This document shows positions 1 to 64,000 of a stretch of DNA of 64,000 nucleotides, in pieces. The position numbers and the translations under genes are program-made. Numbering within the stretch: position 1 is the stretch's first letter; each line of letters begins with the position of its first letter. Origin of the DNA: Syntrophomonadaceae bacterium (lineage in GTDB: Bacteria; Bacillota; Syntrophomonadia; Syntrophomonadales; Syntrophomonadaceae); NCBI GenBank assembly GCA_028706315.1, contig JAQWBP010000001.1:72206-136205 (forward strand), given 5' to 3'. The notes under the pieces were generated by a model. That model ran no database searches. It worked only from the letters and a program-made list of their open reading frames with translations, and had not been told where the DNA came from.

Positions 1-452
1 TTGCGGGAGTCAGGCACAGAATGGAAGAGGTGCCTGCGAAAAACGGTGTTTTGTATATTAATGATTCCAAAGCAACTAATCCAGAATCTGCGATTAAGGC
101 TATAAGCTCGTTTGTTCAGCCCATTATTCTTATTGCCGGAGGGAGAAATAAAGGTTCTAGTTTCACGAACTTCGCCAGTGTGATAAAAAATAAAGTAAAA
201 GATCTGGTGCTAGTAGGAGAAGCGCGTGAAGAGATTAAGAGAGCTGTCATCGAAGCTGGTTTTGTGAATATACATGAGGTAGAAGATTTCAATGCTGCAG
301 TTTTAAAAGCCATTGAACTTGCTGACACAGGTGATGTAGTTTTATTATCACCTGCATGTGCCAGCTGGGATATGTTTGATAACTATGAACAAAGAGGAGA
401 TCTTTTTTGCAAAATCGTCAACTCCATAAGCAGTAAACAGAATTATGCTTAG
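1..452 (+). CDS. murD: UDP-N-acetylmuramoylalanine--D-glutamate ligase (MurD), 3' part only
   Basis: C-terminal part of the cytoplasmic enzyme that adds D-glutamate to UDP-MurNAc-L-Ala in peptidoglycan synthesis. The frame is open from base 3 at the window edge, so the start and the N-terminal and ATP-binding domains lie upstream. The segment HRMEEV, then NDSKATNPES, and later SPACASWDMFDNYEQRG match the conserved C-terminal ligase domain of MurD. An ATG at 21 is internal, since the reading frame and family similarity continue upstream of it. ftsW follows after 23 bases, the usual division/cell-wall gene order. About 150 residues are visible out of the family's usual 450. Confidence 0.95.
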   Translation, partial: AGVRHRMEEVPAKNGVLYINDSKATNPESAIKAISSFVQPIILIAGGRNKGSSFTNFASVIKNKVKDLVLVGEAREEIKRAVIEAGFVNIHEVEDFNAAVLKAIELADTGDVVLLSPACASWDMFDNYEQRGDLFCKIVNSISSKQNYA

Positions 453-475
453 TTAAATGGGGGGGGATTAGAACA

Positions 476-1576
476 TTGAGATTGAAAAAAGGACCACCTG
501 ATTTTGTTCTATTTCTTACCGTACTTGCCCTTACAGCTATAGGATTAGTAATGGTATTCAGTGCAAGTGCTGTTACTGCTGGTGTTTGGTACAATGACCC
601 CTATCATTTTTTTAAACGCCAGCTATTATGGGCATGTGTAGGTATCATAGCTATGATTGTAGTAATGAAGCTGAACTATTTAAGGATTAAAGAGTTTGCC
701 TTGCCACTATTTATTATAGCCATGATATGCCTGGTATTGGTCGTAACCCCCCTGGGTATAGATGTAAAAGGGTCTAGTCGTTGGCTGGGGGTTGGGATAC
801 TACGGGTTTCGCCATCTGAATTGGCTAAAATAGGTGTGGTAATGTTTTTGGCCAAAACACTGGACGTTAAATTAGATAATATTACTTCTCTTAAAAACGG
901 CGTAGCCCCTTATATATTGCTCATTGCGTTAGTATGTGGGCTTATTATGCTGCAACCTGACCTGGGAACATCATTTGCCATTGCTGCTACGGTATTTTTC
1001 ATGCTGATGGTAGCCGGGGCCAGGTGGTCGCACCTAGGGATGATTGCCGCATCAGGGTTAGGGGTAGTAGCAGCTTTAATTGCAGTTGCTCCCTATCGAA
1101 TGGAAAGATTTATTGCTTTTCTTAATCCCTGGAAATATGCGCGTGATGAAGGGTTTCAAACTATACAGTCACTTTACGCTTTAGGTTCGGGTGGGCTTTT
1201 TGGTATGGGGCTCGGACGAAGTCGGCAAAAGTTTTTTTATCTTCCCGAACAGTATACTGATTTTATTTATTCCATTATTGGTGAAGAGTTAGGTTTTATA
1301 GGTACTTCTCTAGTTATAGCGTTATTTTTGTTATTTGCCTGGCGAGGGTTTAAAATAGCTATAAATGCTCCTGACACTTTTGGCAGTCTTCTGGCTGCAG
1401 GAATCACTATTATGATTATTTTTCAGGCCGTAATTAATATCGGAGTGGCATCAGGGGCTCTGCCGGTTACTGGTATTCCGTTACCCTTTATTAGCTATGG
1501 TGGATCATCATTATTATTTACTATGGTGGGAGTAGGACTTTTGCTTAATATTTCTCGATTCAGTTCATACAGATAA
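476..1576 (+). CDS. ftsW: FtsW/SpoVE family lipid II polymerase (SEDS glycosyltransferase)
   Basis: Polytopic membrane protein of 366 residues that polymerises lipid II into glycan strands at the division septum. Its position between murD and murG also fits the sporulation paralogue SpoVE, so the septal versus spore role is not settled by sequence alone. SEDS hallmarks are visible: QPDLGTS near residues 160-166, the loop ending YTDFIYSIIGEELGF with the family's essential aspartate near residue 261, and GIPLPFISYGGSS near the end. About ten hydrophobic segments are evident. The start is TTG, placed just after a G-rich ribosome site at about 460-467. Confidence 0.95.
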   Translation: MRLKKGPPDFVLFLTVLALTAIGLVMVFSASAVTAGVWYNDPYHFFKRQLLWACVGIIAMIVVMKLNYLRIKEFALPLFIIAMICLVLVVTPLGIDVKGSSRWLGVGILRVSPSELAKIGVVMFLAKTLDVKLDNITSLKNGVAPYILLIALVCGLIMLQPDLGTSFAIAATVFFMLMVAGARWSHLGMIAASGLGVVAALIAVAPYRMERFIAFLNPWKYARDEGFQTIQSLYALGSGGLFGMGLGRSRQKFFYLPEQYTDFIYSIIGEELGFIGTSLVIALFLLFAWRGFKIAINAPDTFGSLLAAGITIMIIFQAVINIGVASGALPVTGIPLPFISYGGSSLLFTMVGVGLLLNISRFSSYR

Positions 1577-1581
1577 AAGAG

Positions 1582-1634
1582 GTAAAGGGTAAGGCGTGAG
1601 GACTAGATATTATTCCTTACGCCTTACTTCTTAC
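1582..1634 (+). repeat. Imperfect hairpin element in the murG leader (family H, copy 1)
   Basis: Two 21-base arms (1582-1602 and 1614-1634) pair with four mismatches or wobbles around an 11-base loop. The core is TAAGGCGTGAGGA paired with TCCTTACGCCTTA. It ends nine bases before the murG ribosome site. A second, related hairpin with the same TAAGGCGTGAGGA core lies at 30996-31051 just before fliK, so this looks like a dispersed element rather than a gene-specific regulator. There is no T-tract, so it is not a normal intrinsic terminator. Confidence 0.7.
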
Positions 1635-1661
1635 TTTTGTATAAAGGAGCGACTTTTTATT

Positions 1662-2759
1662 ATGAAGGTCATTATCAGTGGTGGAGGAACAGGCGGGCAC
1701 ATATATCCCGCCCTGGCTATTGCACGAGGTATAAAGGAAAGATTACCAGATACAGAAGTATTATATGTCGGGACTAGAAAAGGAATGGAAAGCACCATAG
1801 TGCCGGCTAACGGATTTCAGTTCAAGTCTATAGATATTACGGGATTAGACCGCTCATCCATTATTAAAGCTTCGAAATCAATGCTGAAGTTTCCCGGGAG
1901 CATATTTCAGGCCTGGAATATTATAAGAGATTTTCAACCTGATATAATAGTTGGAACTGGCGGGTATGTTTCATTTCCGGTGCTTTTTGCCGGTACGTTT
2001 TTTCCGTGTAAAACATTTATACATGAGCAGAACGCTATGCCGGGAATTACCAACCGTAACCTGGCCAAAAGAGTTGACTGTACCATGTTAACCTTTGAAG
2101 AAGCAGCCCCTTACCTGCATGCCAGGCGCATAATAGTCACGGGATTACCAGTACGTAAAGAAATATTAGAAGTTAACCGGATCGAAGCCCGCAAGAAATT
2201 AGGATTTGATAATGATAACGGATTTACCCTGGTGGCATTTGGTGGTAGCAGGGGAGCTATGAGTATTAACCGGGCTATGCTTGGACTTATGGCAAGATAC
2301 CATAGGGAAAAAATGAATATTGTCTGGGTTACCGGTGAAAAAAATTATAATAGCGTAAAGGAAGAGCTGGGGCAGTATATAGATTTTAAAGCATTAAAAT
2401 GCCAGCTTAAACTGCTGCCTTATATGCATAATATGGAGGAAGCCCTTGCCGTAGCCGATCTGGTTGTATGCAGAGCAGGTGCCAGTACATTAAGTGAACT
2501 GGCTGTACTTGGTTTGCCTGCTATACTTATTCCTTATCCTTATGCAGCAGAGAATCACCAGGAGAAAAATGCCCGGGCTCTGCTAGGAAAAAAAGCAGCG
2601 GAGATGGTTATTGATGAATTCCTGGATGGAGATACTTTATATAACAAGATTGAAACATTACGTAAAGACCAATTACTCTTAAAAAGTATGAGTGAAAATA
2701 TACGCCGTGAAGCACGGCCAAAAGCGCTTGATGACATTTTGGATGTTATTTTAAATTAA
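1662..2759 (+). CDS. murG: UDP-N-acetylglucosamine--undecaprenyl-PP-MurNAc-pentapeptide transferase (MurG)
   Basis: Peripheral membrane glycosyltransferase that converts lipid I to lipid II on the cytoplasmic face; 365 residues, normal for the family. The N-terminus [17 protein letters not shown] carries the glycine-rich loop at residues 7-13, and [12 protein letters not shown] and [17 protein letters not shown] are typical MurG segments of the acceptor and UDP-GlcNAc domains. I chose the ATG at 1662 because AAAGGAG at 1643-1649 lies before it and it gives the canonical N-terminus. An upstream in-frame start at 1596 would translate the hairpin element and is unlikely. Confidence 0.96.
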
Positions 2760-2842
2760 ATTTGATTAATTAGAAAATACTCTTGGCAACCCCATTTTAG
2801 ACGCGGATTACCGCGGATTTTTCAAGGAATTGCGCGGCTTCA

Positions 2843-2925
2843 TTTGGTGCTAAAATGAAGAAAAATATGGAGTGACCTTAATAGTGAGCAATAGCGAACA
2901 TCAGTTGTATCCGCAAAGTATATTT
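2843..2925 (+). repeat. Diverged dispersed element, about 85 bp (family R, copy 1)
   Basis: Part of the 264-base gap between murG and murC. The core GTGAGCAATAGCGAACATCA nearly equals GTGAGCTATAGCGAACATCA of the element before flhA (41892-41987), and matching bases extend on both sides to a TTTGG-like left end and a GTA-ATT-like right end. A third copy lies inverted at 30285-30375. The left half of this gap also holds CATTTTAG and CTAAAATG as inverted repeats (about 2793 and 2850) around CG-rich repeats of GCGGATT. I see no coding potential in the gap. Confidence 0.6.
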
Positions 2926-3023
2926 CCACCTAGGGGACAGGCTGTGAGATATGTAACCACTTTTATTAATTGTGCATACTATAGAGTGTAATTATCAAAT
3001 AATTTTATGAAGGAGTTGAGGAA

Positions 3024-4391
3024 ATGGCCACCGCATCAGAACAATGGATTCATATGGTTGGTATAGCAGGAGCTGGAATGAGCGGTATAGCCAGGGTACT
3101 ATTGCAAAGGGGTTATAAGATTAGTGGTTCAGATTTGCAATGTAATAGTATTACACAAAACCTTAGAGAATTAGGAATTGAAATATATACAGGTCATTCT
3201 TCCTCTAACATCAAGGAAGGGGTGGATTTGCTAGTTATTTCATCGGCAATTCCGGAGAATAACCCTGAAGTTAAGTTAGCCAGAGATAGAAATATTCCAG
3301 TAATGAAAAGGGGACGGATGCTGGCTAACCTGGTTAATGATATGCAAGGAATTGCGGTTGCAGGCGCCCATGGCAAAACGACAACAACATCTATGCTTTA
3401 TATGGTACTTAATAATTGCGATATTGATCCCACATTTATTATAGGTGGCGAGTTACAAAATAGTGACATAAATGCCCGGCTGGGAAAGAGTGAATATGCT
3501 GTTGTTGAGGCTGACGAAAGTGATGCTTCGTTTCTAGAGATAAATCCTTATATTGCCATAGTGACTAATATAGAAGATGACCATCTTGATTATTACAAGA
3601 CCTTTGATAACCTTAGAAATGCATTTATTACTTATATTAATGGAGTTAAGCCAGGTGGATTTGCCCTGGTGTATGGAGAAGACGATTGTATAAAATCTAT
3701 AATTAAAGAAGTCCACACACGAGTAATTACTTATGGAGAAGATACCGGTAACGACTATTATATGACCAACTGGAAACCTGTGGGGATGGGGTCTTCTTGG
3801 GATGCTTTTCATAATGGTAAACATATCGGTAGATTCGAATTATCAGTACCGGGAAAACATAATGCGTTGAATGCTCTGGCAAATATTGCAATCGCTGTGG
3901 AACTGGGCCTGGATATTAAAAAAACGCAAGAGGCAATTAAGAGCTTCAGCGGTACTAAGCGTCGTTTTCAAGTAATAGGGCAAAAGCGTAATATAGTAAT
4001 TGTTGACGACTATGCACATCATCCTACTGAAATAAGAGCAACTATTGATGCTGCCAACAATTTCCACGATAACAGGGTTATAATCATCTTTCAACCACAC
4101 AGGTATTCACGTACGAAAATACTGGGCACACAATTGGGCGAAGCTTTTCAAAAAGCTGATCAGGTAATTATTACTGATATTTATGCAGCTGGCGAAAAAC
4201 CGATTCCTGGAGTCAGTAGTGAAAACATATATAAAGCAGCTAATAACATTGGCTGTAATGCAATGTATATCCATTCATGTAATGAAATTGAGAATTATTT
4301 ATTAAATAATGTAAAGGAAAATGATCTGGTTATAACGATGGGTGCTGGAGACATATGGAAAGTAGGGCAGAGATTACTTGAAAAGCTTTAG
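3024..4391 (+). CDS. murC: UDP-N-acetylmuramate--L-alanine ligase (MurC)
   Basis: Cytoplasmic ATP-dependent ligase adding L-alanine to UDP-MurNAc, the first step of the stem peptide; 455 residues, full length. N-terminal Rossmann motif GIAGAGMSGIA (about 13-23), P-loop GAHGKTTTTS (about 114-123), the central EADESDASF segment and C-terminal VDDYAHHPTEI and FQPHRYSRT are all MurC signatures. The ATG at 3024 follows AAGGAGTTGAGG. It lies after a wide repeat-containing gap and ends 39 bases before murA. In many Firmicutes murB lies close to murC; it is not here. Confidence 0.97.
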   Translation: MATASEQWIHMVGIAGAGMSGIARVLLQRGYKISGSDLQCNSITQNLRELGIEIYTGHSSSNIKEGVDLLVISSAIPENNPEVKLARDRNIPVMKRGRMLANLVNDMQGIAVAGAHGKTTTTSMLYMVLNNCDIDPTFIIGGELQNSDINARLGKSEYAVVEADESDASFLEINPYIAIVTNIEDDHLDYYKTFDNLRNAFITYINGVKPGGFALVYGEDDCIKSIIKEVHTRVITYGEDTGNDYYMTNWKPVGMGSSWDAFHNGKHIGRFELSVPGKHNALNALANIAIAVELGLDIKKTQEAIKSFSGTKRRFQVIGQKRNIVIVDDYAHHPTEIRATIDAANNFHDNRVIIIFQPHRYSRTKILGTQLGEAFQKADQVIITDIYAAGEKPIPGVSSENIYKAANNIGCNAMYIHSCNEIENYLLNNVKENDLVITMGAGDIWKVGQRLLEKL

Positions 4392-4430
4392 AATCTGTCC
4401 CACAGGCATAATCCTGTCGGAGGTGTTGAC

Positions 4431-5687
4431 TTGGAACGTTTGTCTATCAGGGGGAGTATACCACTAAAGGGGCATGTATCTATCAGTGGTTCGAAAAATG
4501 CTATTCTTCCTATAATGGCTGCCAGTCTTTTATCCTCAGACGAAGTAGTTTTATCTGGAGTCCCGGATTTAGAAGATATAAAAGTTATGTCAGATGTTTT
4601 AAGAATACTGGGGGCAAAAGTTAGTAGAGAAGCTGATGTATTAATAATTGACAGCAGCACAGTAAATTCACACGAAATTCCCGAATTTGTTTCCCGCAAA
4701 ATGCGAGCTTCAAATCTGGTTATGGGGGCAATGTTAGGTCGGTTTCAAAAGGCCAAAATTGCCTATCCCGGAGGTTGTGCAATTGGATCCAGGCCAATGG
4801 ATTTACACTTAAAGGGTTTCAGAAACCTGGGTTTTGAAATAAATGAAGAATATGGTTTTATGGAAGGTAATGGTAACAACGTAACTGGCAAAGAAATACT
4901 ACTAGACTTCCCTAGTGTCGGCGCCACCGAAAATATAATGATGGCAGCCTCACTAATACCCGGAAATACTATCATTAGAAATGCAGCTCGAGAACCGGAA
5001 ATCATCGATCTGCAAAATTTCCTTAATCGTATGGGAGCCAAAATAAGAGGAGCAGGTTTAGATACTATTCGTATTGAGGGGACTAAACGTATGGGTGGAG
5101 TCCAGCATACAGTGATACCTGATCGTATTGAAGCGGGGACATTTATGGTTGCTGCTGCTATTACAAAAGGCGATGTTTATATCGAGAACGTTGTGCTTGA
5201 ACATATACAGCCAGTAATAGCCAAGCTTCGTGAAATTGGGGTAGAAGTCATGCCTTCTAATTCAACAATAAGAGTAGTTGGTACAGGAAAATACAGATCT
5301 ACAGATATTAAAACCATGCCATATCCAGGTTTTCCCACGGATATGCAACCGCAGATGATGGCTTTATTATCAACTGTTAAAGGTACCAGTATAATTGTTG
5401 AAACTATTTTTGAAAATCGGTTTATGCATGTACAGGAATTGAGACGTATGGGTGCTGATATAAAAGTTGAAGGCAGAGTTAGTATAATGAAAGGGAAAAA
5501 CCACCTGGAAGGGGCTTCGGTAGAAGCAACTGATTTGAGAGCTGGTGCAGCATTAATACTGGCTGGTTTATTTGCTGAAGGTGAGACAGAGATCAGCAGG
5601 ATCGAACATATTGATCGAGGCTATGATAGTATTCATACGAAACTTAAAAGCCTGGGAGCTAATATCAAGCGGGGGCTGAAGTCTTAA
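4431..5687 (+). CDS. murA: UDP-N-acetylglucosamine 1-carboxyvinyltransferase (MurA)
   Basis: Cytoplasmic enzyme transferring enolpyruvate from PEP to UDP-GlcNAc, the committed step of peptidoglycan synthesis and the fosfomycin target; 418 residues. SGSKNAILPIMAA near the N-terminus supplies the conserved Lys-Asn pair. PGGCAIGSRPMDLH at about 113-126 carries the catalytic cysteine (about C116), so the enzyme should be fosfomycin-sensitive by that residue. The start is TTG at 4431 after GGAGGTG at 4419-4425. The coding end forms part of a terminator stem, so the murD-ftsW-murG-murC-murA unit probably stops here. Confidence 0.97.
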   Translation: MERLSIRGSIPLKGHVSISGSKNAILPIMAASLLSSDEVVLSGVPDLEDIKVMSDVLRILGAKVSREADVLIIDSSTVNSHEIPEFVSRKMRASNLVMGAMLGRFQKAKIAYPGGCAIGSRPMDLHLKGFRNLGFEINEEYGFMEGNGNNVTGKEILLDFPSVGATENIMMAASLIPGNTIIRNAAREPEIIDLQNFLNRMGAKIRGAGLDTIRIEGTKRMGGVQHTVIPDRIEAGTFMVAAAITKGDVYIENVVLEHIQPVIAKLREIGVEVMPSNSTIRVVGTGKYRSTDIKTMPYPGFPTDMQPQMMALLSTVKGTSIIVETIFENRFMHVQELRRMGADIKVEGRVSIMKGKNHLEGASVEATDLRAGAALILAGLFAEGETEISRIEHIDRGYDSIHTKLKSLGANIKRGLKS

Positions 5688-5708
5688 GACTATCAGCCTC
5701 TTTCGTTC
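5672..5708 (+). terminator. Intrinsic terminator overlapping the murA stop codon
   Basis: GGGGCTGAAGTC (5672-5683) pairs with GACTATCAGCCTC (5688-5700) with one bulge and one G-U pair. The loop TTAA contains part of the murA stop, and TTTCGTTC follows. The weak T-tract makes termination possibly incomplete. Confidence 0.65.
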
Positions 5709-5745
5709 ATAAGCTTTATTTTGTAATGATTTTGTAACAAATTTT

Positions 5746-5754
5746 TGCTATAAT
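5746..5754 (+). promoter_or_regulatory. Putative extended -10 promoter for the ftsQ-ftsZ unit
   Basis: TGCTATAAT is a perfect extended -10 element (TGn plus TATAAT). There is no good -35 at 17 bases, although TTGTAA occurs twice upstream (5721 and 5732). It lies 35 bases before the ftsQ start and directly after the murA terminator, which suits a separate transcription unit. Confidence 0.55.
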
Positions 5755-5788
5755 TTTCACAGTAATTATGGGGATAGGAGACTAGAAA

Positions 5789-6520
5789 ATGTCTCGGAAA
5801 TTTTTTAGCTATTCTATGTTAATTTTTATTATACTAGTTTGTTCTTATCTTTTTCTACATAGTTCTTTTTTTAATGTTGATAAACTTTATGTAACCGGTT
5901 TAGAAAAAGTATCCAGGGAAGAAATAACTTCTCTTAGTGGATTGTGTAAGGGTGTAAATATTTTTGAAATAAATAGCAACTTGTGTTCTAGGTCTATAGA
6001 AATTCATCCCATGATTAAAAGTGCTAAAATAGTAAGGCATTTACCCAGAAAAATCGAAGTGCAAGTGGTAGAGAGAAACGTATGGGCTGTTATTCCTTAT
6101 CATAATAGCTTTTTATGCGTTGATGAGGATGGTATATGCATAGATAAACTCAGTTCTTTTCCTGCTGCGGATTGCCCTGTTGTGATAACCATGGATGCTT
6201 TACCGGGGCGAGTTAACCTTGGACAGGCAGTTCAAGCAGCAGGGGTTAAGATGGCTAAAAAGGTATGGGATGCGTTATCGGTAAAAAGTAGACCCCAGGT
6301 ATCTGATATTCATTTTATAAATAAAACCGAAGAAATAGTTATCTACACTACCAACGGTACTGAGGTTAAGTTTGGTAGTGATGAAAGACTTGCAGATAAG
6401 GCTACTTTTGTTGATCAAGTAATAGAGATAGAAAATGACATGGATAAAAAGGGTATAGATGTACTACAATATGTTGATTTAAGATTTCGGGGACAACCTG
6501 TCGTTAAGACTGCCCCATAG
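5789..6520 (+). CDS. ftsQ: Cell division protein FtsQ/DivIB
   Basis: Bitopic division protein of 243 residues that links FtsL/FtsB-type partners and septal synthases. A short cytoplasmic tail is followed by one membrane segment (about residues 6-26). A POTRA-like domain then begins with FFNVDKLYVTGLEKVSREEI and runs into a FtsQ domain containing HPMIKSAKIVRHLPRKIEVQVVER-type sequence. The C-terminus has the DLRFRGQPVV pattern usual for FtsQ. ATG at 5789 follows GGGGATAGGAG. Called FtsQ/DivIB by architecture and position before ftsA and ftsZ. Confidence 0.9.
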   Translation: MSRKFFSYSMLIFIILVCSYLFLHSSFFNVDKLYVTGLEKVSREEITSLSGLCKGVNIFEINSNLCSRSIEIHPMIKSAKIVRHLPRKIEVQVVERNVWAVIPYHNSFLCVDEDGICIDKLSSFPAADCPVVITMDALPGRVNLGQAVQAAGVKMAKKVWDALSVKSRPQVSDIHFINKTEEIVIYTTNGTEVKFGSDERLADKATFVDQVIEIENDMDKKGIDVLQYVDLRFRGQPVVKTAP

Positions 6521-6531
6521 AAGGTGATAAA

Positions 6532-7251
6532 ATGCGCAGTAAAGGTGCTCAAGTCTCAATAGCAGTTGTTTGTCTGGTACTGGGCATAATGCTAGCAGTA
6601 CAGTTTAAAACAACTCAGAGTCTGAATACAGACTTGGTACCAGCCAGGGTTGAAGAGTTAACCCAAAAACTAAATACAGTTACTAACGAAAGAGATACTC
6701 TTGGTGAAGAGGTACTATCTTTGCGAGAAAAGTTAAAAAATGTGCGTGAAGATAACCAGGCTATGGCCGATTTACAGGAGGAACTCCAGAAGGCCAATAT
6801 GGTTGCTGGGCTAGTTTCCTTAGAAGGGCCTGGTGTTATAGTTACTTTAAATGATAGTACGCGTAATCTTCAGGCAGGTGAAAATTCCAATGCTTTAATT
6901 ATTCACGATTCTGACTTGTTAATGGTTGTTAATGAATTAAAGGCATCTGGTGCGGAGGCTATATCGATAAATGGAGAACGTTTGACCTCAATGTCAGAAA
7001 TTCGTTGTGCTGGTACCCTTATTTTGGTCAACTGGGCTAAAATTGGTCCACCATTTGAGATTAAAGCTATCGGTAACCCGGATATGCTTGAAAGCGGCCT
7101 GCTTATTAAAAATGGATTTGTCGAGTCTCTAAAATACCTGGGGATTCAGGTTCATATTCAAAAGTCCGAAGAAGTTGAAATCCCCGCATACAGTGGTCGC
7201 ATGGACTTTACATTTGCCAAGCCGTTACAATATAAAGAAAAGGCGGAATAA
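6532..7251 (+). CDS. DUF881 family protein (YlxW/YlxX-like), membrane-anchored
   Basis: 239 residues: one N-terminal membrane segment (about 7-24), a coiled-coil stretch (about 38-90), then the DUF881 domain with ALIIHDSDLLMVVNELKASG, INGERLTSMSEIRCAG and PPFEIKAIGNP. The family is common between ftsQ and ftsA in Firmicutes; its function is not established, though location suggests a division or envelope role. ATG at 6532 follows GAAGGTG. It is followed three bases later by sbp, so the two are probably translationally coupled. Confidence 0.88.
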   Translation: MRSKGAQVSIAVVCLVLGIMLAVQFKTTQSLNTDLVPARVEELTQKLNTVTNERDTLGEEVLSLREKLKNVREDNQAMADLQEELQKANMVAGLVSLEGPGVIVTLNDSTRNLQAGENSNALIIHDSDLLMVVNELKASGAEAISINGERLTSMSEIRCAGTLILVNWAKIGPPFEIKAIGNPDMLESGLLIKNGFVESLKYLGIQVHIQKSEEVEIPAYSGRMDFTFAKPLQYKEKAE

Positions 7252-7254
7252 GAT

Positions 7255-7590
7255 ATGTGGTTGCTTGTTATTTTCTGTTTACTAGTCGGAATGATTATAG
7301 GCTTTCAAATGCCGGTATTACTGCCACTTGTTTATGCAAAATATATGTCCATAGCTGTTTTGGCTGCTTTGGACGCAGTTTTTGGTGGAATTAGAGCTTA
7401 TATGGAAGATGGCTTTGATAACACGATTTTTATAAGTGGATTTGTAGTTAATACGCTTTTAGCCGCAGGACTTGCCTATTTAGGTGACCGACTAGGTGTA
7501 GAGCTATATCTAGCGGCAGTAGTTGTATTCGGGGTGAGGTTATTCCAAAATCTAGGCATAATACGTCGATATCTATTGAAAAAATACTAA
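7255..7590 (+). CDS. sbp: Small basic protein Sbp (DUF1290), membrane protein
   Basis: 111-residue polytopic protein with three to four hydrophobic segments. The conserved core ALDAVFGGIRAYMEDGFDN and the end LFQNLGIIRRYL match the small basic protein family (DUF1290) found between the DUF881 gene and ftsA in Bacillus and Clostridia. Function unknown; inferred division or envelope link from constant location. ATG at 7255 follows the upstream stop after 3 bases. The gap to ftsA is 84 bases with nothing but the ftsA ribosome site. Confidence 0.88.
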   Translation: MWLLVIFCLLVGMIIGFQMPVLLPLVYAKYMSIAVLAALDAVFGGIRAYMEDGFDNTIFISGFVVNTLLAAGLAYLGDRLGVELYLAAVVVFGVRLFQNLGIIRRYLLKKY

Positions 7591-7660
7591 ATAAAAATTC
7601 GCTAGTAAAGAGGAAAATCAAGTCTTTTGTTGTATTTCTATTTATGAGTTTTTAACAGCA

Positions 7661-7677
7661 AGAGGTGCGATAAAATT
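7661..7677 (+). promoter_or_regulatory. Ribosome site and ATT start of ftsA
   Basis: AGAGGTG (7661-7667) is followed after seven bases by ATT (7675-7677), then AAG AAA AGG. No ATG, GTG or TTG exists in this frame between the upstream stop (7645-7647) and the GTG at 7786, which is too far inside the protein. AGAGGTG is the same ribosome-site core used before topA and sigG in this window. Confidence 0.75.
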
Positions 7678-8904
7678 AAGAAAAGGAATATTGTAGTCAG
7701 TCTGGATGTTGGAACTAGTACTACAAAAGTAGCCCTTGCCGAGATACACCATTACGATGATATTAATATACTAGGAGTAGCGCAGGTGCCTTCACTGGGA
7801 TTGCGCAAAGGGAATATAATTGATATCGAAAGCACTGCCAAAGCTATCGATAATTGCCTAAACGATCTGGAAAGATTAACTGGAGTACCAATATATAGCA
7901 CAATCGCTGGATTTTCTGGGACAAGTATTTCTGCTATAAATAATCACGCAGTAGTAGCGGTAGGAAATCCCAATAATGAGATTACTGCAGAAGATAAAGA
8001 AAGGGTTATTCATTCTGCCCGTAATGTAGCCCTACCACCAGACAAAACTGTTATTCAGATAATTGAGCGACAGTATATAGTAGATGGTTATGATGGCGTA
8101 AAAGACCCGGTAGGAATGGTGGGCAGCAGGTTAGAAGCGGAAGTGACCATTATTATCGCTGCTACGGCAGCCATTCAAAATATGCAAAGAAGTACCCAGC
8201 GGATAAACCTGCAACTTAGTAACATTGTCTATAATCCTTTATTAGTTAGTGAAACAGTTTTATTACCTGCGGAAAAAGAAATGGGCGTAGTATTGATGGA
8301 TATTGGCGCAGGCACTATAGACATAAGCTTTTTTGCAGCAGGAAGTATTCTATATACATCTGTCCTGCCTGTGGGCGGAGAATATATAACTAAAGATTTG
8401 GCGATTGTACTTAGAACATCACTTGAGGAAGCAGCTAGAATAAAAAAAGATTATGGTATTGCGAGCCCGGAGATGGCCGACAGTAGTACCCTAATAGAAG
8501 TGCGGAATATCCAGGGAAAAGAGGTAAAACAGGTATCTCAGGAAGTAGTCTCAGAAATAATTAATGCCAGGGTTGTTGAAATTATCGAAATGATTTATGC
8601 TGAACTAAACCAGTTTGAATGTTGGGATCGGATTCCGGGTGGAATTGTCTTAACTGGAGGAGGAGCCGAGCTAGCAGGAATAACAGGGGTAATGGAGAAA
8701 TACTTAAATGTTCCGGTACGGTTGGGAGTTCCGGATAACTTGAGGGGGATTCCGGCTGATTTTAGCCGGCCGAGGAATGCGTCTGTGCTTGGTGGTTTGG
8801 TTTATTCAGCTAAGAACTTAGAGATTGCATATGATGAAGAAGGTCAGGGCTTAACCAGCATTTTTAATAGAATATCTTATTGGTTTATAGATTTATTCAG
8901 GTAG
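7675..8904 (+). CDS. ftsA: Cell division protein FtsA (actin-like), probable ATT start
   Basis: Actin-family ATPase that tethers FtsZ to the membrane. From ATT at 7675 the protein is 409 residues, the normal length. Its N-terminus, KKRNIVVSLDVGTSTTKVAL, is the FtsA phosphate-1 loop, which a start at GTG 7786 would remove. Further signatures are MDIGAGTIDISFF (phosphate-2), GGEYITKDLAIVL (1C domain boundary) and IVLTGGGAELAG (adenosine site). The C-terminus has RISYWFIDLF, an amphipathic membrane-targeting helix. Either a rare ATT initiation codon is used or the base is a sequencing or assembly error. ftsZ starts 18 bases after the stop. Confidence 0.93.
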   Translation: MKKRNIVVSLDVGTSTTKVALAEIHHYDDINILGVAQVPSLGLRKGNIIDIESTAKAIDNCLNDLERLTGVPIYSTIAGFSGTSISAINNHAVVAVGNPNNEITAEDKERVIHSARNVALPPDKTVIQIIERQYIVDGYDGVKDPVGMVGSRLEAEVTIIIAATAAIQNMQRSTQRINLQLSNIVYNPLLVSETVLLPAEKEMGVVLMDIGAGTIDISFFAAGSILYTSVLPVGGEYITKDLAIVLRTSLEEAARIKKDYGIASPEMADSSTLIEVRNIQGKEVKQVSQEVVSEIINARVVEIIEMIYAELNQFECWDRIPGGIVLTGGGAELAGITGVMEKYLNVPVRLGVPDNLRGIPADFSRPRNASVLGGLVYSAKNLEIAYDEEGQGLTSIFNRISYWFIDLFR

Positions 8905-8922
8905 GGCAGAGGAGGTTTTTGA

Positions 8923-9984
8923 ATGCCGTTAGACTTTGATGTAGAATTTAAGCAATTTGCAGATATTAAAGTTATTGGTGTAGGAGGCGGGGGAAACAAT
9001 GCCGTAAATCGCATGATTGAGGCAGGTCTTAAAGGAGTAGAATTTATTAGCGTAAATACAGATGCCCAAGCCTTGTATTTATCTAAGGCGGAAAAGAAAA
9101 TTCAGGTAGGTGAAAAACTTACTAAAGGTCTTGGTGCAGGTGCGGATCCCGACATTGGGATGAAAGCTGCCGAAGAGAGTACAGATGAGATAAAAAAGGC
9201 TTTACAGGGAGCTGATATGGTTTTTGTTACTGCTGGAATGGGGGGCGGTACAGGAACAGGGGGAGCTCCAGTTATAGCTAAATTGTCTAAAGAAATTGGT
9301 GCACTAACTGTTGGTGTAGTAACTAAGCCTTTTACGTTTGAAGGCAGAAAAAGGAATTCCCAGGCAGAACGAGGAATACAAGCTTTAAGAGAGGCTGTTG
9401 ATAGCCTTATTACTATACCTAATGACAGATTACTACAAGTAGTAGATAAGAACACCGGATTTAACGATGCTTTTAAAATAGCGGATGATATACTTCGCCA
9501 GGGAGTCCAGGGTATATCAGATTTAATTGCTGTACCTGGTGTTATCAACTGCGATTTCGCTGATGTTCAAACCGTGATGCAGAATACAGGTTCTGCTTTA
9601 ATGGGTATCGGGATGGCTAAAGGGGATAGCCGGGCAGCGGAAGCAGCACGTATGGCCATATCAAGTCCGTTACTGGAAACTTCCATAGAAGGGGCTAAAG
9701 GTGTTCTATTTAATATAAGTGGTGGTAATGATCTGACCCTCTTTGAAATCAATGAAGCGGCAGAGATAATTCACCAGGCTGCCGATGTAGAAGCTAACAT
9801 AATATTTGGCGCTAATATTGATGAGAATTTAGAAGATGAGGTCAGGGTAACAGTTATTGCAACCGGGTTTAATACACCCAGACCCCAGGTCGCCGAGCCA
9901 CAGAGAATTCGTGGTATGGAATCTCCTCCTTCATTTTTAGATAAAAGTGATCTAGAGATACCGCCATTTCTCAGAAAAAAATAA
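8923..9984 (+). CDS. ftsZ: Cell division GTPase FtsZ
   Basis: Tubulin-like GTPase forming the Z ring, 353 residues. The GTP site GGGTGTG lies at about 108-114 within [28 protein letters not shown] at about 19-32, the T7 loop region [11 protein letters not shown] and the C-terminal peptide IPPFLRKK (binding FtsA and other partners) are all present, with a rather short linker before the tail. ATG at 8923 follows AGAGGAGG. A terminator follows, so it is the last gene of the ftsQ unit. Confidence 0.98.
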
Positions 9985-10310
9985 TATAATTATTAACTAT
10001 GTTATACATAAATAAGTTCCTAAACATATAACCGGGATCTATAAGAAGATTCCCGGTTTTTCTATTTTTATAAGCAAATATAGGGCATTGCTCGTCCATT
10101 AAAATTACAAATTATTAAAAGCTCATCTGGTATAATTTGGGATACATTATATAAACAGGCTGGACATATAAATTAATTAGTGTAAATTTGGCCTGGACTA
10201 CGTGAGTATGTTCGTTTCCGGATAAGTATGTACCGGATTAAGGAATTAGTTTAACAATTGTACTCAACTTAGAAGTTTCAATTCCCCTAAAATTTGAATG
10301 GGGTGATAAA
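9985..10310 (+). other. Intergenic region between ftsZ and spoIIGA
   Basis: 326 bases without a gene. The first part carries the ftsZ terminator. TATAAT at 10131-10136 is a possible -10 for spoIIGA. No clear -35 lies at 17 bases, and the spoIIG promoter of Bacillus is known to be atypical (long spacer, Spo0A-dependent), but I could not find a convincing Spo0A box. A short direct repeat (CCGGATAAG and CCGGATTAAG, near 10218-10242) and CCCC...GGGG around the spoIIGA ribosome site were also noted. Promoter assignment is weak. Confidence 0.4.
10031..10067 (+). terminator. Intrinsic terminator after ftsZ
   Basis: ACCGGGA (10031-10037) pairs with TCCCGGT (10051-10057), extended by a TCT/AGA pairing past a one-base bulge, and is followed by TTTTCTATTTTTA. 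Confidence 0.85.
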
Positions 10311-11195
10311 ATGAGTGGGCCGAAAGTTTATGCAGACCTGACTTTTCTTATTAATTTTATTATGGATTTTACTATATTATGGGCCACTGGCAGGTTTGTT
10401 GGTATAAAAATTATATACTACCGTATTGTAATTGCATCACTACTCGGGGGTGTGTACGCAGTAGGCTATATTATTCCCGGAATGCATAATTTGTACAGCC
10501 TACCAATGAAAATTATATTTTCTTGTCTGCTTATTATACTTGCTCTTCAACCTGCCAACTGGGATGAATTTAAAAAATCATTTCTATTATTTTACGGCTT
10601 TGGTTTTCTTGCAGCCGGGGCAACTCTCGCTTCCTCATATTTTTTACCCAGCAGTTTACTCCACTCGGCAACTTATTCGCATATATGGTTGCTAGGTGGA
10701 ATATTAGCGGTAGTGCTTGCTGCTGTATATGGAGGTAAATATCTAACCGGGCGTATTATTCCAGGTTTATTGAAATTTAATGTTGAGTTGCGATTTGATA
10801 ATACTACTTGTACAGGGAAGGGTTTCCTTGATACCGGAAATGGGTTGCGTGATCCGCTGACCGACCGCCCGGTTGTAGTTGCTGAATATAATCTACTTAA
10901 GGATTCTCTGCCCGACGATGTGCAGCATGCTATAGAAGATTGCAGCGATGAAACGCGTATATTAGAAAGTGTTTCGCGCAGTAGCTGGGCTAACCGGGTA
11001 AGGATAATTCCGTTTTCATCTATAGGGAAAAGAAACGGTATTTTAATAGGTCTACGGGCTGATGAATTAATAGTAGATAACGGCAAAAAAAGTATTTTGC
11101 ACAAAAACCTAGTAATTGGAGTATATAGAGAACAGCTAAGCTGTGATGGCAGTTATCACCTGTTGATACCATCAGAAATATTACTCGAAAGTTAG
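10311..11195 (+). CDS. spoIIGA: Sigma-E processing peptidase SpoIIGA
   Basis: Membrane-embedded aspartic protease that cleaves pro-sigma-E in the mother cell during sporulation; 294 residues. The N-terminal half has about five hydrophobic segments beginning [15 protein letters not shown], and the cytoplasmic half contains [18 protein letters not shown] at about 171-188 with the catalytic aspartate near residue 174. ATG at 10311 follows GGGGTGATAAA. sigE, its substrate gene, follows 11 bases later, the conserved spoIIG arrangement. Confidence 0.95.
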
Positions 11196-11206
11196 GAGGT
11201 ATAATT

Positions 11207-11944
11207 TTGCGGGCGATTATTAAGGAAATTTTAATAAGATTATCCAGGTGGAAGATATACTTTCTCCAGTATTATCTAAAGAAAAAACTGCCAGAGTATA
11301 TACATTATATCGGTTCGACAGAAGTGCTGCCAGCACCGCTTAAAGAAGCTGAAGAGTATACTCTAATCAGGCGTCTTGAGCAAGGTGATATGGCAGTAAA
11401 ATCTACCCTTATAGAGCATAATCTGCGGCTGGTAGTCTATATAGCAAAAAAATTTGAAAATACCGGCATAAACATTGAAGATTTAGTTTCTATTGGTACT
11501 ATTGGTTTAATCAAGGCGGTCAATACTTTTGACCCTAAAAAGAATATAAAACTCGCTACTTATGCTTCCCGTTGTATAGAAAATGAAATACTAATGTACT
11601 TGCGCAGAAACCTTAAAAATCGGGTTGAAGTTTCACTTGATGAGCCCTTGAATGTTGATTGGGATGGTAATGAACTTTTATTATCTGATGTACTTGGTAC
11701 TGAAAGTGACATGATATATAAAAAGATTGAAGGGGAAGTCGAAAAAACATTATTATGGCAGGCTATGCATAAATTGAATGCACGGGAGAAAACTATTATA
11801 CAGTTACGCTTTGGCCTGGGCGAAAATAGTGAAAGGACCCAGAAGGAGGTAGCCGATATCCTGGGCATATCACAATCATACATTTCCAGGCTAGAAAAGC
11901 GTATATTAAAAAGGTTGCAACGTGAAATCAAAAAAATTGAATAA
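11207..11944 (+). CDS. sigE: RNA polymerase sporulation sigma-E (pro-protein)
   Basis: Mother-cell sigma factor, 245 residues. The N-terminal pro-region (about residues 1-30, amphipathic and basic) ends at [12 protein letters not shown], the region where SpoIIGA cleaves. Regions 2 ([36 protein letters not shown]) and 4 ([22 protein letters not shown], the -35-binding helix-turn-helix) are intact. TTG at 11207 follows AGGAGGT at 11194-11200. Cotranscription with spoIIGA is likely. Confidence 0.96.
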
Positions 11945-11973
11945 AGTTTCTGGTATCTATATATTTTCCAATA

Positions 11974-11992
11974 ATTAGTCTAATTGACTAAT
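11974..11992 (+). repeat. Short inverted repeat in the sigE-sigG gap
   Basis: ATTAGTC (11974-11980) and GACTAAT (11986-11992) form a 7-bp stem with loop TAATT. No T-tract follows, so it is at best a weak terminator or an operator for a factor acting on sigG, which normally has its own forespore promoter. I could not identify a convincing sigma-F or sigma-G promoter in this 163-base gap. Confidence 0.4.
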
Positions 11993-12107
11993 AAGACTTG
12001 CAGAACCGAATAATATTTAATGCTTTAGTAAATAATTCTTGGTAGGAGAACTAGAAATAGTACCATTCCCTGTTTAGAACATAACTAATAGGAGAAGAGG
12101 TGCAGTT

Positions 12108-12881
12108 TTGAAAAATAAGGTAGAAATTTGCGGTGTTAATACTTCCAAATTACCGGTACTGAAAAATGAAGAAATGAGAGTCCTCTTCCGCAAAATGCAG
12201 TCAGGAGAAGAACCCCAGGCTCGTGAAAAGTTGATTCAGGGAAACCTGAGACTAGTACTAAGTGTTATTAAACGATTTAATAACCGAGGCGAATATGTTG
12301 ATGACTTGTTTCAGGTGGGTTGTATTGGATTAATAAAGGCTATTGATAATTTTGATCTGGGACAAAATGTAAGGTTTTCAACTTATGCTGTGCCTATGAT
12401 AATAGGCGAGATAAGAAGGTATTTACGAGATAATAATCCCATAAGGGTATCCAGGTCGTTACGAGATATTGCCTACCGGGCCCTGCAGGTACGCGAAAAA
12501 CTAATATCTAATAATTCTGCAGAACCTACTATAGTTCAGATAGCTGAACAGCTTGAATTGCCCAGGGAAGAAGTAGTATTTGCTCTTGATGCAATCCAGG
12601 AACCCTTATCGCTTTTTGAGCCCATATATAATGACGGGGGAGATCCTATATTAGTCATGGACCAGATAAGTGATGATAAAAATACTGACGAATCATGGTT
12701 GGAAGAAATAGCGATTAAAGAAGCTATGAAAAAACTCAACGATAGGGAAAATCATATAGTCAAACTTAGGTTTTTTGCAGGAAGGACTCAAATGGAAGTG
12801 GCAGAAGAAATAGGTATATCGCAGGCACAAGTATCAAGACTTGAAAAAGCAGCCCTCAAACAATTGAGAAAATATGTATAA
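12108..12881 (+). CDS. sigG: RNA polymerase sporulation sigma-G
   Basis: Late forespore sigma factor, 257 residues. Diagnostic for SigG rather than SigF are the N-terminus KVEICGVNTSKLPVLKNEEM and the block RFNNRGEYVDDLFQVGCIG. Region 2 continues through STYAVPMIIGEIRRYLRDNN, and region 4 has EVAEEIGISQAQVSRLEKAA. TTG at 12108 follows AGAGGTG. It lies downstream of sigE as in most spore formers, separated by 163 bases that probably hold its promoter. Confidence 0.97.
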   Translation: MKNKVEICGVNTSKLPVLKNEEMRVLFRKMQSGEEPQAREKLIQGNLRLVLSVIKRFNNRGEYVDDLFQVGCIGLIKAIDNFDLGQNVRFSTYAVPMIIGEIRRYLRDNNPIRVSRSLRDIAYRALQVREKLISNNSAEPTIVQIAEQLELPREEVVFALDAIQEPLSLFEPIYNDGGDPILVMDQISDDKNTDESWLEEIAIKEAMKKLNDRENHIVKLRFFAGRTQMEVAEEIGISQAQVSRLEKAALKQLRKYV

Positions 12882-12908
12882 CCTGCTTGATAAGGAGGCC
12901 TGATCTAT

Positions 12909-13046
12909 ATGGGACGTAGCCTGCTGGTAATTATACTTGTAGCGTTTATTATGGTTTTACTAGTTCCTCTTACACTACAATATTATGAAACTGAGGAGGC
13001 GTTTACTCCGGATAATTTTATTCGAATTAATATAGTTTCTAGATAA
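12909..13046 (+). CDS. Small single-pass membrane protein, 45 residues, downstream of sigG
   Basis: Short gene of unknown function. It starts at ATG 12909 after a near-perfect ribosome site AAGGAGG (12892-12898) at ten bases, and ends at TAA 13044-13046, just before a strong terminator. The product begins MGRSLLVIILVAFIMVLLVP (one membrane segment, about residues 4-21), then a short acidic stretch YYETEEAF and the tail NIVSR. The start lies 27 bases after the sigG stop, so it is probably cotranscribed with sigG in the forespore. I do not recognise the family. Confidence 0.65.
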   Translation: MGRSLLVIILVAFIMVLLVPLTLQYYETEEAFTPDNFIRINIVSR

Positions 13047-13060
13047 ATTTTTGCACTTTG

Positions 13061-13090
13061 ATAATCCTGTATAAGCAGGATTATTTTTTT
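13061..13090 (+). terminator. Intrinsic terminator after sigG and the small membrane gene
   Basis: Perfect 9-bp stem ATAATCCTG (13061-13069) with CAGGATTAT (13076-13084), loop TATAAG, followed by seven T. It closes the sporulation cluster. Confidence 0.92.
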
Positions 13091-13111
13091 ATGGTAAAAT
13101 TTCTTTATGGG

Positions 13112-13139
13112 TTGTAATAATCTAGATTTGTCCTAATAT
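13112..13139 (+). promoter_or_regulatory. Possible promoter for the methyltransferase gene
   Basis: TTGTAA (13112-13117), 16-base spacer, TAATAT (13134-13139). Each box matches the sigma-A consensus at about four of six positions. It lies between the upstream terminator and the methyltransferase start at 13209. Confidence 0.35.
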
Positions 13140-13208
13140 TGATTGAGGCTTGCCGTTCATTCAGAGAAATAGCAAGGTGCACCGAATTTACCTTAAGGAG
13201 AATTTTAT

Positions 13209-14597
13209 ATGGAATCTAAAGTTAGTACTAGATTAATCTGGGATGGAAAAGGGTTAAATCAGGGTATAATTGATTCACAATATATACATAAAGAGGTTGA
13301 GAGGGTTTTCCCTAATCCTTTATTTCAGACTGGTGAATTGTTTCATAATACTACTGGCAATAATATGCGAGGAATAGCAAATATTAACAACCACTTGTTT
13401 AAAGGTGATAATCTGCAGGTAATCGATTATTTATTGCAGCAGGGTTACGCGGAAAAAGTTGATTTAATATATATAGATCCCCCATACTTGAGTGATAGTA
13501 AATACCGTTCTCGTGTCACGATAGGCGATAAAAAGGATAACCAGGTATTAAATAGAGATGTATTTGATGATGATGGAATTAAAGATATTGATTCTTATCT
13601 AGATAATATTTACCCTAGATTAAGCCTTATGAAAAAGTTACTTACTGCGCAAGGTAGTATATTTGTACATCTTGACTGGCATGTAAGCCATTATGTTAAA
13701 TTATTACTAGATGAGATTTTTGCACCAGATAATTTTATTAATGAAATCATATGGTGTTATACAGGTGGGAGTGGAACTAAAAGGCATTTCCACAGAAAGC
13801 ATGACTGTATATTATGGTATGCCAGGAGTGAGGATTATATTTTTAATCCGCAGTACCGGCCATATAGCCAGGGTACTTTAGAAAGAGGTCTTACCCGAGT
13901 TAAAGGAGATAAATACCGATTAAGGAAACAGGGAGCTATACTACAGGACTGGTGGGTAGACATCAACAAAATATTGAGTCCTACCGCACGGGAAAATTTG
14001 AAATTTCCTACCCAAAAGCCAGCAGCCTTATTAAAAAGGCTAATTGAGGCTGCTTCAAATCCAGATAGCTTAGTGGCAGACTTCTATAGTGGATCGGGAA
14101 CGATTGCCCAGGTATGTGAAGAACTAGGGAGAAACTGGATTATATGTGATAATAGTGAAATAGCGTTAGAAACAAGCTTAAGCCGTTTAGTAAAAAATAA
14201 ATCTCGTCCCTTTACAGTTGAAACTATTGAGCTACCTGCTGAAGATGAAATAATTAAATTAACGTTAAAAGAACCTGTTATTAATGCTATTGATAAAAAT
14301 TCCTGTCTTTTGTCTATAGGAATTAATAATTATATACCTGCAGATGTTAACCTGCAGATGGTAAAAGAAGAATCCCCATTTGTTCCCTTCATAAGTTTCT
14401 GGGAAATTGATCTGAATTATAATGGTATTACTTTTAATTCTGATTTGCAGGTTTGTAGAGAAAATAACCAGTATGATTATTCTTTACCCGTTGATATGGT
14501 CGTTAATATTCCCTGTGGGGAAAAACGTTCAGTAGCTGTAAAAGTGTATGATGTCTTTGGAAAAACTGCTGTAGATGTTTTTACCATAACAACATGA
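13209..14597 (+). CDS. Solitary beta-class DNA (adenine-N6) methyltransferase with C-terminal extension
   Basis: 462 residues. The SAM-dependent methyltransferase motifs come in beta-class order: catalytic motif IV DPPY at 90-93, then motif X FPTQKPAALLKRLIEAASN (about 266-284), then SAM-binding motif I FYSGSGT (292-298), as in type III Mod-like and related N6-adenine enzymes. The target-recognition part is probably residues 185-262. Residues about 330-462 form an extra domain ending in a beta-rich segment (SVAVKVYDVFGKTAVDVF) reminiscent of PKD-like folds. No restriction endonuclease or specificity subunit is adjacent, so it may be an orphan regulatory or defensive methylase. ATG at 13209 follows AAGGAG. 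Target site not predictable by eye. Confidence 0.88.
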   Translation: MESKVSTRLIWDGKGLNQGIIDSQYIHKEVERVFPNPLFQTGELFHNTTGNNMRGIANINNHLFKGDNLQVIDYLLQQGYAEKVDLIYIDPPYLSDSKYRSRVTIGDKKDNQVLNRDVFDDDGIKDIDSYLDNIYPRLSLMKKLLTAQGSIFVHLDWHVSHYVKLLLDEIFAPDNFINEIIWCYTGGSGTKRHFHRKHDCILWYARSEDYIFNPQYRPYSQGTLERGLTRVKGDKYRLRKQGAILQDWWVDINKILSPTARENLKFPTQKPAALLKRLIEAASNPDSLVADFYSGSGTIAQVCEELGRNWIICDNSEIALETSLSRLVKNKSRPFTVETIELPAEDEIIKLTLKEPVINAIDKNSCLLSIGINNYIPADVNLQMVKEESPFVPFISFWEIDLNYNGITFNSDLQVCRENNQYDYSLPVDMVVNIPCGEKRSVAVKVYDVFGKTAVDVFTITT

Positions 14598-14603
14598 TAA
14601 AAG

Positions 14604-14645
14604 GACAGTGGGGTCGCTGAACCGACCCCACTGTCACTCTTTTTA
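14604..14645 (+). terminator. Strong, apparently bidirectional terminator between convergent genes
   Basis: Perfect 13-bp stem GACAGTGGGGTCG (14604-14616) with CGACCCCACTGTC (14623-14635), loop CTGAAC, followed by ACTCTTTTT on the plus strand. On the minus strand the stem is followed by CTTTTATC, so it can also end the leftward small-gene pair. It is the only place in the window where genes converge. Confidence 0.9.
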
Positions 14646-14658
14646 TCGGTTGGTTCTG

Positions 14659-14835
14659 CTAATACTTTTTTACCCGGTGTTGCTCAAGTAAACTAAGAAT
14701 ATCCGCTTCTTTGTCGTCTCCTATCGGCAGCCATACTTCTTCATAAATATTTTCATCCCTTATATCATCGGATTTTAAGGGTATTTTTATTCTATTGTTA
14801 ACAAAACCGAGTGGTTCGCTACGATAAATGCGCAT
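14659..14835 (-). CDS. Small soluble protein, 58 residues, second gene of a leftward pair
   Basis: Leftward ATG at 14835-14833, stop TAG ending at 14659. The ribosome site GGTGA precedes the ATG by six bases. The product reads MRIYRSEPLGFVNNRIKIP, then KSDDIRDENIYEEVWLPIG and ends LLEQHRVKKY. It is charged and acidic in the middle with a basic tail, and has no membrane segment. It lies 21 bases downstream of the 60-residue membrane-type gene, and both end at the shared terminator. Function not recognised. Support is the ribosome site, the pair arrangement and the terminator. Composition is protein-like. Confidence 0.6.
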   Translation of the reverse strand: MRIYRSEPLGFVNNRIKIPLKSDDIRDENIYEEVWLPIGDDKEADILSLLEQHRVKKY

Positions 14836-14856
14836 AAAAATTCACCAACTTTGAAA

Positions 14857-15039
14857 TTAATAAGTTTTTTGCATATTCTTTGCCATAGTATGTCCGATAA
14901 CATATATGGCACTAATTGCTGCTGCATGTAGTGCCCACCATCCTGGTCCTAAAAAACTAAAAGTTCCAGGATCAATCTTATCTTCATTGATTATTTTTTT
15001 AGCAATAGAATTTTTATAATCCATAAATCCTGACAGCAC
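14857..15039 (-). CDS. Small membrane-associated protein, 60 residues, first gene of a leftward pair
   Basis: Leftward GTG start at 15039-15037, nine bases after AAAGGAG on the minus strand. The product has a polar N-terminus (DYKNSIAKKIINEDKIDPG), then FSFLGPGWWALHAAAISAIY, one probable membrane segment (about residues 30-50) led by a Gly-Pro-Gly-Trp-Trp turn, and a short basic tail. I do not recognise the family. A promoter candidate lies upstream on the minus strand (15121-15149). With the 58-residue gene it is the only leftward unit in the window. Confidence 0.7.
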   Translation of the reverse strand: MLSGFMDYKNSIAKKIINEDKIDPGTFSFLGPGWWALHAAAISAIYVIGHTMAKNMQKTY

Positions 15040-15120
15040 ACTGAATCGCTCCTTTCATAAAAATATTACATCCAGATTTAATTTTATTTTCCCCGATAAG
15101 TGGGAACCTTAGAAACGTAA

Positions 15121-15149
15121 ATAATACCAGATAAAACTACGTCTCTAAA
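15121..15149 (-). promoter_or_regulatory. Candidate promoter for the leftward small-gene pair
   Basis: On the minus strand TTTAGA (15149-15144), 17-base spacer, TATTAT (15126-15121), preceded by TGG so that it reads as an extended -10. The leader of about 75 bases contains a TTCCC/GGGAA stem. The rest of the 248-base gap to dprA holds only an AACTGG/CCAGTT hairpin (15239-15258). Confidence 0.45.
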
Positions 15150-15287
15150 ATGAGGAATAAACCTACAGAAATGCTATTAAAAAGTAAAAATGAGGTTGCA
15201 TACCCATCTTTTATATGTTATTAATTGCTTTAATAGTGAACTGGATTTTTAACCAGTTTTCATAATTAATGATAATGAGGGAATAAA

Positions 15288-16385
15288 ATGGATATTAAAG
15301 AAAAGGCTGCTTTATGTGTCTTGCATACTATTAACGGAATGGGAAATCGAACATTGTGGAAAGTTAAAGAATACTTTGGGGGCTTTTCCTTGTGCTTGCA
15401 AGCAGATGCTGGTAAACTGCATTCGTCATTTCTTAGTAGTGGAATAGTTGCAGATATATTAAGTTTGAGGAAAAATTGTGAGCCAATTAAATACCTTGAA
15501 AAGTTGAATAACAAAAATATAAGTGTAATATGTATTGAAGAAGGTGGCTACCCGGCTATGTTGAAAAATACTCATGATCCACCTTACCTGCTTTATTTTC
15601 GGGGCAGCATCAAATATGCCGGAAAAAAAAGTTTTGCTATAGTTGGTTCACGATTAGCAACTGAGTATGGTAAAAATGTAGCCAGAAAGATGGCTGAAGA
15701 TCTTGTACAACGAGGTTTGGTAGTAGTAAGTGGAATGGCCAGAGGTATAGATAGCGCAGCTCATAGTGGAGCCCTAAATGCCGGAGGTAAAACGATAGCT
15801 GTTTTGGGCAGCGGTTTAAATGTTATATATCCTCGGGAGAACCGTCAGATGTATTCTCAAATATTAGATAATGGGTTAGTATTAAGTGAATTTACTCCTG
15901 ATACTGCTCCGGAACCGGGCAACTTTCCCCGGAGAAATCGTATCATCTCCGGGTTGTCGCGTGGCGTAATCGTAGTGGAAGCAAAAGCTAGGAGTGGCGC
16001 TTTAATCACGGCTGATTTTGCGCTAGAACAGGGCAGGGATGTATTTGCTATTCCTGGTCCGATATTTAGTAAAAATAGTGAAGGTACTCATCATCTGATA
16101 AAACAGGGTGCGAAACTAGTTACAGGTATTGATGACATACTTAATGAATATTACGATATAAATACAACTGAATTGTCTGGTGAATTATTTCAGGATAAAT
16201 TAATGCTACTGGACAGGGATGAAAGTTTAATTATACAATATATGGGTTACGAAGCATGCCATTTTGATGAATTACTTGAAAAGACCAGCATTGAAATAGG
16301 ATTACTTAGCACTCTAATGTTAAAACTAGAATTTGAAGGTATAGTTAAAGGCTTACCGGGTAATTATTATGTAAGAATTACTTGA
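15288..16385 (+). CDS. dprA: DNA processing protein DprA/Smf
   Basis: 365 residues. DprA loads RecA on single-stranded DNA during natural transformation; many non-competent bacteria keep it too. A helical N-terminal region (SAM/HhH-like) precedes the Rossmann-fold DprA core: IVGSRLATEYG (about 118-128), VSGMARGIDSAAHSGAL, TIAVLGSGLNVIYP, FPRRNRIISGLS and ARSGALITADFALEQGRDVF are canonical. A short winged-helix-like tail follows (about 300-365). ATG at 15288 follows GAGGGA. topA follows after 28 bases, the conserved dprA-topA arrangement. Confidence 0.95.
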   Translation: MDIKEKAALCVLHTINGMGNRTLWKVKEYFGGFSLCLQADAGKLHSSFLSSGIVADILSLRKNCEPIKYLEKLNNKNISVICIEEGGYPAMLKNTHDPPYLLYFRGSIKYAGKKSFAIVGSRLATEYGKNVARKMAEDLVQRGLVVVSGMARGIDSAAHSGALNAGGKTIAVLGSGLNVIYPRENRQMYSQILDNGLVLSEFTPDTAPEPGNFPRRNRIISGLSRGVIVVEAKARSGALITADFALEQGRDVFAIPGPIFSKNSEGTHHLIKQGAKLVTGIDDILNEYYDINTTELSGELFQDKLMLLDRDESLIIQYMGYEACHFDELLEKTSIEIGLLSTLMLKLEFEGIVKGLPGNYYVRIT

Positions 16386-16413
16386 TAGCAATATACTTGG
16401 AGAGGTGATATTT

Positions 16414-18507
16414 TTGGCCAAAAGCACATTGGTAATAGTTGAATCTGCGGCTAAAGCTAAAACATTGGGAAAATTCCTAGGTAAAGGATATAAAGTAAAG
16501 GCTTCAGTTGGGCATATAAAAGATTTGCCGAAAAGTAAACTGGGAATTGATGTAGAAAATAATTTTGAACCACAATATATTACCATTAGAGGTAAAGGAC
16601 CCCTCTTAAAGGAGATAAAGGACGAATCACAAAAAGCAGGGAAAGTCCTTCTGGCAACTGACCCGGACAGAGAAGGGGAAGCCATCGCCTGGCATCTGCA
16701 AAATGCCATTAAAATCCCTGAGGGGTCGAATTGCCGTATAGAATTCTATGAGATAACTAAAGATGCAGTGAAAAATGCTATTAAGCATTCCCGCCCGGTA
16801 GACATGGACAGGGTTAATGCACAGCAGGCTCGCAGAGTACTGGACAGGCTGGTTGGATATACTTTGAGCCCATTACTATGGGCTAAAATTCGCAAAGGAC
16901 TTAGTGCAGGTAGAGTGCAATCTGTCGCCGTTCGCTTAATATGTGAACGGGAAGAAGAAATAAATAAATTTATACCAGAAGAGTACTGGACTATTGAAGC
17001 GGCACTTTCTGATCAAAAGGCACAGGCTTTTAATGCTCGGTTAACTAGCTATAATAATAAAAAATTCGAAATAAGCAATGAAACAGACAAAGATGATGTT
17101 GTATCATACCTGAAAAATGCTAAATACACTGTTGTTAAAGTAGAAAAAAAAGAAAAAAGGAAAAAGCCAGGAGCTCCTTTTATTACGAGTACTCTCCAGC
17201 AGGAAGCATCTAAGCGGCTTGGTTTTTATTCTAAGCGTACCATGAAGGTAGCACAGGAATTATATGAGGGCTTAGAAATTGGCAAAGAAGGCACAGTTGG
17301 TCTAATTACGTATTTGAGAACTGATTCAACTAGAGTTGCTAGTATTGCCAAGGAGGAAACTGCAGACTTCATTCGTGATCAGTTTGGGGCTCAATATATA
17401 CCGGAAGTACCTAATGAATACAAAAGTAAAAAAACTGCGCAGGATGCTCATGAAGCAATTCGTCCCACTTCAGTTACCCGTACTCCAGAAGGTATTAAAT
17501 CTTATCTGAGCCGGGACCAATACCGGCTTTACAAGCTGATATGGGAGAGATTTGTGGCAAGTCAGATGAGTGCGGGAGTTTATGATACTATCCTAGTTGA
17601 TATCGCAGCGGGAGAATATGGTTTCAGGGCCAATTCGTCACAAATAAAGTTTGCCGGATACAAAAAGGTTTACAAAGATAGTGATGGAGAAGAAGTAAAA
17701 AATCCCATACCTGAACTGCAGAGCCAGCAGGAGTTAGTTCTTAAAGATCTTAAACCAGAACAGCATTTTACCCAACCACCACCACGTTACAATGAAGCCA
17801 GCCTGGTAAAGATGCTGGAGGAAAAAAGTATTGGCAGGCCTAGTACTTATGCCCCGATAATTGATACTATTCTTAAGCGGAATTATGTTGAAAGGGAAAG
17901 TAAGCAGTTTAAACCTACGGAACTTGGCTTTATAGTTGTTGATCTACTTAAAGAACATTTTGCTAACATACTTGATGTTGAGTTTACTGCCCGACTGGAA
18001 GAAGAACTTGATTTAGTAGAGGAAGGCGGTCTGGAGTGGAAAAAGGTTATTCGAGATTTTTATGAACCTTTTGCTGTAGACATGGAAAAGGCCAAAAACC
18101 TAATTGAAAAAATTGAAATTAAGGATGAAGAAGCTGGTAAAGAATGTTCTGAATGTGGGAAACCACTGCTTATAAAATATGGACGTTTCGGGAAATTCCT
18201 CGCCTGTTCAGGTTTCCCCGAATGTCGGCACACCGAATCGATGACGGAGGAAATCGGGGTAAAATGCCCGCAATGTGATGGTCCGATTCTAGCCTTAAAA
18301 ACTAAAAAAGGAAGAAGGTTTTATGGCTGCAGTAATTATCCGCAGTGCGAGTTTAAATCCTGGAACAAACCAACCGGCGAGAAATGTCCCCGGTGTGGTG
18401 ATGCCATGGTCGAGAAAGTCCACAAATCCAAGGAAGTTGAGCAGGTTTGCCAGAACTCAGAGTGTAAGTATATAAAAGGAAACGAGGGCTTAGATTGCAG
18501 CATATAA
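16414..18507 (+). CDS. topA: DNA topoisomerase I (type IA)
   Basis: Relaxes negatively supercoiled DNA; 697 residues. N-terminal TOPRIM domain with VIVESAAKAKT and LLATDPDREGEAIAWHL, active-site tyrosine in ITYLRTDSTR (about residue 300), and three C-terminal zinc ribbons: CSECGKP...CSGFPEC, CPQCDGP...CSNYPQC, CPRCGDA...CQNSEC. I chose TTG at 16414 because AGAGGTG at 16401-16407 precedes it by six bases. The GTG at 16405 is part of that ribosome site. Its end overlaps trmFO by 13 bases. Confidence 0.97.
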   Translation: MAKSTLVIVESAAKAKTLGKFLGKGYKVKASVGHIKDLPKSKLGIDVENNFEPQYITIRGKGPLLKEIKDESQKAGKVLLATDPDREGEAIAWHLQNAIKIPEGSNCRIEFYEITKDAVKNAIKHSRPVDMDRVNAQQARRVLDRLVGYTLSPLLWAKIRKGLSAGRVQSVAVRLICEREEEINKFIPEEYWTIEAALSDQKAQAFNARLTSYNNKKFEISNETDKDDVVSYLKNAKYTVVKVEKKEKRKKPGAPFITSTLQQEASKRLGFYSKRTMKVAQELYEGLEIGKEGTVGLITYLRTDSTRVASIAKEETADFIRDQFGAQYIPEVPNEYKSKKTAQDAHEAIRPTSVTRTPEGIKSYLSRDQYRLYKLIWERFVASQMSAGVYDTILVDIAAGEYGFRANSSQIKFAGYKKVYKDSDGEEVKNPIPELQSQQELVLKDLKPEQHFTQPPPRYNEASLVKMLEEKSIGRPSTYAPIIDTILKRNYVERESKQFKPTELGFIVVDLLKEHFANILDVEFTARLEEELDLVEEGGLEWKKVIRDFYEPFAVDMEKAKNLIEKIEIKDEEAGKECSECGKPLLIKYGRFGKFLACSGFPECRHTESMTEEIGVKCPQCDGPILALKTKKGRRFYGCSNYPQCEFKSWNKPTGEKCPRCGDAMVEKVHKSKEVEQVCQNSECKYIKGNEGLDCSI

Positions 18508-19802
18508 ATGTCATTGGAGGAGGATTAGCTGGCTGTGAAGCTGCTTACCATATAGCTGGGGAAGGGTTAAATGTCCGCTTATGGGAGATGAGACCGGTAG
18601 TAAATACACCAGTTCACAAAACTGATGACCTGGCAGAATTAGTATGCAGTAATTCATTAAAATCTGATCTAGAAGATACTGCCCAGGGACTTTTAAAGAG
18701 AGAAATGAGAGCCTTGGGCTCTCTTTTGCTCAGCTGTGCAGAAGATGCCAGAGTTCCTGCTGGCTCTGCCCTGGCTGTAGATAGAGAACTGTTTTCCGCC
18801 CTAGTTACCAGAAAAATAACGTCTCACCCCCGTATAGAGGTGATTCGTGAAGAAGTGACAGATATACCTGAAGGAGAAGTAACTGTTATTGCGACAGGAC
18901 CATTAACTTCAGATACATTTAGCCGAAGTATACAAAGTATTAGTGGTGAAGACAGTCTTTATTTTTATGATGCTATTGCTCCCAGTGTAACAGCAAAAAG
19001 CCTTGATATGAGTAAAGTTTTTAAAGCATCACGTTATGGTAAAGGATCAGACGATTATTATAACTGTCCGTTTACCCGGGAAGAATATGAACATTTTTAT
19101 GAAAACCTGATTAATGCAGATATTCGGGAAGGTCATACTGTAGATAAAAAACATATATTTGAAGGCTGTATGCCAGTCGAGGTAATGGGCAGAAGAGGAA
19201 TAGATACTCTACGTTATGGTCCTATGCGGCCAGTCGGGTTAATTGCTAATGATGGAAACCGACCATATGCTGTAGTCCAGTTAAGACAAGAGGACAAAGA
19301 AGGTAATATTTACGGAATGGTCGGCTTTCAGACTAGGATACGCTGGGGAGAACAGGATAGAGTTTTTAGGCTTATTCCTGGTCTGGAAAATGCAGAGTTT
19401 GTCAGATATGGAGAAATGCATCGTAATACTTATATAAATAGTCCTGAATTATTAATGCCTACTTTGCAATGTAAGCAAAACCCGAGTTTATTATTTGCAG
19501 GGCAGATTACCGGGGTAGAAGGATATATGGAATCGGCCGCTACTGGTATAATAGCAGGAATTAATGCTGCCGGAATAATAAAGGGGAGAAAACTGCTTAT
19601 TTTATCCAGGGATACTATGATAGGTTCTTTGATATACTTTATTACTACAGCAACAGGTTCTAACTTCCAGCCTGTAAATGCTAACTTTGGTATATTACCA
19701 CCACTAGAAAATCATATTAAAGATAAAAAAGTCAGGTATCAGGGTTATGTAAGCAGAGCCATTAATGAAGTTGATAAATACCCAGAATTGTTTCTGAAGT
19801 AG
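18495..19802 (+). CDS. trmFO: Methylenetetrahydrofolate--tRNA-(uracil-5)-methyltransferase TrmFO
   Basis: FAD enzyme making ribothymidine at tRNA position 54 with methylene-THF; 435 residues. The N-terminal FAD site VIGGGLAGCEAAYHIA, the block ELVCSNSLKSDLEDTAQGLL and the later FAGQITGVEGYMESAATG are TrmFO/GidA-small signatures. TTG at 18495 lies inside the topA end, with GAGGG upstream at 18484-18488, so translation is coupled to topA. The topA-trmFO-xerC-hslVU-codY order is standard in Firmicutes. Confidence 0.96.
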   Translation: MQHINVIGGGLAGCEAAYHIAGEGLNVRLWEMRPVVNTPVHKTDDLAELVCSNSLKSDLEDTAQGLLKREMRALGSLLLSCAEDARVPAGSALAVDRELFSALVTRKITSHPRIEVIREEVTDIPEGEVTVIATGPLTSDTFSRSIQSISGEDSLYFYDAIAPSVTAKSLDMSKVFKASRYGKGSDDYYNCPFTREEYEHFYENLINADIREGHTVDKKHIFEGCMPVEVMGRRGIDTLRYGPMRPVGLIANDGNRPYAVVQLRQEDKEGNIYGMVGFQTRIRWGEQDRVFRLIPGLENAEFVRYGEMHRNTYINSPELLMPTLQCKQNPSLLFAGQITGVEGYMESAATGIIAGINAAGIIKGRKLLILSRDTMIGSLIYFITTATGSNFQPVNANFGILPPLENHIKDKKVRYQGYVSRAINEVDKYPELFLK

Positions 19803-19859
19803 TTGTAAAACAATGTTTACTATGCTATTTTTTTATAAGGAAGGTATTAGGGAGAGTTT

Positions 19860-20771
19860 ATGCTTATTCAACATGTGGAAGGTTTCTTAACTCATTTACG
19901 TGTCGAAAAAAGTGCTTCAGTTTTAACAATTACCAGCTATAAAACTGATTTAATTCAGTTTTTTAGTTTTATCTCCAGGCAGTATAAAGTTCCTGCCGAG
20001 GAGGTTAGTCAGGAATTATTAAATCATAAGACTGTAAGAGAATATCTGGCATTTTTACAGGAAAATGGGCTAAGCCGTGCAACTACAGCAAGAAAATTAG
20101 CCTCTCTGCGCTCATTTGTAAAATACTTATGTCGTGAAGGCGTTCTGGCAGGTAATCCTATAGCTGCTGTTGCCACTCCGAAACAAGACAAAAGGCTGCC
20201 TAAATTTCTTTATCCGCGTGAGATAGAACTACTTATCAATGCACCTGATATTTCTACCCCGAACGGGACCAGAGATAAAGCAATACTTGAAACACTTTAT
20301 GCTGCGGGTTTACGTGTTAGTGAACTAGTCGGGATGGATATTAAAGATATCGATTTTGGTGAGCAGATTATAAAAGTAAGGGGTAAGGGAAATAAGGAAC
20401 GTATTGTTCCCCTCGGAAGTAAAGCCCGCGAAGCTTTGATAAATTACATTGAGATCGGCAGAAAAAAACTTTTGCAGAAGAATGAAAATAGCTGCCCGGC
20501 ATTATTTTTGAATAAATATGGCGATAGAATATCGCAAAGAAGTATTAGGAATATTCTTAACAAATATGTTGAGGATATAGCTCTAAATCAAAAAATAAGT
20601 CCCCACACCCTACGGCACACCTTTGCGACCCATCTGCTGAATGGTGGTGCTGATTTAAGGACAGTTCAAGAGTTATTAGGGCATGTAAAACTGTCTACAA
20701 CCCAGATTTATACCCATTTAACCAGAGATAATATTAAGACTATACATAATGAAACACATCCACGGAGGTAA
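19860..20771 (+). CDS. xerC: Tyrosine recombinase XerC (CodV)
   Basis: Site-specific recombinase resolving chromosome dimers at dif; 303 residues. The N-terminal SAM-like core-binding domain (about 1-100) is followed by the catalytic domain with Arg152 (AAGLRVSEL), Lys176 (VRGKGNKER), His249 and Arg252 (HTLRHTFATHLL), His275 (LLGHVKLST) and the nucleophile Tyr284 (TQIYTHLT): the full R-K-H-R-H-Y set. ATG at 19860 follows GGGAGAG. First gene of the xerC-hslV-hslU-codY unit (codVWXY of Bacillus); the dif site is not in the window. Confidence 0.96.
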   Translation: MLIQHVEGFLTHLRVEKSASVLTITSYKTDLIQFFSFISRQYKVPAEEVSQELLNHKTVREYLAFLQENGLSRATTARKLASLRSFVKYLCREGVLAGNPIAAVATPKQDKRLPKFLYPREIELLINAPDISTPNGTRDKAILETLYAAGLRVSELVGMDIKDIDFGEQIIKVRGKGNKERIVPLGSKAREALINYIEIGRKKLLQKNENSCPALFLNKYGDRISQRSIRNILNKYVEDIALNQKISPHTLRHTFATHLLNGGADLRTVQELLGHVKLSTTQIYTHLTRDNIKTIHNETHPRR

Positions 20772-20774
20772 GAT

Positions 20775-21308
20775 ATGTTACAGGCAACAACTATACTAGC
20801 AATAAGAAAAGGTGCCCAGACTGCTATTGCAGGTGATGGCCAGGTAACCTTAGGACAGAATACTATTATGAAACAGAATGCCTGCAAAGTTCGCAGGTTA
20901 TACGACGGCAAGGTGGTTGCTGGATTTGCGGGTGCTGTTGCTGACGCTTTTACCCTTTTTGCCAAATTCGAGGAAAAACTCAAACAGGTAGGGGGTAATT
21001 TAACCCGGGCTGCAGTTGAGCTTGCGCGGGACTGGAGATCAGACAAAGTGCTGCGAAAACTGGAAGCACTTTTAATTGTAGCTGATAAAGAGCATATGTT
21101 CATAATATCAGGGAATGGCGAACTTATTGAACCTGATGATGGCATTGCTGCTATTGGCTCGGGCGGGAGTTATGCCCTCTCAGCTGCAAGAGCATTAGTA
21201 AAGTTTACTGATCTACAGGCGGGGGATATAGCCTATGAAGCTTTAAAAATCGCCTCTGAGATTTGTGTATATACTAACGACCATATTACCCGGGAGATTA
21301 TTGAATAA
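20775..21308 (+). CDS. hslV: ATP-dependent protease subunit HslV (ClpQ)
   Basis: Proteolytic subunit of the HslUV protease, 177 residues. N-terminus [13 protein letters not shown] places the nucleophilic threonine at residue 5, so a four-residue leader must be removed. [12 protein letters not shown] and the [14 protein letters not shown] loop are typical. Unlike Bacillus ClpQ, which has an N-terminal serine, a threonine is present here. ATG at 20775 lies 3 bases after xerC and behind GGAGGT. hslU follows 14 bases later. Confidence 0.96.
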
Positions 21309-21322
21309 CACTGGAGGAGGCG

Positions 21323-22732
21323 TTGGCACTGTTTAAATTAACACCTAAACAAATAGTTGAAGAACTTGATAAACATATAATCGGGCAAAAAGATGCTAAA
21401 AAAGCAGTAGCTATTGCTCTAAGAAATCGCTATCGGAGAAAGCAGCTGTCAGAAGAACTAAGAGATGAAATATATCCTAAAAATATAATTATGATTGGTC
21501 CCACTGGAGTAGGCAAGACTGAGATTGCTCGACGGCTAGCTAAAATGGTTAAAGCGCCCTTCATTAAAGTGGAGGCCAGCAAATTTACCGAGGTCGGTTA
21601 TGTCGGACGTGATGTTGACTCTATGATTAGGGACCTCGTAGAAACTTCTATTCGTATGGTGAAAGTAGAAAAAATGGAGGAGGTGGAAGATAAAGCCAGG
21701 CACCTTGCGGAAGAAAGAATCGCAGACTATATTATGCCTTTACCCAGGAAAAAGCAGAAAACATCAAGAAACCCCCTTGAATTCCTACTTGGATCTAGTG
21801 ATGATGAAACAGAGCAGGATGAAGAGCAGCAGCACCAGCAGATCAAGGATATCCAACAAAAACGGGAAATTATCAAACAAAAAATTTCTCGCTTGGAACT
21901 TGAAGATGAAATAATTGAAATAGAAACCGAAGAAAAAAATACCTCGTTTATGGAAATTATTTCCGGTTCAGGTGTCGAAGAAATGGGAATTAATTTCCAG
22001 GATATGTTTGGCAACCTTATGCCTAAATCTAAGAAGAAGCGTAAAATTACGGTTGCGGAGGCTAGACGCATATTAGCTAATGAAGAGGCTCAGCGCCTGA
22101 TAGACATGGATGAAGTCTATAGAATGGCGATAAACCGTGCTGAAGAGGATGGCATTATATTTCTGGATGAGATTGATAAAATTACTTCCAAAGAGAGTAG
22201 TTATGGTCCGGATGTTTCCCGGGAAGGGGTTCAAAGGGATATACTTCCAATAGTAGAAGGATCGACAGTAGTAACTAAATATGGTCCGGTAAAAACAGAT
22301 CATATGTTATTCATTGCTGCGGGGGCTTTTCATGTAAGTAAGCCTTCTGATTTAATCCCCGAACTTCAGGGTAGATTCCCTATCCGCGTTGAACTTGAGA
22401 GCCTGAACCAAGAAGATTTACAAAGAATACTAACTGAGCCCCATAATTCACTGGTAACACAATATGTTGCCCTAATTTCAACGGAAAATGTTAAGGCTAC
22501 ATTTAAGGAAGAGGCCATAAAATATATAGCCACAATTGCGTATGAGGTTAATAGCAGGACTGAGAACATAGGTGCGCGAAGGCTTTATACGGTAATGGAA
22601 AAGGTACTTGAGGATCTGCTTTTTGAGTCTCCTGATATGTCTGGTCAGGAAATAAAGATTGATGAGGCCTACATTAGCGAAAGGTTAAGTTTAATTGTTC
22701 AGGATGATGACCTAAGCAGGTATATACTGTAG
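21323..22732 (+). CDS. hslU: ATP-dependent protease ATPase subunit HslU (ClpY)
   Basis: AAA+ unfoldase partner of HslV, 469 residues. Walker [12 protein letters not shown] (about 58-68), pore loop GYVGRD, an inserted charged I-domain (about 110-240, rich in Glu and Gln), Walker [10 protein letters not shown] and sensor region [19 protein letters not shown] are visible. The C-terminus DDDLSRYIL is the peptide that docks into HslV. TTG at 21323 follows GGAGGAGG. Confidence 0.96.
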
Positions 22733-22744
22733 GAGGATATACAG

Positions 22745-23533
22745 GTGTCAAAAACATTATTAGAAAAATCAAGATCGATAAATAAAATACTACAAAAAAT
22801 AGGAGGGAACCCGGTAGATTTTTTCGAAGTTGCGGATGTGCTATGCTGCAACCTTGAATGCAGCGCTTTTATTGTGGGTAGAAGAGGGCAGATAACCGGG
22901 TATGCATTTACCCCGGGGATGGAATGCACTGAAATAGAAAAATTAATAAGCCATGCTGAGCGGTTCCCTGAAAGTTTTAATCAATACTTAATACAAATTC
23001 AAGAAACTATAACCAACGTCAGGTTAGAAGAAGGACGCAGATGCATTTTTAATCCTCAGAATACTAAATGCAATTGCTCTACAAGAATTTGGTCCATTAC
23101 CCCTGTATTCGGAGGCGCAAAACGAATAGGTACTCTTATATTAATGCGCGATAAAATAGAGTTTACCGATGAAGATATAGTTTTGGCGGAATATGGTGCG
23201 ATTGTAGTAGCCAATGAAATAATGCGGATAAGATCAGAGAGAATAGAGGAAGAGGCCCGTAAAAGAGTTTCAGTACAAATAGCTATGGCTACCCTTTCCT
23301 ATTCGGAAAAAGAAGCTATTGAACATATAATTGCTGAATTAAATGGAACGGAAGGGTTACTAGTTGCCAGTAGAATTGCTGATAAAGTTGGTATAACGCG
23401 TTCCGTAATTGTGAGTGCTTTGAGAAAATTTGAAAGTGCTGGTGTCATTGAGTCCAGGTCTTTAGGTATGAAAGGAACTTATATTAAAGTATTAAATGAT
23501 TACCTGTTTGAAGAACTCCGCAAATCAGAATAA
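22745..23533 (+). CDS. codY: GTP-sensing transcriptional repressor CodY
   Basis: Global regulator responding to branched-chain amino acids and GTP, 262 residues. N-terminal GAF domain (about 1-155) and C-terminal winged helix with SRIADKVGITRSVIVSALRK as recognition region, ending SRSLGMKGTYIKVLN. GTG at 22745 follows AGGAGGAT. It closes the xerC-hslVU unit; a terminator separates it from flgB. In Bacillus CodY represses motility genes; whether it controls the adjacent flagellar locus here is unknown. I did not find a clear CodY box before flgB. Confidence 0.96.
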   Translation: MSKTLLEKSRSINKILQKIGGNPVDFFEVADVLCCNLECSAFIVGRRGQITGYAFTPGMECTEIEKLISHAERFPESFNQYLIQIQETITNVRLEEGRRCIFNPQNTKCNCSTRIWSITPVFGGAKRIGTLILMRDKIEFTDEDIVLAEYGAIVVANEIMRIRSERIEEEARKRVSVQIAMATLSYSEKEAIEHIIAELNGTEGLLVASRIADKVGITRSVIVSALRKFESAGVIESRSLGMKGTYIKVLNDYLFEELRKSE

Positions 23534-23633
23534 GATCATAACATTAAGAGTGAATTCTCCTGCGAAAACCCCTATTCCATGATCAAAAGTCATGTAAATT
23601 ACTTTTTGCAGTGGCATTAATAGTATAAAAAAC

Positions 23634-23665
23634 AAAAGGCTAACCAGAGGTTAGTCTTTTATTTT
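23634..23665 (+). terminator. Intrinsic terminator after codY
   Basis: AAAAGGCTAACC pairs with GGTTAGTCTTTT (loop AGA) with one G-U pair, followed by ATTTT. It separates codY from the flagellar genes. The remaining gap to flgB has no clear promoter. GCCGAAAA at 23677 resembles a sigma-D -10, but the matching -35 is absent. Confidence 0.9.
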
Positions 23666-23774
23666 GTAAAAAATAGGCCGAAAAGTACTAAATCTATTGA
23701 AGAATAAAAGGGATTTTGGGAGGAAAGGTAGAACATTTGAAAGATGGATAAAATTACATCTGAGGTGATTTAAG

Positions 23775-24203
23775 TTGTTAGAAAGAATTTTTTCTTCTCC
23801 GACTCAGATAATGCTTAATAAGTCTATGGATGCAGCGTGGTTAAAGAATGAAGTTATTGCTGATAACATGACTAATGTTGATACTCCGGGATTTAAACGG
23901 AGTGAGGTAATTTTCGAAGAAAAGCTGAAAAAAGTCCTATATAATTCGACAAAAGATGTTAAACTAATAAAGACTGATTCTAAACATATCCATAAAAAGG
24001 AGAAAGATCTTGCCGATATCGATAATATTAAGCCTGAAATTAGGACTATTAATAACTTGAGTTATAGAAACGATGAAAATAATGTAGATATTGACGTGGA
24101 AGCGGCAAAAATGACTAAAAACAAAATTTATTACGATACACTTGCACAGGGTATGTCGAATGAAATTCGACTATTAAGAATGGCGATAACCGGAAGGGGG
24201 TAG
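23775..24203 (+). CDS. flgB: Flagellar basal-body rod protein FlgB
   Basis: Proximal rod subunit, 142 residues, exported without a cleaved signal. Typical rod-protein N-terminus with WLKNEVIADNMTNVDTPGFK (about 23-42) and C-terminal coiled helix IYYDTLAQGMSNEIRLLRMAI. TTG at 23775 follows TGAGGTGATT. First gene of the about 31-kb flagellar locus and followed by flgC after 5 bases. Confidence 0.93.
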   Translation: MLERIFSSPTQIMLNKSMDAAWLKNEVIADNMTNVDTPGFKRSEVIFEEKLKKVLYNSTKDVKLIKTDSKHIHKKEKDLADIDNIKPEIRTINNLSYRNDENNVDIDVEAAKMTKNKIYYDTLAQGMSNEIRLLRMAITGRG

Positions 24204-24208
24204 GCTGG

Positions 24209-24673
24209 ATGAATTTTCTGAATAGCATTGATGTAAGTGCGTCTGGGTTAACTGCCCAGCGTCTTCGCATGGATACCATTGCTAATAATATGACTAATGT
24301 TGAAACTACCAGAGTAGAAAATGATACTGGCCCATATCGGCGTCAGGTAGTAATTTTTGAGGCAATAAAACCCTCCGGGTCAAACAAAAGTAGCTTTAAA
24401 AGTGTCCTGCGCCAGAATGCCAAACCTACTGTTGGGCAGGGTGTTAGGGTAAAAGAAATCCGAAATATTGATGAAAACGAGAGGCCGTTCAGGAGAGTAT
24501 ACGAACCATCTCATCCTGATGCTGATCAACAAGGTTATGTTAATTATCCCAATGTTAACATTGTGGAGGAAATGATAAATATGGTATCTGCCACCAGAGC
24601 TTATGAAGCCAACGCCAAAGTGATTGAGGCCAGCCGAAGTATGGCTATGAGAGCACTGGATATAGGCAGGTAA
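24209..24673 (+). CDS. flgC: Flagellar basal-body rod protein FlgC
   Basis: Proximal rod subunit, 154 residues. N-terminal IDVSASGLTAQRLRMDTIAN with NNMTNVETT and the C-terminal VNIVEEMINMVSATRAYEAN helix are the conserved halves of the axial coiled coil. ATG at 24209 lies behind the GGGGG tract at the end of flgB, and fliE follows after 14 bases. Confidence 0.95.
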   Translation: MNFLNSIDVSASGLTAQRLRMDTIANNMTNVETTRVENDTGPYRRQVVIFEAIKPSGSNKSSFKSVLRQNAKPTVGQGVRVKEIRNIDENERPFRRVYEPSHPDADQQGYVNYPNVNIVEEMINMVSATRAYEANAKVIEASRSMAMRALDIGR

Positions 24674-24687
24674 AGGAGGCATAGGCA

Positions 24688-24996
24688 ATGAAACTGGTTC
24701 CGCTAGAAAGCAGTATTACTAGCATAAATAGTAACCAGGATTTAGCCACCACGAAAACTGAATCTGCTGGTATCCAGAAAGGCTTTGCAAACTATTTACA
24801 TGATGCTCTTGAGGAGGTAGATAGCCTGCAAAAGGGCGCACAATTAAGTGCTCAAAAGCTTATGACTGGTGGAGAAGAATACTTGCATAATACTATTCTT
24901 GCTTACGAGAAAGCTAATTTAGCCCTACAACTTACTATTGAGGTTAGGAATAAACTACTTGATGCTTATCAAGAAATTATGCGCATTCAAATGTAG
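24688..24996 (+). CDS. fliE: Flagellar hook-basal body protein FliE
   Basis: Rod-to-MS-ring adaptor, 102 residues. The C-terminal half ANLALQLTIEVRNKLLDAYQ ends in the EIMRIQ motif characteristic of FliE. ATG at 24688 follows AAAGGAGG. flgB-flgC-fliE-fliF is the usual first block of Firmicute flagellar operons. Confidence 0.95.
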   Translation: MKLVPLESSITSINSNQDLATTKTESAGIQKGFANYLHDALEEVDSLQKGAQLSAQKLMTGGEEYLHNTILAYEKANLALQLTIEVRNKLLDAYQEIMRIQM

Positions 24997-25016
24997 ACTG
25001 GTGTGGAGAAGTAACG

Positions 25017-26639
25017 ATGGAAACTTTAGTAAAACGATTCAAGGAAATAGGTATTAAGATTAAAGACACATTTCAAAAGATGAGCCTTAACCAGAAAGTT
25101 CTCTATAGTGGAGCTGGTTTACTCGTACTTATAATACTTATTATTCTTCTGGCAGGCAAAGGTGGGAGTATCGCCTATGAAACTCTGTATACTGAACTTG
25201 ATGAGAAAGATGCTGCCGCAATTGTTGAGAAGCTAAAAGAGGAAAAAATCGCTTATCAATTAGAAGACAACGGCACTACCATTCTTGTACCTGAAGAATA
25301 TAAATACACGACCCGGCTACAGCTCGCCAGTGAAAATTTGCCCCGCGGAGAAGTAGGTTTCGAGTTATTCCATGAAAGTGGTTTTGGTGAAACCCAGGCT
25401 GATAAAAAAGTGAAATATCAAGAAGCTTTACAAGGTGAACTGGCCAGGACTATTCAACGTATCGATAAAGTAAAAGCCGCTAAAGTTAATCTGGCCCTTC
25501 CTGAACCATCCTTATATTCGGATAAAGAAGAACCACCTAAAGCATCAGTAGTAATAAACACCAAAGATGGGCAGACTCTAAGCCCCAAGGAAGTCCAGGG
25601 TATCATCAATTTGGTATCACATAGTGTTGAGCGTTTAATTCCTGAGAATATTGTTATTGTGGATCAGAATGGAAAACTTATATCAGATAACCTTTCTGCA
25701 GAAGAAGGTAGTGATAAAGAAACATTACAAATGCAAATGGCCCTTAAAAAGGAATATGAAAAAGGAAAAGAACAAGCTATTCAGAGTATGCTGGATAAAA
25801 CACTGGGCAAGGATAATGCCGTAGTCAGAGTAAATGTTGAACTTGATTTTAACAGTCGGGAGCAAAAAGACGAAAAATATACCCATGATCCTGAGGGGCC
25901 TTTTGTACGCAGTGAACAAATTAATAAAGAGTCAGGTAATGATATTAGTGAAGAACAGCCTGGTATACCTGGTACTGATAACAATATCCCCCAGTATGAA
26001 CAAGTAAATACTGAAGGTGGACAATCAAGCTGGGATAAAAGTGAAAAAACTAGAAACTATGAAATTGACAAGACGGAGACAGTAACCCGATACTCGCTGG
26101 GAAATGTAAAATATGATTATTTAACTGTTTCGGTTCTGGTCAATGATGCTGCTTGCCAGCAGGTCAATCTGGGTGAAACTGAAGAAGAGAAAATGGAAAA
26201 AATAAGAAGTATTGTTGCTACGGTTTGCGGTTTAAGAGAAAATCGCACTGATGAAAATGTTCGCCTCGATGAGAATATCTCTGTGGCGTTTATGGATTTT
26301 TATGCTGAGCCTGAACCGGATCCAGCAACATCTAGTTCACTGGATAAGCTGTTAAAATCGCCGCTAACTCCACTGATTACAGCGTTGCTGGCTCTGGCGG
26401 TTATTATACTTGTCTGGTGGTTATCCCGTAAGAAAAAATCTTTGGCGGTAAATAATGCAGCTGAATCTTCTTTTGAAACAGTCGTTGAGGATGAAATAAA
26501 TATACAAGACTTAATTGATCGTGACCTTACCCCAGAAGAAAAAGAAAAACAGCGCATCAGGCAAGAGATTGACAAGCTGATCCAAGAGCATCCGGAAGAT
26601 GCAGCTCAGGTCTTAAAAGCTTGGTTAATAGAAGAATAG
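25017..26639 (+). CDS. fliF: Flagellar MS-ring protein FliF
   Basis: 540 residues forming the inner-membrane MS ring. Two membrane segments: about 29-48 and about 449-470. The N-terminal half has the secretin-like ring-building region (QEALQGELARTIQRIDKVKA, NLALPEPSLY, ASVVINTKDGQ). A charged segment around 300-350 is predicted disordered. The C-terminal cytoplasmic tail HPEDAAQVLKAWL is the FliG-binding peptide. ATG at 25017 follows GTGGAG. Confidence 0.96.
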   Translation: METLVKRFKEIGIKIKDTFQKMSLNQKVLYSGAGLLVLIILIILLAGKGGSIAYETLYTELDEKDAAAIVEKLKEEKIAYQLEDNGTTILVPEEYKYTTRLQLASENLPRGEVGFELFHESGFGETQADKKVKYQEALQGELARTIQRIDKVKAAKVNLALPEPSLYSDKEEPPKASVVINTKDGQTLSPKEVQGIINLVSHSVERLIPENIVIVDQNGKLISDNLSAEEGSDKETLQMQMALKKEYEKGKEQAIQSMLDKTLGKDNAVVRVNVELDFNSREQKDEKYTHDPEGPFVRSEQINKESGNDISEEQPGIPGTDNNIPQYEQVNTEGGQSSWDKSEKTRNYEIDKTETVTRYSLGNVKYDYLTVSVLVNDAACQQVNLGETEEEKMEKIRSIVATVCGLRENRTDENVRLDENISVAFMDFYAEPEPDPATSSSLDKLLKSPLTPLITALLALAVIILVWWLSRKKKSLAVNNAAESSFETVVEDEINIQDLIDRDLTPEEKEKQRIRQEIDKLIQEHPEDAAQVLKAWLIEE

Positions 26640-26655
26640 GAGTGGTTGGCAAAAA

Positions 26656-27666
26656 ATGGCTACCAGAAAGACGTTAAGTGGAAAACAAAAGGCAGCAAAC
26701 TTCTTAATATTATTAGGGCCAGAAGCATCAGCCACGCTTTTTAAATATTTGAATGAAGATGAAATCGAGCAATTAACCCTTGAGATTGCTAATGTTAGGC
26801 AGGTATCAACGGAGAAAATGGAAGGTGTCTTTCGTGAATTTTATGAGATGTGCCTGGCAAACCAATATATAGGTCAGGGTGGTATAGCCTACGCTAAAGA
26901 AGTGCTGGAAAGAGCCTATGGGGAAGAAAAAACGATAGAGATTATATCCAGAATTTCAGCATCATTGCAGGTACGTCCCTTTGACTTTATGCGAAAAACC
27001 GAGCCATCCCAACTGCTGAATTTTATCCAGTCTGAACACCCGCAGACTATTGCTTTAATACTGGCGTATCTGGAACCGGAAAAGGCATCTTCATTACTTT
27101 CTGCTCTTCCACCTGAGCGGCAGGCAGAGGTAGCAAAAAGAATTGCAATCATGGATACGACATCACCTGATGTAATAAAAGAAGTTGAAAGGGTACTAGA
27201 ACGGAAACTTTCATCGATTGCTCCCCAGGAACTTGCTGTCGCAGGCGGTGTTAAGTCAGTTGTAGAAATAATTAACCGTGTTGACCGGGGAACTGAAAAA
27301 ACTATAATGGAAACCCTGGAAGTTCAAGATCCGGAACTTGCGGAAGAAATCAAGAAACTTATGTTTGTATTCGAAGATATTGTTATGATAGATGATCGCT
27401 CTGTACAAAGAGTATTACGAGAAGTAGAGTCTCAGGATCTGGCTCTGGCTTTAAAAGGAGCCGGCAGCGAAGTATCACAAAAGATTTTCTCCAATATGTC
27501 TTCCCGTGCCGCAGATATGCTAAAAGAAGATATAGAATTTATGGGGCCAGTCAGACTGCGTGATGTAGAAGAGGCTCAGCAGAGAGTAGTGAATATTATC
27601 CGCCGGTTAGAGGAGACAGGTGAAATAGTTGTGGCTCGCGGTGGAGGAGATGAAGTGATTGTCTAG
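26656..27666 (+). CDS. fliG: Flagellar motor switch protein FliG
   Basis: C-ring rotor protein, 336 residues. N-terminal FliF-binding domain, middle armadillo region with the EHPQTIALILAYLEP motif, and C-terminal torque domain containing DIVMIDDRSVQRVLREVES with the conserved charged residues facing the stator. The fliH start lies eight bases inside its end. Confidence 0.97.
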   Translation: MATRKTLSGKQKAANFLILLGPEASATLFKYLNEDEIEQLTLEIANVRQVSTEKMEGVFREFYEMCLANQYIGQGGIAYAKEVLERAYGEEKTIEIISRISASLQVRPFDFMRKTEPSQLLNFIQSEHPQTIALILAYLEPEKASSLLSALPPERQAEVAKRIAIMDTTSPDVIKEVERVLERKLSSIAPQELAVAGGVKSVVEIINRVDRGTEKTIMETLEVQDPELAEEIKKLMFVFEDIVMIDDRSVQRVLREVESQDLALALKGAGSEVSQKIFSNMSSRAADMLKEDIEFMGPVRLRDVEEAQQRVVNIIRRLEETGEIVVARGGGDEVIV

Positions 27667-28465
27667 GGTAATCAAAAAATCGGAATTACTTTCATCGCCA
27701 CCCAGAATAATTAACTGTAATGTTTATGAGGAAATAGAGCCAGATCTGGTTGAAAAGGAAGCAGTTAATTTATATGAGCATGAGAAAGAAGAGCTGGAAA
27801 AAGTAAAGATTGAAACTAAAGGAATTCTGAGTGAAACCGAACAAATGGTTATGGAACTGCTGCAAAAGGCCAGGGATGAAGCCCGAAATATAATTAACAC
27901 TGCTCACGAGGAGGCTGATACTATAAAGACCCAGGTTTACGAGGAAGCCGGGCAAATTAGAAAAGATGCCGAAATTAAAGGATATAATGAAGGCCTCGAG
28001 CAGGCTGAGCAGGAAATGGCAGAATTAAAGCAGCGTTCCCGGGAAGAAAGTAAGCAAATAATTGAAGAAGCCAGAACCATCAAGATAGATATGTTCAAAA
28101 CAAGTGAACAAGATATGGTCTGTTTGGCTATGGCAATAGCCAGAAAAGTAGTTGCGGAAGAACTTTCTATTAATCCTGATGTCATACTAAATGTGCTCAA
28201 AGAGGCAGTTACTCATATTGACCAGCCAGGTAATTTAACACTTTATGTAAATCCTGCGGAAATTGATAAGATTCTGCAACTAATCAAATTAGAGAAATTT
28301 AGCGATATTGGTAATAAAGATGCTTTAGTGGAAGTTTTGGCAGATAGCCGGATATCTCCTGGAGGTTGTATTGTTGAGAGCGAAGTAGGTTCGGTAGATT
28401 CCAGGATTGAAACCAGGATAGAAGGAATTGATAAAGCTATCCAGGAAGTGACTCCCGATGATTAA
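27659..28465 (+). CDS. fliH: Flagellar export apparatus regulator FliH
   Basis: 268 residues; binds and restrains the FliI ATPase and acts as its stator. A long coiled-coil region (about 35-150, rich in Glu, Lys and Gln) precedes a C-terminal ATPase-delta-like domain with LAMAIARKVVAEEL and ISPGGCIVESEVGSVDSRIE. TTG at 27659 overlaps the end of fliG by eight bases behind GGAGGAG. Overlaps fliI by eight bases. Confidence 0.92.
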   Translation: MSRVIKKSELLSSPPRIINCNVYEEIEPDLVEKEAVNLYEHEKEELEKVKIETKGILSETEQMVMELLQKARDEARNIINTAHEEADTIKTQVYEEAGQIRKDAEIKGYNEGLEQAEQEMAELKQRSREESKQIIEEARTIKIDMFKTSEQDMVCLAMAIARKVVAEELSINPDVILNVLKEAVTHIDQPGNLTLYVNPAEIDKILQLIKLEKFSDIGNKDALVEVLADSRISPGGCIVESEVGSVDSRIETRIEGIDKAIQEVTPDD

Positions 28466-29783
28466 AAAACAAGTTTTTAGCGTACAAAAATATCTGGATG
28501 CAGTGAAGAAAGCTTCAACTTGCAGTCTTAAAGGTAGAATAACACAGGCGATCGGTTTGACTCTAGAGGCTACCGGGCCCCGGGTTAGTCTGGGCGAACT
28601 CTGTTATGTAAGAACCAATATGGACCGGCAGTTAATTCCTTCAGAAGTTGTAGGCTTTAAGGGTAATAAAATACTGCTTATGCCACTAGGAGAGCTGGAG
28701 GGAATCGGTCCCGGAAGTGAATTAATTACAACAGGTACAGTTCTAAGAGTCAAAGTCGGGGAGGAACTTAAAGGCAGGGTACTAAATGGACTTGGGCAAC
28801 CAATAGATAATAAAGGACGTATTCAATCAGCAGTAACTTACCCGGTGGTAAACCGCCCGCCTGACCCGTTAAAACGTAAACGTATTACGCAAATACTTCC
28901 TGTAGGTGTTAAGGCGATTGATGGTTTGATAACTGTTGGTAGAGGACAAAGATTAGGCATATTAGCTGGAAGTGGTGTGGGGAAAAGCACTTTACTCGGC
29001 ATGATAGCCAGGAATACCGGGGCTGATATAAATATTATTGCTCTGATAGGGGAGCGGGGGCGCGAAGTACGCGAGTTTCTTGAGCGTGATCTAGGTGAAG
29101 AGGGGCTGGCCAGGTCAGTAGTAGTAGTTGCCACTTCAGATCAACCTGCCCTGGTTAGGCTTAAAGGTGCTTTTGTAGCAACAAGTATTGCCGAATATTT
29201 TCGTGATGCAGGTTATGATGTTCTATTATTAATGGATTCCCTTACCAGATTTGCTCTGGCACAGCGTGAGGTGGGACTGGCTATTGGTGAACCCCCTGCC
29301 ACCAGAGGGTATACACCCTCAGTTTTTGCTTTACTCCCCCGACTACTGGAACGCGCCGGTACTGGCGAAAAAGGAAGCATTACCGGGTTATACACAGTTC
29401 TGGTCGAGGGCGACGATATGAACGAACCCATAACTGATGCTGTAAGGGGTATAGTAGACGGACATATTACTTTGGACAGGCATATAGCGGCTAAAAACAT
29501 ATATCCTGCTATTAATATTGCGCAGAGCATAAGCAGGGTCATGATTGATCTAGTATCAGAAGAGCATATGCATAATGCTAACCGATTTAAAAATATTTTA
29601 GCAACTTATGAAGAAGCCAGGGATCTTATTGATATTGGTGCTTATAAAAAAGGGTCTAACAGTAAAATTGATGAATCGATAGCTTTGATTGACAAATGTA
29701 CTAATTTCCTTCAACAGGGTATATATGAAAAGGCTACTTTGGAAGAGACTTTAGAGGCATTACAAGGTTCCATTAGCAAGTAG
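28458..29783 (+). CDS. fliI: Flagellum-specific ATPase FliI
   Basis: F1-beta-like ATPase of the flagellar type III export machine, 441 residues. P-loop AGSGVGKST (about 170-178), Walker B region DVLLLMDSLTRFALAQREV and the GEPPATRGYTPSVFALLPRL segment are diagnostic. ATG at 28458 overlaps fliH, indicating coupled translation. Confidence 0.97.
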   Translation: MIKKQVFSVQKYLDAVKKASTCSLKGRITQAIGLTLEATGPRVSLGELCYVRTNMDRQLIPSEVVGFKGNKILLMPLGELEGIGPGSELITTGTVLRVKVGEELKGRVLNGLGQPIDNKGRIQSAVTYPVVNRPPDPLKRKRITQILPVGVKAIDGLITVGRGQRLGILAGSGVGKSTLLGMIARNTGADINIIALIGERGREVREFLERDLGEEGLARSVVVVATSDQPALVRLKGAFVATSIAEYFRDAGYDVLLLMDSLTRFALAQREVGLAIGEPPATRGYTPSVFALLPRLLERAGTGEKGSITGLYTVLVEGDDMNEPITDAVRGIVDGHITLDRHIAAKNIYPAINIAQSISRVMIDLVSEEHMHNANRFKNILATYEEARDLIDIGAYKKGSNSKIDESIALIDKCTNFLQQGIYEKATLEETLEALQGSISK

Positions 29784-29794
29784 GGGTGTGGATA

Positions 29795-30244
29795 ATGAAA
29801 GCTTTTAATTTCAGGTTGCAGACTAAGCTGGATATATCTGTTCTCCAGGAGCAAACTGCCCGGGAACGTATGCAGGCTAGTATCTCAACTCGGAATAATG
29901 TTGCCGAAGCACTTGATAATACGGTTAGTCGCATGAACCAGATGGAACAGTCTGTAAGAGATTTAAGCGCTAAAAAAAGCTCTTTTCAGGAATTGTTATT
30001 GACCAGGCAGTATTTACCAGTACTAAAAGAAGAGAAAGAACAGATTAAGGGAAAACTTGTTACTGCTGAGAAAAAGGTTGAAGAGATGCGCAAGATATTG
30101 CTCGGTAAAAAACGGGAAACAAACACTTTGGAAAAGCTCCGGCAAAAAAGCTGGGATTCTTATCTTCATGAGGTATTGGCTGGAGAACAGAAAGATATTG
30201 ATGAGATAGCAATAAGCACCTACTATCGTAAACATAATTTATAA
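29795..30244 (+). CDS. fliJ: Flagellar export protein FliJ
   Basis: Small coiled-coil protein that binds FliI and FlhA in the export gate, 149 residues. The whole chain is helical and rich in Gln, Lys and Glu, beginning FNFRLQTKLDISVLQEQ and ending with a DEIAISTYYRKHN-type tail. ATG at 29795 follows GGGGTG at six bases. A 164-base gap containing a repeat follows, instead of the usual few bases. Confidence 0.88.
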   Translation: MKAFNFRLQTKLDISVLQEQTARERMQASISTRNNVAEALDNTVSRMNQMEQSVRDLSAKKSSFQELLLTRQYLPVLKEEKEQIKGKLVTAEKKVEEMRKILLGKKRETNTLEKLRQKSWDSYLHEVLAGEQKDIDEIAISTYYRKHNL

Positions 30245-30284
30245 CTTAAATATGATGCCTCTGCGAAAATCCTTAAGCTAGGCT

Positions 30285-30375
30285 GTTTGAAGGTACCCTC
30301 TGGGGTACAATTAATGTTCACTCCGCTCACCATTAGGGATGAAACACCTTGTGAAGGCGCAGCAGCGGAACCAAA
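30285..30375 (-). repeat. Diverged dispersed element, about 90 bp, inverted (family R, copy 2)
   Basis: Fills the middle of the 164-base gap between fliJ and the motE-like gene. Read on the minus strand it shares TTGGTT at the left, CCTAATGGTGAGC with AGTGAACAT in the centre, and GGGTAC followed by TTCAAAC at the right with the element at 41892-41987. It contains the perfect stem GTACCC/GGGTAC (30293-30308, loop TCTG), without a T-tract. No coding potential seen. Confidence 0.6.
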
Positions 30376-30408
30376 TATTAAATCGGGAGTCTTAAGTGGA
30401 GTTTAAAT

Positions 30409-30993
30409 ATGAGTAAAGTAATAAAGTTAGTAAAAATACCGGTCATAGTTTTTTTAATTCTTGTAGCACTATTGGGTATATACTATATATTGCTACTTTT
30501 TAAGATACTGCCAGCTCCTAATTTTATGGCGCATATACCATTATTAGGTGAATATGTTACTGCCTCAACTGTACATGAGACAACTGAGCTTGACAAAATG
30601 ATAGACCAAAATATGGACCTCAATAAGGTAATAAAGCAAAAAAATGAAGAAATTGATAACTTACAACACAAGCATAAGGACGTGCAGATAAAACTAAAAA
30701 AATCAGAACAAAATGAGCTAAAACTAAAAGAGGAAATTGCCCGGTTAAATGCAGAAATGCTCGAAATGAAGACTACTAGCGGTAGTAAGGAATTCGCCTA
30801 CAAGGATATGGCAGTATATTTCGCAGAGATGAATTCCCAGGATGCTGCAGATATTATGGGCAAGCTTAATGATGAGGATATCATAGGCATATTAGACGTA
30901 ATGGAGAATGATCTTGCTGCTGAGATTATGCAAAAAATGGATAGGGACAAAGCCGTCAATATTACCAAAAAAATGCTAACTGTTGCTCCTTAG
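30409..30993 (+). CDS. MotE-like / YlxF-like flagellar membrane chaperone
   Basis: 194 residues: a membrane segment (about 8-32), a coiled coil (about 55-120) and a C-terminal MgtE-N/FliG-like domain with YFAEMNSQDAADIMGKLNDE and AAEIMQKMDRDKAVNITKKM. This architecture is that of MotE/YlxF proteins, encoded between fliJ and fliK; MotE in proteobacteria assists stator assembly. Role here inferred from architecture and position. ATG at 30409 follows GTGGAG. Confidence 0.8.
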   Translation: MSKVIKLVKIPVIVFLILVALLGIYYILLLFKILPAPNFMAHIPLLGEYVTASTVHETTELDKMIDQNMDLNKVIKQKNEEIDNLQHKHKDVQIKLKKSEQNELKLKEEIARLNAEMLEMKTTSGSKEFAYKDMAVYFAEMNSQDAADIMGKLNDEDIIGILDVMENDLAAEIMQKMDRDKAVNITKKMLTVAP

Positions 30994-30995
30994 TT

Positions 30996-31051
30996 ATAAG
31001 GCGTGAGGAGTGAAGAGCGGCTGAGAAAACTCCTTACTCCTGACTCCTTAT
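30996..31051 (+). repeat. Imperfect hairpin element in the fliK leader (family H, copy 2)
   Basis: Two 22-base arms (30996-31017 and 31030-31051) pair with four mismatches around a 12-base loop. The arms are built from TAAGGCGTGAGGA-like and CTCCTTACTCCTGA-like blocks and match the murG-leader hairpin (1582-1634) at the TAAGGCGTGAGGA core. It lies 20 bases before the fliK ribosome site. Confidence 0.7.
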
Positions 31052-31086
31052 TACTAGGAGAATTGATTGTTAAAGGAGGTGATTAT

Positions 31087-32454
31087 GTGACAGGGGCAGA
31101 ATTTCAGGGACTTGCCTTTAAACTACCTAGCAATAAGCCGCCCGGCAAAACATTCGGACAGAAAAACTTTGTCGGCCAGGCTGAATCAAGACAGAGCAAA
31201 TTTAATCGGGAACTAAATCGAGCAACTGGGAAGGAAAAGTCTAATCAAAAACCGGAGATATTTGATAGTCCTGACGGGCAAGCAGTAGAGCAGCAGGCAC
31301 CAATAGAGACAAAGCGTGATGAAGTTTGTAAGACAGCTGAGCAACCAGTTTTGGTCGAAGAAGTGCCGGGAAACCCATCAGAAACAGTACAAAAGTTAGT
31401 CGTAAATATGCCTGAAGTGAGCGAAGTAATTAACGAAGAAACGTTAACTCCAATAGCAGCGGATAAAAATCGTACTAATGCAGACGTGGGAAATCGACTG
31501 TTGCTATCGCGAGATGCTCCACCATTAGTAGTTAACGAAAGTCTAACTAAGGTGGATCAGGAAAATGCAGCAGGGAAACAAGATAATAAGGGAGCGGCTT
31601 TCAGGGTAGTTCCCGGTGTAGAACAAGTCGATAATAGCAAAGTAGTTAACTCGAACACAAAAGAAGTGCAGGTTGCAACTACAGAGAATACAGATAAGCC
31701 CATAGCAAGGGATTTAGAGATGGTCTCACGTACTCAGGTCACTGTAACTAGCGACCAGATAGAGCAAAAGGCAGCTGATAAGACTGATGTCAAAAAAATT
31801 ATTGATTTTGAAAACCATCGTTTGAGTGCTAGCAAGTTAAGTAGTACTGAAGAGTCAGAGCCAGAAACTAATACAGGAAAAAACGATGAAGGCAGCAAAA
31901 GCCTTGGGCTGACTACCAGGTTGGACACGGTTACAGATAAAAATACTTCCCGGGAATTTAACTTACCAGAAGCTAATAAGTTGCCGGTAAATACTAGGGA
32001 GTTTGTTGATCAGGTAGTTAAAAAAGCCGAACTAATCATAAAATCAGGTGCCTCAGAAATGAAGATTGATTTAAAACCTGAATTTCTAGGGAAATTAACC
32101 ATCAAAATAATTGCTGAAGATAGTGGGATTACTGCCAGATTCATAACTGAAAACAGCCAGGTAAAACATCTGCTAGAGGGAAACCTGCACACTTTAAAAC
32201 AAGCGCTGGAGTCCCAGGGGATCAAAGTAGAAAAAACCGAGGTTAATGTGCAGCTAAATAATAGTGGTATGTTTGATGGCTCTGAGAGTGAACGCCAGGA
32301 TTTATGGCAGCAGTCACATTCGGATCACTCGTTTCGGGAGTCCTATTATTCTGAAGAATATGGTTATAACGAAGGACTTGATGAACTCGCTGCAGATGAT
32401 TCTACCCGCAAGTATGGGTTTCGTGAAGATGGTAGCATGAATTTTCTTATTTAG
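31087..32454 (+). CDS. fliK: Flagellar hook-length control protein FliK
   Basis: Secreted molecular ruler and substrate-specificity switch, 455 residues. A long low-complexity, hydrophilic N-terminal part (about 1-330, variable) is followed by the conserved C-terminal FliK domain with LKPEFLGKLTIKIIAEDSG, then NLHTLKQALESQGIKVEKTEV. I start it at GTG 31087 because AAAGGAGGT at 31072-31080 precedes it by six bases. An in-frame GTG at 31003 would translate the repeat hairpin. Confidence 0.88.
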   Translation: MTGAEFQGLAFKLPSNKPPGKTFGQKNFVGQAESRQSKFNRELNRATGKEKSNQKPEIFDSPDGQAVEQQAPIETKRDEVCKTAEQPVLVEEVPGNPSETVQKLVVNMPEVSEVINEETLTPIAADKNRTNADVGNRLLLSRDAPPLVVNESLTKVDQENAAGKQDNKGAAFRVVPGVEQVDNSKVVNSNTKEVQVATTENTDKPIARDLEMVSRTQVTVTSDQIEQKAADKTDVKKIIDFENHRLSASKLSSTEESEPETNTGKNDEGSKSLGLTTRLDTVTDKNTSREFNLPEANKLPVNTREFVDQVVKKAELIIKSGASEMKIDLKPEFLGKLTIKIIAEDSGITARFITENSQVKHLLEGNLHTLKQALESQGIKVEKTEVNVQLNNSGMFDGSESERQDLWQQSHSDHSFRESYYSEEYGYNEGLDELAADDSTRKYGFREDGSMNFLI

Positions 32455-32465
32455 GAGGTGAGCAT

Positions 32466-33023
32466 TTGAGTACAGGAGAAATTACCTGGGAACCAGTTCC
32501 CTGGCTGCAAACTGAAAACAAACCAGCTGCAACAGCAAACGTCGCCGCTAAAGGCATACTTGATAAAGATGACTTTTTCAAGCTTTTACTGGCAGAACTA
32601 AAATATCAGGATCCACTGGAACCTATGAAAGACCGTGAATTTATTGCGCAGATGGCTTCATTTAGCACCCTCGAACAAATGCAAAACCTTAATCAAGGTT
32701 TTCAGGGACTTTCTGATTCCATAACTAAAGACTTAATTCCTAGCTTAACGCTGCAACAGGCTGGTTCAATGGTGGGCCGAGATGTTGCTTATTACGAACC
32801 GAATAACGAAGAGGTTATAGTAGGAACTGTAGACTCGGTAGTATTCCGAGGTGGTAACCCATTTTATATCATTAACAATCAAGAAATCAGTATGGATAGA
32901 ATCACGGAAATAGGAAATCAAGCTGTTAATCGCAGTACCGAGGGTATTTTAACTAAAATACTAGATAATCTGGTCATGTTAAATGATCGATTAATACCAC
33001 AAGAGGGTGAATCAGATGACTAA
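32466..33023 (+). CDS. flgD: Flagellar hook assembly protein FlgD
   Basis: Hook scaffold (capping) protein, 185 residues. DFFKLLLAELKYQDPLEPMK and EFIAQMASFSTLEQMQNL are the conserved N-terminal FlgD block. The C-terminal FlgD Ig-like and tudor-like domains are reduced, as in many Firmicutes. TTG at 32466 follows GGAGGTG. Overlaps the next gene by 8 bases. Confidence 0.95.
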   Translation: MSTGEITWEPVPWLQTENKPAATANVAAKGILDKDDFFKLLLAELKYQDPLEPMKDREFIAQMASFSTLEQMQNLNQGFQGLSDSITKDLIPSLTLQQAGSMVGRDVAYYEPNNEEVIVGTVDSVVFRGGNPFYIINNQEISMDRITEIGNQAVNRSTEGILTKILDNLVMLNDRLIPQEGESDD

Positions 33024-33399
33024 TAAAATCTTTTTCCCCCAGCACCCGGTAGAACCTTTATTACCCGGGAAGGGAAAAAATACGGTTAAATCTCCTTCTG
33101 GTGGGACAAGTAGTTTCCAGAAACTTCTGGATACCCAGATCAACCAGGACCTAAAGTTTTCCCATCACGCCCAGCAGCGGTTAAAGGCCCGAGACATAAA
33201 CCTTAGTGAAGGTGATTTGGAAAAAATCACGCAGGCTGTTGGTAAAGCCCGTGATAAGGGAGCACGTGATTCCCTGGTACTAATGAATAACCTGGCTCTA
33301 GTTGTCAGCGTAAAAAATAATACGGTTATTACTGCTGTCGATGAGGAAAATCTGAAAGAGAACGTGTTTACAAACATTGATAGTGCGGTAATTATTTAG
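33016..33399 (+). CDS. Flagellar operon protein, TIGR02530 family
   Basis: 127 residues counted from ATG 33016, which lies at seven bases from AGAGGGTGA; GTG at 33007 is an alternative. The core FSHHAQQRLKARDINLSEGD and ALVVSVKNNTVITAVD match the TIGR02530 family found between flgD and flgE in Firmicutes. Function unknown, probably hook-related. It is followed by an unusual structured leader before flgE. Confidence 0.85.
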   Translation: MTNKIFFPQHPVEPLLPGKGKNTVKSPSGGTSSFQKLLDTQINQDLKFSHHAQQRLKARDINLSEGDLEKITQAVGKARDKGARDSLVLMNNLALVVSVKNNTVITAVDEENLKENVFTNIDSAVII

Positions 33400-33400
33400 G

Positions 33401-33455
33401 TTGGCTGGACCTCTTAGAGGAAGCCAAAAGGATGTGGAACGATGGAAACATCCTT
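33401..33455 (+). promoter_or_regulatory. Two abutting stem-loops with GGA motifs in the flgE leader
   Basis: Stem-loop 1: TTGGCT (33401-33406) with AGCCAA (33422-33427), containing an inner CCTC/GAGG stem. Stem-loop 2 begins at the next base: AAGGATG (33428-33434) with CATCCTT (33449-33455), whose 14-base loop TGGAACGATGGAAA carries two GGA motifs. AAAAGGATGT resembles the CsrA binding consensus, and the GGA-bearing loop would suit CsrA-type binding. No T-tract. Downstream is AAAGGAGG before flgE (ATG 33510). The function is inferred. Confidence 0.5.
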
Positions 33456-33509
33456 AAGTACAAAAATTGAACTATTGTTTTCGTATGGTTTAAAGGAGGT
33501 CATTTTAAT

Positions 33510-34916
33510 ATGATGCGCTCCATGTATTCTGGTATTTCTGGATTAAAAAATCACCAGGCGCGAATGGATGTCATTGGTAATAATATTGCCAATGTTAACA
33601 CTGCCGGTTATAAAAAAAGCCGGGTAGTCTTTAAAGATACACTTTATCAAAATATTCGAGGAGCATCCCGACCTACAGATGCCCGTGGCGGCACTAACCC
33701 TATGGGAGTAGGTTTAGGGATGACGATTAGCAGTATTGATCAGATTCATACTCCGTCACCTACAACTATAACTAATAAGACAACTGATATGGCAGTAGAT
33801 GGGAATGGATACTTTTTAGTTAGCAACGGTGGTCAGGTATTCTATACCCGGGCCGGAGCTTTTGATTTTGACGAAATGGGCAACCTGGTAAACACGTCAA
33901 ATGGGTACCGGGTTCAGGGGTGGTTAGCCGATCGAAGTGAAGAAGACTGGGCGATAAATACAGTTTCAGTCCCGACTAATATCGATATATCCGGTTTTAA
34001 AACGGTTTCCCCCAGGGCAACTGAAAATACTGTCTTTAGTGGCAATTTGAATTCGGAAACTGAAATTCCTGAGTCAGTTGCTACAGATCCTACAACGGGA
34101 TTTCCAGGGACAGACGATGAAGATAAAATAGTCATTACATCTAAAGAGGTATATGATTCACTGGGTAACAGTCATACGGTATATTTCCGGTTTTTTAAGA
34201 CTGCTGTTACTCCGTCTGCTACGCCTGGTGACACAACCAGTACGTGGGCCTGTGATATATCACTGGATGCGCAGTTTAATAATGTAGATAATTTTGACTC
34301 TACAAATGATTTTGATAAGGCAGTATTAGGGCAAGATCCTAGTTATACAAAAGCTAATCCTAAATTAATTAGAGCAACAGACCTTATCTTTAATGAACAA
34401 GGGGAGATTACTGATAAGGAGAACGCCTGGATAAACCTAGTAATTAATTCTAGTGCTGCCGGGGCAGAAAATACCAAAATAAAGATTGACTTTAAAGATC
34501 TCACCCAGTTTAATACTAAATCAAATGCCAAAGCGGAGTACCAGGATGGTTATACCATGGGTAATCTGACTAGCTTTTCGGTAGGTACTGATGGTAGCAT
34601 CCAGGGAGCTTATGATAATGGGGAAGTCAGGAACCTGGCTCGGGTAGCTCTGGCTAATTTCCAGAACCCGGCTGGATTAATTCAGACCGGCAATAGTCTC
34701 TATCAGGTTTCTAACAATTCAGGCGACGCGCTAGTTGGGGCACCTGGTGATCAGGGGATGGGTGCTGTTATTCCCGGCAGCCTGGAAATGTCAAATGTCG
34801 ATTTATCCGAAGAATTTACTGATATGATAGTTACCCAGAGGGGATTCCAGGCTAACTCGAGAATAATAACTACTTCAGATGAAATGTTACAGGAATTAGT
34901 TAACTTGAAAAGATAA
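33510..34916 (+). CDS. flgE: Flagellar hook protein FlgE
   Basis: Hook subunit, 468 residues. N-terminal MRSMYSGISGLKNHQARMDV and NNIANVNTAGYKKSR with the C-terminal LSEEFTDMIVTQRGFQANSR and DEMLQELVNLKR are the conserved axial-family halves. The central part is variable and rich in Asn, Thr and Asp. Start at the second ATG is possible; the first, 33510, follows AAAGGAGGTC. Confidence 0.96.
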   Translation: MMRSMYSGISGLKNHQARMDVIGNNIANVNTAGYKKSRVVFKDTLYQNIRGASRPTDARGGTNPMGVGLGMTISSIDQIHTPSPTTITNKTTDMAVDGNGYFLVSNGGQVFYTRAGAFDFDEMGNLVNTSNGYRVQGWLADRSEEDWAINTVSVPTNIDISGFKTVSPRATENTVFSGNLNSETEIPESVATDPTTGFPGTDDEDKIVITSKEVYDSLGNSHTVYFRFFKTAVTPSATPGDTTSTWACDISLDAQFNNVDNFDSTNDFDKAVLGQDPSYTKANPKLIRATDLIFNEQGEITDKENAWINLVINSSAAGAENTKIKIDFKDLTQFNTKSNAKAEYQDGYTMGNLTSFSVGTDGSIQGAYDNGEVRNLARVALANFQNPAGLIQTGNSLYQVSNNSGDALVGAPGDQGMGAVIPGSLEMSNVDLSEEFTDMIVTQRGFQANSRIITTSDEMLQELVNLKR

Positions 34917-34922
34917 GTTTTA

Positions 34923-34951
34923 GCCCTTCAGGGAATAACCCCCTGAAGGGC
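34923..34951 (+). other. Perfect 11-bp hairpin between flgE and flbD, without T-tract
   Basis: GCCCTTCAGGG (34923-34933) pairs perfectly with CCCTGAAGGGC (34941-34951), loop AATAACC. The following ATAAGTCC lacks a T-run, so it is more likely an RNA processing or stabilising hairpin, or a partial terminator, that would let hook protein be made in excess over the downstream motor genes. Confidence 0.75.
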
Positions 34952-34984
34952 ATAAGTCCATTAAAGTAAATAGCAGGTGAGTAA

Positions 34985-35179
34985 ATGATTTATCTGACAC
35001 GGCTCAATGGAGAAAGAATGGTTGTAAATATTGATATGATTGAATTTATGGAAGAAACTCCTGATACAGTCGTTACCCTTACAACCGGGAAAAAACTAGT
35101 TGTAAAAGAGCCAACCTGGCAAATCCGGGAAGAGATTATTAAATTTAAAAAAAGCTGTTACACCACCTTAAAAAAATAA
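34985..35179 (+). CDS. flbD: Flagellar protein FlbD
   Basis: 64-residue SHS2-like small protein of the FlbD family encoded next to the hook gene in Firmicutes: LTRLNGERMVVNIDMIEFME, TLTTGKKLVV. Function not well defined. ATG at 34985 follows CAGGTGAGTAA. fliL is 15-18 bases on. Confidence 0.9.
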   Translation: MIYLTRLNGERMVVNIDMIEFMEETPDTVVTLTTGKKLVVKEPTWQIREEIIKFKKSCYTTLKK

Positions 35180-35197
35180 TGTCCGGGAGGGATAGTG

Positions 35198-35668
35198 TTG
35201 GCCGAAGAAAATAGTGCTGAAGTAAAACAAAAAACAGGGTTTGACTTTAAAATTGTTCTTGCTGGACTGGTAATTTTCCTAGTTGCTATGGGGGCTTCAT
35301 ATTTTATACTTCATAGCCTAATAGCGCCATTAGTACCTGAAGAAATCAACCAGCCTGCCAAAGTTTTAACTGGCAATTTGGTCTCATTAGGTGAATTCAC
35401 AACTAATGTGACTGATGTAGCCGGAACCAGGTTTCTTAAAGCAGAAGTCTATGTAGAAGTTACTGATAAAAAGACGACTCAATCACTTGATGAGTATATG
35501 CCAGTTATGCAAGATAGTGTTTTAACCATCTTATCTTCCAAAACGGTTGCTGACCTTGACGTAAGAAGTCGGGATAATTTAAAAGAAGAAATACGGGTGG
35601 ATTTAAACCACAAAGTGGGCAAAAATGCTATCAAAAGTGTTTATTTTACAAGTTTTATTATGCAGTAA
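35198..35668 (+). CDS. fliL: Flagellar basal body-associated protein FliL
   Basis: 156 residues with one membrane segment (about 18-40) and a periplasmic-face FliL domain containing KAEVYVEVTDKKTTQSLDEY and LKEEIRVDLNHKVG; FliL supports stator function and swarming. TTG at 35198 has GGGAGGG at six bases; the GTG at 35195 is an alternative. Followed by fliM. Confidence 0.9.
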   Translation: MAEENSAEVKQKTGFDFKIVLAGLVIFLVAMGASYFILHSLIAPLVPEEINQPAKVLTGNLVSLGEFTTNVTDVAGTRFLKAEVYVEVTDKKTTQSLDEYMPVMQDSVLTILSSKTVADLDVRSRDNLKEEIRVDLNHKVGKNAIKSVYFTSFIMQ

Positions 35669-35692
35669 TTATAACCTGAAGGGGGGGTTATA

Positions 35693-36685
35693 ATGAGTGA
35701 GGTATTAAGTCAAAACGAAATCGACGCATTGTTATCCGCATTAAGCAGCGGTTCGGTTGATGCCGACGAGCTTAAAGAGGAGCAGAAACGTAAAAAAATT
35801 AGAATTTATGATTTTCGCAGGCCGAATAAATTTTCTAAAGACCAGATTCATACTTTGCAGGTTATTTATGAAAATTATTCGCGCTCACTCGGAACTTATC
35901 TGGCTGCACAGTTACGTACGCCGGTACAGGTGGAAGTACTTTCTGTTCAGCAGCTTACTTATGAAGAGTTTATTCGGTCTATCCCTAACCCAACCATTTT
36001 AAATATTTATTCTTTTTATCCCCTGGAAGGCAGTGCTATCATGGAAATTAATCCTAATATGGGGTTTGCCATGATTGATAGATTACTGGGTGGACCCGGC
36101 GATGCGCCAGGAAAAATAAGGAGTTTAACTGAAATAGAGCAGACGGTTATGGAAAAAATTGCCCAGCGTATGCTTGATTATCTTAGGGAACCATGGGAAA
36201 GCATTCTAGAATTAAATCCATTGATGGAAAGAGTAGAAACTAACCCTCAGTTTACGCAACTAGTATCACCTACTGAGATTATGATGATTATATCTTTGGA
36301 GGCCAGGGTTGGTGACGTACCAGGTATGATAAATATGTGTATTCCTTTTTTGCTTCTAGAACCGATTTTAGAAAAATTAAGTGTTCATGTGTACTATTCA
36401 ACTGCTAGTCGAAAGGTTTCTGCTGAAAGTTTTAATGCTATGAAACGCAAAATTGAAAGTACTTATGTACCTGTAAAAGTATATTTAGGCAAGACAAGTA
36501 TTACTGTACAAGACCTTTTGGAGTTATCGATCGGTGACGTAATACCGCTGCAAAAAAGTATTAAAGAAGATCTCGAAATTGCTATCGGTCAGCGCACGAA
36601 GTTTCTGGGTAAACCAGGAATTCACGATAATAAATACTCCATTCAGGTTTCCCAGGTTATAAAGGAGGGAAATGAGCATGAATGA
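35693..36685 (+). CDS. fliM: Flagellar motor switch protein FliM
   Basis: C-ring protein, 330 residues. N-terminal LSQNEIDALLSAL (about 5-17) is the phospho-CheY docking peptide, followed by the CheC-like middle domain and a C-terminal FliN-like domain. TVMEKIAQRMLDYLREPWES and IGDVIPLQKSIKEDLEI are conserved. ATG at 35693 follows the GGGGGGG tract. Overlaps fliY by 14 bases. Confidence 0.96.
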   Translation: MSEVLSQNEIDALLSALSSGSVDADELKEEQKRKKIRIYDFRRPNKFSKDQIHTLQVIYENYSRSLGTYLAAQLRTPVQVEVLSVQQLTYEEFIRSIPNPTILNIYSFYPLEGSAIMEINPNMGFAMIDRLLGGPGDAPGKIRSLTEIEQTVMEKIAQRMLDYLREPWESILELNPLMERVETNPQFTQLVSPTEIMMIISLEARVGDVPGMINMCIPFLLLEPILEKLSVHVYYSTASRKVSAESFNAMKRKIESTYVPVKVYLGKTSITVQDLLELSIGDVIPLQKSIKEDLEIAIGQRTKFLGKPGIHDNKYSIQVSQVIKEGNEHE

Positions 36686-37838
36686 TGGTATTCTTTCACA
36701 GGAAGAAATCGATGCTTTATTGAAAGGTAGTGATGATTCTACAGATAATACTAATCAGGAACAAACTACTATAAATATTAACGATTTTGAAAAAGATACC
36801 CTGGGGGAAATTGGCAATATCAGTATGGGTACTGCTGCTACCACCTTATCTACAATACTCGGCAGAAAAGTGGCTATTACAACTCCAGATGTATCAATAA
36901 CTAGTAAAGAGCAATTACAGGCAGAGTACCCCATGCCGTACGTAGTTATAGAAGTAGAGTATAAAGAAGGCCTGAATGGAGCAAATATACTAATTATGAA
37001 ACAGGAAGATGCTGCTGTAATTGCTAATTTAATGATGGGTAGCATAGGCAGCAATAATGATGGCATACTGGGTGAAATAGAATTAAGTGCTGTCGGAGAG
37101 GCCATGAACCAGATGATGGGTTCGGCTACCACCAGTTTGTCCTCTATGTTTAATAAGCGTATTGATATAGCTCCACCAGCATTAACACTCGTAGATCTGG
37201 GTAAGGAACACCTGAAACTGTCCGGTAACTATAACAATATGGTAGCAGTTAAATTTAAGATGGAGATTCAAGATCTGGTAGATAGTGAAATCATGCAGAT
37301 TATACCGCTTGATGCAGTCAAAGACATGATAGGTATGCTGATGGGCAATACAACTGAAGAATCTACTCTCGAAGCAGTTGTTGAAGAATACCATAAACCA
37401 GTCTCTGAAGGCGAGGAGACTCTTTCTGCTGCACCTAGCGCTGATACACCTTCGGTACAGCCAGAATGGGATAGCCGGGATTTTAACGATATCCCGTCAG
37501 AAGTAAAAAAGGGAGAGCAATATACGGTTCAACCTGTTCAGTTTTCACCACTTAAAGACAACCATATGGACAAGCCACCCCAGAACATAGGAATCATTAT
37601 GGATGTACCGCTTGATATATCTGTAGAATTGGGTAAAACACGAAAAACTATAAAGGAAATCCTGGAAATAAACCAGGGTTCAATAATCCAACTGGATAGA
37701 CTAGCAGGTGAACCAGTTGATTTGCTCGTAAATGGGAAACTAGTTGCCAAAGGTGAAGTAGTAGTTATCGATGAGAGTTACGGGATACGGATTACGGCGA
37801 TAATAAGTCCGATAGACAGGATGTATAAACTACAATAA
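36678..37838 (+). CDS. fliY: FliY: flagellar switch protein with CheY-P phosphatase domain
   Basis: Gram-positive FliN-type switch protein, 386 residues from ATG 36678 (nine bases from AGGAGG; ATG 36672 is an alternative). N-terminal ILSQEEIDALL is a second CheY-docking motif. The CheC domain has both phosphatase motifs, DTLGEIGN and SAVGEAMN (Asp/Ser-x3-Glu-x2-Asn), and the C-terminal FliN domain has LDISVELGKTRKTIKEILEI. The linker (about 230-290) is low complexity. Confidence 0.95.
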   Translation: MNDGILSQEEIDALLKGSDDSTDNTNQEQTTININDFEKDTLGEIGNISMGTAATTLSTILGRKVAITTPDVSITSKEQLQAEYPMPYVVIEVEYKEGLNGANILIMKQEDAAVIANLMMGSIGSNNDGILGEIELSAVGEAMNQMMGSATTSLSSMFNKRIDIAPPALTLVDLGKEHLKLSGNYNNMVAVKFKMEIQDLVDSEIMQIIPLDAVKDMIGMLMGNTTEESTLEAVVEEYHKPVSEGEETLSAAPSADTPSVQPEWDSRDFNDIPSEVKKGEQYTVQPVQFSPLKDNHMDKPPQNIGIIMDVPLDISVELGKTRKTIKEILEINQGSIIQLDRLAGEPVDLLVNGKLVAKGEVVVIDESYGIRITAIISPIDRMYKLQ

Positions 37839-37856
37839 TTTATTAGGAGGTTAACC

Positions 37857-38219
37857 ATGGGTAAGAAGGTTCTGATAGTTGATGATGCTGCATTTATGAG
37901 GATGATGATAAAAGATATACTCTCCAAGAATGGTTATGATGTAGTGGGAGAAGCGGAAAATGGAATGGTTGCGGTTGAGAAATATAGGGACCTTAAACCT
38001 GATCTGGTAACAATGGATATCACCATGCCAGAAATGGATGGCATTGCTGCAGTTAAAGAGATAAGATCATTTGATTCCAGCGCCAGAATAATTATGTGCA
38101 GTGCTATGGGGCAGCAGGCCATGGTAATTGATGCGATACAGGCAGGTGCTAAAGATTTTATCGTAAAACCCTTTCAACCGGAACGAGTAATTGAAGCAGT
38201 AGGTAAAGCCCTAGATTAA
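37857..38219 (+). CDS. cheY: Chemotaxis response regulator CheY
   Basis: 120-residue receiver domain only. Acidic pocket Asp9-Asp10, phosphoacceptor Asp54 (VTMDITMPEMDG), signalling Lys104 (IVKPF). It signals the flagellar switch; lies between fliY and fliO, as in Bacillus. ATG at 37857 follows TTAGGAGGTT. Its phosphatases CheC and FliY are encoded in the same locus. Confidence 0.96.
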   Translation: MGKKVLIVDDAAFMRMMIKDILSKNGYDVVGEAENGMVAVEKYRDLKPDLVTMDITMPEMDGIAAVKEIRSFDSSARIIMCSAMGQQAMVIDAIQAGAKDFIVKPFQPERVIEAVGKALD

Positions 38220-38246
38220 ATTTAATACGTTGGGAAGTGACCCCTC

Positions 38247-38885
38247 ATGCTTTCGCTGCGGAGGAAATACCTAGTTGTCTTACTAGTGTTAATAATTACC
38301 ATACATATATTTCCCGTAATGACTATAGCTGCTGATATGGATTCATTAAATGCAACACTTGCTGAGCAGGAAGTGGACAATACTAGATCATACAATTTGT
38401 GGGTTGAATTTATCAAGCTCCTGGTTGTTTTGGCTATTATAATCGGTGCAGCATGGTCAGTTATTCGCATCTTTAATAATAAGGCAACTTCTAAAATGCA
38501 GGGAAACTGGTTATATATCGTAGATGAGGTCTTGCTTGGGCAGAACCGGGGTATAGCTCTGTGTAAAGTCGGGGAAAAATTGTATGCTCTGGGAGTAACT
38601 GATCATAATATATCAGTCCTTTTTGAAATAGATAATCCCGAATTACTAGAGGAGATCAGCGCCAGCAGCAATGTTGTAATGGATGAAAGTAAAATCAGTA
38701 CTTTTAGTCCCATTAAAAGTAAACTTAATAATATATTAAGGCCAGGACCAAAATCACCACCTCTTAAAAGTAATTTTCATACGCTTATAAGTGAACAATT
38801 GCAAAAGTTAGAGCAAATATCGGCTAATAAACAGAGTGATTCCGATGCCAGCAGGCGAAGAGGTGATGAGAATGACCAGAAATAA
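38247..38885 (+). CDS. fliO: Flagellar biosynthetic protein FliO/FliZ
   Basis: 212 residues. A cleavable signal-like N-terminus (hydrophobic about 8-28, then an Ala-rich segment), a second membrane segment (about 50-70) and a cytoplasmic FliO domain with QGNWLYIVDEVLLGQNRGIAL and KVGEKLYALGVTDHNISVL. The C-terminal tail is polar. FliO helps FliP form the export gate. ATG at 38247 follows GGAAGTG. fliP starts inside its end. Confidence 0.85.
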   Translation: MLSLRRKYLVVLLVLIITIHIFPVMTIAADMDSLNATLAEQEVDNTRSYNLWVEFIKLLVVLAIIIGAAWSVIRIFNNKATSKMQGNWLYIVDEVLLGQNRGIALCKVGEKLYALGVTDHNISVLFEIDNPELLEEISASSNVVMDESKISTFSPIKSKLNNILRPGPKSPPLKSNFHTLISEQLQKLEQISANKQSDSDASRRRGDENDQK

Positions 38886-39654
38886 ATTATCAATTTACCA
38901 AATCATTATACTTGTAATAATATTTTCATTGGTATTAACAGGTGTCTTTTCATCACCTGCAGCAGCACAACCCATACAAATACCTGATATTAATCTTCAG
39001 ATAGGAGGGCAAACTGAAGGCTCCCAGGATTTATCGGCGGTTTTGCAGCTAGTTATACTTCTTACCATTTTAACTCTTGCCCCGGCTATATTAATATTAA
39101 TAACATCTTTTACCAGGATTATCGTGGTACTATCATTTATAAGAAGTTCTCTGGCTACCCAACAAATGCCACCTAATCAGGTTCTGATTGGCATTGCTCT
39201 TTTTCTGACCTTTTTTGTAATGGCTCCTACTTTTCAACAGGTTAATGCTAGTGCTGTACAACCATACCTTAAAGGAGAAATAAAGCAGGAAACTGCTTTT
39301 AAAAATGCTATGGATCCCATGCGTAAATTTATGTTTAAGCAGACCCGGGAAAAAGACCTGGCACTTTTCGTTAAGATGTCAGAAATCGAGCGCCCACGTA
39401 ATTTTAATGATATACCCAATTATGTGCTGATACCTGCATTTGTAATAAGCGAATTAAAAACAGCTTTCCAGATTGGTTTTATTATTTTTGTTCCCTTTCT
39501 GGTAATAGATATGGTTGTTGCTAGCGCACTTATGTCAATGGGTATGATGATGCTGCCGCCCATGATGATTTCATTACCGTTTAAGATTCTTCTATTTGTA
39601 CTGGTAGATGGCTGGAATCTAGTTATCCAATCCCTAATAATGAGTTTCGGATAA
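38872..39654 (+). CDS. fliP: Flagellar export protein FliP
   Basis: Export-gate core protein with a signal peptide, 260 residues from ATG 38872, which follows GAGGTG at six bases and overlaps fliO by 14 bases. Conserved blocks: ITSFTRIIVVLSFIRSSLAT, QQMPPNQVLIGIALFLTFF, LVIDMVVASALMSMGMMMLP, KILLFVLVDGWNL. An upstream in-frame GTG (38836) adds 12 residues and is less likely. Confidence 0.95.
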   Translation: MTRNKLSIYQIIILVIIFSLVLTGVFSSPAAAQPIQIPDINLQIGGQTEGSQDLSAVLQLVILLTILTLAPAILILITSFTRIIVVLSFIRSSLATQQMPPNQVLIGIALFLTFFVMAPTFQQVNASAVQPYLKGEIKQETAFKNAMDPMRKFMFKQTREKDLALFVKMSEIERPRNFNDIPNYVLIPAFVISELKTAFQIGFIIFVPFLVIDMVVASALMSMGMMMLPPMMISLPFKILLFVLVDGWNLVIQSLIMSFG

Positions 39655-39695
39655 TTTACAGTACCTAGAAAAGCCTGCGCGAAGAAAGGAGTAGT

Positions 39696-39974
39696 TTGTT
39701 TTTGTATGAAAATGTTGTACTAGGTATCGCCCATGAGGCAGTACTAACTGTTCTCCTAGTCTCAGCACCTATACTGGGGGCTGCTTTATTAACCGGATTA
39801 ATAATTAGCATTTTGCAGGCTACTACACAAATACAGGAAATGACACTTGTTTTTGTACCGAAGATAGTTATAGTTCTGCTAGTTGTAATTATATTTGGTC
39901 CGTGGATGTTAAATATTCTCACCACTTTTACGTATAATCTGTTTGCAGCTATTCCCCAGATGTTGGCGCTATGA
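39696..39974 (+). CDS. fliQ: Flagellar export protein FliQ
   Basis: 92-residue protein with two membrane helices forming part of the export gate: SAPILGAALLTGLIISILQA, TQIQEMTLVFVPKI, IFGPWML. TTG at 39696 follows AAAGGAG at four bases; a second TTG at 39702 is also possible. Followed by fliR after 18 bases. Confidence 0.93.
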   Translation: MFLYENVVLGIAHEAVLTVLLVSAPILGAALLTGLIISILQATTQIQEMTLVFVPKIVIVLLVVIIFGPWMLNILTTFTYNLFAAIPQMLAL

Positions 39975-39992
39975 TAGAGGAAGGTAAAGATT

Positions 39993-40760
39993 ATGCCGCC
40001 ATTTCCTGTTGATGGGTTTTTACTGATATTCGGGCGTATGTCAGGCCTTTTTCTAATTGCACCTATATTTAGCAGCAGGCAGATACCGGGAAGGATTAAG
40101 GTACTTTTAATAATTTTACTTTCTGGAACCATGGCTTATTTTGTTCCGGTTCAATATGCCATTAATATTAGTTCGCCAGCGTATTTTATTGCTGCATTAA
40201 TAGTGGAAATACTAGTAGGTTTTACGATAGGATTTGTCGCTTTTATAGTTTTTGCAGCTATCCAGACTGCAGGACAAGTCATGGATATGCAGATGGGTTT
40301 TGCTATAGTAAACGTCGTGGATCCGCAGTCAGGTACTCAGATTCCTTTAATGGGTAATTTAACTCAGATTATAGCTTTATTAATGTACCTTGCTATAGAT
40401 GGACACTACTATCTTTTACAGGCAATAGTCCAGAGCTATAAAGTAATTCCGGTACTTGGTTTGAGCTTTAATAACCATTTTTTTGACCTTCTAATCGAGG
40501 TAACGGCGAGTATGTTTATAATCGCTGTGAAAATATCAGCACCTATCGTTATAGCTGTATTAACTACCGACATTGCCATGGGCTTTATAGCCCGAACTGT
40601 TCCACAGATGAATGTTTTTATTGTTGGTTTACCATTAAAAATATTAATAGGCATAGTAACATTATTTATACTGCTACCTGTTTACTTGTGGATATTCAGT
40701 ATTTTGTTTGCGCGATTTTTTGAATATCTTGATCGGGTACTTATTATTCTGGGGTTATAA
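39993..40760 (+). CDS. fliR: Flagellar export protein FliR
   Basis: Export-gate membrane protein of 255 residues with about six membrane helices. FGRMSGLFLIAPIFSSRQIP near the N-terminus and MQMGFAIVNVVDPQSGTQIP in the middle are FliR signatures. ATG at 39993 follows GAGGAAGG. flhB follows after 6 bases. Confidence 0.95.
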   Translation: MPPFPVDGFLLIFGRMSGLFLIAPIFSSRQIPGRIKVLLIILLSGTMAYFVPVQYAINISSPAYFIAALIVEILVGFTIGFVAFIVFAAIQTAGQVMDMQMGFAIVNVVDPQSGTQIPLMGNLTQIIALLMYLAIDGHYYLLQAIVQSYKVIPVLGLSFNNHFFDLLIEVTASMFIIAVKISAPIVIAVLTTDIAMGFIARTVPQMNVFIVGLPLKILIGIVTLFILLPVYLWIFSILFARFFEYLDRVLIILGL

Positions 40761-40766
40761 GAAATT

Positions 40767-41879
40767 ATGGAAGATATAATCGAGAAAATTTTAATTGATC
40801 TGCAGTTATTTGCTGATGATGGTAGTACCGGGGAGAAAACGGAAACAGCTACACCGCGTCGCCGTGAAGAGGCGAAGAAGAAAGGCCAGATATTTAAGAG
40901 TAATGATCTTAATTCGGCAGTTATTCTCCTGGCAGGTTCGGTTACAGTTTTTTTAACTTTTCCCTATATGGTAAGTTCGCTGCAGGAATTTACTTCGTTA
41001 TATATCCTTGATAGGGGTTTGTATGATTTTACTAATGAATATGCTTATTTTTTACTTATAGAGGTATTTAGACTGCTGGCTAAGCTAACATTACCAGTGC
41101 TGTCGGCTACTTTCATAACTGCACTGGTAATAACTTATTTGCAGGTAGGGGTTGTTTTTTCGGCTGAACCTCTGACACCGAAACTTAGCAGGATAAATCC
41201 TATCGAGGGCTTTAAAAGAGTTTTCTCCAAGCGCGCGATCGTTGAACTAGTTAAATCATTAATAAAAGTAATAGTAACCGGTTTTATCGTCTACACGGTC
41301 ATGAAAAAGTACTATCACATATTCCCCCGGTTTGTGGACATAGAACTGGCAGCAACTTTAAAGATATTAAGCAGTATTATTTTGGAAATGGTATTAAAAG
41401 TCGGCGTAGTGTTTATTATCATCGGAGTTATTGATTATATATACCAGTGGTATGAACATGAGAAGTCCCTAAAAATGAGCAAATATGATGTAAAACAGGA
41501 GTACAAACAGATTGAAGGCGACCCTCTGGTAAAATCACATCAGCGGCAAGTACAAAGAGATATTGCCATGAAAAGAATGATGGCAGAAGTACCTGGCGCC
41601 GATGTGGTCATTACCAACCCGACTCATTTTGCTGTTGTATTAAAATACCAGGCCGAGAACATGGATGCGCCTGTACTTGTAGCCAAGGGCCAGGATTTTA
41701 TCGCCTTAAAAATTAAAGAAATAGCTGCCGCGAATAATGTAGCCATAGTTGAAAATCGTATTCTGGCCAGGACTCTTTTTAATGCGGTTGAAATAGGTAG
41801 TCTTATACCAGAAGAACTATATCAGGCAGTAGCAGAAGTACTGGCATTTGTCTACCGGCAAAAGAAGAATAATGTTTAG
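40767..41879 (+). CDS. flhB: Flagellar export substrate-specificity protein FlhB
   Basis: 370 residues: N-terminal region GEKTETATPRRREEAKKKG, four membrane helices, and a cytoplasmic domain with autocleavage motif NPTH (284-287, VITNPTHFAVVLKY) that switches export from hook to filament together with FliK. ATG at 40767 has a weak ribosome site and follows fliR closely, so coupling is likely. A repeat-bearing 164-base gap follows. Confidence 0.96.
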   Translation: MEDIIEKILIDLQLFADDGSTGEKTETATPRRREEAKKKGQIFKSNDLNSAVILLAGSVTVFLTFPYMVSSLQEFTSLYILDRGLYDFTNEYAYFLLIEVFRLLAKLTLPVLSATFITALVITYLQVGVVFSAEPLTPKLSRINPIEGFKRVFSKRAIVELVKSLIKVIVTGFIVYTVMKKYYHIFPRFVDIELAATLKILSSIILEMVLKVGVVFIIIGVIDYIYQWYEHEKSLKMSKYDVKQEYKQIEGDPLVKSHQRQVQRDIAMKRMMAEVPGADVVITNPTHFAVVLKYQAENMDAPVLVAKGQDFIALKIKEIAAANNVAIVENRILARTLFNAVEIGSLIPEELYQAVAEVLAFVYRQKKNNV

Positions 41880-41891
41880 TTAAAATAAAAG

Positions 41892-41987
41892 TTGGTTTCC
41901 CATGCGGAGAGTGGAGCCGGAATATTTATGCCCCCTTAGTGGTGAGCTATAGCGAACATCAGTGATGCTCCGCGGGTACATTCAAAC
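41892..41987 (+). repeat. Diverged dispersed element, about 96 bp (family R, copy 3)
   Basis: Sits in the 164-base gap before flhA. Contains TTGGTTTCC (left), GTGAGCTATAGCGAACATCA (centre) and GGGTACATTCAAAC (right), each shared with the other copies at 2843-2925 or 30285-30375. GCGGAG (41904) and CTCCGC (41969) are inverted repeats flanking the centre. No coding potential. The rest of the gap carries the flhA ribosome site. Confidence 0.65.
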
Positions 41988-42043
41988 TAACGCTGTATGA
42001 CTATTAATAGCGAATTATATCTTGTTATGTAGGAGGAGAACTC

Positions 42044-44107
42044 ATGGAAGAAAGGGCAGGCTGGTTTGGTAAACTGATTGATTTAAGTGATTACCTGATT
42101 GCTGTTATGGTAGTCACTATAGTCATGATGATGGTTATACCGACAAAACCAGGAATACTAGATGTTCTATTAACATTTAATATTAGCTTTGCCCTGGTTA
42201 TTTTGTTAGTCGCGATGTTTAATACGAACCCACTTGATTTTTCTGTTTTTCCTTCATTATTACTTATTATGACTTTATTCAGGCTGTCCCTTAATGTATC
42301 TTCAACTAGACTTATACTACTGAACGCAGAAGCAGGAGCTGTCATTGCCTCCTTTGGCTCTTTTGTTGTTGGGGGTAATACAGTTGTAGGTATGGTTATT
42401 TTCCTGATTATTGTCGTTATTCAGTTTATCGTAATAACTAAAGGGGCAGAGAGAGTATCAGAAGTTGCCGCGCGTTTCACCCTTGATGCTATGCCAGGAA
42501 AGCAAATGGCCATCGATGCTGATTTAAATGCTGGGATAATAAATGAAGATACAGCTCGTAAACGGCGTGAAGATATTCAACGCGAAGCAGATTTCTATGG
42601 AGCCATGGATGGTGCCAGTAAATTTGTAAAAGGCGATGCTATAGCGGGTATAATCATAACTCTGATTAACATAATCGGTGGATTTACTATAGGTATAGCT
42701 CAAAAAGGGCTGACTATGGCTGAAGCTATGCAAACGTACACAATATTAACCGTTGGTGATGGTTTGGTTACCCAGATTCCTGCTTTATTAATATCAACAG
42801 CAACTGGAATAGTTGTTACCCGGAGTGCATCAAAATTTAGCCTGGGTAAAGAACTAAACATGCAGATATTAAATTACCCGAAAGCGCTCGGAATTGCTGC
42901 GGTAATATTGCTGGTGCTAGGCAGTATCGGGCTACCTAGACTGCCTATGTATTCTCTGGCCTTATTTTTTGGCGTTTTATTTTTCACCATTCGGACCACA
43001 ACTGCAGCAGTTGTTGAAGATACTGATTCCGAAGAAATGGAAGAGGCAGAACAGATCAAAAGACCAGAAAATGTAGTTGAGCTACTGCAGGTCGAAAAAA
43101 TGGAACTGGAACTCGGATATGCTTTGATACCTCTAGTTGATTCGGAACAGGGTGGTGACCTGCTAGATAGGATAGTGATGATCAGGAGACAGTGTGCAGT
43201 TGAACTCGGGTTTATAGTTCCTCCAGTGCGGATAAGAGATAATATGCAGCTTAAGCCAAGTGCCTACACCATAAAGATAAAAGGCATAGAAATAGAGTCG
43301 AAAGAATTGATGCTGGATAATTACCTGGTTATAGGGCCGGATATTGAAAAAGATTCACAACTGCCTGGAATTGTAACCGTTGAACCTGCATTTAAATTAC
43401 CAGCTAAATGGATTAATCCAGAACAAAAGGAGAATGCAGAGATGAAGGGTTATACAGTGGTAGATCCTCCTTCGGTTCTAGCTACTCACCTGACCTCGAT
43501 TATTAAATCACATGCTTTTGAACTATTGGGAAGACAGGAGATTCAGAATACGATAGATTTTATTAAAAACCAGAACCCGGCTGTAGTAGACGAGCTCATA
43601 CCTGATTTGGTGTCTATTGGCGATATACAGCGAATTCTCTCCAATCTTTTAAAAGAACAAGTTTCCGTACGCGATATGGTAACTATTCTGGAGACTTTGG
43701 CTGATTACGCCAGGATAACAAAAGATACTGATGTTTTAACTGAATACGTGCGCCAGGCCTTAAAAAGACAAATTAGTAAACAGTATGCAGGTGAGGATGG
43801 AAATCTGCGCGTACTAACACTTGACCCAGTATTGGAAGAGAAATTACGCGAAGCCGTTCAGCAGAGTGAATTTGGTTCATATATTGCACTTGATCCTGAT
43901 ATTGCACAACCGGTAATTGATAATCTTTCCAGGCAATATGAGAATTTGACCGGCAAAGGTATAACACCAATCGTAATTTGTGCACCTGTTTTACGCCTAT
44001 ATTTTAAACGTCTAATCGATAGGTTTATTTCTAATATGGTTGTTCTTTCCTACAATGAAATAGATGCCAACGTAAATGTTGAGATACTGGGGATGATTTC
44101 GGCATGA
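42044..44107 (+). CDS. flhA: Flagellar biosynthesis protein FlhA
   Basis: Export-gate protein, 687 residues, with eight membrane helices in the N-terminal half and a cytoplasmic substrate-chaperone platform. MTLFRLSLNVSSTRLILL, FTLDAMPGKQMAIDADLNAG and GLVTQIPALLISTATGIVVTR are conserved. The C-terminal end has LSYNEIDANVNVEILG. ATG at 42044 follows AGGAGGAG. Overlaps flhF by four bases (ATGA). Confidence 0.97.
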   Translation: MEERAGWFGKLIDLSDYLIAVMVVTIVMMMVIPTKPGILDVLLTFNISFALVILLVAMFNTNPLDFSVFPSLLLIMTLFRLSLNVSSTRLILLNAEAGAVIASFGSFVVGGNTVVGMVIFLIIVVIQFIVITKGAERVSEVAARFTLDAMPGKQMAIDADLNAGIINEDTARKRREDIQREADFYGAMDGASKFVKGDAIAGIIITLINIIGGFTIGIAQKGLTMAEAMQTYTILTVGDGLVTQIPALLISTATGIVVTRSASKFSLGKELNMQILNYPKALGIAAVILLVLGSIGLPRLPMYSLALFFGVLFFTIRTTTAAVVEDTDSEEMEEAEQIKRPENVVELLQVEKMELELGYALIPLVDSEQGGDLLDRIVMIRRQCAVELGFIVPPVRIRDNMQLKPSAYTIKIKGIEIESKELMLDNYLVIGPDIEKDSQLPGIVTVEPAFKLPAKWINPEQKENAEMKGYTVVDPPSVLATHLTSIIKSHAFELLGRQEIQNTIDFIKNQNPAVVDELIPDLVSIGDIQRILSNLLKEQVSVRDMVTILETLADYARITKDTDVLTEYVRQALKRQISKQYAGEDGNLRVLTLDPVLEEKLREAVQQSEFGSYIALDPDIAQPVIDNLSRQYENLTGKGITPIVICAPVLRLYFKRLIDRFISNMVVLSYNEIDANVNVEILGMISA

Positions 44108-45264
44108 AAATTAAGAAATATGTTGCAAAGGATTTTAAAACGGCTATTAATCAGGCCAAAGAGGAAATGGGTAGTGACGCCATTATACTACATACCCGTA
44201 CCCTTAAGAAAACCGGGCTATTAGGGATATTCCTGCCTGCAAAAGTTGAAGTTACGGTAGCTGTAGATGAAACCTTGAAAGTTAATACTGATGATGCTCG
44301 CAATAATGCGGCCCGCCTAAATAGTAAAGTTCATAATAATACTACTAGAGTTATTAACATGGACCCTGCCACTAGTGAATCAGAAATAATAAGCGAATTG
44401 CAGAAAATGAAAAATATGATGACGGATATTAAAACGAAAATGTATGAGGTAGAACTGATTAAAGGCCTAGGCGAAGAAGCTCAGATGTTTTACAAAATAC
44501 TTATTAACAATAATGTTGATCCTGAGATTGCGTTGGCAATTGTTAACCATGTAGAACCAAGGCTGCCCAGGGAAAAATTAGATAATATGAACTGGATACA
44601 AGATGTGTGTTTACATACCCTTCAGGAATATATAACTGATATAAAGCCGCCTGAATTAGATACGCCAGGCAATAACCAATTAGTTTTTCTGGTGGGTCCA
44701 ACGGGGGTTGGGAAGACTACCACCATTGCAAAACTGGCTGCTAATATGAGTTTTATCGAAGGAAAAGACGTGGCCTTAATCACACTAGATACATACAGAA
44801 TATCTGCGGCAGACCAGCTGAGAACTTTTGCGGAAATAATTGGTATTCCTATTAGCGTTGTGTTTACTCCCGAGGATATGCTGGAAGCAATAACAAAATA
44901 CCAGGATAAAGATATTGTTTTTGTTGATACTGCAGGTCGAAGTCCGCATAATGATTTGCAGATGCAGGAAATAAAGCAGTTTATCGAGATGGTAAAACCT
45001 GATGAAACTATTCTGGTACTCAGTGCCACTACTAATAGTGCTGATTTAATCCAGATTTGCAACAGGTTTTCTGTATTAGGTATAGATAAGCTTATCTTTA
45101 CCAAGATGGATGAGACATACAGGTATGGACAAATATTGAATGCTATTCAAGAGGTTAGAATACCGGTAGCCTATTTCACTAATGGGCAAAATGTGCCGGA
45201 TGATATTGAAACTCCTGATTACCATCATTTAGCCAGGATGCTTCTAAGAAAGGATGAAGCATAA
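44104..45264 (+). CDS. flhF: Flagellar placement GTPase FlhF
   Basis: SRP-type GTPase setting flagellar position and number, 386 residues. N-terminal basic/helical B domain (MKIKKYVAKDFKTAINQAKE), N domain, and G domain with [16 protein letters not shown] (P-loop), DTYRISAADQLRTFAEI and VDTAGRSPHND. Overlaps flhA by four bases and flhG by one. Confidence 0.96.
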   Translation: MKIKKYVAKDFKTAINQAKEEMGSDAIILHTRTLKKTGLLGIFLPAKVEVTVAVDETLKVNTDDARNNAARLNSKVHNNTTRVINMDPATSESEIISELQKMKNMMTDIKTKMYEVELIKGLGEEAQMFYKILINNNVDPEIALAIVNHVEPRLPREKLDNMNWIQDVCLHTLQEYITDIKPPELDTPGNNQLVFLVGPTGVGKTTTIAKLAANMSFIEGKDVALITLDTYRISAADQLRTFAEIIGIPISVVFTPEDMLEAITKYQDKDIVFVDTAGRSPHNDLQMQEIKQFIEMVKPDETILVLSATTNSADLIQICNRFSVLGIDKLIFTKMDETYRYGQILNAIQEVRIPVAYFTNGQNVPDDIETPDYHHLARMLLRKDEA

Positions 45265-46175
45265 TGAATGATCAGGCCAATAGATTACGTGAAATGGCTA
45301 TGAATGTCAGAAAAGAAATTGAGGCGGAATTGAAGGGCAACTTTCAGAAAACGCGAGTAATAGTAATCAGCAGCGGTAAAGGCGGAGTGGGTAAAACCAC
45401 TATTGCGGTTAATATTGCCATGGCGATATCTTCTATGGGGAAAAAAGTCGTATTAATGGATGCTGATATGGGGTTGGCCAATATTGACATTATGCTTGGC
45501 ATCCTTCCTAAATATAATCTGTATCATATGATTCAGGGTCAAAAAAACATCAAAGATATTATAATACCGGGACCGGGCGATTTAATGATAATTCCTGGTG
45601 GTTCAGGTATTGATGAACTGGCGAATATAGACCAGAATCAGTTACAGAAGTTATTGACGGAAATTGGGAAAATTGATGGTCAGTATGATTATATGATAAT
45701 TGATACAGGTGCAGGTATATCCAAACATGTAATTGCATTTTTGCTTGCTGCTGATGATGCAATTATTATTACTACCCCAGAACCAACCTCGCTGACAGAT
45801 GCTTATGGCATTATAAAAACAGTACATAGGAGACAGTCTTTTGCGGGCAATCTTTATCTGGTTGTAAATCGTGTAAGCAGTGATGCGGAAGGGACCCTGG
45901 TTGCAGAAAAATTCAAACAAGTCTGTACGAAATTTTTAAATCGGGATATTGCTTTACTGGGTAGTGTCGTAAATGAGCCACTTATTGGAGAGGGTATCAA
46001 GCAACAGCAGCCCTTTATCCGGATTTATCCTAAAAATTCGGCCAGCAGGAATATGAAGTCAATAGCCCGGAGTCTGATGGAGGGAGTAGCAGGTTGGGAC
46101 GATTATAACCATGTTGATAAACCGGCTGGCGGCATTAAAAAATTCTTTAAAAAAATATCGCATCTAATTCAGTAA
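45264..46175 (+). CDS. flhG: Flagellar number regulator FlhG (MinD-like ATPase)
   Basis: 303-residue MinD/ParA family ATPase that counters FlhF. Deviant Walker A SSGKGGVGKTTIAVNIA (about 36-52), Walker A' DADMGLANIDIMLG and Walker B IIDTGAGISK. A basic amphipathic C-terminal helix (about 285-303) would bind membrane. An N-terminal helix (QANRLREMAMNVRK) contains the FlhF-activating type of motif. ATG at 45264 overlaps the flhF stop by one base. Confidence 0.95.
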   Translation: MNDQANRLREMAMNVRKEIEAELKGNFQKTRVIVISSGKGGVGKTTIAVNIAMAISSMGKKVVLMDADMGLANIDIMLGILPKYNLYHMIQGQKNIKDIIIPGPGDLMIIPGGSGIDELANIDQNQLQKLLTEIGKIDGQYDYMIIDTGAGISKHVIAFLLAADDAIIITTPEPTSLTDAYGIIKTVHRRQSFAGNLYLVVNRVSSDAEGTLVAEKFKQVCTKFLNRDIALLGSVVNEPLIGEGIKQQQPFIRIYPKNSASRNMKSIARSLMEGVAGWDDYNHVDKPAGGIKKFFKKISHLIQ

Positions 46176-46193
46176 AACTAATGGAGGTTATTA

Positions 46194-46850
46194 ATGAAAG
46201 TTGAAAATATTAAAATAAATCAGTTAATTGAAATAGAAGTTGATTCTGATGAACCTTCAGCAAGCCTCCCTAGCCGTATTGAGGAAATAAAGGATGAGTA
46301 TTTATATATTTCTATGCCCATTAAAAAAGGAGTGCTGTTTCCACTACGAGTAGGGCAAGAAATTAAAATAATTATTAGATACCGACAGAGCTTTTTTGCC
46401 TTTAAAGCGAATGTTGTTGGCCGTAGAAGAGAGCCTATACCTATTCTAATTATAAATAAACCAGAAAATATCATAAGGATAAATCAAAAAAGGGAATATG
46501 TACGCCTGGAAACTAGTCTAACGGTTCGTTTCAGGATATTAGAAGACGGTGATAAAGAGAGTATAATTTGCCAGGCTAATACTATCGACATAAGTGCAGG
46601 CGGAGTTTTATTTAGCACCAAACAAAAAGTTCACACCAGCAACAAAATGGAAATCGAATTACAGCTAGCAGAAGAGGGACCGATTTTATGTATAGGAAAA
46701 GTAGTTCGAGTTTTTGATAAAGACCAGGTGACTGGTGAAACAAAAGTAGCGGTAGAGTTCGATAATATATCTGAAGGTCAGCGCGATAAAATTTTCAAGT
46801 ATATCTTCGATAAGCAGCGTGAATGGATAAAAAAAGGCCTTTTAGATTAA
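46194..46850 (+). CDS. ycgR: YcgR-type PilZ domain protein (c-di-GMP-responsive flagellar brake)
   Basis: 218 residues: N-terminal YcgR/PilZN domain (about 1-90) and C-terminal PilZ domain. The c-di-GMP motif is intact: Arg100-x3-Arg104 (KREYVRLE) and DISAGG (132-137). By analogy it would bind c-di-GMP and slow the motor. ATG at 46194 follows GGAGGTTATTA. In Bacillus the homologue is YpfA (DgrA), at another locus. Confidence 0.9.
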   Translation: MKVENIKINQLIEIEVDSDEPSASLPSRIEEIKDEYLYISMPIKKGVLFPLRVGQEIKIIIRYRQSFFAFKANVVGRRREPIPILIINKPENIIRINQKREYVRLETSLTVRFRILEDGDKESIICQANTIDISAGGVLFSTKQKVHTSNKMEIELQLAEEGPILCIGKVVRVFDKDQVTGETKVAVEFDNISEGQRDKIFKYIFDKQREWIKKGLLD

Positions 46851-46865
46851 GAAGGGAGATAACCG

Positions 46866-47936
46866 ATGTCTAAAGTTAAGGTCCTGGTAGTTGATGATTC
46901 CGCTTTTATGCGTAAGATAATATCCGATATAATAAATAGTCAATCAGACCTTCAGGTGATCGGCAGGGCAAAGGATGGAAAAGATGCATTAAAAAAAATA
47001 AAAGAGTTGCAACCAGACGTTGTTACTCTTGATATAGAGATGCCCGAGATGGATGGCTTAACTACACTGGAACAGATAATAAAAGATCATCCGGTTCCCG
47101 TTATTATGATTAGCAGCCTGACAAAAAATGGTGCCGATCGTACTATGAAGGCGTTACAGCTAGGCGCGGTCGATTTTATTACCAAACCTTCAGGCCAGAT
47201 ATCCCTGGATATTGAACAGGTAAGCGATGATATAACTAGAAAAATTCAAGCGGCAGCAGGCACTAAGAAAAGATTGCAGAATGTTACTAATATTAGCCAA
47301 TTAAGTAATAAAGAGACCAATAATAGTAAGATAGAAAAAAATAATAGACCAGAACTACTAAAAAACCTGGTTTTAATTGGTACTTCTACAGGCGGACCTA
47401 AAGCGCTTCACCAGGTTATACCAGGGTTACCAGCAGATATAAATGCTGCTATATTAATAGTTCAACATATGCCACCAGGATTTACCAGGTCGTTGGCAGA
47501 ACGACTTAATTCAATTTCAGAAATCCATGTAAAAGAAGCAGAACATGGTGAAGAGATTCGGCCTGGATGCGCATATATTGCTCCCGGTGATTACCATTTA
47601 ACTGTTATCACTAAAAAAGTCATAGGACAGCAAAAGCTGCTGGTTCATTTAGATAAATCTGAACAAAGGGGGGGACACCGACCGTCTGTAGATGTAATGC
47701 TGGAATCTGCCGCCGATCAATTCTGGGGTCATATGGTATGCGTTATTATGACCGGGATGGGGCATGACGGAGCTGTAGGTTTGGTAGATATTAAAAATAA
47801 ATCAGGTGCAGCCATAGCAGAACACCAGTCTACTTGCATCGTATACGGCATGCCCAGAGCCGCTGTTGCAACAGGCAGAGTCGATAAAATTGTACCACTT
47901 CCGGCGATAAGTGACGAAATATTAAAAATGTTATGA
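46866..47936 (+). CDS. cheB: Chemotaxis protein-glutamate methylesterase CheB
   Basis: 356 residues: receiver domain with Asp56 phosphoacceptor (LDIEMPEMDG) and C-terminal methylesterase domain with catalytic Ser174 (GTSTGGPKA), His201 (VQHMPPGF) and Asp301 (MGHDGAVG). The linker (about 128-163) is polar. ATG at 46866 follows AAGGGAG. The partner CheR is not in the window. Deamidation by CheD complements it. Confidence 0.96.
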   Translation: MSKVKVLVVDDSAFMRKIISDIINSQSDLQVIGRAKDGKDALKKIKELQPDVVTLDIEMPEMDGLTTLEQIIKDHPVPVIMISSLTKNGADRTMKALQLGAVDFITKPSGQISLDIEQVSDDITRKIQAAAGTKKRLQNVTNISQLSNKETNNSKIEKNNRPELLKNLVLIGTSTGGPKALHQVIPGLPADINAAILIVQHMPPGFTRSLAERLNSISEIHVKEAEHGEEIRPGCAYIAPGDYHLTVITKKVIGQQKLLVHLDKSEQRGGHRPSVDVMLESAADQFWGHMVCVIMTGMGHDGAVGLVDIKNKSGAAIAEHQSTCIVYGMPRAAVATGRVDKIVPLPAISDEILKML

Positions 47937-47986
47937 TGCCAGTACGTCAGTAAAAATTAGCCAATTCTTTTAGGAGGTGTTTGGCA

Positions 47987-50005
47987 ATGTCAATGGACAT
48001 GTCTCAATACCTGGATGTTTTTCTCGAAGAAAGCAAAGAACATTTAAACAATTTAAATGAGCAGTTATTAGAACTAGAGAAAAATTCAGGAGATTCGGCG
48101 GCACTGAATGAGATATTCCGGGCGGCTCATACATTAAAAGGAATGTCTTCTACTATGGGTTTTGAAGATCTAGCTGATTTAACTCACCATATGGAAAACG
48201 TTCTTTCTGATGTAAAAGAAGGAATGCTGCAAGTAAGTTCCGGGGTTATTGATATACTATTTAAATGTTTTGATCGTTTACAGATGTTAATAGAGCAGAT
48301 TGAAGCAGGTGGTTCCGGAGCAGTTGATAATAGTGATCTTATCGTAGCTTTAGAAAATATAAAAACTAGCAATTGTGAAACAGCAGCAGTAATTGAACCA
48401 ACTACCGCAGAAATGTCCGACCAGAGAATTATGACTTCATCTGCAAAGGAAGATTTTAGTTTTAATGAGTATGATATTACCGTCCTCAAAGAGGCCGCCA
48501 GCAGGAATCTAAATATTTATTATATTAAAGTTATGGTTGATGACAGCTGCCTTATGAAGTCAGTACGTGCTTTTATGGTATTTAAAGCATTAGAAGAAGA
48601 TGGTGAAATCATAAAATCTAATCCATCAGCACAAGACCTTGATGAAGGCAAGTTCGATACAACTTTTGAACTTACCTATATAAGTAAAATAACCCAGGAT
48701 GTTATTATTAGCCGTCTAAATACCATATCCGAGATTCAGATACCTGCAATCCGAGCATTAGATGTTAATATGGTATCTGCAGCCAGTCGAACCGCAAATA
48801 CAGCTCCAGACCACGAGGTAATTGACCATGATGTCAACTCCCACAAGAAAAACCATAAAACAAAACAGACTGTCCGGGTTGATATAGAAAGGCTTGATAA
48901 CCTTATGAATCTGGTCGGTGAACTAGTAATGCATAAGGGGCGATTGGAACAGATTGGGGCGAGCAGTAAATTAGTTGAGTTAAACGAGACGATAGAACAA
49001 ATAGACAGAATAAGTACGGATCTTCAATCGGTAGTAATGAAAGTAAGGATGGTTCCGATTGAACAGGTATTCAATCGTTTTCCCAGGATGGTCAGGGACC
49101 TGGCTAAGGAGCTTAATAAAGAAGTCGATTTTTTAGTTGAAGGCAAAGAGACCGAACTAGACAGGACTGTTATAGATGAAATCGGTGACCCCCTGGTGCA
49201 CTTGATTAGGAATGCCATTGATCATGGATTAGAATCACCTGAGGAAAGAATTAAAAATGGTAAACCTGAAAGGGGAACCCTGATGCTGCGCGCCCGGCAT
49301 GAAGGTAATAATGTTTATATCGAAGTTGAAGATGATGGTTGGGGTATTAATATTGCGAAAATTAAGGAACGTGCTGTGGCAAAAGGTATTGTAACCGCAA
49401 AAGAAGCAGAGCAATTAAGCCGTGATGAAACTTTTGATTTATTATTTAATGCCGGATTTAGTACTTCCGAAAAGGTAACTGATATTTCGGGTCGAGGGGT
49501 TGGCCTGGATGTAGTAAAAACTAAAATAGAGTCTCTAAGTGGTGAGATTTTTATTGACTCAACACCAGGACAGGGGACCAGGTTTAAAATAAAACTGCCA
49601 TTAACTCTGGCTATCATTCAGGCATTAATGATTGCGGTTAAAGATGAAATATATGCCGTTCCTCTCAGTTCGGTTGATGAAACTACCATGATACGTTCTG
49701 ATGATATAAAAATGGTGCAAAACCAGGAAGTCATAATGCTCAGAGGAAATGTATTACCATTATTCCGTCTGGCAGGATTACTGAAAGTACCCGGAATTAC
49801 AACTCAGGACGAAGATATGTATGTAGTAGTAGTACGCAAAGCTGAAAAGCAAATTGGCCTAGTTGTAGACAGGTTAATTGGGCAGCAGGAAATAGTAATA
49901 AAATCCTTGGGTAAGATGCTTGTAGGTATACCTGGAATAGCGGGTGCTATTGTGGCCGGAGATGGTAATGTACGACTTATTCTTGATATAACTACTCTCT
50001 TTTAA
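47987..50005 (+). CDS. cheA: Chemotaxis histidine kinase CheA
   Basis: 672 residues from ATG 47987, which follows AGGAGGTG at seven bases; TTG 47981 lies too near. HPt domain with His48 (RAAHTLKGMSST), a P2 response-regulator docking domain (about 165-265), dimerisation P3, HATPase with DGWGINIAK and GRGVGLDVVKTKI, and a C-terminal CheW-like P5. Full length. Feeds CheY and CheB. Confidence 0.96.
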   Translation: MSMDMSQYLDVFLEESKEHLNNLNEQLLELEKNSGDSAALNEIFRAAHTLKGMSSTMGFEDLADLTHHMENVLSDVKEGMLQVSSGVIDILFKCFDRLQMLIEQIEAGGSGAVDNSDLIVALENIKTSNCETAAVIEPTTAEMSDQRIMTSSAKEDFSFNEYDITVLKEAASRNLNIYYIKVMVDDSCLMKSVRAFMVFKALEEDGEIIKSNPSAQDLDEGKFDTTFELTYISKITQDVIISRLNTISEIQIPAIRALDVNMVSAASRTANTAPDHEVIDHDVNSHKKNHKTKQTVRVDIERLDNLMNLVGELVMHKGRLEQIGASSKLVELNETIEQIDRISTDLQSVVMKVRMVPIEQVFNRFPRMVRDLAKELNKEVDFLVEGKETELDRTVIDEIGDPLVHLIRNAIDHGLESPEERIKNGKPERGTLMLRARHEGNNVYIEVEDDGWGINIAKIKERAVAKGIVTAKEAEQLSRDETFDLLFNAGFSTSEKVTDISGRGVGLDVVKTKIESLSGEIFIDSTPGQGTRFKIKLPLTLAIIQALMIAVKDEIYAVPLSSVDETTMIRSDDIKMVQNQEVIMLRGNVLPLFRLAGLLKVPGITTQDEDMYVVVVRKAEKQIGLVVDRLIGQQEIVIKSLGKMLVGIPGIAGAIVAGDGNVRLILDITTLF

Positions 50006-50021
50006 AAGGAGGTGTATAGAC

Positions 50022-50489
50022 ATGGGAAACGAAACTAGTATGCATTTTCAGAGTTCTTATGCCCAGGATAAAGACATTCAGGTAGTTGCCTTTAAACTAG
50101 GCCAGGAAGAATATGCTGTGGATATAGTAAATGTTATGGAAATTAATCGATTAACTAACATTACCAGAGTGCCGAGAACAACCGGGTATATTGAGGGAGT
50201 AATCAACCTTAGGGGGAATATTATACCCTTGATAAACCTGCACACCAAGTTTGGTATTGCGGCCTCCGGTGCTGAAGATGATAAAAGAATTATTGTGTTT
50301 CAATACGATGATATCAAAGCAGGTATCATTGTAGATGAGGTATCTGAAGTACTACGCTTAAGTGAGAAAGAAATTGAACAGATCGACAAGATTTATAATG
50401 CAATAAACAGTGAACAAATCACTGGAATTGCTAAAATTAATGATCGACTTTTAATTTTGCTTGATATAAAGAAGATATTCGAAAGTTAG
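50022..50489 (+). CDS. cheW: Chemotaxis coupling protein CheW
   Basis: 155 residues, single CheW domain linking receptors to CheA: VVAFKLGQEEYAVDIVNVME, VINLRGNIIPLINLHTKFG. ATG at 50022 follows AAAAGGAGGTG. cheC follows after 22 bases. Confidence 0.96.
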   Translation: MGNETSMHFQSSYAQDKDIQVVAFKLGQEEYAVDIVNVMEINRLTNITRVPRTTGYIEGVINLRGNIIPLINLHTKFGIAASGAEDDKRIIVFQYDDIKAGIIVDEVSEVLRLSEKEIEQIDKIYNAINSEQITGIAKINDRLLILLDIKKIFES

Positions 50490-50511
50490 AATTTTAGGCA
50501 GGTGGTTTAAA

Positions 50512-51138
50512 TTGATTCATGATTTTAGTGATCTTTCAGGTATACAGCTCGATGCTTTAAAAGAAATTGGCAATATCGGGTCGGGTAATGCTGCAACTGC
50601 ACTTGCGCAATTAGTTCAAGCTAAAATTGAAATGAGTGTCCCAATTGTTACAATTCTTCCTTTTGTATCAGTAACTAATTTACTCGGGGGTGCAGATAAA
50701 CATGTTATGGGTATATATTTAGCCGTAGATGGTTCTGCCACTGCCAGTATACTGTTTATCCTACCAGTGGACCAGGCGTGTCTTCTAGTAGATATGCTAC
50801 TAGGTAAAAAACTGGGAGAGACGAGTATAGATAAGTTTGGTGATATGGAATCATCAGCCATGATGGAACTGGGTAATATTCTTTCTGCTACATATCTTAA
50901 TGCCATGTCAGTTTTTACCAATTTAACATTTATACCTTCAGTCCCTGCACTTGGTATAGATATGGCAGGAGCTATAATCGATGCTATTCTGGCACAATTT
51001 GGGGAGATAGCTGATCACGTTCTAGTTATGGAAACTAAATTTAAAAAAGATGATTATGATGTCGTTGGCCATTTTTTCTTACTTCCTGAACCTGAATCAT
51101 TGAATCGAATTTTATCTGCGCTTGGAGTGAGTTGCTAA
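50512..51138 (+). CDS. cheC: CheY-P phosphatase CheC
   Basis: 208 residues with both phosphatase motifs: DALKEIGN and SAMMELGN (Asp/Ser-x3-Glu-x2-Asn). CheC dephosphorylates CheY-P and is activated by CheD, encoded next. TTG at 50512 follows AGGTGG. Stop overlaps the cheD ATG by one base (TAATG). Confidence 0.95.
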   Translation: MIHDFSDLSGIQLDALKEIGNIGSGNAATALAQLVQAKIEMSVPIVTILPFVSVTNLLGGADKHVMGIYLAVDGSATASILFILPVDQACLLVDMLLGKKLGETSIDKFGDMESSAMMELGNILSATYLNAMSVFTNLTFIPSVPALGIDMAGAIIDAILAQFGEIADHVLVMETKFKKDDYDVVGHFFLLPEPESLNRILSALGVSC

Positions 51139-51623
51139 TGGAAAAAATCATCCAGGTTGGAATGGCAGATCTCAAATTTGCTAAAGCCCCTGACAAGCTT
51201 ATAACAGCAGGCCTGGGTTCATGTATAGGAATATGTATATATGATAAAGTACTTAAATCAGGTTGCTTAGCACATATTATGCTGCCGTCAAGCCAGCAGG
51301 CCAAGAGTACTCAGAATAAAGCTAAATTTGCGGATACTGCTATCGAATTAATTTTGCATGAGATGGAAAGCCAGGGTGCAAGTAGGTTACATTTACTGGC
51401 TAAAATAGCTGGTGGAGCGCAGATGTTTAAATTTTCAGGGAAGAGCGACATTATGAAGATAGGTGAGCGCAATGCGGTTGCAGTTATCGAGAACCTTCAA
51501 AAAAACCGGATCAGAATTCTTGCCCGTGATACCGGAGGAAATTATGGAAGAACAATTATTTTTGATCCTGGGACAGGAGATTTACTAGTAAGGACTATCG
51601 GGCATGGGGAGAGAGTTATTTAA
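51138..51623 (+). CDS. cheD: Chemoreceptor glutamine deamidase CheD
   Basis: 161 residues from ATG 51138. Catalytic Cys-His pair in TAGLGSCIGICIYD and GCLAHIMLPS, with a later ARDTGGNYGRTI containing the third conserved residue. Acts on receptor glutamines and stimulates CheC. Start overlaps the cheC stop by one base; TTG at 51132 is an alternative. Confidence 0.95.
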   Translation: MEKIIQVGMADLKFAKAPDKLITAGLGSCIGICIYDKVLKSGCLAHIMLPSSQQAKSTQNKAKFADTAIELILHEMESQGASRLHLLAKIAGGAQMFKFSGKSDIMKIGERNAVAVIENLQKNRIRILARDTGGNYGRTIIFDPGTGDLLVRTIGHGERVI

Positions 51624-52397
51624 ATGAAGAAGGATATGAGCATGGTATGGGCTAAATATAAAGATAATAGTGATATTGCGGCCAGAAGTGAATTGATTGT
51701 ATATTATGCTCATCTGGTTAAGTATGTTGCCAATCGCCTGGCAATCAATCTTTCTTCGCTAGTTGAAGTTGAAGAGCTTATTTCGTATGGAATTGAAGGT
51801 TTAATTGATGCTATAGAGAAATTTGACTTAAGCCGCAATATAAAATTTGAGACATATGCTATTACCAGGGTTAGGGGCTCAATGATCGATGGACTAAGAT
51901 CGATGGACTGGGTTCCAGTATCTGTGAGGCAAAAAAGTAAAGAACTCGAAAAGACCTATATTTCCCTTGAAACTAAACTAGGGAGAGCTGCATCAGACAT
52001 GGAAGTGGCCCAGGAACTAGGTATTACTATTGATGGACTTGCATCACTATTAAGGGAAGTTGCAGCTACAACGATATTATCATTAGATGATTTTTTACCA
52101 GGCGAAGATGGAGATGATAGAAAAAAAAGAATAGTTGATCTTTTAGAGGACCATAATGCTGGTGATGCTCAAGAAATAGTTGAGTTCAGCGAAGTAAAGG
52201 AATTACTTGCCCGGTCTATTTACCGGTTACCTGAAAAAGAAAAGACAGTAGTATACCTTTATTATTATGAAGGCTTAACTCTTAAGGAAATTGGAGTCGT
52301 TTTGGACCTTTCTGAATCCCGTATATCGCAGTTACATACTAAAGCAATATTAAGACTAAGAGGCAGTCTCAGCAAAAAGAAGTATATGGTGATATAG
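51624..52397 (+). CDS. sigD: RNA polymerase sigma-D / FliA (WhiG family)
   Basis: Sigma-28-type factor for late flagellar genes, 257 residues. Region 2 with IEGLIDAIEKFDLSRNIKFE and the WhiG/FliA block GSMIDGLRSMDWVPVSVRQK, region 4 with LKEIGVVLDLSESRISQLH. ATG at 51624 starts directly after the cheD stop behind GGGGAGAG. Its anti-sigma FlgM is not in the window. Confidence 0.95.
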   Translation: MKKDMSMVWAKYKDNSDIAARSELIVYYAHLVKYVANRLAINLSSLVEVEELISYGIEGLIDAIEKFDLSRNIKFETYAITRVRGSMIDGLRSMDWVPVSVRQKSKELEKTYISLETKLGRAASDMEVAQELGITIDGLASLLREVAATTILSLDDFLPGEDGDDRKKRIVDLLEDHNAGDAQEIVEFSEVKELLARSIYRLPEKEKTVVYLYYYEGLTLKEIGVVLDLSESRISQLHTKAILRLRGSLSKKKYMVI

Positions 52398-52414
52398 TGG
52401 AGGGAGGGGATAAA

Positions 52415-53821
52415 ATGTCCGAAGAGTATGGGAATCTGGATGGTAAAGCACGGGTTCACATTAGTAAAGACAGGTTAAAAGCATATATCGAAGTAATAGC
52501 ACCGTCGGGTACTGGCAGAGGCTGTACGCTTGAAAAAGTGCAAAAGGCTTTGGACAAAAGTAATGTGGTATATGGAATAATTGCCGACAATCTTAATAAA
52601 GCTCTATCAGATCAAAACTGGGGGGAAAAAATTCTGGTTGCAGAGGGTAGAACTGCAGTTGATGGTACTGACGCGAGAATTATTTATAAATTTCCTCTTC
52701 CCAATGAGCGAGTAAGTCCCAGAATTGATGATAAAGGTAAAGTCAACTATTACGATCTGGGCTTAATATATAATGTCAAAATGGGGGAACTTCTGGTAGA
52801 AAGAATTCCCGGTAAAGAAGGCATCGCCGGTATAGATGTAACCGGTAGAGAAATACCGGCTCGTAGGGGAACAGATTTTAAACTGCCACGGGGTAAAAAT
52901 ACTGTTAGTGATGAAAATCAATTATATTTGTATGCAACTCTTGATGGGCATGTAAGTCTTATTAATGGAAAAGTTTCAGTTGATCCGGTTTTTACGTTAA
53001 ATGGAGATGTTGACTTATCTTCCGGAAACATAGAATTTCTTGGTAATATAGTTATCACTGGGAATGTTAATTCTAATTTTAAAATCAAGGCCAGAGGAGA
53101 TATAGAGATTTATGGATTTGTAGAAGGTGCCGAAGTTATAGCTGAAGGTAGCATCATGGTCAGAGGCGGAATCACTGGTGGAGTTAAGGGTATGGTTCAT
53201 GCTGGTGAAAATATCTATGCTCGTTTCGCTGAAAACTCACGGCTCGAAGCAGGCAAAGATATTATAATAAGGGAAGCTATAATGCAATCATATGTAAAAG
53301 CAGGTGGAAGTTTAAAAGTCACCGATAAACGAGCTACTATAGTAGGTGGGGTGACTCAGGCAACCGATCTAATTGAAGCTAAAACCATAGGTTCACAACT
53401 AGCACCCCAAACTATAGTCGAGGTGGGAGTTAATCCATATTATCGGGATGAGTACCAGCAGCTATTAAAAAAACGAACGGAAAAGATGAAAATAATAGAT
53501 AACCTCAACCATAATCTGCAGGTCTATCAGAAAAGCGGAGTACATCCAGAAGGTTTGAGTGACAAGAAAAAAATTGCTCTGATTAAAATGCTAGATAATT
53601 ATAAAACATTTCGCCAGGACTTAAGCGCAATAGCTGAACGGATCTTATTTTTGGAAAATGAGTTTACTAAAATTAAGTCGGCACGAGTAAAGGTTCACCA
53701 AATTGTTTACCCTGGCGTGAGAATAAGTATAGGACAGTCAATCTACATTGTAAATGACCCCATAAAATATTCAGCATTTGTGCTAGAGGAAGGGGATATC
53801 AGGCTTAGCTCTTTACGCTAA
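52415..53821 (+). CDS. FapA (DUF342) family protein
   Basis: 468 residues. N-terminal DUF342 part with a KHa-like fold, and a central beta-helix-like region with Gly-rich repeats (NVNSNFKIKARGDIEIYGFV, EGAEVIAEGSIMVRGGITGG). A coiled-coil C-terminal region (about 350-425) follows. Family is frequent after sigD in flagellar operons; function unclear. ATG at 52415 follows GGAGGGAGGGG. GTG at 52397 is a less likely start. Confidence 0.85.
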   Translation: MSEEYGNLDGKARVHISKDRLKAYIEVIAPSGTGRGCTLEKVQKALDKSNVVYGIIADNLNKALSDQNWGEKILVAEGRTAVDGTDARIIYKFPLPNERVSPRIDDKGKVNYYDLGLIYNVKMGELLVERIPGKEGIAGIDVTGREIPARRGTDFKLPRGKNTVSDENQLYLYATLDGHVSLINGKVSVDPVFTLNGDVDLSSGNIEFLGNIVITGNVNSNFKIKARGDIEIYGFVEGAEVIAEGSIMVRGGITGGVKGMVHAGENIYARFAENSRLEAGKDIIIREAIMQSYVKAGGSLKVTDKRATIVGGVTQATDLIEAKTIGSQLAPQTIVEVGVNPYYRDEYQQLLKKRTEKMKIIDNLNHNLQVYQKSGVHPEGLSDKKKIALIKMLDNYKTFRQDLSAIAERILFLENEFTKIKSARVKVHQIVYPGVRISIGQSIYIVNDPIKYSAFVLEEGDIRLSSLR

Positions 53822-53841
53822 TATAGAGAGGAGGACTGTTG

Positions 53842-54162
53842 ATGACCATCAGGAGTATAGACATGCAAGTCCTCGTTCAAAAAGTTGGTGATGTAGCTAA
53901 AATTCAGCAAGTTCAGCAATCAGATCATGCGAATCGGCAACAAGAATTTGCCCAGCAAATTGCCCAACAGACCGAAAAAAATACTAAAACGGTTAATCAG
54001 CCTTTGCAAAACCAATCGAAACTAATACATGAGAAACAAGAAAAAGAGAAACAATCGAGAAAATATCGCAATAAAGAAGGAAAAAAGGATAATAAAGAGA
54101 ATAATGATGATAATGTGATTTTTGAGCCTAATAAAGGAAAAACTATCGATATAAAAATTTGA
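53842..54162 (+). CDS. Gln/Lys-rich hypothetical protein of the flagellar operon tail
   Basis: 106 residues from ATG 53842, behind AGGAGG. Composition is dominated by Gln, Lys, Asn and Glu; a polar helical protein without membrane segment, ending IDIKI. Similar short polar genes lie between the FapA gene and the next membrane gene in clostridial flagellar loci. I recognise the position and composition, not a function. Confidence 0.7.
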   Translation: MTIRSIDMQVLVQKVGDVAKIQQVQQSDHANRQQEFAQQIAQQTEKNTKTVNQPLQNQSKLIHEKQEKEKQSRKYRNKEGKKDNKENNDDNVIFEPNKGKTIDIKI

Positions 54163-54185
54163 GGCGGTGAGACTGTATTACTACC

Positions 54186-54689
54186 GTGTTTTTAATCGCA
54201 ATAATATTGCTGATATTAATACTATTATATAATATTTATACACAGCGGCAATTGATAAAAAGCTACTCAGGTAATCTGCGTGAACTTATTGATGAAGCAG
54301 ATGCTGTAAAGAGGGATCTAGAAACGTTAATGGATGGGGCAGTAAATTTGTCTCGGCAGATTATCGAAGATCTGGATGGCAAAATCCAGGTGGCAGCTAC
54401 AAATCAAGCGCAGCAGGTTGAAGTTAAAGATAACTACCAGGAAGCGGCAGAAAAACAGGAACAGGATAAACAAGTAGCAGCAGCTTATCTGGCTCAGATA
54501 GATGCGGAAAAGAGTTCCCCTATGGTTCAAGAACAGGAGCCTGATTATTTTGTCATGCACCCATATATTGCGGTTAAAACCTTGTATAATAATGGTTTAA
54601 CTGTGACGGAAATTGCTAAGACATTAGGTAGGGGCCAGGGTGAGGTAAAATTAATACTTAATCTTTGTACTAAAAAGAAGGCTATCTAA
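54186..54689 (+). CDS. Membrane-anchored protein with HTH-like C-terminus (SwrB/DUF6115-like)
   Basis: 167 residues as written. One N-terminal membrane segment (about 1-16), a coiled-coil region (about 25-80), a Gln-rich linker, and a helix-turn-helix-like end IAVKTLYNNGLTVTEIAKTL followed by GRGQGEVKLILNL. Same layout as the SwrB/DUF6115 proteins that end flagellar operons in Firmicutes. The GTG at 54186 lies 14 bases from the GGTGAG site. ATT at 54177 has a better distance and would add three residues (ITT), so the true start is uncertain. Confidence 0.75.
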   Translation: MFLIAIILLILILLYNIYTQRQLIKSYSGNLRELIDEADAVKRDLETLMDGAVNLSRQIIEDLDGKIQVAATNQAQQVEVKDNYQEAAEKQEQDKQVAAAYLAQIDAEKSSPMVQEQEPDYFVMHPYIAVKTLYNNGLTVTEIAKTLGRGQGEVKLILNLCTKKKAI

Positions 54690-54691
54690 TT

Positions 54692-54717
54692 ATTCCGGAT
54701 AACCCGGGATGTTTTTT
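54692..54717 (+). terminator. Intrinsic terminator at the end of the flagellar/chemotaxis locus
   Basis: ATTCCGG (54692-54698) pairs with CCGGGAT (54704-54710) with one T-G wobble, loop ATAAC, followed by GTTTTTT. Confidence 0.82.
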
Positions 54718-54948
54718 CTAAATAAGCATTGCTGGTTTTATGCCAGAGGTTTATAATATAAATTTTCCTGCATCGAGGAGACTGTCTACCTGCGATTTTT
54801 CATATCTGTTAAGCCCTGCTGGAGATAATTCCTTTAGCCCTTGGAATTTCAATTACAGAAATAGTAGTATTTAGAATAGGTGTAAATAAACTAGGTAATA
54901 ATAATCTTTAAGTCCGTCTAAAATTATGGCGAATTAAAACGATCATTC

Positions 54949-54978
54949 TTGCCAAAAGACATGGGCTTGTGGTATATT
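54949..54978 (+). promoter_or_regulatory. Promoter for rpsB-tsf
   Basis: TTGCCA (54949-54954), 18-base spacer, TATATT (54973-54978) with a TGG extended -10 just before it. It lies in front of the rpsB leader and gives a leader of about 100 bases. Confidence 0.7.
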
Positions 54979-55007
54979 AATTTCTGGTAATGACACACGC
55001 TAGTTGA

Positions 55008-55045
55008 CTTCTTGATTAGTGCTGTTATTAACAGTTTTCAAGAGG
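55008..55045 (+). promoter_or_regulatory. Stem-loop in the rpsB leader, possible S2 autoregulatory site
   Basis: Outer stem CTTCTTGA with TCAAGAGG (8 bp including one T-G wobble, 55008-55015 and 55038-55045) encloses an inner stem CTGTT/AACAG (55022-55034). Autoregulation by ribosomal protein S2 of its own leader is known in bacteria; assigning it here is inference. Confidence 0.45.
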
Positions 55046-55087
55046 GATGAGACAGCGGAGGAATAAAACTGAGAGGAGGTGTTGTCG

Positions 55088-55786
55088 GTGTCAGTGATTA
55101 CTATGAAACAACTGCTCGAAGCAGGCGTTCATTTTGGACACCAGACACGCAGGTGGAACCCCAAGATGTCTACTTATATTTATATGGAGAGAAACGGCAT
55201 CTATATTATCGACCTGCAACAGACCGTTAAAAAATTTGATGAGGCCTATGAGTTTATCAAAAGCGTTTCCGCAGAAGGAAAAGGGGTACTTTTTGTCGGT
55301 ACGAAAAAGCAGGCTCAGGAAACTATTAGGGAAGAAGCGCAAAGATGTGAGATGTTTTTTGTTAACCAGCGCTGGCTGGGAGGCATGCTTACTAACTATA
55401 AGACGATTAAAAAGCGCGTATTACGTCTAAAAGAACTTGAAAAAATGGAACAAGAAGGGGCTTTCGAAGTTTTAACTAAAAAAGAAGTCGCTAGACTTCT
55501 TAATGAGCGTGAAAGACTTGAAAGGTTCCTGGGTGGGATCAAGGATATGGATAAGCTTCCTGGAGCTGTATTTGTTATCGATCCGCGCAAGGAAAAAATA
55601 GCGGTAGCTGAAGCACGTAAACTAAACATTCCGGTAGTAGCTATCGTAGATACTAACTGCGATCCTGATGAGATTGATTATGTTATTCCTGGAAATGATG
55701 ATGCAATTAGAGCAGTAAAACTTATTTCATCAAAAGTTGCAGATGCAGTAATTGAAGGGAAACAGGGAGAACAAGTTACAGCATAA
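55088..55786 (+). CDS. rpsB: 30S ribosomal protein S2
   Basis: Small-subunit protein, 232 residues. Canonical start [20 protein letters not shown] from GTG 55088, which follows AGGAGGTG; the GTG at 55079 lies inside that site. [18 protein letters not shown] and [14 protein letters not shown] are conserved. A strong terminator lies between it and tsf, which may limit EF-Ts relative to S2. Confidence 0.97.
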
Positions 55787-55791
55787 ATTCT

Positions 55792-55830
55792 AAAAGGGGT
55801 GAGCGGATTTTTCCTGTACACCCCTTTTTT
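55792..55830 (+). terminator. Terminator between rpsB and tsf
   Basis: Perfect 10-bp stem AAAAGGGGTG (55792-55801) with CACCCCTTTT (55819-55828), loop of 17, extending into a T-run. In several bacteria a terminator or attenuator is known at this place, so partial readthrough to tsf is likely. Confidence 0.85.
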
Positions 55831-55932
55831 ACGATGATTACGATAATAAAAGTATTAGATTAAATGGGACTAAATTACTAACGAAACAGGCTATAAAAGT
55901 AAAATTCAATATATTCTGTAGGAGGTAATATA

Positions 55933-56583
55933 GTGATAACAGCTGCAATGGTAAAAGAGTTACGTGAGAGAACTGGTGCGGGAATGATGGATTGCAAGAA
56001 AGCTCTTGTTGCCACAGATGGTGATATAGAACAAGCTATCGATGAACTAAGAACTAAAGGTTTAGCAAAAGCAGCTAAAAAAGCTGGAAGAGTTGCTGGT
56101 GAAGGGCTTGTTATATCATACCTTCATGGTGGTGGACGTATAGGAGTTCTTGTTGAAGTAAACTGTGAAACTGATTTTGTGGCAAAAACTGATGATTTTA
56201 AAGGATTATGTCATAATATTGCTATGCAAATTGCTGCTTCCAGCCCCGAATATGTAAGGCGGGAAGAAGTATCGGCAGAAGTAATTGAGCATGAAAAAGA
56301 AGTGCTAAAGGCGCAGGCCCTGGAAGAAGGAAAACCTGAAAAAGTTGTTGAAAAAATGGTTGAGGGGCGCATAGACAAATATTATAAAGAACGTTGTTTA
56401 ATGGAACAGCTATATATTAGGGATACTGATAAAACGGTTGAAGAGCTGATAAATGAGAATATAGCTCGTATAGGCGAAAACATATCTATTAGAAGATTCG
56501 CACGTTTTGAAGTAGGCGAAGGCATCGAGAAAGAGCAATGTGATTTTGCTGCTGAGGTTATGGCTCAGATGAAGTCTGAATAA
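55933..56583 (+). CDS. tsf: Elongation factor Ts
   Basis: EF-Tu nucleotide exchange factor, 216 residues, the short Firmicute form. [35 protein letters not shown] and [20 protein letters not shown] are diagnostic. GTG at 55933 follows TAGGAGGTAA. pyrH follows after a short gap. Confidence 0.97.
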
Positions 56584-56615
56584 CCTTGAACAAGGTGTAC
56601 CTGGGAGGTATTCAA

Positions 56616-57347
56616 TTGCAAAGTCCCCAATATAAGCGAATTGTCTTAAAACTTAGCGGCGAAGCTCTGGCTGGGAATAAAGGTTACGGTATAGACCATG
56701 AAGTATTAACATGTATTGCCAGACAGGTAGTCGAGGTGGTCGAAAAAGGCGTAGAGGTTGGTATTGTAGTCGGTGGAGGTAATATATGGAGAGGAGTAGC
56801 AGGAAGTGCCAAAGGCATGGACCGTGCTACTGCTGATTATATGGGTATGCTGGCTACGGTTATTAATGCTTTAGCACTGCAGGATGCTCTGGAAAAAGAA
56901 GGCATGGGCACCAGAGTTATGTCTGCTATTGAAATGAAAGAAGTTGCTGAACCGTACATAAGGCGAAGGGCGATTCGCCATCTGGAAAAAGGTCGGGTAG
57001 TTATTGTTGCTGCCGGCACAGGTAATCCATATTTTTCAACTGATACGGCTGCCGCACTTAGATCGGCTGAAATAGAAGCTGAGGTTATTTTGATGGCCAA
57101 GAGAGTTGATGGCATATATGATTCTGATCCATTAATTAACCCTGATGCTAAAAAATTTACCGATCTAGGTTATATAGATGTACTAAATAAGGGCCTTGGG
57201 GTTATGGACTCAACTGCGGCCTCTCTGTGTATGGATAATAAAATACCTATTATAGTTTTTGATCTTACCCAGAATGGGAATATCTTAAAGGCTGTAATGG
57301 GTGAGGATATTGGTACTTATGTAGGGAGGGAAAACAATGGTAAATGA
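56616..57347 (+). CDS. pyrH: Uridylate kinase PyrH
   Basis: Cytoplasmic UMP kinase, 243 residues. [24 protein letters not shown] and [16 protein letters not shown] are typical. TTG at 56616 follows GGGAGGT at six bases. An upstream in-frame TTG at 56586 would read through this ribosome site and is rejected. Overlaps frr by 11 bases. Confidence 0.96.
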
Positions 57348-57894
57348 TATTATAGCTGATGCCGAAGATAAGATGAAAAAGTCTATAGATTTTTTCACTA
57401 AAGATCTGGCCACTTTGAGGGCAGGTCGAGCTAATCCAGCGATGGTAGATAAAATGATGGTTGATTATTATGGGGAACCGACTCCATTAAATCAATTAGC
57501 CAATATAACTGTGCCAGAGGCCAGGCTTTTGGTTATTCAACCCTGGGATAAAAGTAGTATACCAAATATAGAAAAGGCAATTTTGAAATCTGATCTGGGA
57601 GTCAATCCGACTAACGACGGCAATGTTATTAGAATTGCTATTCCTCAACTAACTGAGGAAAGAAGGAAAGACCTGGTCAAAGTTGTCAAAAAGAAGGGTG
57701 AAGAAGGTAAAGTTGCCATCCGTAATATTCGGCGAGAAGCTAATGATATGCTAAAATCAAGTGAGAAGGAAAAACTTTTTTCCGAAGATGAAGGTAAAAG
57801 AGGAATGGACAGCATTCAAAAAGTAACTGATAAGTATATTAAAGATATAGATTTAATTTTGCAGGCCAAAGAAAAAGATATTTTAGAAGTTTAG
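57337..57894 (+). CDS. frr: Ribosome recycling factor
   Basis: Releases ribosomes after termination with EF-G, 185 residues, full length. [39 protein letters not shown] and [10 protein letters not shown]-type sequence ([13 protein letters not shown]). ATG at 57337 follows GGGAGGG. Followed by a strong hairpin terminator. Confidence 0.97.
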
Positions 57895-57945
57895 CTTTAA
57901 CAGTTTAAATTCCGAGTTAGTATGGTTATAATAGTATTAATGTTG

Positions 57946-57978
57946 CAAAACCCCCTCTAACGGGGGTTTTGTAGTTTA
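57946..57978 (+). terminator. Terminator between frr and uppS
   Basis: Perfect 10-bp stem CAAAACCCCC (57946-57955) with GGGGGTTTTG (57962-57971), loop TCTAAC, followed by TAGTTTAGG. The A-tract makes the structure symmetric, so it could act in both directions. Confidence 0.8.
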
Positions 57979-57996
57979 GGCGAGAGAAGGGATTCG

Positions 57997-58743
57997 GTGG
58001 GCAATAACCTGAAACGAATCGAAAACCTGATAGATAACGATAAACTACCTCGTCATATAGCTATCATTATGGACGGAAACGGTAGATGGGCCAGGAAAAG
58101 GTTGATGCCTAGGACCATGGGACATCGTGCCGGTATGAGTTCTTTAAAAACAGTAGTAATGATATGTGCTCAAATGGGCATATCAGTATTAACGGTATAC
58201 GCATTCTCTACCGAGAACTGGAGAAGACCCCGGGATGAAGTCGATTATCTTATGAGCCTACTGGTAGAGTATTTACATAAAGAACTGAATGAATTAGACC
58301 AGAATAATATTCGCATAAAGATTCTGGGGGATTATACTTCACTTCCACCCAAATGCCAGCAAGAAATAGAAGACGCAGTATTACTTACTACCCATAACTC
58401 AGGAATGGTCTTTAATATTGCCTTGAATTATGGATCGAGAAACGAGATTATTGGCGCCATAAAAAATCTGGGAGAAAAGCTTTTGTCCCGGGAGATAAAT
58501 ATTGATAGCATTACGGAGGAAATGTTCTCCAGTATGTTATATACGGCAGGATCCCCCGACCCTGATTTGTTAATTCGCACTGCTGGTGAAATGCGCATTA
58601 GTAACTTTCTCTTATGGCAAATAGCTTATACTGAATTATGGATTACGGATCGTATGTGGCCAGACTTTACTAAAGAAGATTTACTGCAAGCGATTTGGGA
58701 CTACCAGCAGAGAGACAGAAGATTCGGAGGATTAAATAAGTAG
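57997..58743 (+). CDS. uppS: Undecaprenyl pyrophosphate synthase UppS (cis-prenyltransferase)
   Basis: Makes the C55 lipid carrier for cell-wall synthesis; 248 residues. The catalytic aspartate lies in AIIMDGNGRWAR. VYAFSTENWRRP, NIALNYGSRNEI and DLLIRTAGEMRISNFLLWQ are diagnostic. GTG at 57997 follows AGAAGGG. Next to cdsA and the MEP-pathway genes that feed it. Confidence 0.96.
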   Translation: MGNNLKRIENLIDNDKLPRHIAIIMDGNGRWARKRLMPRTMGHRAGMSSLKTVVMICAQMGISVLTVYAFSTENWRRPRDEVDYLMSLLVEYLHKELNELDQNNIRIKILGDYTSLPPKCQQEIEDAVLLTTHNSGMVFNIALNYGSRNEIIGAIKNLGEKLLSREINIDSITEEMFSSMLYTAGSPDPDLLIRTAGEMRISNFLLWQIAYTELWITDRMWPDFTKEDLLQAIWDYQQRDRRFGGLNK

Positions 58744-58759
58744 AACAGGGTGAAGAAAA

Positions 58760-59542
58760 TTGAGAACCAGAGTATTAAGTGCAATTGTTGGGATTACGCT
58801 TTTATTAGGCATTATTTACGCAGGTGGATTGTATATTCAGGGATTTTTTATTGGCTTAGGATTATTGGCTTTGTATGAATTTTACCGTATGATGGCAGTG
58901 GCATCTTTTAGTGCTGTTAAAATACCCGGGTATTTATTACTTATAGTATTGATGCTTTCTCCTTTATATCCAGAACAGTTGCTAGTAGTAATACTACTTC
59001 TATTAATACCTGTTATTTGCTATGCGGTATTCTATTATCCAAAAGTAAATATTAATAGTATAGCCCTGAGTTTTTTTGGGGCATTTTACATCGGTTTTTT
59101 ATTAAGTTTTGCCATCAGAATGACTGATTTACGATATTCATTCTGGATCATTTTATTATCCTTTTTACTAACCTGGGCTAGTGATATTGGTGGCTATTTT
59201 GCTGGTACGATATGGGGAAAGCATAAGATGGCCCCATTATTAAGTCCCAACAAAACCTGGGAGGGTTCTATTGGTGGGGTAATATTAACTCTGCTGGTAT
59301 CTTTTGTATTCATCTATTTATTTGAATTCGCTAGTTTAGGTTATGCATATGCTTTATTATTAGGTATAACTGCTAGCGTTGCAGCACAAGTTGGCGATTT
59401 ATTCATGTCATCAGTCAAGAGAACTTTTGGGGTGAAAGATACTGGTAACATCCTACCAGGACATGGTGGGGTTTTAGACAGGTTTGATAGCTACCTTATG
59501 GTACTGCCGATAGTTTATTACTTTTACATTTATATAATTTAA
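58760..59542 (+). CDS. cdsA: Phosphatidate cytidylyltransferase CdsA
   Basis: Membrane enzyme making CDP-diacylglycerol, 260 residues, about eight hydrophobic segments. The signature SVKRTFGVKDTGNILPGHGG with VLDRFDS is intact near the C-terminus. TTG at 58760 follows GGGTGAAG. The gap to the next gene (59543-59607) holds a GGTATG/CATACC stem-loop that competes with ACAGGT/ACCTGT pairing. Confidence 0.95.
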   Translation: MRTRVLSAIVGITLLLGIIYAGGLYIQGFFIGLGLLALYEFYRMMAVASFSAVKIPGYLLLIVLMLSPLYPEQLLVVILLLLIPVICYAVFYYPKVNINSIALSFFGAFYIGFLLSFAIRMTDLRYSFWIILLSFLLTWASDIGGYFAGTIWGKHKMAPLLSPNKTWEGSIGGVILTLLVSFVFIYLFEFASLGYAYALLLGITASVAAQVGDLFMSSVKRTFGVKDTGNILPGHGGVLDRFDSYLMVLPIVYYFYIYII

Positions 59543-59607
59543 TATACAGGTCAATAGCAAGCCTGGTATGTTTTGTTTCATACCTGTGCGTAAAGTGAGG
59601 TTAAATT

Positions 59608-60723
59608 TTGGATCCTGAACTGCAAAAATATATGAAAACGCTAGCCAGACTGGCGATATTAGTACTAGCACTAGTAGCTATATATTTGCTTTTTATATAC
59701 GTTTTTCCGATAGCAACAAAAGTCATAACTAATTTATTTGTATGGCTTCTTCCCTTTGTACTTGCCATTATTATGGCAGTTATTGTTGAACCGATAGTCA
59801 ATTGGTTTGAAACTCGCACAAAATTAAATAGAAGTCTTTCCGTAATCTTAAGCTTATTTTTAACTGTAGGTGGGTTTATATATCTCATATCAGTTATAAT
59901 ATCAAAGATTATTAACGAATTAGCAGGACTGTACCCGCAGGCAATGGCTCAATCCGACAACATAATTAGCATCATTATTGATGCAATTAGTAATTTTAAG
60001 TTATTCTATCTAAATTTAAATGTACCCCCTGATGTGCAAAAATCACTACAGGGTGATTTAGAGAAAAGCATAGAATTTCTACGTACTATATTCGATAATT
60101 CCATCAACTATCTGGTAACGATACTAAGTATGCTGCCTGATTTATTTATTTTCTTGCTTATAGCAACGGTGGCTACATTTTTTATTATAAAAGACCGAGC
60201 ATTAATACGCAGGGCCGTTTTACAAATATTACCTGTTAATGTACAAAGTAAAACTAGAGATGTAACGGGGCACTTATTTAAGGCATTAGTAGGTTTTATA
60301 AAAGCGTATAGTATACTAATAGCTATAACCGCTATAATTACAGTTATCGCTATGATGATTTTAAAAGTTGATTATGTATTAACTATTGGTATAACAGTCG
60401 GATTACTTGATATATTGCCAATTCTAGGACCAGGGACATTTTTTATTCCCTGGATAATATGGAGTTTTATTACTGGAAAAACTGGATTTGCCATAAGCTT
60501 ACTAGTAGTTTACATAATAATATCAGTTGTACGGCAGGCTCTTGAACCTAAAATTGTTGGCGATAATATTGGACTTCACCCCCTGGCTACCCTTATTTCT
60601 CTTTATGTTGGCTTACAGCTGGGAGGTTTTATAGGGATGATAATGGGTCCGGTTTCAATTGTTATATTCATGGCGATGTACAGAGCGGGTGTTTTTCAGG
60701 GAATAAATTGGGGGAAAAAGTAA
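59608..60723 (+). CDS. ytvI: AI-2E/YtvI family membrane protein (sporulation YtvI-like)
   Basis: 371-residue polytopic protein of the AI-2E transporter-like family. Its layout, with hydrophobic segments at about 15-60, 75-100 and several after 180, and the end LGGFIGMIMGPVSIVIFMAMYRAGVF, best fits the sporulation protein YtvI subfamily. Role inferred. Its place between cdsA and dxr is unusual, since that slot is normally empty in Firmicutes. TTG at 59608 follows GTGAGGT at six bases. dxr starts directly after the stop. Confidence 0.82.
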   Translation: MDPELQKYMKTLARLAILVLALVAIYLLFIYVFPIATKVITNLFVWLLPFVLAIIMAVIVEPIVNWFETRTKLNRSLSVILSLFLTVGGFIYLISVIISKIINELAGLYPQAMAQSDNIISIIIDAISNFKLFYLNLNVPPDVQKSLQGDLEKSIEFLRTIFDNSINYLVTILSMLPDLFIFLLIATVATFFIIKDRALIRRAVLQILPVNVQSKTRDVTGHLFKALVGFIKAYSILIAITAIITVIAMMILKVDYVLTIGITVGLLDILPILGPGTFFIPWIIWSFITGKTGFAISLLVVYIIISVVRQALEPKIVGDNIGLHPLATLISLYVGLQLGGFIGMIMGPVSIVIFMAMYRAGVFQGINWGKK

Positions 60724-61896
60724 ATGGCAGATAAGGATAAAACTAATATTGTAATACTTGGCTCTACAGGGTCGATTGGGCAACAAACCCTAGAGGTAAT
60801 TGATAAACATCCAGACATTTTTAGAGTAGTCGGACTGGCTGCTCGGGATGAGATAAATATATTACGGGAACAAATCGAACACTACCATCCGTTGGCAGTG
60901 GCTATAACTGATCAAGATGCATATAAACGCCTTAGTAGTACTACTAGGCCTGGAATGAAAATAATGCAGGGTTTAGAAGGCCTTTGTGAAATAGCCTCTT
61001 TACCGGAAGCGGATACTGTGTTAGTAGCTGTTAGCGGGGCAGTAGGAATTAAACCGACTCTGGCAGCGATAGCTGCCCAAAAACGTATAGCACTTGCTAA
61101 TAAAGAAACACTTGTTGCTGCGGGTGATATAGTAATGCAGCAGATTAAGCAAAATGGCGTTTCTTTAATTCCTGTTGACAGTGAGCATTCAGCAATATTT
61201 CAGTGTATTAATGGAGAAACTGAATATCTCAAGAAAATTTGGCTGACGGCATCCGGAGGTCCTTTTAGAGAATTTTCCCTCAATGATCTCCAAAAGGTCA
61301 CCGTTGATATGGCCCTTAAACATCCGAATTGGAAAATGGGCCCTAAGATTACTATTGATTCTGCGACCCTAATGAATAAAGGTTTAGAAGTTATTGAAGC
61401 TCATCATTTATTTAATGTTGACTATAACCAGATAGAAGTTCTTGTTCAGAGAGAAAGTGTAATTCATTCAATGGTTGAACTGGTAGATGGTTCATTTTTG
61501 GCCCATCTGGGTGCTGCTGATATGAGAATTCCTATCCAATATGCCTTGACTTATCCAGGCAGGATGGAGTCTCCCGCACAAAGCCTTGATTTCTTCGGCC
61601 TGACTTCGATTCACTTTGAAAAACCGGATATGCAAAAGTTTCCGGCTCTTTCGCTAGCTTATTATGCGGGAAATACCGGGGGAACTATGCCAGCAGTTAT
61701 GAACGCAGCTAATGAGGTTGCAGTAAATAGCTTTATGCAGGGGAAAATCAGTTTTACCACGATAGCTAATATAGTAGAAAAAGTAATGGAAAAACATAAT
61801 CTGATTAAGATTCCTGTTTTAGAAGATATTTTTCAAGCAGATGAGTGGGCCAGACAGACGTGCAAACAGCTTATCGAAAAGGAGGCTAACAAGTAG
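60724..61896 (+). CDS. dxr: 1-deoxy-D-xylulose 5-phosphate reductoisomerase Dxr (IspC)
   Basis: MEP-pathway enzyme making methylerythritol phosphate, target of fosmidomycin; 390 residues. N-terminal NADPH site LGSTGSIGQQTLEV (about 12-25), then NKETLVAAGD, PVDSEHSAIFQCI (metal-binding Asp), LTASGGPF, and HPNWKMGPKITIDSATLMNK. ATG at 60724 follows the previous stop with the GGGGG tract as ribosome site. Overlaps rseP by one base. Confidence 0.97.
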   Translation: MADKDKTNIVILGSTGSIGQQTLEVIDKHPDIFRVVGLAARDEINILREQIEHYHPLAVAITDQDAYKRLSSTTRPGMKIMQGLEGLCEIASLPEADTVLVAVSGAVGIKPTLAAIAAQKRIALANKETLVAAGDIVMQQIKQNGVSLIPVDSEHSAIFQCINGETEYLKKIWLTASGGPFREFSLNDLQKVTVDMALKHPNWKMGPKITIDSATLMNKGLEVIEAHHLFNVDYNQIEVLVQRESVIHSMVELVDGSFLAHLGAADMRIPIQYALTYPGRMESPAQSLDFFGLTSIHFEKPDMQKFPALSLAYYAGNTGGTMPAVMNAANEVAVNSFMQGKISFTTIANIVEKVMEKHNLIKIPVLEDIFQADEWARQTCKQLIEKEANK

Positions 61897-62927
61897 TGTC
61901 AATTATTACTACCCTTATAATAATTGCTGTCCTTATCCTGGTACATGAATGGGGGCATTTTATTACCGCAAGACGCATAGGTATACCAGTTCATGAATTC
62001 AGTCTAGGTTTTGGCTACCGGCTGTTTCACATAAAGAAAAACGGAGTGGAATATTCTATACGCCTCATACCTCTAGGGGGGTATGTAAGAATGGCCGGCG
62101 AAGAACCAGGAGATATGGAGAATCCCGAGGGATTTAATAACCGAAAACCCTGGGAGAAAATGCTAGTTGCAGTTGCCGGTCCCTTCATGAATTTTGTCGC
62201 TGCATTAGTTATTTTTATTTATATTTTTTCTTTTATAGGCATTCCCATCGTTTCTAACGAAGCAGTAATTGGTAAGATAATTAAGGATAAACCTGCTGCT
62301 GCGGCTGGGTTAAAGGCTGATGATAAAATTTTAACGGTTAATGAAACCCCGGTAAAATCCTGGAATGAATTTACTGAACAGTTAGCCCAGAGTCAGGCAG
62401 GTCAGGTGCTGAATGTAAAAGTCAATAGAAACGATCAGATTGTAAATCTTGATATTACCCCTGGAATTAGTAGCACTACTGGATTACCGGAAATAGGGGT
62501 GCTTAGTAAAATTGATTATGAAAAGCAAAATATTTTCACAGCCGTAAAAATTGGATTCCAGCGTACTTATGAACTAACTATGCTACTTTTCTCAGGGTTA
62601 GGATTATTATTTAGTGGTGGTGCCTCGGTTAATGAACTAGCTGGTCCGGTTGGAATTACCAAATTAGTTGGAGAAGCAGCTCAGGTAGGAAGTGTATTCC
62701 TTTTAAGCTTTACAGCCTTCTTAAGTATTAACCTTGGTATTCTAAATCTTTTACCGATTCCAGCCCTGGATGGAAGCCGAATCGTTTTTGGACTAATTGA
62801 AGCTATTCGTAGGAAACCAATTGAACCGGAAAGAGAAGGTTTTATCCACTGGATAGGATTTATGTTTCTCATGTTGCTTATTGTAATTGTAACTTACAAT
62901 GATATCGTTAGATTAATTAAGGGATGA
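61896..62927 (+). CDS. rseP: Site-2 intramembrane protease RseP/RasP
   Basis: Membrane zinc metalloprotease, 343 residues, four membrane helices. HEWGH (about 17-21) and LLPIPALDGSRI give zinc-binding His, Glu and Asp. A single PDZ domain (about 110-190) lies between the helices. Bacillus RasP cleaves anti-sigma factors and division and signal peptides. GTG at 61896 overlaps the dxr stop by one base behind AAGGAGG. Confidence 0.95.
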   Translation: MSIITTLIIIAVLILVHEWGHFITARRIGIPVHEFSLGFGYRLFHIKKNGVEYSIRLIPLGGYVRMAGEEPGDMENPEGFNNRKPWEKMLVAVAGPFMNFVAALVIFIYIFSFIGIPIVSNEAVIGKIIKDKPAAAAGLKADDKILTVNETPVKSWNEFTEQLAQSQAGQVLNVKVNRNDQIVNLDITPGISSTTGLPEIGVLSKIDYEKQNIFTAVKIGFQRTYELTMLLFSGLGLLFSGGASVNELAGPVGITKLVGEAAQVGSVFLLSFTAFLSINLGILNLLPIPALDGSRIVFGLIEAIRRKPIEPEREGFIHWIGFMFLMLLIVIVTYNDIVRLIKG

Positions 62928-62931
62928 TAGT

Positions 62932-63987
62932 ATGCAGAGGATTTCCAGGGTAATTAAAGTTGGCAATGTTAAAATTGGAGGAGGAAATCCAGTTGTTGTG
63001 CAATCAATGACGACAACTGACACCAGGAATATTAAAAAAACGGTCCAGCAAATTAAAAACCTTGAACAGGCTGGATGTGAAATAATACGGGTTGCTGTAG
63101 TTGATGAAGAAGCGGCTCAAGCTATTGCCGGTATTAAAAAAGAAATCAACATTCCGTTAATTGCGGATATTCATTTTGATCACCGACTGGCGATTAAAAG
63201 TGTCGAATCAGGTGCTGATGGACTGCGTATTAACCCGGGCAATATAGGTAATGCCGCTAAGGTAAGGGAAGTTGTTAAAGTTTGCCAGGAAAAAGGTGTA
63301 CCAGTTAGAATTGGGGTTAATGCTGGTTCACTAGATAAAAAACTTATTAATAAATATAAAGGAATAACTGCAGAGGCGATGGTTGAAAGCGCACTAGATA
63401 ATATCAAAATACTTGAGGATATGGATTTTCAAGATATTAAAGTTTCTATGAAAGCATCTTCAGTCATGTTAAGCTTAAATGCGTATCGGCTTATTGCTAA
63501 TCAAGTTGATTATCCACTCCACGTTGGGATAACCGAAGCAGGAACAAAAGACAGAGCTTTAATCAAGTCAGCGCTCGGTATTGGCATGCTGCTGGCTGAG
63601 AACATAGGTGATACTATACGGGTATCGTTAACCTCGGATCCGGTTGACGAAGTATGGGCTGCTTATGAAATATTACGTAATCTCGGTTTACGAGAGCGGG
63701 GTATTGAGTTAATATCGTGCCCGACTTGCGGACGTTGTGAAATTGATTTGATAAACACTGCAGAGACCGTGGACAGGCAGATCCGTTTCTTGCCTGATCC
63801 TTTAAAAGTTGCAGTTATGGGCTGCGTAGTCAACGGACCAGGAGAAGCAAGAGATGCTGACGTCGGTATAGCTGGAGGTCGTGGCTTTGGTCTGTTATTC
63901 AAGCATGGTGAGATCATTAAAAAAGTGCCGGAAGAAAAATTAGTCGAGGAACTTTTACAAGAAATAAATAAATTAACTGATAACTAA
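62932..63987 (+). CDS. ispG: 4-hydroxy-3-methylbut-2-enyl diphosphate synthase IspG (flavodoxin/ferredoxin)
   Basis: Iron-sulfur enzyme of the MEP pathway, 351 residues. N-terminal TIM-barrel with VVQSMTTTDTRN and LIADIHFDHRLAI; C-terminal [4Fe-4S] domain with CPTCGRCEIDL and GCVVNGPGEA. ATG at 62932 lies 4 bases after rseP. A ribosome-site-like AAGGGGG follows the stop near the window end, suggesting that another gene continues the unit. Confidence 0.97.
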   Translation: MQRISRVIKVGNVKIGGGNPVVVQSMTTTDTRNIKKTVQQIKNLEQAGCEIIRVAVVDEEAAQAIAGIKKEINIPLIADIHFDHRLAIKSVESGADGLRINPGNIGNAAKVREVVKVCQEKGVPVRIGVNAGSLDKKLINKYKGITAEAMVESALDNIKILEDMDFQDIKVSMKASSVMLSLNAYRLIANQVDYPLHVGITEAGTKDRALIKSALGIGMLLAENIGDTIRVSLTSDPVDEVWAAYEILRNLGLRERGIELISCPTCGRCEIDLINTAETVDRQIRFLPDPLKVAVMGCVVNGPGEARDADVGIAGGRGFGLLFKHGEIIKKVPEEKLVEELLQEINKLTDN

Positions 63988-64000
63988 GGGGGTTCATAAT

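Follow-up and report, generated by a model that had tools for sequence, protein, structure and literature searches.

The window, a 64,000-nucleotide stretch belonging to contig 74 of the draft assembly G000, comes from a member of the Syntrophomonadaceae, a family of anaerobic bacteria. On its forward strand it carries ftsA (7675..8904; 409 codons plus stop) and, directly next to it, ftsZ (8923..9984, +), the gene order expected of FtsA in a division cluster. While ftsZ has an ordinary ATG behind a strong Shine-Dalgarno sequence (SD; -13.9 kcal/mol), ftsA is preceded by a weaker SD, AGAGGTG (7661..7667, +; duplex energy over the SD window -9.5 kcal/mol). Seven bases, CGATAAA (7668-7674), separate this SD from an ATT at 7675..7677 (+), and reading from the ATT gives IKKRNIVVSLDVGTSTTK, so that the N-terminus of FtsA with its phosphate-1 loop comes immediately after this codon. 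The open frame runs stop to stop from 7648 to 8904 after a TGA at 7645-7647. A preliminary description of this DNA had reported the same arrangement of SD, seven bases and ATT, and it proved exact when the letters were read again.

The preliminary description had also claimed that the frame holds no standard start before a GTG at 7786 and that initiation there would remove the phosphate-1 loop. A frame scan bore this out, with no ATG, GTG or TTG between 7648 and 7785; with the GTG (7786..7788, +) as the start, codons 1-37 would be lost, the DVGTS of the phosphate-1 loop among them. The 409-aa product initiated at the ATT matches the ftsA profile TIGR01174 with 354 bits (curated cut-off 176) over profile positions 2-367 of 371, beginning at residue 7 of the product, and its PDB alignment to the solved FtsA structure 7q6d begins at query residue 4. 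A product begun at GTG 7786 matches TIGR01174 only from profile position 34. No standard start in the window frame fits a full-length FtsA, as expected of genes with a non-canonical ATH (ATT, ATC or ATA) start.

Conservation of the ftsA start codon

We read ftsA at 49 loci, one per genome, from about 22 genera of Syntrophomonadaceae, the window included. The aligned codon was ATT at 38 loci (window included), ATC at 10 and, displaced by one codon, GTG at the remaining locus. The preliminary description had looked to relatives for a decision, naming an ATT conserved at the same position as support and standard starts in all relatives as refutation. Inside the family the support is strong and the refutation fails: with ATT or ATC at 48 of 49 loci, the ATT at the aligned site is more than chance. 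The flanking codons vary, with K, N, S, R or I as the most common next residue, and in three genomes (G020, G034 and G073) the ATT lies one residue nearer to the conserved part of FtsA. Among sister families of the same order, ftsA starts with GTG in f2 and with ATG or GTG in f3; more distant families mostly use TTG, GTG or ATG.

The conservation bears directly on whether a sequencing or assembly error turned an ATG into ATT. Although the source is a draft assembly of 94 contigs, 47 other family genomes have ATT or ATC at this position, including the single-contig genomes G003 and G020, and we rejected this explanation as having a negligible probability.

An FtsA tree was built without the start codon, and the codon states were mapped on it. 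Weak versus standard starts required two changes: the weak start was gained once, on the family stem, and lost once, in G068. The codon states themselves changed eight times in all, about five of which we read as ATT to ATC, and no change of the ftsA start codon itself from ATT to ATG was found on the tree within the family. In other prokaryote groups, switches from AUG to AUU starts are extremely rare (1 of 61,358 AUG starts; PMC5622118).

Initiation context of ftsA

We weighed the possibility that translation begins elsewhere, either at an in-frame GTG or ATG upstream in some species or at a GTG, TTG or ATG downstream, giving a truncated FtsA. An in-frame standard codon lies one to three codons upstream in nine of the 48 ATH relatives: GTG at -3 in G020, G034, G073 and G017, GTG at -2 in G008, ATG at -1, -2 and -3 in G004, G012 and G014, respectively, and TTG at -2 in G013. 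These codons might be used in place of the ATH, and conservation of isoleucine only would also fit an internal residue, if translation somehow began upstream. However, the upstream standard codon overlaps or abuts the SD in most of the nine relatives, as do most of the GTGs. No upstream standard start exists in the open frame at 32 of 48 ATH loci; the window is among them. At 31 of the 49 ftsA loci, the frame is interrupted by a stop no more than about ten codons upstream. A downstream start would be the forced choice, at 7786 or later in the window, of a gene caller restricted to ATG, GTG and TTG. Yet at 12 of the 32 loci without an upstream start (window included), the first downstream standard start falls beyond the DxGT phosphate-1 loop, so that in at least these 12 it would cost FtsA its first strand as well as the loop. 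We consider a start elsewhere very improbable as a general explanation, and for the window it is contradicted, while certain lineages could have evaded the weak ftsA start; G004, with an ATG directly before the ATT, looks like a true escape. For ftsA as a whole, the comparison across the family lends strong support to initiation at AUU.

The position of the SD is in keeping with initiation at the ATH. In 36 of 41 instances the GGTG-type SD and the ATH are exactly 7 nt apart, and the SD spacing of ordinary genes in the complete relative G003 peaks at 5-8 nt, a range that covers the 7 nt of ftsA. The strength of the ftsA SD is average, with a family median of -9.8 kcal/mol against -10.7 kcal/mol for all G003 genes. 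An extended SD offsetting the weak codon, as in Staphylococcus aureus, was thus not found for the family ftsA; it is a trait of the S. aureus cases and not a requirement for all genes with ATH starts. The mRNA at the ftsA start was likewise not unusually open when the family median (-8.3 kcal/mol) was compared with G003 genes (-5.6 kcal/mol; window, -4.4 kcal/mol), so the way in which the weak start works across the family is not accounted for by low structure.

The SD contains an out-of-frame GTG, which in the window opens a minimal frame (GTG CGA TAA). If this frame were translated, it could feed the ATT by termination-reinitiation or frameshifting. Most relatives have this GTG, and in many its frame ends near the ATT. 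However, the GTG belongs to the SD and has no SD of its own, it is missing in G022, G002, G024, G063, G064, G012 and G030, and in G020 it is in frame with ftsA. Since several relatives lack the GTG or have it in a different frame, we discarded this route, which we regard as highly improbable. An unusual initiator tRNA for AUU was also rejected: ARAGORN found 39 tRNAs in G003 (2.36 Mb), three of them with ordinary CAT anticodons.

Other weak starts in these genomes

The infC gene, encoding IF3, starts with ATC (24) or ATT (5) in 29 of 29 family genomes, with ATC in the genome of the window. The SD before this codon is always GG(A/G)GGTG; in G003 it is GGAGGTG, at -16.2 kcal/mol. In the genome of the window and in most family members read, the gene for RNase Y shows ATA, ATT or ATC immediately behind a strong SD; G011 has ATG, and in several members an in-frame GTG overlaps the SD. 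As read from these sequences, ftsA is one of a small putative class of weakly started genes, together with infC, RNase Y in most genomes read, and probably others.

A genome-wide scan of G003 at the strictest threshold returned 14 ATT starts against 3.3 expected, 4 ATC against 0.5 and 6 ATA against 3.6, counts that are to be read as noisy, as false positives occurred (the interior of the intact codY in the window was flagged, for example). Apart from infC and RNase Y, individual hits are for this reason leads only. Candidate ATT or ATA starts on G003:C1, with protein names taken from a reading of the sequences, lie at 1796133 (-; RNase R), 318542 (+; CobA/CobO-like), 1238088 (+; lysine 2,3-aminomutase-like), 2093982 (+; YkvI-like) and 716801 (-; DUF523-like). 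The RNase R gene of another relative (G016:C59:34788-36884) has one in-frame TAG.

Several further observations concern the same kind of start. For RNase Y, an apparent ATA, ATT or ATC start directly follows GGAGGTG near 31455 of G000:C46 (L350) and across loci L333-L360; L341, L355, L356 and L359 are among several with no standard start before the membrane helix, and an apparent ATH start is also seen in several other families. Within the window, the frame of a membrane/coiled-coil protein at 54177-54689 (+) seems to open at an ATT (54177) after GAGGCGGTGA. Its first well-scored ATG comes 51 codons later, making this a possible second ATT start.

Proposed translation of ftsA

We propose that ftsA is translated from AUU 7675 at a low, IF3-sensitive yield next to ftsZ, and we give this reading a probability of roughly 0.8. 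The SD 7 nt upstream would place the ribosome, and the normal initiator tRNA would read the AUU as formyl-methionine. Pairing of AUU or AUC with the initiator anticodon would be imperfect, and since initiation would then be slow and discriminated against by IF3, FtsA would be made at low yield beside the strongly initiated ftsZ. Initiation complexes are known to be destabilised by IF3 unless the start codon is AUG, GUG or UUG (PMC5472188), and in Escherichia coli FtsZ and FtsA are present at a ratio of about 5:1 that matters for division (PMC9628754). FtsA yield would be expected to rise when IF3 activity drops, as for infC, and the same class of start in infC of these genomes adds weight to the link to IF3. 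Occurrence of the weak start throughout the family suggests that FtsA production may be held low and tied to IF3; initiation at this codon, the low yield, the IF3 dependence and the purpose of keeping FtsA below FtsZ are what we infer from the sequences.

It is also possible, if doubtful, that the ATT is used as a weak codon with no regulatory role, which drift fixed a single time in the ancestor of the family and which is tolerated as FtsA is needed at a low level, with no meaningful control by IF3. The single origin on the FtsA tree would agree with this, as would the apparent presence of ATH starts in functionally unrelated genes of the family. Drift accounts less readily for the several changes to ATC and none to ATG, even though a single base change would give ATG and AUG is the generally preferred start, nor would it predict that weakly started genes such as infC and RNase Y hold ATH over many genera.

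More tentatively, infC, ftsA, RNase Y and perhaps RNase R and others could form an IF3-dosed translational regulon of ATT, ATC and ATA starts in the Syntrophomonadaceae. If so, cell division and RNA turnover in these slow-growing syntrophs would be coupled through such a regulon to the capacity for initiation.

Comparison with known weak starts

Non-standard start codons are established for only a few bacterial genes. Among the closest known cases is infC, whose AUU, AUC or AUA start is autoregulated by IF3. Like ftsA, it has a conserved, SD-led start of the same codon class, and the infC case is present in these genomes too. The two differ in that infC follows a perfect, extended SD and codes for the very factor that discriminates, whereas ftsA has an average SD and a cell-division product. 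In Streptomyces, the GTC start of sigR is repressed by IF3, and the level of sigR relative to its partner depends on IF3 (PMC5472188). As we infer for ftsA, a lineage-conserved weak start holds a regulator below the partner encoded next door, and the sigR start was likewise misannotated by gene finders. The codon, gene and phylum differ, and IF3 dependence is experimental for sigR whereas it is only predicted for ftsA. Conserved AUU or AUA starts after SDs are also found in ccpN of S. aureus and Bacillus subtilis (AUA) and in cvfC1 of S. aureus (AUU) (PMC13009471). These genes rely on extended SDs, whereas ftsA has an average SD and a cytoskeletal division product. Reporters with S. aureus AUU or AUA starts gave about 10% of the AUG level, with ccpN reaching as much as 30% in rich medium (PMC13009471).

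Weak starts that have been conserved, in some cases with demonstrated IF3 control, are thus a known kind (infC, sigR, ccpN and cvfC1). In the open-licence literature we found no report of ftsA with a non-standard start, nor of such an ftsA start fixed across a family. The family-wide weak ftsA start would be a natural case of start-codon identity apparently selected to stay poor, in a gene whose balance with FtsZ is known to be important in E. coli. It opens a link between IF3 and division to direct testing. By implication, automatic annotation that accepts only ATG, GTG and TTG cuts short or misplaces the start of FtsA in these genomes, and probably does the same to RNase Y and others.

A conserved element upstream of ftsA

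Upstream of the SD, the window contains AGGAAAA, 11 nt and GTTGTATTT (7611..7637, +), a slightly diverged version of a family element, AGGAATA-N11-GTGGTATTT, that is kept about 35-60 nt before the ATH in most relatives. This element is probably the ftsA promoter and would give a leader of about 30 nt. A pattern search of G003 gave no convincing other sites for AGGAATA-N11-GTGGTAT that would point to a shared regulon. The first half of the element resembles a SigH -35 box, and the second half has no match to the SigH -10. In sister families, the element upstream of ftsA appears as GTGGTAATA.
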